Assembly: GCA_016176845.1 (NCBI GenBank)
Contig: JACOWJ010000035.1
Location: 1-22,683, forward strand
Direction of reading: 5' to 3'
DNA length: 22,683 nt
DNA from: Nitrospinota bacterium
GTDB taxonomy: Bacteria; 2-12-FULL-45-22; JACOWJ01
Both the position numbers and the translations under genes were made by a program. Numbering within the stretch: the stretch's first letter is position 1; each line of letters opens with the position of its first letter. The notes below the pieces were generated by a model. That model was not told the origin of the DNA. It searched no databases and was given only the letters and a program-made list of their open reading frames with translations. Of this stretch, positions 1 to 22,683 are shown piece by piece.

Positions 1-150
1 TCTGAGCCCAGTTCCTTGTCTCATTGCTTTGGCTATGGACTGGCTTGGAAGATAACCTTATTCTACCGCCCGCTTTACATGGTATCAAGACACTTAGGGT
101 ACTATAGGCTCGTCTGATCCTCAATATCTTGTGCAAAAACCTTATTGTGA

Positions 151-273
151 ATAAATTCTAGTAAGTTGAAGGCCCTCGAGGAGGAGGCCTACAAGCGTAT
201 CCGAGAGGGCTTCGATCGGATGTTGAAGCGGCAGGCCGGGCATGTTATCATGGGGATGGGAAAATGGAGGTAA
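151..273 (+). pseudogene. Possible 3' remnant of a protein gene
   Basis: After an in-frame stop at 148-150 the frame runs open to TAA at 271-273. From about position 163 it reads like the charged, helical C-terminus of a real protein, with the pattern KALEEEAYKRIREGF followed by DRMLKRQAGH. Only a TTG at 166 could serve as a start, and no ribosome binding site precedes it. The codons are GC-rich like the window's genuine genes, whereas the surrounding bases are not. I read it as the tail of a gene whose 5' part has been lost, but 35-40 codons could also be open by chance. Family not recognised. Confidence 0.2.
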
Positions 274-485
274 TCCATGGGGGTTGATTAGCCGATAAGG
301 AAGAACGAAGAGGAAGGGGCTCTTTGACGATTTGGGCAAAACCTGAACAAATCGCCATGGCCCATCCAACCAAGATCTGCGCGGAGTTTGGGCGGCCCTA
401 GGGGATGGAGAGCACATCGCCAGACTCGCCGCCAGGCCTTGATTTGCCCAAAAGTGCCCAAAAGTATCAAAGACCCAGATATTGA

Positions 486-637
486 GGCAGTTGAAGAACT
501 CAGATTTGAGAAACCCTAAGAGAACAAAGCGTTTAAAGCGATCAGGCTTCCTAGAAATACCCGGAATTCTGGTTGATCCCTCAACCACTGAATCGATGAA
601 CCCTTGACTGGCAAGGGATTCGAGTTCTTCAACTGCC
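486..637. repeat. 16-bp inverted repeat
   Basis: The sequence ggcagttgaagaactc at 486-501 recurs as its exact reverse complement at 622-637, so the two arms enclose about 120 bases. A nonamer, gatattgag, also appears next to each arm in direct orientation (478-486 and 641-649). It could be a remnant of a small mobile element or of an inverted duplication. No transposase and no target-site duplication are seen. Confidence 0.4.
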
Positions 638-657
638 TAAGATATTGAGATAATGCT

Positions 658-1020
658 ATGAAGGTACTCTTGATCTCCCCCCACGTCCAAAGCCCCCTGA
701 GGGCCGATATGTCGGACCTCTTCGAGAAGGAGAGCGGCCTCTATCCCTCCTTGGGACTCCTCTACCTGGCGGCGCGACTCCTGGAGGAGGGCCGACATCA
801 GGTAAAGGTCCTGGGGAAAGCGGGGCTGATGACCACCCTGATCACCAGCCGGGGCTGCCCCTTCTCCTGCATCTATTGCGGTCGCTTTCATATCGGCAAG
901 CGGTTCCGGGCCCGGTCGGCTCACAACGTGGTAGACGAGATGGAGAAGTGCGTGGGGATGGGGATCGGGGAGCTCCAGGTCTATGGAAACGGGAACAGAT
1001 TTGCTCATGGAGATGAGTGA
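658..1020 (+). pseudogene. Internally deleted, truncated copy of the B12-binding radical SAM gene at 1615
   Basis: The 120-codon frame matches two separate parts of the intact protein at 1615-3054. Codons 1-52 match its first 52 residues, and the following codons match residues about 197-251, including the radical SAM motif CPFSCIYC. The missing 143 codons (429 bp, in frame) are bounded in the intact copy by the 8-bp word ggtcctgg at 1764-1771 and 2193-2200; only one copy remains here (807-814). Similarity stops abruptly at about 982, after which the sequence is unrelated. The fragment lacks most of the B12-binding domain and nearly all of the radical SAM barrel, so it should not be catalytic. 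Most nucleotide differences from the intact gene are synonymous, suggesting the duplicate was under selection before it broke. Confidence 0.85.
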
Positions 1021-1060
1021 GGCAAACCCTTCTTTGGAGGAGGTGTACAAGTTATGGTAA
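983..1060 (+). CDS. Possible 25-codon small ORF
   Basis: An ATG at 983 opens a 25-codon frame ([20 protein letters not shown] and five more residues) just where similarity to the radical SAM gene ends. It stops at TAA 1058-1060, overlapping the ATG of the next gene at 1054 in a different frame. Inside it, GGAGGAGG at 1036-1043 is the ribosome binding site of the downstream gene. It may be the first member of the small-gene cassette, the tail of a broken gene, or chance. No family recognised. Confidence 0.2.
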
Positions 1061-1278
1061 CAATCACGTTTCCCGACCGCGAAACCGAAAAGCGAGCTCT
1101 TGCCTTTCTGCTTGGCCGCTTTTCAGGTCGAGTGCTCCGCTCCGGTGAGCATTTGGTCCCCGAGTCTGCCCTGGAAGCCCTAGCGGATCAGAACATTTCG
1201 TTTACCGTCAAAGGAAAGACGACCTATGAGCAGCAGATGGCGGCGATTCGAGGTGCTGCTTCCTCTTCAGTTCAATGA
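1054..1278 (+). CDS. Small uncharacterised protein, first of a two-gene cassette
   Basis: This 74-residue protein has a strong ribosome binding site (GGAGGAGG at 1036-1043, about 10 bases before the ATG). It is soluble, mixed alpha/beta in appearance, with no signal peptide or membrane segment. It starts [19 protein letters not shown] and ends near KTTYEQQMAAI. The next gene begins inside its 3' end, so the two share 53 bases in different frames, which implies translational coupling. The arrangement (small protein first, partner about 105 residues, overlapping) resembles toxin-antitoxin or other two-protein modules. I recall similar pairs annotated as hypothetical in other bacteria, but know of no function. 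Confidence 0.65.
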   Translation: MVTITFPDRETEKRALAFLLGRFSGRVLRSGEHLVPESALEALADQNISFTVKGKTTYEQQMAAIRGAASSSVQ

Positions 1279-1546
1279 CGGGCGGGAGGTGTCGGCTGAA
1301 TGGCTCGCCGAAGCGGTCTTAGAGATCGTGGACCACTTCGGCGCGGCCAGTTACGAAACGCAAAAGGTCGAGGGCCACTGGCGCCATGGTGATGTCCTCT
1401 ACCGGGACAATTTGGTTCGGGTCGTCGTTGACGTACCCGACTCGACTGCGAATCGCCAGTGGATGAGGCAGTTCAAAGGCTGCTGGAAGAGTCGTCTCGA
1501 ACAACTTGACCTGTGGATGGTGAGCTATCGTATCGAGGTTGAGTAA
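1226..1546 (+). CDS. Conserved hypothetical protein, second of a two-gene cassette
   Basis: The 106-residue product has a composition typical of a real folded protein: RWRRFEVLLPLQFNDGREV near the start, then a tract with ETQKVEGHWRHG and YRDNLVRVVVDVPD, ending in VSYRIEVE. There are no cysteines beyond one near residue 84, no membrane segment and no known catalytic motif that I can identify. The ATG at 1226 lies inside the upstream gene in another frame, so translation is probably coupled. It resembles a family of short conserved proteins annotated as hypothetical (from memory, not checked). A toxin-like role is a guess based only on the gene arrangement. Confidence 0.7.
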   Translation: MSSRWRRFEVLLPLQFNDGREVSAEWLAEAVLEIVDHFGAASYETQKVEGHWRHGDVLYRDNLVRVVVDVPDSTANRQWMRQFKGCWKSRLEQLDLWMVSYRIEVE

Positions 1547-1614
1547 GATGAAATAGAGCGAACGTCATAATTTGATTCATACACATTGTCAATGCTGAGA
1601 GAGGGTAATGGGTT

Positions 1615-3054
1615 ATGAGAGTGCTATTGATCTCCCCTCCTGTTGCGAGTTCCCTGCGGGCCGACATGTCGGACCTGTTCGAGAAGGAGAGCGGCCTCTA
1701 TCCCCCCTTGGGCCTCCTCTACCTGGCGGCGCGTCTCTTGGAGGAGGGCCGGCATCAGGTAAAGGTCCTGGATGGGCCGGCCTTAGGGGCTTCCCACGAG
1801 GCCATCGAACAGGAGATCCGGGAGTTCCGGCCGCAGGTGGTGGGGATCCTGGCCCTCACCTTTCACTTGTTGGATAGCCTGGCCGTGGCCGAGCGGGCCA
1901 AACGGGTGGACCCGGAGATCCACGTCTGTCTGGGCGGACCCCATGTCTATCTCTATCCCCGGGAGACTCTGGGCTTCCCCTTCGTGGATTCCCTGGTCCT
2001 GGGGGAGGGTGAGGTCACCTTTCCCGCGCTGCTGAGCGCCCTGGAGGCGGGAAAGGCCCTCGATGGCGTGAAGGGGCTCGCCTTCCGGCGCGGCGGAGAG
2101 GTGATCCTCACCGAGCCCCGGCCCCTCATCGAGGAGCTGGATTCCCTGCCCTTCCCTGCCCGCCAGCTCATTCCCTACCGCCGTTACTATTCGGTCCTGG
2201 GCAAAGAGGGGCTGATGACCACCATGATCACCAGCCGGGGCTGCCCCTTCTCCTGCATCTACTGCGGCCGTTTCCACATCGGCAAGCGGTTCCGGGCCCG
2301 GTCGGCCCAAAACGTAGTGGACGAGATGGAAGCCTGCGTCGGGATGGGGATCGGGGAGCTCCAGGTCTTCGACGACATCTTCACCCTGGACAAGAGGCGG
2401 GCTCTGGCCGTCTGCCAGGAGGTCGTTCGGCGGGGGCTCAAAGTCTCGTGGGCCATCCGCTCCCGGGTGGATACCGTAGACCGGGAGCTGCTCGATGGCT
2501 TGTCCCGGGCGGGCTGCCGGCGGATCTCCTACGGGGTGGAGGCGGGCAGCGATGAGATCTTGAAGAACCTCAAGAAAGGGATCACCACGCGGCAGGCCGA
2601 GGATGCCGTCCGGATGGCCCAGGAGATGGGCCTCACCGTCCTGGCCGATTTTATGCTGGGCTCTCCCGGCGAGCAGCGCGAGCATGTCCTGCGAACCATC
2701 GATTTTGCCCTGAAATTGAAGCCGGACTTCGCCCAGTTCACGGTGACCACGCCCTACCCCGCCACCGAGCTCTACCTGGAGGGACTGCGGCGGGGGGTGA
2801 TCGCGCGGGATTACTGGCAGGAGTTCGCCCAAAATCCCGGGGAGGACTTCGTGACCCCCTTCTGGAACGAGCACCTCTCCCGGGAAGAGCTGCTGGAGCT
2901 GTTCCGTCTGGCCTACCGCCGGTTCTACCTTCGCCCCTCCTATATCTTGCGGAGATTCCGGCGGATGGGCTCCTGGAAGGAATTCGCAAACACTGCCCGG
3001 GCCGGGATGAGGGTCTTTCGGGTCGCGAACCGGCCGGGAGGGGCGGGCCGATGA
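1615..3054 (+). CDS. B12-binding domain radical SAM protein
   Basis: This 479-residue protein has the standard two-part layout. Residues 1 to about 140 form a Rossmann-like B12-binding domain (LLISPP near the start, LGGPH at 106-110, LGEGE at 129-133). A radical SAM barrel follows, with the 4Fe-4S motif CPFSCIYC at C210, C214 and C217. The B12 domain lacks a DxHxxG motif, as in many members of the BchE/HpnR-like group, so base-off His ligation is not evident. Family members carry out methyl transfers, cyclisations and rearrangements on lipids, porphyrins and natural products; the substrate here is unknown. AGAGGG at 1597-1602 may serve as ribosome binding site. The stop overlaps the next gene's start (ATGA at 3051). 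A broken duplicate lies just upstream at 658-1020. Confidence 0.93.
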   Translation: MRVLLISPPVASSLRADMSDLFEKESGLYPPLGLLYLAARLLEEGRHQVKVLDGPALGASHEAIEQEIREFRPQVVGILALTFHLLDSLAVAERAKRVDPEIHVCLGGPHVYLYPRETLGFPFVDSLVLGEGEVTFPALLSALEAGKALDGVKGLAFRRGGEVILTEPRPLIEELDSLPFPARQLIPYRRYYSVLGKEGLMTTMITSRGCPFSCIYCGRFHIGKRFRARSAQNVVDEMEACVGMGIGELQVFDDIFTLDKRRALAVCQEVVRRGLKVSWAIRSRVDTVDRELLDGLSRAGCRRISYGVEAGSDEILKNLKKGITTRQAEDAVRMAQEMGLTVLADFMLGSPGEQREHVLRTIDFALKLKPDFAQFTVTTPYPATELYLEGLRRGVIARDYWQEFAQNPGEDFVTPFWNEHLSREELLELFRLAYRRFYLRPSYILRRFRRMGSWKEFANTARAGMRVFRVANRPGGAGR

Positions 3055-4529
3055 AGGTGGTTTTGATCAGCGCCCCCTATTTCGACGTCTACGGCTCCCT
3101 GAACGTGGGCAAGAACCACACCTTCTCCCTGGGCGTGGGCTACCTGGCTGCTGTCCTGCGCCAGGGGGGACATGAGGTGGCCCTCCTGGACCCCGAGCCC
3201 CGGGAGATGGGCGAGGAGGGAGTGCTGGCCTACCTGCGGGAGAAGGAGCCGGAGCTGGTGGGCATCTCCAGCGCCACCGCCAACTTCAAAGGGGCTCAGA
3301 GGATGGCCGTTCTGGCCCGGCAGGCCACCCGAGCCTCCATCGTGGTGGGAGGGGTCCATGCCTCCGCCCTTCCCTTCGAGGTCCTGGAGAGTTGTCCCCA
3401 GTTCGACCTGGTGGTGGTGGGCGAGGGAGAGGAGACCCTGCTGGAGCTCTGCGCCCGGCTGGAGGAGGGCCGGAGGGATCTGGGGGAGCTCCGGGGGCTG
3501 GCCTACCGGGAAAACGACTCGGGTGAGGCTGTGATCCGTGACCCCATGAAGCGAGGGTTAAAACTCCAGCGGACGCCTCCGCGGCCTCTGATCGAGGAGC
3601 TGGATCGCCTCCCCTTTCCCGCCCGCGACCTGGTGAACCTGGACCTTTACCGGCCCCAGGTCCACCTGTACCGGGGCCGTAAGAGTACTACCCTCATCAC
3701 CAGCCGGGGATGCCCCGCCCGGTGCACCTTCTGCGCCACCGGAGTGACCCTGGGCAACCGCATCCGGTTCCACAGCCCTCAGTATGTCCTTTCGGAGATC
3801 GAGCATTTGGTGAAGGCTTACGGCGTCCAGGATGTCATCATCGTGGACGACACCTTTACCGCCAGCGCGCAAAGGACGAAGGAAATCTGCCGGCTGATCC
3901 TGGAGCGGGGATTGCCGATCGGCTGGTTCTGCTTCGCCCGGGTGAACAACGCCTCCCGGGAGCTCTTCGAGCTGATGAAGCAGGCCGGCTGCTTCAGCCT
4001 TTTCTTCGGCGTGGAGTCGGCCGACCCTCAGGTCTTGAAGAACATCAAGAAAGGGACCACGGTGGAACAGGCCCGCCAGGCGATGCAGCTGGCCAACGAG
4101 CTGGGCTTCAAGACCGAGGCGGGCTTCATGTTCGGCAATCCCGGGGACACCCGGGAGACCATCGAGAAGACCATCGAATTCGCCCTCGAGCTGAGCCCGG
4201 TCATTGGCTCCTTTAATATCATGGTCCCCTTCCCCGGCACCGAGGAGTATGAGCGGCATCGGCAGAAGAACCCCGATGGGCTGAGGGACTGGGATCATTA
4301 CGTGCCCAAGGGAGTCCACCCCATTATCCAGCTGGAGGGCCTCAGCCGGGGCGATCTCCAGCGCTATATTTCCCGGGCCTACCTGAGGTTCTACCTGCGC
4401 CCCCGCCAGATCTTCCGCATCCTGAGGAACCTCTCCTCGTCCACCGAGCTGTGGACCTATCTGCGGGGGGCCTTGGGCCTCTTCCGCCGAATCCGGGAGT
4501 GGAGGCAGGAACTGAAGAAGGCAAAATGA
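3051..4529 (+). CDS. B12-binding domain radical SAM protein
   Basis: The 492-residue protein is a second member of the same superfamily. Its N-terminal B12-binding domain carries VVGGVH at 98-103 and VGEGEE at 123-128. Its radical SAM cluster motif CPARCTFC gives C221, C225 and C228, followed by VDDTFTAS and FFGVES in the barrel. It starts at the ATGA overlap with the previous gene, so the two are almost certainly translated together. The proteins are clearly paralogous but differ across the substrate-binding C-terminal third, suggesting different steps of one pathway rather than redundancy. The last codons (GCA AAA TGA) fall inside a gcaaaatg-type repeat, which provides the stop. Product and substrate unknown. 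Confidence 0.93.
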   Translation: MKVVLISAPYFDVYGSLNVGKNHTFSLGVGYLAAVLRQGGHEVALLDPEPREMGEEGVLAYLREKEPELVGISSATANFKGAQRMAVLARQATRASIVVGGVHASALPFEVLESCPQFDLVVVGEGEETLLELCARLEEGRRDLGELRGLAYRENDSGEAVIRDPMKRGLKLQRTPPRPLIEELDRLPFPARDLVNLDLYRPQVHLYRGRKSTTLITSRGCPARCTFCATGVTLGNRIRFHSPQYVLSEIEHLVKAYGVQDVIIVDDTFTASAQRTKEICRLILERGLPIGWFCFARVNNASRELFELMKQAGCFSLFFGVESADPQVLKNIKKGTTVEQARQAMQLANELGFKTEAGFMFGNPGDTRETIEKTIEFALELSPVIGSFNIMVPFPGTEEYERHRQKNPDGLRDWDHYVPKGVHPIIQLEGLSRGDLQRYISRAYLRFYLRPRQIFRILRNLSSSTELWTYLRGALGLFRRIREWRQELKKAK

Positions 4530-4596
4530 AAAATGCAAAGTGCAAAATGCAAAATGAAGAAAGGTTTTACTCCCGGGGTTCTTCATTTTACATTCC
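4521..4596. repeat. gcaaaatg-family intergenic palindromic repeat, copy 1
   Basis: Tandem words of the type gcaaaatg/gaaaaatg/gcaaagtg run from 4521 to about 4560. They are answered after a GC-rich loop by cttcattttacattcc at 4581-4596, so aaaatgaag can pair with cttcatttt. The repeat starts inside the last codons of the upstream gene and supplies its TGA. Related copies are at 9341-9430, 15766-15893 and 17381-17480. Confidence 0.75.
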
Positions 4597-4665
4597 TTAA
4601 TCAATCAAGCAGATCGTGGGTATAAAATTACGGTACCGAATCCTCATTAAAGCGGGGACATCAGC

Positions 4666-6111
4666 ATGAGTGTAGTGGAAAGAATCCTTTTAGTAAATCC
4701 GCCATGGGATCCTGCGATCGGTTATGGGAAAAGCCTTGCCAAAATGACCTTTCTCTTCCCGCCAATTGGGCTAATGTATCTGGCAAGCTATGTTGAGCGT
4801 GAGAAAAACGTTCAGGTTAGAATCTTCGATTCTCAAGTAGAAGATAGAGAACTTTTTCAAGAAATATCTGTATTTCAGCCTGAGATAGTGGGGATTACCT
4901 CCCAAACAGCTCAATATCCTATGACAACCCATCTGGCTAAAGAAATTAAAGATAAATTTCCTCAAATTACTGTTATCGTTGGTGGGTCACACCCCTCAGT
5001 CCTGCCATGGGAAGTGGCTTCCAATCCTTATATCGATATTACTGTAATCGGTGAAGGAGAAGCAACCCTTTCTGAGATCATTGGATGGGAAAATGGAGAA
5101 ATATCCATTAAAGATATTAAAGGGATCGCATATCGAGATAAGAGCGGGGTTGTTTTAACTCCGGACCGCCCTTTAATTCCGGATCTTGACAATCTTCCGA
5201 TGCCTGCTGCGAAGCTTATTGATTTGACAAAATATCGCTGCAGTCCAGATAATCAGATTGGCAATAAAACCGCTGTGATTACCACATCACGTGGATGTCC
5301 ATTTAATTGTACTTTTTGTGCTATTAAGGATAAATATTCAAACAGGTATCGGATACGTAGTATGGAAAGCATTGAAACAGAACTTGATTATTACAAAGAA
5401 AATGGCATTGACTCACTTTTTATAATGGATGATATTTTTACACTAAATAAGAAAGCAGTCTATTCTTTTTGTAATCTTCTTAACGAAAAAAAGTATAAGT
5501 TCAACTGGTGGGCGCAAACCAGAGCGGATTGTATTGATCCAGAGATGTTAGAAGTGATGAAGAAGGCTGGCTGTTCAATTCTGTCTTTTGGTATTGAATC
5601 CGGATCTGATCGCATCTTGAAATTAATCAAGAAACAAATCACAAAGGAACAAATAAGGAAGGCTGTAACCATGGCGAGAAAAGCGGGTATCAGAACTCGC
5701 GGAAGCTTTATTCTTGGTTTGACCGAAGAGACTTTATTTGAATCCATTAAGACCATAGGATTCGCGCTAAGGTTGCCGTTACACAGGGCAAAATTCGGTC
5801 TTCTCGTCCCCTATCCAGGCACAGAGGTATGGGACCTTGCTCTTCGAGAAGGACAGGTCAAGGAAAATGGTGAGGATTGGGAGAGGTTTAGCCCGATGTG
5901 GGGTTATTCCAATCTCCCGCCTTCGTATGTCCCCAGGGGGCGAAATCCAAAGGTATTGAGGTTGATGCAAAAGTTTGCTAATTTTGTCTTCTATCTCAAA
6001 CCGGATGTGATCTGGGACATTACCAGTTATTACTATAGAAATAATAAATGGGCAGATCTGTTTTTCGCAATCCGTACTTTTGTGCGTGCTACTTTTTCTA
6101 GAAGTCGCTAG
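4666..6111 (+). CDS. B12-binding domain radical SAM protein (AT-rich)
   Basis: This 481-residue protein is the third full-length B12-binding radical SAM enzyme in the row. The B12 domain spans about residues 5-140 (LLVNPPWDP, IVGGSHPS at 104-111, IGEGE at 128-132). The 4Fe-4S motif CPFNCTFC gives C211, C215 and C218, followed by MDDIFTLN and SFGIESGS. Unlike its neighbours it is clearly AT-rich, with A/T at most third positions, so it was probably acquired separately. The upstream gap of 136 bases holds a repeat and an AT-rich stretch that could carry a promoter; the ribosome binding site is weak (GGGGA about 9 bases before the ATG). Substrate unknown. Confidence 0.92.
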   Translation: MSVVERILLVNPPWDPAIGYGKSLAKMTFLFPPIGLMYLASYVEREKNVQVRIFDSQVEDRELFQEISVFQPEIVGITSQTAQYPMTTHLAKEIKDKFPQITVIVGGSHPSVLPWEVASNPYIDITVIGEGEATLSEIIGWENGEISIKDIKGIAYRDKSGVVLTPDRPLIPDLDNLPMPAAKLIDLTKYRCSPDNQIGNKTAVITTSRGCPFNCTFCAIKDKYSNRYRIRSMESIETELDYYKENGIDSLFIMDDIFTLNKKAVYSFCNLLNEKKYKFNWWAQTRADCIDPEMLEVMKKAGCSILSFGIESGSDRILKLIKKQITKEQIRKAVTMARKAGIRTRGSFILGLTEETLFESIKTIGFALRLPLHRAKFGLLVPYPGTEVWDLALREGQVKENGEDWERFSPMWGYSNLPPSYVPRGRNPKVLRLMQKFANFVFYLKPDVIWDITSYYYRNNKWADLFFAIRTFVRATFSRSR

Positions 6112-6139
6112 TCACCTCCTCTTCTGGATCGAATCGCTC

Positions 6140-7087
6140 ATGGGGGAAAAAGTTAGGATAAGTGTAAGCACTCTTTTCCGGTTAGCGGGAATAATATTGA
6201 TGCTAATGATATTAAGTAAAATTGATTGGCAATATATGCGGTTATCGCTAAAACAGTTTCAAATCAAATATTTTTTATTGGTTATCCCTTTTTTTGTTCT
6301 TACGATATTCATAAAATCATTAAGATGGTTTTATATTATTAAAATTCAAGGAATTCGCCTATCTTTGTTTAAATCATATTTATATTATTCTGCTTCTATA
6401 TTCTGGGGAATTATTACGCCTGGAAGACTAGGAGAAGCCATAAAAATTTTTTATTTAAAAAGCCATGCAGTGAGTGCTGGAAAAGCTGCGCTAGGTGTTT
6501 TAATCGATCGGGGAATGGATTTGTTTTTTTTGACAGTTCTTTCTGTGGCGGGGATCATGGTAATTTTAAACTATTTTTCATATACTATTTTTGCAATGAT
6601 AATATTATGTATGATCTTTTTATTGATAATAACATATTGGAATAAATCGATAATAGCCAATAAAATAATAAAGTTTTTGTTATTTGTCATTCCAAATAAA
6701 TACAAAGATAAGGTTGATTTATTTATGAATGAAGCGAAAATGGATTTACTCCTATTTTCTTGGCCAAAATGGATAATAATAACGATATTGACAGTATTGG
6801 CATGGACTTGTAATATCATCCCTTTATATATACTCGGAAAAGGGCTTGAAATTATGGTTCACCCATCTATGCTAATTACTGCGATATTTTTGTCTTTTTC
6901 TATATCAATGCTTCCTATTTCTTTTAATGGCGTTGGAACACGTGATGCGTTCCTAATCCTTTATTTGGGTAAAGCGGGCATTACAGAAGAAAAGGCAATT
7001 TTATTTTCAAGTATGTTCATTTATATGGGTATCGTGGATATATTTTCCTCTTATATTTCCTATACATTGAAAGATACACGATGCTGA
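6140..7087 (+). CDS. Lysylphosphatidylglycerol synthase TM-domain (UPF0104/flippase-like) protein
   Basis: The product is a very hydrophobic integral membrane protein of about 315 residues with six to eight predicted membrane helices. It fits the LPG_synthase_TM (AglD/UPF0104) family: a GRLGEAIK motif after the second or third helix, LIDRGMD further on, and a conserved NGVGTRDA segment late in the protein. Members without an attached aminoacyltransferase domain often accompany glycosyltransferases and are thought to help move or synthesise lipid-linked sugars. I chose ATG 6140 because an upstream ATG at 6080 lies inside the previous gene; neither has a good ribosome binding site. The gene is the most AT-rich in the window. 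It overlaps the following gene by seven bases (ATGCTGA). Confidence 0.85.
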   Translation: MGEKVRISVSTLFRLAGIILMLMILSKIDWQYMRLSLKQFQIKYFLLVIPFFVLTIFIKSLRWFYIIKIQGIRLSLFKSYLYYSASIFWGIITPGRLGEAIKIFYLKSHAVSAGKAALGVLIDRGMDLFFLTVLSVAGIMVILNYFSYTIFAMIILCMIFLLIITYWNKSIIANKIIKFLLFVIPNKYKDKVDLFMNEAKMDLLLFSWPKWIIITILTVLAWTCNIIPLYILGKGLEIMVHPSMLITAIFLSFSISMLPISFNGVGTRDAFLILYLGKAGITEEKAILFSSMFIYMGIVDIFSSYISYTLKDTRC

Positions 7088-8133
7088 GCTATTATAAGGT
7101 CTTGAGATATCTCAACGCCAATACCCTCTCCCTGAGCCACTTAAAGAACCGGGTCCGGCTGATGCGGAGCTATCAACAAAGGAGCTCCCACATCGCCGCC
7201 TTCCCGGTGGTGCTGCAGATCGAGCTCTCCAACCGCTGCAACCTCCAGTGCATCATGTGTCCGCGGCAGGGGATGACGCGGTCAAGGGGGGATATGGACC
7301 CCGCGCTGTTTCGCAAGATCATTGACGAGGCCGCGGGAAAGGCCGAGTTCGCCATCCTCCACCTGTTGGGGGACTCCCTGCTGAATCCCCATCTCTATGA
7401 GATGATCGACCAATGCCGGGAGGCGGGTATCCGCACGGTCCTGTCCACCAACGGGACGCTGCTCAACGAAAAGCATGCCCGACGGTTGCGAGCCTCCCAG
7501 CTCGACATCCTGATCCTCTCCTTTGACGGCTTCCGCCGGGAGACCTACGAGAAGGTCCGGAAGAACGCCAGCTACTCCAGGACTTTGCGGAATGTCGAGC
7601 GGTTTTTAAAGCTGCCTCCTCTGAGACATCCCCACACCATCGTCCAGATGATCGCCATGAAGGAGACCCGGGAAGAGGCCAAGGAGTTCCTGGGCTTCTG
7701 GAAAGGGTATCCGGCTCAGGCCTTGATCAAGCCCTTCACCCAGTGGCAGGGGGACATCGCCTCCATCAACGCGCTGTCGGACAACTCTGGGGGAGGGCCG
7801 TTGGCCGCCCTGAGGGATAAGGTCTGCGACCGGGCCTGGCGGTGGCTGACGGTCTACCAGGATGGGACCGTGGTGCCCTGTTGCCGCGATTACGATGGGG
7901 CCCACCCGGTGGGCAACCTGCGGGAAGGCTCGGTGTCTGAGGTCTGGAACAGCGAGTCCATGGTGCACTTCCGGGAGCAGCACCTGCTGGGGCGGGACCG
8001 GCTGGAGATCTGCCGCACCTGCGACTACCATCCGCTCATCGCCGATTCAGCCCTGGTCCGTATGGGGCTGACGCTGTTCGACATGTATGCGGTGACCCGG
8101 TTGATGTACGATATGGAGTATGGGGTGGATTGA
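7081..8133 (+). CDS. Radical SAM/SPASM domain protein
   Basis: This 350-residue protein has a radical SAM core with CNLQCIMC (C53, C57, C60), LHLLGDSLLNP at about 93-103 and LSTNGTLL at 121-128. A C-terminal SPASM-type region carries C249, the pair C267/C268 (VVPCCRDYDG), C311 and C314, which would bind an auxiliary Fe-S cluster. SPASM enzymes modify peptides, proteins or small molecules, and related forms occur in surface-polysaccharide and lipid clusters. There is no B12 domain. The GC-rich codon use resembles the first two radical SAM genes, in sharp contrast to the two AT-rich genes before it. The start overlaps the membrane protein's stop, and the deacetylase begins one base after its own stop, so the three are likely one transcript. 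Confidence 0.9.
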   Translation: MLSYYKVLRYLNANTLSLSHLKNRVRLMRSYQQRSSHIAAFPVVLQIELSNRCNLQCIMCPRQGMTRSRGDMDPALFRKIIDEAAGKAEFAILHLLGDSLLNPHLYEMIDQCREAGIRTVLSTNGTLLNEKHARRLRASQLDILILSFDGFRRETYEKVRKNASYSRTLRNVERFLKLPPLRHPHTIVQMIAMKETREEAKEFLGFWKGYPAQALIKPFTQWQGDIASINALSDNSGGGPLAALRDKVCDRAWRWLTVYQDGTVVPCCRDYDGAHPVGNLREGSVSEVWNSESMVHFREQHLLGRDRLEICRTCDYHPLIADSALVRMGLTLFDMYAVTRLMYDMEYGVD

Positions 8134-8134
8134 G

Positions 8135-9364
8135 ATGGATCCGGAGAGATACGCGCTGGAAAATCTGGCGATCTGGCTGGGCGTGGGGGTCGAGCGGTTC
8201 CGGTCCCTCCTGACCGGAGAGCAGTTAAGGGAGCTTTACGCCTCCCTGGTCGTCCAGCCCATCCCTCCCCACGAGCGGCTCCTCCGAAGGCTCCTTCAGC
8301 CCGTGATGGGGAGCTGCCCGCCGGGACTGAGGCGCGTGGTCACCGGCATCCTGAAGCAGGCCAGAAATCTTACCGTAAACCGACATGGCCGGCCGAAGTT
8401 GGCCGCCCCCAGGAATGAAAATGGGCTCCAGAGAGACGCCGGCATTTTCACGGTAAAAATGTCCGGGTCCCACCGTAGCCTGTTTTCGTTGCCGGGGGGG
8501 GACAAATCTGCCTGGCCATGGCGGTTTAAAGGGAAGAAGCCTGAAAGGCTCAGGGAGTGTTCCGCTGCCCGGCTGTTCCTGGAGCTCAAAGAGCTCTTGG
8601 GGGTCGATGGGATCGATTGGGGCGGTGCGAGGTCGGTGGTCTGCCTGACCCACGACGTGGACAACCTGGAGGGCTATCGGTTCATCGAGCAGGTGACGGC
8701 CATGGAAGAGCGGTATGCCGTTCGCTCCTCCTTCAACTTCCTGACCGGCTGGGAATACCAGATCGACCCAGAACTGATCTCCCACCTCGGCCGCGCGGGC
8801 TACGAGGTCGGCCTGCACGGCCTCACCCATGACATCGCCCTGGGGTTCCGGGGCCGGCAGGAGATCCGTCGGCAGATCACCGCCGCGATCGAGGGCCTGC
8901 CGATGAGGGCGGAGGGCTTTCGGGCTCCGGCCCTGGCGGTCAGCCAGGAGCTGTTAAGCGTCCTCGACGAGCTTGGCTTCGCGTACGACTCCTCCCTTTC
9001 CGTCACCAGCCGGTATTTTCGGGGGGTGGGGATCTGCCTCCCCTACCGCTACCCCGGCCTGAACCTCTGGGAGGTGCCCCTGGCCATCCAGGACGACACC
9101 CTCTTCCGCGACCTTCGCCTGAGCGAGGAGGAGGGGTTTCAGGTGATGAAGGAGCTGGTGGAACAGGTGCAGGCTCTGGGAGGGGTTGCGGTGATCAATG
9201 CCCATCCCTGCATCATCCGGAAACGGCCGGGGTTTTACCAGAAGTTGCTGGAGTACTTGGGGGAGGAGGAGGAGGAGATCCGGTGTATCCCCGTGGGGGC
9301 CCTGGTCCGATACCTGGAGGGATGCCGTTTGACTAAAGAAGGCAAAATGCAAAATGCAAAATGA
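8135..9364 (+). CDS. Polysaccharide deacetylase (NodB-like) with an in-frame palindromic insertion
   Basis: The 409-residue protein carries a NodB-homology domain from about residue 165. The metal site is formed by the LTHDVD motif (D174, with D176 nearby) and H228/H232 in GLHGLTHD; GFRAPA at 261-266 is a further family motif. Such enzymes remove N-acetyl or related groups from glycans or glycolipids. ATG 8135 is preferred over 8120 because it follows the previous stop by one base and has GGAG/GGGGTGG upstream. Residues 81-132 are encoded by a 153-bp palindrome (8376-8528) and do not look like deacetylase sequence; the insertion lies before the catalytic domain, so activity may be kept. The last residues (KEGKMQNAK) and the stop come from a gcaaaatg-type repeat. 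Confidence 0.88.
   Translation: MDPERYALENLAIWLGVGVERFRSLLTGEQLRELYASLVVQPIPPHERLLRRLLQPVMGSCPPGLRRVVTGILKQARNLTVNRHGRPKLAAPRNENGLQRDAGIFTVKMSGSHRSLFSLPGGDKSAWPWRFKGKKPERLRECSAARLFLELKELLGVDGIDWGGARSVVCLTHDVDNLEGYRFIEQVTAMEERYAVRSSFNFLTGWEYQIDPELISHLGRAGYEVGLHGLTHDIALGFRGRQEIRRQITAAIEGLPMRAEGFRAPALAVSQELLSVLDELGFAYDSSLSVTSRYFRGVGICLPYRYPGLNLWEVPLAIQDDTLFRDLRLSEEEGFQVMKELVEQVQALGGVAVINAHPCIIRKRPGFYQKLLEYLGEEEEEIRCIPVGALVRYLEGCRLTKEGKMQNAK
8376..8528. repeat. 153-bp palindromic element inside a coding sequence
   Basis: The arms are collinear without gaps around a centre at 8452. Outer ends are taaaccg (8376-8382) and cggttta (8522-8528), then catggcc against ggccatg, and a core cattttcacggtaaaaatg at 8443-8461. 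The length is 51 codons and it stays open in the host frame. Because of its symmetry, the reverse strand is also open and encodes a related peptide. Shared residues include NRHG, NEN and IFTVKM on both strands. The behaviour matches Rickettsia palindromic elements, which insert in frame into genes, although the sequence is not recognised as one of them. Confidence 0.85.
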
Positions 9365-9430
9365 AGAGGCCTGGCAGTAAAGTCTTTCTTCATTTTTCAT
9401 TTTTCATTTTTCACTTTGCATTTTGCATTC
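9341..9430. repeat. gcaaaatg-family intergenic palindromic repeat, copy 2
   Basis: gcaaaatgcaaaatgcaaaa at 9342-9361 is followed, after a short loop, by repeated cattttt words and ctttgcattttgcattc ending at 9430. The arms can form a long AT-rich hairpin. The left arm overlaps the 3' end of the deacetylase gene and supplies its TGA stop. The structure may also end transcription, which is inference. Confidence 0.8.
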
Positions 9431-9457
9431 GTCTTCGATTAGGAGGGTAGGATTCCG

Positions 9458-10135
9458 GTGAAAGAAGCATCCAAAGCGAAGGGAAGCAAGTGGAGGCACA
9501 AGCTGGTGGCGATCTCCCTGGTGATGGGATTCGTCCTGCTGGCCCTGTACACCAAGGTCTACCTCAGCTCGCAGTCCGAGTACCGCAAGGCCGTGGAGGC
9601 CTCGCAGCGGCAGGAGGTCAAGACAGCCATCACCCATTATCAGAGGTCCATCCAGTGGTACGCCCCTTTGAATCGTTATGTGGTGGATTCGGCCCAGAGC
9701 CTCTGGAAGATCGGCCAGGGGGCCGAAGGCCGGGGGGATGGCGAGTTGGCCCTGGAGGCCTATCGTGCTCTGCGAAGCGGGCTCCTGTCCACCCGAAGCC
9801 TCTACACCCCCCATGCCGGCTGGTTGGAGCGGTGCAACGAGCGGATTGCGGTTCTCGAGGCCGCAAAAAGGCCTACTTCAAAGGCCAACCAGGGGAAATC
9901 CTTCGAGGAAAGAAAGGCGGAAAGGCTCCATCTCCTGAGAAAGACCCATGCCCCCGACCCCTTCTGGTCCGTTGTCCTGGAGGTGGGCTTCCTGGGATGG
10001 ATCGGGGGAGCCGTGGGCTTCATCTTCCAGGCCATCACGCAGGAGGGACGCCTCCACCGCAGGAAGGCCCTAGGCTGGGGAGGGCTGATCGTGATCTGTT
10101 ACGCCTTGTGGGTGATCGGGATGGCCTGGGCATAG
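9458..10135 (+). CDS. Small membrane protein with a periplasmic/cytoplasmic helical middle
   Basis: The 225-residue product starts at GTG 9458, chosen because AGGAGGG lies at 9441-9447. Residues about 15-35 form one membrane segment. A helical, TPR-like middle follows (AITHYQRSIQWYAPLNR, then ALEAYRALRSGLL), and two more membrane segments lie near residues 170-192 and 204-224. No catalytic motif is seen. The middle may bind a partner protein and hold it at the membrane. It follows the deacetylase by one repeat element and shares its GC-rich codon use, so it probably belongs to the same cluster. I do not recognise a named family. Confidence 0.8.
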   Translation: MKEASKAKGSKWRHKLVAISLVMGFVLLALYTKVYLSSQSEYRKAVEASQRQEVKTAITHYQRSIQWYAPLNRYVVDSAQSLWKIGQGAEGRGDGELALEAYRALRSGLLSTRSLYTPHAGWLERCNERIAVLEAAKRPTSKANQGKSFEERKAERLHLLRKTHAPDPFWSVVLEVGFLGWIGGAVGFIFQAITQEGRLHRRKALGWGGLIVICYALWVIGMAWA

Positions 10136-10239
10136 GGGACTGCTTCCTTGATTCCCCCAGAGTCAGGTGGCATAATAGAGCATAAAAAGCTTGGCTTTGT
10201 TCTTCGCTAATTCTTGAATCAGCAAAAAGCATTCTTAGA

Positions 10240-10599
10240 ATGATGGAGTTTTTCAAACCCATGAGCTTCGACATTTCGCTATGGGAAAGACTTAATGAAG
10301 AAAGGCATGCCTTTCGGGAGGCAATGCGGTTAGAGACCTTAGCCAAGACCATAGAATCCCTTAGGAGCTATTTTTCAAATAAGAAAGTGGACAAAGTATT
10401 TATTACGGGATCTGTTTTAAGAGAATGTTTTTTTTATGATTTCTCTGATATAGATATTGCCGTAGAAGGATTGAAGGAAAGCTATTTTATAACTCTTTCA
10501 GAACTTGAAGAGCTTCTTCAAAGACAGGTGGATCTTATAGAACTTGAAAATAGCAAAATAAGTGATTCTATAAAAAACAAAAGCATACAGATAAAATGA
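10240..10599 (+). CDS. mntA: MntA-type minimal nucleotidyltransferase antitoxin
   Basis: The 119-residue protein has the MNT nucleotidyltransferase fold motif: GS at 57-58 (FITGSVLRE), then 11 residues and the metal-binding pair D70/D72 in SDIDIAVEG, with a likely third acidic residue at D98 (VDLIEL). In HepT/MntA (type VII) modules the antitoxin adds AMP to a tyrosine of the HEPN toxin and so blocks its RNase activity; that mechanism is known for the family and inferred here. The start is uncertain: ATG 10240, 10243 or 10261 are all in frame, and GGAG at 10245-10248 would fit the last. The next gene overlaps by four bases. The pair is AT-rich against GC-rich neighbours. Confidence 0.85.
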   Translation: MMEFFKPMSFDISLWERLNEERHAFREAMRLETLAKTIESLRSYFSNKKVDKVFITGSVLRECFFYDFSDIDIAVEGLKESYFITLSELEELLQRQVDLIELENSKISDSIKNKSIQIK

Positions 10600-11060
10600 A
10601 AAAAGAAAACATTGCTTTACTTTTAGGCTATTTAAGATCTCAAAAAGAAGTTATAAATAAAATATTGTTAGAAATTAAGGAAAAATTGCCATATAATAAA
10701 GAAAATACCGTATATCTTGGTTATCTCTTTCATAATTTCTATTGTGCATTCGAGGATCTTTTCCAGGAGATAGCCAAAACTTTTGAAAATAGGATAGAAG
10801 ATCCATCTCGATATCATCGAGAGCTTCTTAAGCGGATGCATATAGAGGTACCTGGCATAAGGCCTTTCCTCCTTTCGGAAGAGAGCTATCGAATCATGGA
10901 TGAATTAAGGGGGTTCAGACATATCTTTAGACATTCTTATGATTACGAACTTTCTCCTAAAAAGATAGAAGACCTTAAGGAGCTCCTTTTGAAGCGATGG
11001 GAGATTATCGATAAAGATCTAACAATTTTTGGAGAATTTTTAGAAAAGGCCCTTTTCTGA
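10596..11060 (+). CDS. hepT: HepT-type HEPN ribonuclease toxin
   Basis: The 154-residue, all-helical protein carries the diagnostic RX4HXY motif as R108, H113 and Y115 (RHIFRHSYD). In characterised HepT toxins these residues cut RNA, and the tyrosine is the AMPylation target of MntA. The start sits in an ATGA overlap with the antitoxin gene, the usual coupling for such pairs. The protein is somewhat longer than the compact DUF86-type HepT, so it is a larger HEPN subtype; the N-terminal region contains an additional helical stretch. The AT-rich composition suggests horizontal acquisition. The gene converges on cbiB, with a gap of 53 bases between the two 3' ends. Confidence 0.85.
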   Translation: MKKENIALLLGYLRSQKEVINKILLEIKEKLPYNKENTVYLGYLFHNFYCAFEDLFQEIAKTFENRIEDPSRYHRELLKRMHIEVPGIRPFLLSEESYRIMDELRGFRHIFRHSYDYELSPKKIEDLKELLLKRWEIIDKDLTIFGEFLEKALF

Positions 11061-11113
11061 GACCTCAGTCTTTCACTTGGACCGGCTGCCCCGGGCTTGC
11101 CAAGTTCCTGATT

Positions 11114-12064
11114 TTATTCCATCCAACCTAAAAATAGCTCTCCCAACAGCAACCCCAGCAAAGAGGTCGCCAGCATCAGCCGGTTTGCTTTCCCGATATC
11201 TCCCACCTCCAGGGGTTTCCGCCGCGGCCCGATGAGGGGCTTCGGAGAGGGAGCTCCCCCATAATAGTTCACCCCACCCAACTGTATTCCCAGGGCCCCG
11301 GCCACGCCGGCTTCGGACAGGCCGCTGTTGGGGCTGGGGTTCTTGCGGCCATCGCGCCGGATGGCTGCCCAGCAGCCCCGCATATCCTGGCGGCAGAGAA
11401 GGGCAGCCAGGGGGAGCAGGCCGGCGGCCAGGCGCGCGGGCAGGTAGTTGGCCAGGTCATCCAACCGGGCCGAGGCCCAGCCGAGGCGCAGGTAGCGGGG
11501 GTTTTTGTATCCCACCATGGAATCGAGGGTGTTGACCGCCTTGTAGGCGAGGGCCAGGGGGGCTCCCCCCAGGAAGGCATAGAAGAGCGGGGAGATCACC
11601 CCATCCACCAGGTTCTCGGCCACCGTCTCGATCGTGGCCCGCGTGACCTCCCTTTCATCCAACGCCTGGGTATCGCGTCCCACCAGTCCTCCCACCTGGC
11701 GCCGACCCTCCTCCAGCGCCCCGTTCTCCAGCAGCCGGGCCACCCGCATGCTCTCCTGACAGAGGGATTTGGCGGCCAGAGAGGTATAAATCAATAGGGT
11801 GGAGAGGGCGAAGCCCAGTGCGGGATGGACGACCTCCGCCCACCGGAGCAGTCCCCATGTCAGGACATAAGCTCCCCCCACTACCGTGACCGTCAAGAGG
11901 ACGCCGGCCAGCCGCTCGTTGAGCCGGCTGGCCCGCAGCAGGGCTTCCAGCTGGCGGATGGCCCACCCGATTCCCCGTACCGGATGGGGAAGCCAGCGCG
12001 GGTCGCCCAGGAGCAGGTCCAGGAGGTAAGCGAGCAAGATGGAAAGGGGAAGGGCGGTGTCCAT
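11114..12064 (-). CDS. cbiB: Adenosylcobinamide-phosphate synthase
   Basis: The product is the 316-residue CbiB/CobD membrane enzyme, which joins aminopropanol (or its phosphate) to adenosylcobyric acid during cobalamin synthesis. Recognisable family features are LLAYLLDLLLGDP near the start, HPVRGIGW, the segment TIETVAENLVDGVISPLFY, MVGYKNPRY, and the signature DGRKNPSPNSGLSEAG. Several membrane helices are present. AAAGG upstream of the ATG can serve as ribosome binding site. It begins 26 bases after the stop of the SDR/MaoC gene, so the two are probably co-transcribed. It is the only corrinoid gene seen, although the window encodes three B12-binding enzymes. Confidence 0.93.
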   Translation of the reverse strand: MDTALPLSILLAYLLDLLLGDPRWLPHPVRGIGWAIRQLEALLRASRLNERLAGVLLTVTVVGGAYVLTWGLLRWAEVVHPALGFALSTLLIYTSLAAKSLCQESMRVARLLENGALEEGRRQVGGLVGRDTQALDEREVTRATIETVAENLVDGVISPLFYAFLGGAPLALAYKAVNTLDSMVGYKNPRYLRLGWASARLDDLANYLPARLAAGLLPLAALLCRQDMRGCWAAIRRDGRKNPSPNSGLSEAGVAGALGIQLGGVNYYGGAPSPKPLIGPRRKPLEVGDIGKANRLMLATSLLGLLLGELFLGWME

Positions 12065-12090
12065 GTCCTTTTTCAGCTTTCAGCATTGAG

Positions 12091-14688
12091 CTAACTTGAT
12101 TCCTTCTCTACCTCTGCCAGCCCATCGACAATCACCTTTTCGCCTTTCTGGTTGCGGGTCTCCAGGCTCAGGACGAACTGCCCATCGTTTTCCCGCTCCA
12201 ACCAGCCCTGGGTGGTCAGCACGTCCCCCGGGAGGACCGGCCGGGCAAAGCGCACGGACAGCCGCTTGAGCCGGATGGGATCCCCGATCAGGTATTCGTC
12301 CACCACGGCCTTTCCCACGAGGGCCATGGTGCAAAGCCCTTGGAGGATGATCCCGGGAAATCCGGCCGCCCGGGCCAGCTCCGGGTCGGTATGGATGGGG
12401 TTGACGTCCCCCGAGGCCCGGGCATATCGCAGGGGCTGGTCCGGGGTGACGAGCATCTGGGCCGAGAAAGCCGGCTCAGGCCGGACGATCGCTGCCTCTG
12501 CCGGAGCACCCTCCCCCTTCCCTTCGGCCCTGGCCCCTGTCTCCCTGCGGAAGAAGAGCCCCATGGAGGCCTCCACCACCGGCACTCCCTCCCGGTAGAG
12601 CCATTGGTTCAGGGTCAAAAGCTGCCCCTTGGGCTTCTCCTCGATCGCGATGATCACGGACCGGGGTGCCAGAAGGTCCCATGGGCGGATCGGGGCATGG
12701 AAACGCATATCCTGGGCGCCATGGACCAGGAGGGCCAGGTTGGCCCGCAGCTCTTCATCCCCCAAGACCCTCATCATCAGCTCCTTGAAAAGGACCACGG
12801 CGTAAAGGGGAGGGGCGATGATCCCGCCGGGTTGTTCTTCGTCCAGGTAGTGGGGATTGGGGTCATTGGTGGCCAGGGCGTACTCCTTCATCTCCGGCGG
12901 ACGGGCGAAGACGGCCCGGGAGCGGTACTTCTTACCCAAGCACCCCCGGTTGAGGCCCATCGGCTCGGGCGGTTTCTCCTCGGGGGCCAGCAGGCCGGGC
13001 TTGAACTCGAAGATATGGCGGAACTTAATCAGGCCGCTGAGATTATCCGCCTTGAGCTTGCCGGCCGAAAAAAGTTGTTGGGCGTCGAGCCGGCCCTCCA
13101 TCAATTCGATCAGCGTCTCGATATCGGCCCGGATGGTGCACGTGGGGGTCTCGGTCCGTCCCGGGGAGAGGCTGAGCTCCTTGTTCCGAATGGCCAGGGT
13201 ACAGCTTTCCACCCCATCCACCTCCAGGCAGAAGGTTCCGTTCCACCCCCCGGCCTTCTCGGCCCTGAAGGCCTTGGGCAGGTTCTCGAAAAGGGCGCGA
13301 AGCCGGGCCTGCTGTTCGGCCTTGACGAGCGTGGGGGCGGCCGCCGGGGCCGCCCTCTCCGACCCAGGAGCTGTTCGAAAATCTCCAGCGAAGGCGTGAC
13401 CTTGAGCGCCCCGCTGAGGGGAAGAAGCGTCTCCGGCCGGGTAGCGAAAAGCCTCCCCCTCGGCCAGCTCCTTGGCCCTCTTCAGGTTGAAGGCCTGGCG
13501 GAACTTGACCAGGTCGGCCAGGTTGTCGGTCTTGATCTTGCCCGCCAGGAAGGCCTTGGTCCCGTCCACCTTGCCCTCGATCATGCCGGCGAGGGTCTCG
13601 GCATCCACCTGGATGGTGCAGCTGGGCGTTCCCGCCCTGCCCGGGGAGAAACGGCTCTGATCTCCCTCGATTGAAAGGGTGAGGTCCCGGGCCCCTGCGA
13701 TCTCGAAGTGGAGCGTGGCGTGCCACCCGGGGGCCTTGCCGGGGCTGAAGACCTGCGGCAGATGCTCGAAGATCCGCTCGATCCGGCCGGCGAGGTCCGC
13801 CGGACCCCGCGCCTCCTCTTTTCCCTTCTCCTCCCCCGGCCGGGCTGCCGGCTGAGCTGCTTCGGCGATCTCGGCCAGCCGCTCGTGGATCTCCTGAGGG
13901 GTCCAGAGTCCCGACGCTTTGGTGGCCCCAGGGGAGGTGATCATCTGATACTCGAAGATCTGTTGGCCGTGGATCCCGAAGACCCGGCCGGTGACCTCCC
14001 TGGCAAGGTCGGAGGTGAGGAAGAGCACCAGGGGGGAGGCCTGCTCAGGACGCATCTCTTCGGGGATAGCGGGGACATCCTCCGTCATGCGGGTCTTGGC
14101 CAGGGGGGCGATGGCATTGACGGTGATCCCCTCCCGGGCCAACTCCAGGGCAGCGATCCGGGTGAGGCCGTAGATGCCGGCCTTGGCGGCCCCATAGTTA
14201 GCCTGGCCGAAGTTCCCCTTGAGCCCCGCCAGGGAGGTGGTGTTGACGATGCGCCCTCCCCGGCCCAGCTGCTTCATGGCGCGGGCTGCGGCCTGGGTGC
14301 AGGAGAAGGTCCCCTTGAGGTGGACGGCGATCACGCGATCCCACTCCTCCTCCTCCATCTTGAGGATCGTCCGGTCCCGGAGGATGCCGGCATTGTTCAC
14401 CAGGATGTCGATCCGGCCGAAGCGATCCAAGGCGGTCTGGATGATGGCCGCAGCCCCCTCCATCGTGGAGACATCGTGATAGTCCGGCGCTGCCTCCCCG
14501 CCCAGGGCCCGGATCTCCTCCACCACCTGATTGGCCGCCGCCTGCGTCCTGCCTGTCCCATCCCGGGAGCAACCCAGGTCGTTGACCACCACCTTCGCCC
14601 CCTCACGGGCCAGGGCCAGGGCATGGGAGCGCCCCAGGCCGCTCCCCGCTCCGGTTACCACCGCTACCTTTCCCTCGAGTAATCCCAT
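12091..14688 (-). CDS. MFE-2-like multifunctional protein: SDR, two SCP2 domains, two MaoC (hot-dog) domains
   Basis: The protein has 865 residues from ATG 14688, which follows GGAGG by about nine bases; an upstream in-frame start at 14745 has no such support. Residues 1 to about 255 are a short-chain dehydrogenase (TGAGSGLG at 12-19, NNAG at 98-101, S152, Y165, K169) close to the dehydrogenase part of peroxisomal multifunctional enzyme 2. Two SCP2 sterol-carrier-like domains follow (about 298-405 and 458-565). A degenerate MaoC domain lies at about 585-715. The last is an active-looking hydratase-2 domain with ASGDVNPIH (D761, H766). Together it could hydrate 2-enoyl-CoA and oxidise the 3-hydroxyacyl-CoA. 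Eukaryotic MFE-2 has the order SDR-hydratase-SCP2; here two SCP2 domains sit in the middle. Confidence 0.9.
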   Translation of the reverse strand: MGLLEGKVAVVTGAGSGLGRSHALALAREGAKVVVNDLGCSRDGTGRTQAAANQVVEEIRALGGEAAPDYHDVSTMEGAAAIIQTALDRFGRIDILVNNAGILRDRTILKMEEEEWDRVIAVHLKGTFSCTQAAARAMKQLGRGGRIVNTTSLAGLKGNFGQANYGAAKAGIYGLTRIAALELAREGITVNAIAPLAKTRMTEDVPAIPEEMRPEQASPLVLFLTSDLAREVTGRVFGIHGQQIFEYQMITSPGATKASGLWTPQEIHERLAEIAEAAQPAARPGEEKGKEEARGPADLAGRIERIFEHLPQVFSPGKAPGWHATLHFEIAGARDLTLSIEGDQSRFSPGRAGTPSCTIQVDAETLAGMIEGKVDGTKAFLAGKIKTDNLADLVKFRQAFNLKRAKELAEGEAFRYPAGDASSPQRGAQGHAFAGDFRTAPGSERAAPAAAPTLVKAEQQARLRALFENLPKAFRAEKAGGWNGTFCLEVDGVESCTLAIRNKELSLSPGRTETPTCTIRADIETLIELMEGRLDAQQLFSAGKLKADNLSGLIKFRHIFEFKPGLLAPEEKPPEPMGLNRGCLGKKYRSRAVFARPPEMKEYALATNDPNPHYLDEEQPGGIIAPPLYAVVLFKELMMRVLGDEELRANLALLVHGAQDMRFHAPIRPWDLLAPRSVIIAIEEKPKGQLLTLNQWLYREGVPVVEASMGLFFRRETGARAEGKGEGAPAEAAIVRPEPAFSAQMLVTPDQPLRYARASGDVNPIHTDPELARAAGFPGIILQGLCTMALVGKAVVDEYLIGDPIRLKRLSVRFARPVLPGDVLTTQGWLERENDGQFVLSLETRNQKGEKVIVDGLAEVEKESS

Positions 14689-14713
14689 CAGTGCTAGTCC
14701 TCCGTTTCTGAAT

Positions 14714-14846
14714 AGTGCCTGAACGAAAACCCATACTTTTGTCATTTCGACCGAAGGGAGAAATCTGTAAACGTTGTGATATCAACGGCAAAAAGATTTC
14801 TCGCTATGCTCGAAATGACAGTTTTGTCAGTTTTCGTTCAGGCACT
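14714..14846. repeat. 133-bp palindromic intergenic repeat
   Basis: The outer arms agtgcctgaacgaaaac (14714-14730) and gttttcgttcaggcact (14830-14846) are exact reverse complements. Inner arms gtcatttcgaccgaagg and agatttctcgctatgctcga-type words also pair, and the centre is tgatatca near 14780. Words of the form gtcatttcgag...gagaaatct occur as repeats in many bacterial genomes (general knowledge). It lies upstream of the SDR/MaoC gene and could act as a terminator or be a non-autonomous mobile element. Confidence 0.8.
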
Positions 14847-14849
14847 AAA

Positions 14850-14933
14850 TATTTACCGCAGAGACGCAGAGAAAACTACAAATTATGGAATATTCGGGTC
14901 CATTCTCTGCGCCTCTGCGTCTTTGCGGTAAAT
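14850..14933. repeat. Inverted repeat with accgcagagacgcagag arms
   Basis: atttaccgcagagacgcaga at 14850-14869 pairs with ctgcgtctttgcggtaaat at 14915-14933, and the inner gagaa/ttctc extends the stem. Similar ccgcagagacgcagag words are widespread in environmental genomes (general knowledge). It abuts the previous palindrome directly, and its right end touches the 3' end of the DUF4058 gene, where a hairpin could end transcription. Confidence 0.8.
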
Positions 14934-14937
14934 ACCT

Positions 14938-15741
14938 TTATTCGCGAAGCCCTATCTCGTGCAGGAGCTGGTCGGCCCAGGCCGCCTCCTCTTTCGTCAA
15001 TGGCGGGACCGGCTCCCTGGTATAGTCGATCCTCATGTCATACCTGGCCCGGTCGTACAGGTCGCTCAACATCGGCCCCAGCTCCACCACTGGCTCATTG
15101 TCTCCAGGTTGCAACGGTAGAGGAAAGGGAGGGATCGGGTCCGGCAGGTTGAAGAGGTAAAGGTCGGCTCGGGGCCTCCGTCGGGCGCGGCTGACCAGGA
15201 TGCGGTAGCAACCCCGGCGGCCGTCTCCCGCCATCCAGAGGGTCATGGGCTTCCCGCCTCTCAACAGGTCGATCTCCACCAGGTGGGTGCAACTGTCCAG
15301 GAGCCTCTGACGCTTCGTCTCATACTTTTCGCGGTTCTTATCGCCGGGCCGTTTGTTGGTCGGGGAAAGCAGCTCGATGACCGTGACCACCTTGCCGTCC
15401 GGCACGGTGCGCACTTCGAGATAGTCCTCATAGAGGATATCAGTAACCGGGACGTGGACGGTCACCGGGGAGGCTACCGCGCTGGACGGGTAGGATGCCG
15501 GGTGAATGGGTTCGGCGGTACGAGGGATCTCGTAAATCGTCACATCTGGACAGATGTCGGCTGGTTTAGTCTCCGGGTCCGGTGTCAGGATGACGGTCCG
15601 TTGCCGCACCACGACGCTATACCGTGGCTGTAATTGGGGGACCAATACATCGCGCAGGGCGATCACCAGGCTGTCGTGCACATCGGGCCACAGGCCGGGA
15701 TTTTCTAGCCAGGGGTTCATCCCTGGAAAGGGGGAAGGCAT
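14938..15741 (-). CDS. DUF4058 family protein
   Basis: The 267-residue protein opens with MPSPFPGMNPWLENP, the hallmark start of DUF4058 proteins. ATG 15741 is chosen for this and because GGAGG lies about nine bases upstream; an in-frame extension of 11 residues (to 15774) runs into the adjacent repeat and is not credible. The middle contains the restriction-endonuclease-like run VVTVIELLSPTNKRPGD with acidic and lysine residues, so a nuclease-like fold is plausible, but no activity is established for the family. Members are common in cyanobacteria and other environmental bacteria. It lies between two repeat clusters and shows no obvious functional tie to the genes around it. Confidence 0.88.
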   Translation of the reverse strand: MPSPFPGMNPWLENPGLWPDVHDSLVIALRDVLVPQLQPRYSVVVRQRTVILTPDPETKPADICPDVTIYEIPRTAEPIHPASYPSSAVASPVTVHVPVTDILYEDYLEVRTVPDGKVVTVIELLSPTNKRPGDKNREKYETKRQRLLDSCTHLVEIDLLRGGKPMTLWMAGDGRRGCYRILVSRARRRPRADLYLFNLPDPIPPFPLPLQPGDNEPVVELGPMLSDLYDRARYDMRIDYTREPVPPLTKEEAAWADQLLHEIGLRE

Positions 15742-15765
15742 AAAGAAACACCTCCTTGCTCGCTT

Positions 15766-15893
15766 CGCTCGCATTGCAAATGGGAAATTGCAAAGTGCAA
15801 ATTGTAAATTTCAGGCCGAAAACCTGCTAATTTCTTCTTCCATTTTAAAATTTCCAATTTCCAATTTTCAATTTCCAATTCGCCTCCGAAGTG
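15766..15893. repeat. gcaaaatg-family intergenic palindromic repeat, copy 3 (gcaaattg variant)
   Basis: It begins with the small hairpin gctcgcttcgctcgc, then words of the type gcaaatgggaaattgcaaag, and after a middle segment the answering words atttccaatttccaatttt. The arms are imperfect complements. It fills most of the gap between the aldehyde dehydrogenase and DUF4058 genes; the similar hairpin ctcgcttcgcgag starts copy 4. Confidence 0.7.
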
Positions 15894-15898
15894 GGCGC

Positions 15899-17368
15899 CT
15901 AGTCGATCTGGGCCCGCTGAAGCCGGCCGCTGTAATCGATGTAAACCGTCTTCCACTCGGTATAGGTCTCCAGGGCGGCTGTGCCGGCCTCGCGGTGTCC
16001 ATTGCCGGTGCCCCGGGTTCCCCCAAAGGGCAGCTGGATTTCGGCCCCGATAGTGCCGGCATTGATGTAAACGATGCCCGTGGTGATATCCTGGATGGCC
16101 TGGAAAGCCTTGCGGATGTCCCGGGTGTAGATGGCCGACGAAAGCCCGTAGGAGGTGGCATTGTTTACCTCGATGGCCTCCTCGATGGAGCTCACCTCGA
16201 TCAGGGCCGTAGTGGGGCCGAAGATCTCCTCCCGGGCGATCCGCATGCCCGGCTTCACCCGGTTGAAGAGGGTGGGCATATAGAAGAAGCCCTTCGCACA
16301 TTCCCCTTCGGTATACCGCTTCCCGCCGGTCAGGAGCTCGGCCCCCTCCTTCACCCCGACCTCGGTATACCCATGGATCCGGTCGAGCTGAGCCTGGTTG
16401 ATCACCGGCCCCACATCGGTCGTCTCCAAGAGGCCGTTGCCCAGCCTCAGGGCCCGTACACGCTCTACCAGCTTTTCGGCCAACTCCTCCCGGGCATCCC
16501 GGTGGACGATGATCCGGCTAGCAGCTGTGCAGCGTTGGCCCGAGGTGCCGAAACTACTCCAGACGATCCCGTCCAGGGCCAAATCCAGATTGGCGTCCGC
16601 CATGACCAGGATGGCGTTCTTACCGCCCATCTCCAGGGCGACCCGCTTGCCGCTGCTGGCGGCTTTGATGGCGATCTCCCGCCCTACATCGTTGGAGCCG
16701 GTGAAGGAGATCAGGTTAACCTTGGGGTGGTCCACCAGCATCGCCCCCACATCGCCCGCCCCCAGCACCAGGTTCAGCACCCCAGGCGGCAGGCCGGCCT
16801 CCTCGAAGATCTCGACCAGTTTGCAGGCCATGAGGGGAGTATCCTCTGCCGGCTTGAGGACTGCGGTGTTGCCGGTGATCAATGCGGGCATCAGCTTCCA
16901 GGTGGGGATGGCCAGGGGGAAGTTCCAGGGGGTAATGGCCGCCACCACGCCGATCGGGTCTCGGATGGCCATGGAGAACTTGTCGGGCAGCTCGGCGGGG
17001 ACGACCTGCCCGAACTGGCGCCGGCCCTCGGCCGCCATGTAGTACGTCATGTCGATCCCTTCCTGGACGTCTCCCCGGGCCTCCTTGAGCACCTTGCCCA
17101 TCTCCCGGGTCATCAGCGTGGCCAGCTCCTCCTTCCGCTGGGCCAGAATCCCGGCCACCCGGAAGAGGATCTCGCCCCGCTTGGGGGCGGGGAACCTCCG
17201 CCAGCTGGGGAAGGCCCGGGCGGCGGCCTCCACCGCCGCCTCGACCTCCTTGGGACCCGCCTGGGAGAGGACTCCGAGCACCTCGCCGGTGGCCGGGTTG
17301 AGGCTTTCAAAGGTCTCTCCCCGGCTCGATTCCACCCATTTGCCGTCGATATAATGTTTGTGGATCAT
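15899..17368 (-). CDS. NAD(P)-dependent aldehyde dehydrogenase family protein
   Basis: At 489 residues this is a full-length ALDH. N149 (PWNF), K172 (LKPAE), the FTGS loop at 222-225, the general base E246 (LEMGGKN) and the catalytic C280 (GQRCTA) are all in place. It oxidises an aldehyde to the acid with NAD or NADP. The C-terminus (HREAGTAALETYTEWKTVY, then SGRLQRAQID) resembles semialdehyde dehydrogenases, but the substrate cannot be assigned. GGAGG precedes the ATG at the right distance. It lies downstream of hutI, separated by a repeat of about 100 bases, so it may or may not belong to the histidine pathway. Confidence 0.92.
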   Translation of the reverse strand: MIHKHYIDGKWVESSRGETFESLNPATGEVLGVLSQAGPKEVEAAVEAAARAFPSWRRFPAPKRGEILFRVAGILAQRKEELATLMTREMGKVLKEARGDVQEGIDMTYYMAAEGRRQFGQVVPAELPDKFSMAIRDPIGVVAAITPWNFPLAIPTWKLMPALITGNTAVLKPAEDTPLMACKLVEIFEEAGLPPGVLNLVLGAGDVGAMLVDHPKVNLISFTGSNDVGREIAIKAASSGKRVALEMGGKNAILVMADANLDLALDGIVWSSFGTSGQRCTAASRIIVHRDAREELAEKLVERVRALRLGNGLLETTDVGPVINQAQLDRIHGYTEVGVKEGAELLTGGKRYTEGECAKGFFYMPTLFNRVKPGMRIAREEIFGPTTALIEVSSIEEAIEVNNATSYGLSSAIYTRDIRKAFQAIQDITTGIVYINAGTIGAEIQLPFGGTRGTGNGHREAGTAALETYTEWKTVYIDYSGRLQRAQID

Positions 17369-17380
17369 GGGATAACCTCC

Positions 17381-17480
17381 TCACTCGCTTCGCGAGAATG
17401 CAAATTGAAGAATGAAAAATGCAAAATTGAAAAAATTACACTTTGCCCTTTGCATTTTTCATTTTGCATTTTGCAATTCC
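17381..17480. repeat. gcaaaatg-family intergenic palindromic repeat, copy 4
   Basis: ctcgcttcgcgag is followed by aatgcaaattgaagaatgaa and similar words, then after a short centre by ctttgcatttttcattttgc and attttgcaattcc. The arms are nearly complementary and could form a long hairpin. It occupies the gap between hutI and the aldehyde dehydrogenase gene. Confidence 0.8.
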
Positions 17481-17490
17481 CCGAAGAGGG

Positions 17491-18768
17491 TTAAACCTCC
17501 TTCCCCTTCTTGATCACTCTCCAGACATGGTTTACGCCAAAGCGATAGGGGATCGCCTGGTAGCTGGGCAGGTCAAAGAGGACAACATCGGCCGCCTTGC
17601 CCACCTCCAGGCTGCCCACCTCCAGGGCCAGGCCGAGGGCATGGGCTCCGTTGATGGTCGCGGCGTTGAGCGCCTGTTCGATCGTCATCTTCAACTGCAG
17701 GCAGGCCAGGGTCAGGATCAGGGCCATATTCTCGCAGGGGCAGGAGCCGGGATTGAAATCCGTGGCCAAAGCGATCGCCATCCCGGCCTCCAGCATCTGC
17801 CGGGCGGGGGCATAGGTGGGGGCCATCAGGAAGAAGGAGACGCCCGGCAACAGCACCCCTACCACGCCCTTTTCGGCCAGCGCGCGCATTCCCTGGGGGG
17901 AAGCGTGATCCAGGTGGTCGGCCGAGGTGGCCCCGAGCTCCGCCGCCAGCTCGGCCCCCCCGGTGGGCCTCAGCTCGTCGGCATGCAGCTTGATCCCGAA
18001 TCCCTGCCTGCGGGCCTCCAGCAAGATCCTCCGGGATTCCTCCACCGAAAAGACCCCCTCCTCGCAGAAGACGTCGCAGTAGCGGGCGAACCCCTTCACC
18101 TGGTGAAGCATGCGGATGACGGCCTCTACGTAACCCGCCTGGTCCCCTGCGTACTCCGGGGCCAGGGCATGGGCCCCCAGGAAGGTGGGGATCAGGTCCA
18201 AAGGGTGGGTCCGGTTCAGGATTTCCACGGCCTGCAGGATCGCGAGCTCGCTCTCCAGGTCGAGGCCATAGCCGCTCTTGACCTCGACGGTAGTGGTGCC
18301 GTGTCGCAGCATGTTGTCCAGGTAGCCGCGGGAGACCTCCGCCAGCTCCTCGGGAGAGCGGCCCCGGGTGGCCCGGACGGTGCTCAGGATCCCCCCGCCC
18401 TCCTGCAGGATCTCCAGGTAGGTCTTCCCCCGGATCCGGGCGGCGAGCTCCCCCTCCCGGGAGCCGGCGAAGACGGCATGGGTGTGGCTGTCCACGAAAC
18501 CGGGCAAGGCGACCCGGCCTTGCGCATCGATCACGCGGGCGCCCTCGACCAGGGATACGGAGCTCTCAAGCCCCTCGGCCTTCCCCACCCAGACGATCCT
18601 CCCCTCCCGGGCGGCCAGCGCCCCTCCGGGGATCAGCCCCAGGTCGTCCATCTGGGCGCCGGTCTTTGGCCGCTCCGTGGCCCCGGCCATAGTGAGGATC
18701 TGGCCGCAATGGGTGATCACCAGGTCCGCTTCGATCTCTTTTGTCCGGTCTATCATTGTCTGTTCCAT
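17491..18768 (-). CDS. hutI: Imidazolonepropionase
   Basis: The 425-residue amidohydrolase opens the ring of 4-imidazolone-5-propionate to give N-formimino-glutamate, the third step of histidine breakdown. The metal-binding HxH is seen in PGFVDSHTH (H95, H97). The remaining family residues are H262 (LHADEL) and D337 in ATDFNPGSCP, a HutI signature. The length is slightly above the usual 400-410, owing to a longer N-terminus; a second ATG four codons downstream (18756) is an alternative start, and neither has a strong ribosome binding site. It follows the aspartic protease-like gene by nine bases, so the two are co-transcribed. Confidence 0.95.
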   Translation of the reverse strand: MEQTMIDRTKEIEADLVITHCGQILTMAGATERPKTGAQMDDLGLIPGGALAAREGRIVWVGKAEGLESSVSLVEGARVIDAQGRVALPGFVDSHTHAVFAGSREGELAARIRGKTYLEILQEGGGILSTVRATRGRSPEELAEVSRGYLDNMLRHGTTTVEVKSGYGLDLESELAILQAVEILNRTHPLDLIPTFLGAHALAPEYAGDQAGYVEAVIRMLHQVKGFARYCDVFCEEGVFSVEESRRILLEARRQGFGIKLHADELRPTGGAELAAELGATSADHLDHASPQGMRALAEKGVVGVLLPGVSFFLMAPTYAPARQMLEAGMAIALATDFNPGSCPCENMALILTLACLQLKMTIEQALNAATINGAHALGLALEVGSLEVGKAADVVLFDLPSYQAIPYRFGVNHVWRVIKKGKEV

Positions 18769-18777
18769 GTGAGATGC

Positions 18778-19212
<435 letters not shown>

Positions 19213-20898
19213 TCAGGACGGAATTTTTACCCCTTTCTCCCGGGCCACCTGCTGGGCCACCTCGTAGCCCGCATCGGTGTGGCGGGCGATCCCCAGCCCG
19301 GGGTCCACGGTCAACACCCGCTCTAACCGCTCCTCCCGCTCCCGGGTCCCATCGGCCACGATCACCATCCCGGAGTGGAGGGAGTTGCCGATCCCCACGC
19401 CCCCGCCATGATGAAAGCTCACCCAGCTGGCCCCGCAGACCGCGTTCAGGGCGAAGTTGAGCAGGGGCCAGTCGGCGATGGCGTCGCTGCCGTCTCGCAT
19501 CTCCTCCGTCTCCCGGTACGGAGAGGCCACGGAGCCGCAATCGAGATGGTCCCGCCCGATCACGATGGGGGCCTTGAGCTTCCCCCTGCCCACCATCTGG
19601 TTGAGGAGGAGGCCGAAGCGGGCCCGGTCCCCGTAGCCCAGCCAGCAGATGCGGGCCGGCAGTCCCAGGTTGGGGATCCGCTCCCGGGCCAGGCTGATCC
19701 AACGCCGCAGGGGCTCATCCTCCGGGAAGGTGGAGAGCAGCGCCCGGTCGATTCGCTCCAGATCCTCCCGTTCCCCCGAGAGGACCGCCCATCGGAAGGG
19801 GCCCTTCCCCTGGCAGAAGAGGGGCCGGATGTAAGCCTGGACGAAACCGGGGTAGGCGAACTGGCCGTCCTCCCGGCGGATGCGGACCCCGGCCCGCTCC
19901 GCCTGGGCCCGCAGGTTGTTGCCATAATCGAAGCAGATGGCCCCCCGCCGTTGCATCTCCAGGATCGCTTCCACGTGCAGAGCGATTGCCTCCAGGGAGC
20001 GCCGCCGGTACTCGGCCCGGTTTTGCTCCCGCAGCCTGGCCAGCCCCTCCAGGTCTCCCAGGGGGACATAGGCGGAGAGGTCGTGGGCCGGCGTCTGATC
20101 GGTGACCACGTCAGGGATCACCCCGCGGCGGACCAGCTCCGGGTGGACCTGGGCGGCGTTGCCCACCAGCCCCACCGATAATGGGAGGCCTTTATCCCGG
20201 GCCTCGCTGATCCAGCCAAGGGCCTCGTCCAGGCGGTCGGTCAGACGATCGCAGTAGCCCTCCCGCACCTTCCGTTCGATCCGTTCCCTTAGGACCTCCA
20301 CCACCAGGATGGCCGCCTCGTTCAGCGCGCCCGCCAGGGGCTGGGCCCCGCTCATCCCGCCCATCCCGGCCGTCAGGACGAACTTGCCCCGCAGGCTGTC
20401 CGCGCCGAACGCCTGCCGGGCCACGGCAGTCAGCGTCTCGTAGGTCCCCTGGATGATCCCCTGGGTGCCGATGTAGATCCAGCTGCCGGCCGTCATCTGT
20501 CCGTACATGGTGAGGCCCAGCTCGTCGTATCGGTCGAACTGTTCCTGCGTGGCCCAGGCGGGAACCAGGTTGGAGTTGGCGAGGATGACGCGGGGGGCCT
20601 GGGGGTGGGTGCGGGCGATGTAGACGGGCTTCCCGGACTGGATACAGAGAGTCTCATCGGACTCCAGATCCCGCAATGCCCGAACGATCCGGTGATACTC
20701 CCGCCAGTTCCGGGCGGCCCGGCCTGCCCCCCCGTAAACGATCAACTCATCAGGGTTGACGGCCACCTGCGGATCCAGGTTGTTCATCAACATCCGCAGG
20801 GCGGCTTCGCTGTCCCAACTCTTGCAGCTGAGCTGGGGGCCGATGGGGGCCCGGATGGGCTCCCGGGGCCTCTCTTCATCATACATCGGCCTGGCCAT
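19213..20898 (-). CDS. hutU: Urocanate hydratase
   Basis: The 561-residue protein is a full-length urocanase. It converts urocanate to 4-imidazolone-5-propionate with tightly bound NAD as electrophile. The NAD region is seen in [15 protein letters not shown] (about 176-190). The strongly conserved block [16 protein letters not shown] contains C454, and [16 protein letters not shown] is near the end. ATG 20898 is used because AGAGGAG lies just upstream; an in-frame TTG at 20913 overlaps that site. It lies upstream of the protease-like gene and hutI, with which it is probably co-transcribed, and downstream of hutG across a gap that holds a palindrome. Confidence 0.97.
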
Positions 20899-20968
20899 AG
20901 GGTCTCCTCTCAAGTTAGGGATGAGGGATCAGGGGCTAGGGGCTAGTAAAAAGAGCTTTCGCGAATCC

Positions 20969-21068
20969 CTAGTACAGCTCGGCGTAAACTCCTCACCAGG
21001 TTTTCGCCCAACCGGTGGCATTTTCACGCTAGCGAAACCGGTGGAAAACTTCCGCCATCTCATACTAG
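20969..21068. repeat. 100-bp imperfect palindrome between hutG and hutU
   Basis: The ends are ctagta (20969-20974) and tactag (21063-21068). Inside, two accggtgg words (21011-21018 and about 21037-21044) flank a segment with ggcattttcacg at 21017-21028. The same 12 bases form the core of the palindrome in the deacetylase gene (8441-8452), and translated frames of both contain IFT-type peptides. I infer two members of one element family; this one is degenerate. Confidence 0.65.
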
Positions 21069-21110
21069 TCCCTACTCCCTACTCCCTACTCCCTACTCCC
21101 TACTCCCTAG
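21069..21110. repeat. 7-bp tandem repeat (tccctac)
   Basis: Five exact tccctac units followed by one tccctag unit run from 21069 to 21110. The last unit overlaps the stop codon of hutG (minus-strand TAG at 21107-21109). On the other side of the neighbouring palindrome, ggggctaggggctagta (20932-20948) is roughly complementary to these units, so the whole 20932-21112 stretch may fold as one structure. Confidence 0.9.
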
Positions 21111-22162
21111 CCCCTGCTTTTATAGCCGCACAGAAAAGCCAACAGGATCGATACCCCCAGCCGGGCGGTCCGGTCGTCCACATCATACTTGGGGTTGATC
21201 TCCATCAGGTCCATCAGGCGGACCTGGGGATGGGCGCCAGCCAGAAAGACCATCTCCCAGACCTGCTGCGGGGTCAGCCCACGGGGAGTGGGGGCGCTAC
21301 AGCCCGGGGCAAAGGCCTGGGCGATGGCGTCGATATCCACACTCAGGAAGAGGGCGTCGGTTTCCGTGGAGGCGATCTCCAGGGCCTGGGCCATGGTCGC
21401 CCCGGCGCCCTGCCGGTTGACCTGTTCCAGTGGAAAGATGGCACTGCCTTTCCCCTTCAAGTACTGGACGTAATGCCAGGAGCTCACGTCACCCTGGGCG
21501 CCGATCTCCAGGAAGGAGGTCGGCAAGACCTGATCCTTCAGCTCCTCCAAGACCCTGCGAAAGGGGGTGCCACTGGTGATCCGGCCTTCGACCACCTCCC
21601 GCACATCCAGGTGGGCATCGATATTGATCCCCCCTACCTTGGGGCTCCCGCCCGCCGCAGCCGGGAGGTTCCCACCCCACCGAGTGATGTCCCCACCTTT
21701 CAGAGATGGGACCCCGTTCCTGGTGGACAGGCTCTTCACCAGGGCCGAGACGTCTGCATAGGCGAGGTCATGACCTCCCCCGATTACCAGCGGAATCGCC
21801 CCGGTCTCCAGGATCCCCTCCACCGCCGCCTGGAGCCGCCGATAGACCTCTGCCGCCATCCCCTCCGGCACCTCGAGGTCGCCGAAGTCCACCAGCACCA
21901 GATCGCTCAAATCCACTTCCCTCTCGAGGTTGTAAGCAGTCCCATACCTCTTGAGGGCCTTCCGTACCGCGGCCGGTCCTTCCCGGGCCCCCGCCCTGCC
22001 CCCTCCCAGGACCACGCCGCCATCAAAAGGCGCCCCCAGGAGTCCCAGGTCGGCCTTCTGTCCCTGATAGGGTCGGATCAGGTTCTTCAAACGGAGGTCC
22101 CGGGGATCCCTCTGCTCCTCGTAAACCTGGATCTCTGGGGACTTGACAAAGGGAATGGACAT
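21107..22162 (-). CDS. hutG: Formimidoylglutamase (ureohydrolase family)
   Basis: The 351-residue arginase-fold enzyme hydrolyses N-formimino-glutamate to glutamate and formamide in this pathway. The two-manganese site is intact: H131 in IGGGHD, D182/H184/D186 in NIDAHLD, and D276/D278 in SVDIDA followed by FAPG. Agmatinase or another ureohydrolase would be possible from the motifs alone, but the hutU/hutI neighbours favour HutG. About 50 residues lie between H131 and D182, where arginase has about 22. The extra stretch (roughly residues 148-175, NGVPSLKGGDITRWGG and following) is glycine/proline-rich and looks inserted. No strong ribosome binding site is visible before ATG 22162. Confidence 0.88.
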   Translation of the reverse strand: MSIPFVKSPEIQVYEEQRDPRDLRLKNLIRPYQGQKADLGLLGAPFDGGVVLGGGRAGAREGPAAVRKALKRYGTAYNLEREVDLSDLVLVDFGDLEVPEGMAAEVYRRLQAAVEGILETGAIPLVIGGGHDLAYADVSALVKSLSTRNGVPSLKGGDITRWGGNLPAAAGGSPKVGGINIDAHLDVREVVEGRITSGTPFRRVLEELKDQVLPTSFLEIGAQGDVSSWHYVQYLKGKGSAIFPLEQVNRQGAGATMAQALEIASTETDALFLSVDIDAIAQAFAPGCSAPTPRGLTPQQVWEMVFLAGAHPQVRLMDLMEINPKYDVDDRTARLGVSILLAFLCGYKSRG

Positions 22163-22273
22163 CGATAAAAAGCCCTTTTAAACCGTCGGACTACTGGATG
22201 CCGGGAGGCTGATCCCTCAAATCCAGCCGGCCTTTTTACCCGCTTAATGCCTCAGAGCCATCAGGCATCACCC
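22163..22273. other. Upstream region of hutG
   Basis: These 111 bases separate hutG from the terminal direct repeat. The promoter of the hutG-hutU-hutI series should be here or further right, but no clear promoter boxes or operator palindrome stand out. No gene is seen. Confidence 0.4.
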
Positions 22274-22683
22274 AATACATAATATCCGAGTTAGAGGAAA
22301 GATTGTCAAGGGAAGGGGGAGCAAAGATCCTTGGGAGAGTCCTTCTCTCCCAAACCACTCATATACCCAGTTTCGGATGGAGGTACAACACTTCCATCTG
22401 AAGGGAGGCTCTTTCGGGGTGGTTCCGGCAATTAGCGACCCAAAGGAGGCAGTTGAGATGCTCGTTGACACGAATGCATTAGACACCACCAAATACATAA
22501 TATCCGAGTTAGAGGAAAGATTGTCAAGGGAAGGGGCGGAGCGAAGATTCTTGGGAGGGTCCTTCTCTCCCAAACCACTCATAGACCCAGTTTCGGATGG
22601 AGGTACAACACTTCCATCTGAAGGGAGGCTCTTTCGGGGTGGTTCCGGCAATTAGCGACCCAAAGGAGGCAGTTGAGATGCTC
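22274..22683. repeat. Direct repeat, unit about 220 bp, cut by the window end
   Basis: The sequence from aatacataatatccgag at 22274 recurs almost exactly from 22492 to the end of the window; the offset is 218 at the start and 220 at the end because of a small indel. The first unit spans about 22274-22491 and the second is incomplete. Short hairpins such as gggagagtccttctctccc occur in each unit. A 92-codon plus-strand frame (22377-22655) crosses the junction and includes the plausible peptides PAISDPKEAVEMLVDTNALD and YIISELEERLSREG. The shift of 220 is not a multiple of three, so both units cannot be read in one frame. A duplicated 3' gene fragment is possible; no family recognised. Confidence 0.85.

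Follow-up and report, generated by a model that had tools for sequence, protein, structure and literature searches.

An 82-bp repeat dispersed through the genome of an uncultured Nitrospinota bacterium and found in frame in several core genes

A gene for a polysaccharide deacetylase of an uncultured Nitrospinota bacterium (assembly GCA_016176845.1, contig JACOWJ010000035.1) contains a long palindrome that is translated in frame as part of the predicted protein, raising the question of what this sequence represents and how it came to be located within a gene. Within the window (i.e. the entire stretch of 22,683 nucleotides analysed here), positions 8376-8528 were found to contain 55 pairs in 76 mirrored positions, a value unmatched by any other 153-bp stretch of the window (z 8.1; mean 20.3, sd 4.3), confirming that the palindrome reported in the initial annotation is real. 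When folded as single-stranded DNA, this segment reached -50.2 kcal/mol (z -7.0), a stability that was equalled by none of 200 shuffled sequences. As had been described, the palindrome is wholly contained within the reading frame of the deacetylase (ORF 8120-9364), where it is translated as NRHGRPKLAAPRNENGLQRDAGIFTVKMSGSHRSLFSLPGGDKSAWPWRF, while the mirrored frame of its reverse strand is likewise open (NRHGQADLSPPGNENRLRWDPDIFTVKMPASLWSPFSFLGAANFGRPCRF), with NRHG, NEN and IFTVKM being common to both translations. The length given previously, exactly 51 codons, is correct as a length of 153 bp, but not as a codon register, as the segment begins on the second base of a codon (position 8376) and is therefore displaced by one base, encompassing 50 whole codons (8378-8527).

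The palindrome had been taken for one element; however, it is composed of two head-to-head inverted copies of a genome-wide 82-bp unit, which is itself not a 153-bp palindrome. The features of this locus are as follows:

8135..9364, plus strand: host gene, encoding a NodB-type polysaccharide deacetylase (Pfam PF01522 at residues 172-288)
8377..8458, plus strand: repeat unit 1, 82 bp, AAACCG...GGTAAAA, in the deacetylase frame (NRHGRPKLAAPRNENGLQRDAGIFTVK), delimited by alignment of copies
8387..8404, plus strand: internal hairpin of unit 1, GGCC...GGCC, present as GGCCAA...TTGGCC in the family consensus (sequence; pair counts, with 87-92% of cells paired)
8443..8461, no strand assigned: palindromic 3' end common to both units, CATTTTCACGGTAAAAATG, which is the centre of the palindrome (sequence; overlap of the profile matches)
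8446..8527, minus strand: repeat unit 2, in inverted orientation and further diverged, of which the gene reads the mirrored frame, FTVKM-SGSHRSLFSLPGGDKSAWPWRF

A profile of the repeat family matched unit 1 at 8373-8462 (99.8 bits, E 5.8e-23) and unit 2 at 8442-8531 on the minus strand (63.9 bits, E 2.3e-13). The deacetylase gene, the start of which adjoins the stop codon of an upstream SPASM radical-SAM gene, carries the insert after its N-terminal region and before the NodB domain, such that the two inverted units, with their common palindromic 3' end, would supply approximately 50 extra residues at this position. Alignment with the orthologue of Nitrospinae bacterium RIFCSPLOWO2_12_FULL_45_22 (MHDQ01000162.1) extended on both sides of the insert, including the N-terminal region, and revealed that the orthologue lacks these residues, in agreement with the insertion ahead of the NodB domain that had been proposed. 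Predicted structures of the deacetylase and of KdsB, a further carrier protein described below, exhibited mean pLDDT values of 43 and 36, respectively, which are too poor to serve as evidence on peptide disorder.

The initial annotation hinged on the existence of further copies, and these were found. When the assembly of the organism itself (68% complete; 1.53 Mb in 61 contigs) was searched with 8376-8528, dozens of matches were returned, mostly over its first 83 bases only, and the true unit was shown to be 82 bp in length (AAACCGACATGGCC…GGCATTTTCACGGTAAAA), with short internal hairpins only and, following alignment of the copies, a consensus with sharp ends (AAACCGACATGGCCAAGCAAAGTTGGCCGCCCCCGGGAATGAAAATGGGCTCCAGAAAGACTCGGGCATTTTCACGGTAAAA). 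A strict pattern identified 67 copies, with none for the reversed control, and the profile identified 91 (E <= 1e-3). The copies possess a sharp conserved core with unrelated flanks and are mostly intergenic, which does not sustain the earlier designation of a specifically protein-coding element. They mostly occur singly, with arrays or truncated/fused copies at a few loci (L010, L016, L025 and L050), and only the dimer of the window forms a long palindrome. Several subfamilies were distinguished, as expected from successive waves of amplification, including one of 80 bp that would shift the frame if inserted and that was not found inside genes.

No match was obtained in a profile search of 144 other genomes, which included the only available relative of the same order, Nitrospinae bacterium RIFCSPLOWO2_12_FULL_45_22, as the sole other genome of the phylum. 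Similarly, the exact pattern was without a match in the GTDB contigs (a set that possibly does not include the genome itself), as was the unit in IMG/VR and in a plasmid collection rich in enterobacteria. The 82-bp unit thus very probably constitutes a new dispersed short repeat, apparently a non-autonomous mobile element and so far confined to one uncultured lineage, of which the window contains a head-to-head pair.

Other repeated sequences were observed in the same genome. An extra 3' module of ~59 bp (AACYGGTCATGCCCCATGGGCACCCAAGCGTATTAAAATGGTGGGGGCTATTTTCGTATCAAA) is present on the copies at L015, L024, L027, L056 and L065 (and, judged by their ends, L102 and L104); it was only encountered attached to the unit, and at L065 both unit and module are in frame. 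Another repeat (AAAATGGAAATTCCTATACGATTAAG), at times arranged as inverted pairs, occurs at L016, L017, L018, L024, L027, L028, L033, L055, L066, L093 and L096, and is directly adjoined by two copies of the 82-bp unit. Palindromic repeats of the TCATTGCGAGCGAAGCGAAGCAATCT type are located at L023, L024, L033, L035, L042, L094 and positions 14704-14856 of the window, the latter being its second-best palindrome. Finally, a fragment at L112:1501-1548 consists of the 5' part of the unit as a perfect fold-back (AAACCGTCATGGCCA...TGGCCATGACGGTTT).

Approximately nine genes, several of which are core or housekeeping genes, carry a copy in frame, supporting the earlier proposal that a lineage unrelated to Rickettsia possesses its own dispersed short repeat of this kind. 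Besides the deacetylase gene, these are:

L039:774-2081: CCA-adding enzyme, insert following the VGG-VRD loop and preceding the DVDLVVEG motif (49 residues at the site versus 3 in PDB homologues)
L092:831-1694: KdsB, insert within the cytidylyltransferase domain (39-43 residues versus 6-9 in PDB homologues)
L067:677-1693: type-4 uracil-DNA glycosylase (34 residues versus 9 in homologues)
L041:781-1839: FtsQ, insert preceded by the presumed membrane segment and followed by the POTRA domain
L049: XseA, insert close to the N-terminus and preceded by a ribosome-binding-site-like sequence and an ATG
L103: adenosine-specific kinase, insert close to the N-terminus and preceded by a ribosome-binding-site-like sequence and an ATG
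L065: secreted beta-propeller-type protein, insert near the N-terminus
L064: secreted periplasmic-binding/cytochrome protein, insert near the N-terminus, read in a reverse frame

The extra residues are missing from homologues of four of the nine genes (those encoding the deacetylase, KdsB, uracil-DNA glycosylase and CCA-adding enzyme), these being the four that were aligned through the site. For FtsQ, XseA and the adenosine-specific kinase, the same peptide was found in frame beside intact domains. In the CCA-adding enzyme, the surplus comprises the element and a second repeat-like stretch; the latter, a AGCTCAAAGCTCAAAGCTC stretch beside the element (L039:1084-1140), is also in frame and resembles another intergenic repeat of the genome. 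Judged from the sequences, XseA, the adenosine-specific kinase and the two secreted proteins represent less certain cases than the other five, because their inserts are near the N-terminus, where an error in the assigned start site is possible; codon-usage gene calling around the copies was too noisy for use alone.

The closest counterparts are the Rickettsia palindromic elements (RPEs), reportedly described by Ogata et al. in 2000 and 2002, with Wolbachia counterparts said to have been described by Ogata et al. in 2005. RPEs are short dispersed repeats that occur in frame in unrelated conserved genes, leaving the gene undisrupted, as well as in intergenic regions; they are non-autonomous and classed with MITEs (PMC2229807, PMC10969869, PMC3767692). 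The 82-bp repeat is similarly found in frame in several unrelated conserved genes and is missing from the aligned homologues. It differs from RPEs in that its unit is 82 bp instead of 100-150 bp, with separate short helices and a monomer that is not a long palindrome, and in that its host falls outside the Rickettsiales and shares its order with Nitrospinae bacterium RIFCSPLOWO2_12_FULL_45_22. Moreover, ~10% of its copies are in genes, compared with nearly half for the RPEs of R. conorii (PMC10969869). The repeat behaves like an RPE, yet is not classified as such on account of its different host lineage and of its monomer, which does not form a 100-150 bp palindrome.

The ERIC/RU-1, RU-2 and RU-3 elements of enterobacteria are MITE-like, ~100-170 bp in length and mainly intergenic, with open frames that are sometimes fused in frame to genes (Delihas 2007, PMC2759123, PMC2229807). 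The 82-bp repeat, being mainly intergenic with in-frame copies in genes, resembles them more loosely than it does RPEs, and whereas RU-1 and RU-2 display target-site duplications and 7-bp terminal pairing, its own terminal pairing (ACCG/CGGT, 92.5% paired) covers 4 bp and no duplication was found. As for the coding palindromes of Nematomorpha mitochondria, both arms of the inverted repeat are translated (here as predicted); however, the latter are long, perfect and apparently maintained inverted repeats in mitochondrial genes, and not a dispersed bacterial element (PMC6649704).

Based on the copy number, the subfamilies and the unrelated flanks, we infer that the copies were dispersed by an activity supplied in trans, most likely that of an enzyme that is absent from the assembly or has since been lost. 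Three families were covered by the search for such an enzyme: in the 68%-complete assembly, Y1_Tnp/RAYT (PF01797) was absent (with the same search being positive in 5 of 14 control genomes), as was reverse transcriptase, and the DDE transposase search yielded one weak sub-threshold match that was not bounded by element ends. None of the three was thus convincing as a source. With regard to target-site duplication, flanking direct repeats showed no clear excess across 72 copies, nor did the flanks of the 72 aligned copies contain a target motif, apart from a pyrimidine-rich 3' flank. Here, C/T accounts for ~70-85% at positions +2 to +5 behind the unit, for which a target preference or a loosely conserved end are possible explanations.

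Duplicated flanks within the genome were also inspected for an empty site, yet the pair at L013 and L029 proved to be occupied at both loci and family-C repeats provided no clean case, while the nearest relative is too distant for an empty-site comparison at the nucleotide level. The L013 and L029 copies (L013:1001-1086 and L029:999-1084) have flanks that are 81-85% identical, yet the elements occupying the corresponding position belong to different subfamilies, which points to a conversion or replacement between copies.

The manner in which the repeat is read within genes was found to be biased. The consensus contains one open plus-strand frame, NRHGQAxLAAPxNENGLQxDSGIFTVK (here the NRHG frame), and two open minus-strand frames. 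The NRHG frame is used by eight of the nine genes and a minus-strand frame by the remaining one (P = 0.0055 under frame use proportional to the frequency with which each frame is open). Its product is hydrophilic (GRAVY -1.03), compared with +0.45 and +0.07 for the reverse frames, and the core is exactly 27 codons (81 bp) in 46 of the 67 copies. Tolerance at the level of the host is a sufficient explanation of frame use in genes: insertions that shift the frame or introduce stops would be lost, and the survivors would be those in which the 27-codon core is placed in the sole open plus-strand frame, adding a hydrophilic, probably unstructured peptide in a tolerated loop or near a terminus. In itself, this peptide is most likely without a function.

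We consider it rather unlikely that, beyond such filtering, selection acts on the element itself to preserve an open NRHG frame, as translatability would widen the range of harmless target sites. Frame use of 8:1 in genes and the 27-codon core would be in keeping with this idea, as would the openness of the NRHG frame in 45 of 46 intergenic 81-bp cores, the two reverse frames being open in 38 and 24. Equally few NRHG stops were obtained in only 2 of 500 column shuffles, which replaced random substitution placement as the null for frame openness because variable sites are unevenly spread; the other frames matched the shuffles. However, intergenic diversity at codon positions 1-3 is about equal (0.19, 0.23 and 0.23), and therefore indicates no protein-level constraint. 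Column shuffles also ignore subfamily ancestry, which inflates the test, and most of the stop deficit derives from one linked block common to related copies. In addition, the 80-bp length class (16 copies) has spread despite its lost frame, and frame use in genes is explained by host-level filtering alone.

The openness of the intergenic cores is therefore no more than suggestive of the selection for staying open that had been proposed earlier, and selection for coding ability is weakly supported. There is perhaps a small chance that the repeat is adapted to translation, with the hydrophilic 27-codon frame being kept even between genes, gene insertions being tolerated and master copies possibly residing in genes. 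If true, in-gene selfish DNA would have originated independently in a non-rickettsial bacterium, the mechanism being frame maintenance.

Less probable still is a structured RNA or regulatory repeat, for which the intergenic copies would be functional and the gene copies accidental. The predominance of intergenic copies would suit this possibility, and a three-way junction (ACCG/CGGT, GGCCAA/TTGGCC and TGAAAATG/CATTTTCA) can be drawn, the proposed pairs of which are present in 91% of cells but disappear on a one-base slide, with the consensus RNA folding at -25.4 kcal/mol (z -2.2). Nevertheless, covariation was not above that of shuffles, RNAalifold predicted 0 pairs and the flanks have no context in common. 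A conserved RNA structure was hence not retained, and the predicted secondary structure is consistent with the sequences but unproven.

A similarly low probability is assigned to a REP/BIME-type repeat mobilised by a RAYT (Y1) transposase, with the dimer of the window as a REPIN-like inverted pair. Short hairpins, high copy number, intergenic bias and the head-to-head pair are features in common with such repeats (PMC3733652), but the unit of 82 bp is longer than the 20-40 bp expected, inverted pairing is rare among the mostly single copies, and the RAYT gene, as outlined above, was not found in the 68%-complete assembly. Lastly, that the 50 residues of the deacetylase are an ordinary ancestral part of the protein, and the palindrome a product of chance, is refuted for practical purposes by the 91 genomic copies, the orthologue without the segment and the z of 8.1, even if the frame is open throughout.

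Frequent in-frame insertion of selfish repeats has mainly been reported for Rickettsia and Wolbachia, both of which are obligate intracellular bacteria. That an uncultured bacterium from a different phylum possesses an independent family, with copies in the core genes cca, ftsQ and kdsB, suggests that short repeats inserted in frame have recurrently provided proteins with new segments. The 82-bp family also offers a comparative means of distinguishing adaptation of such repeats to coding from mere filtering by the host.
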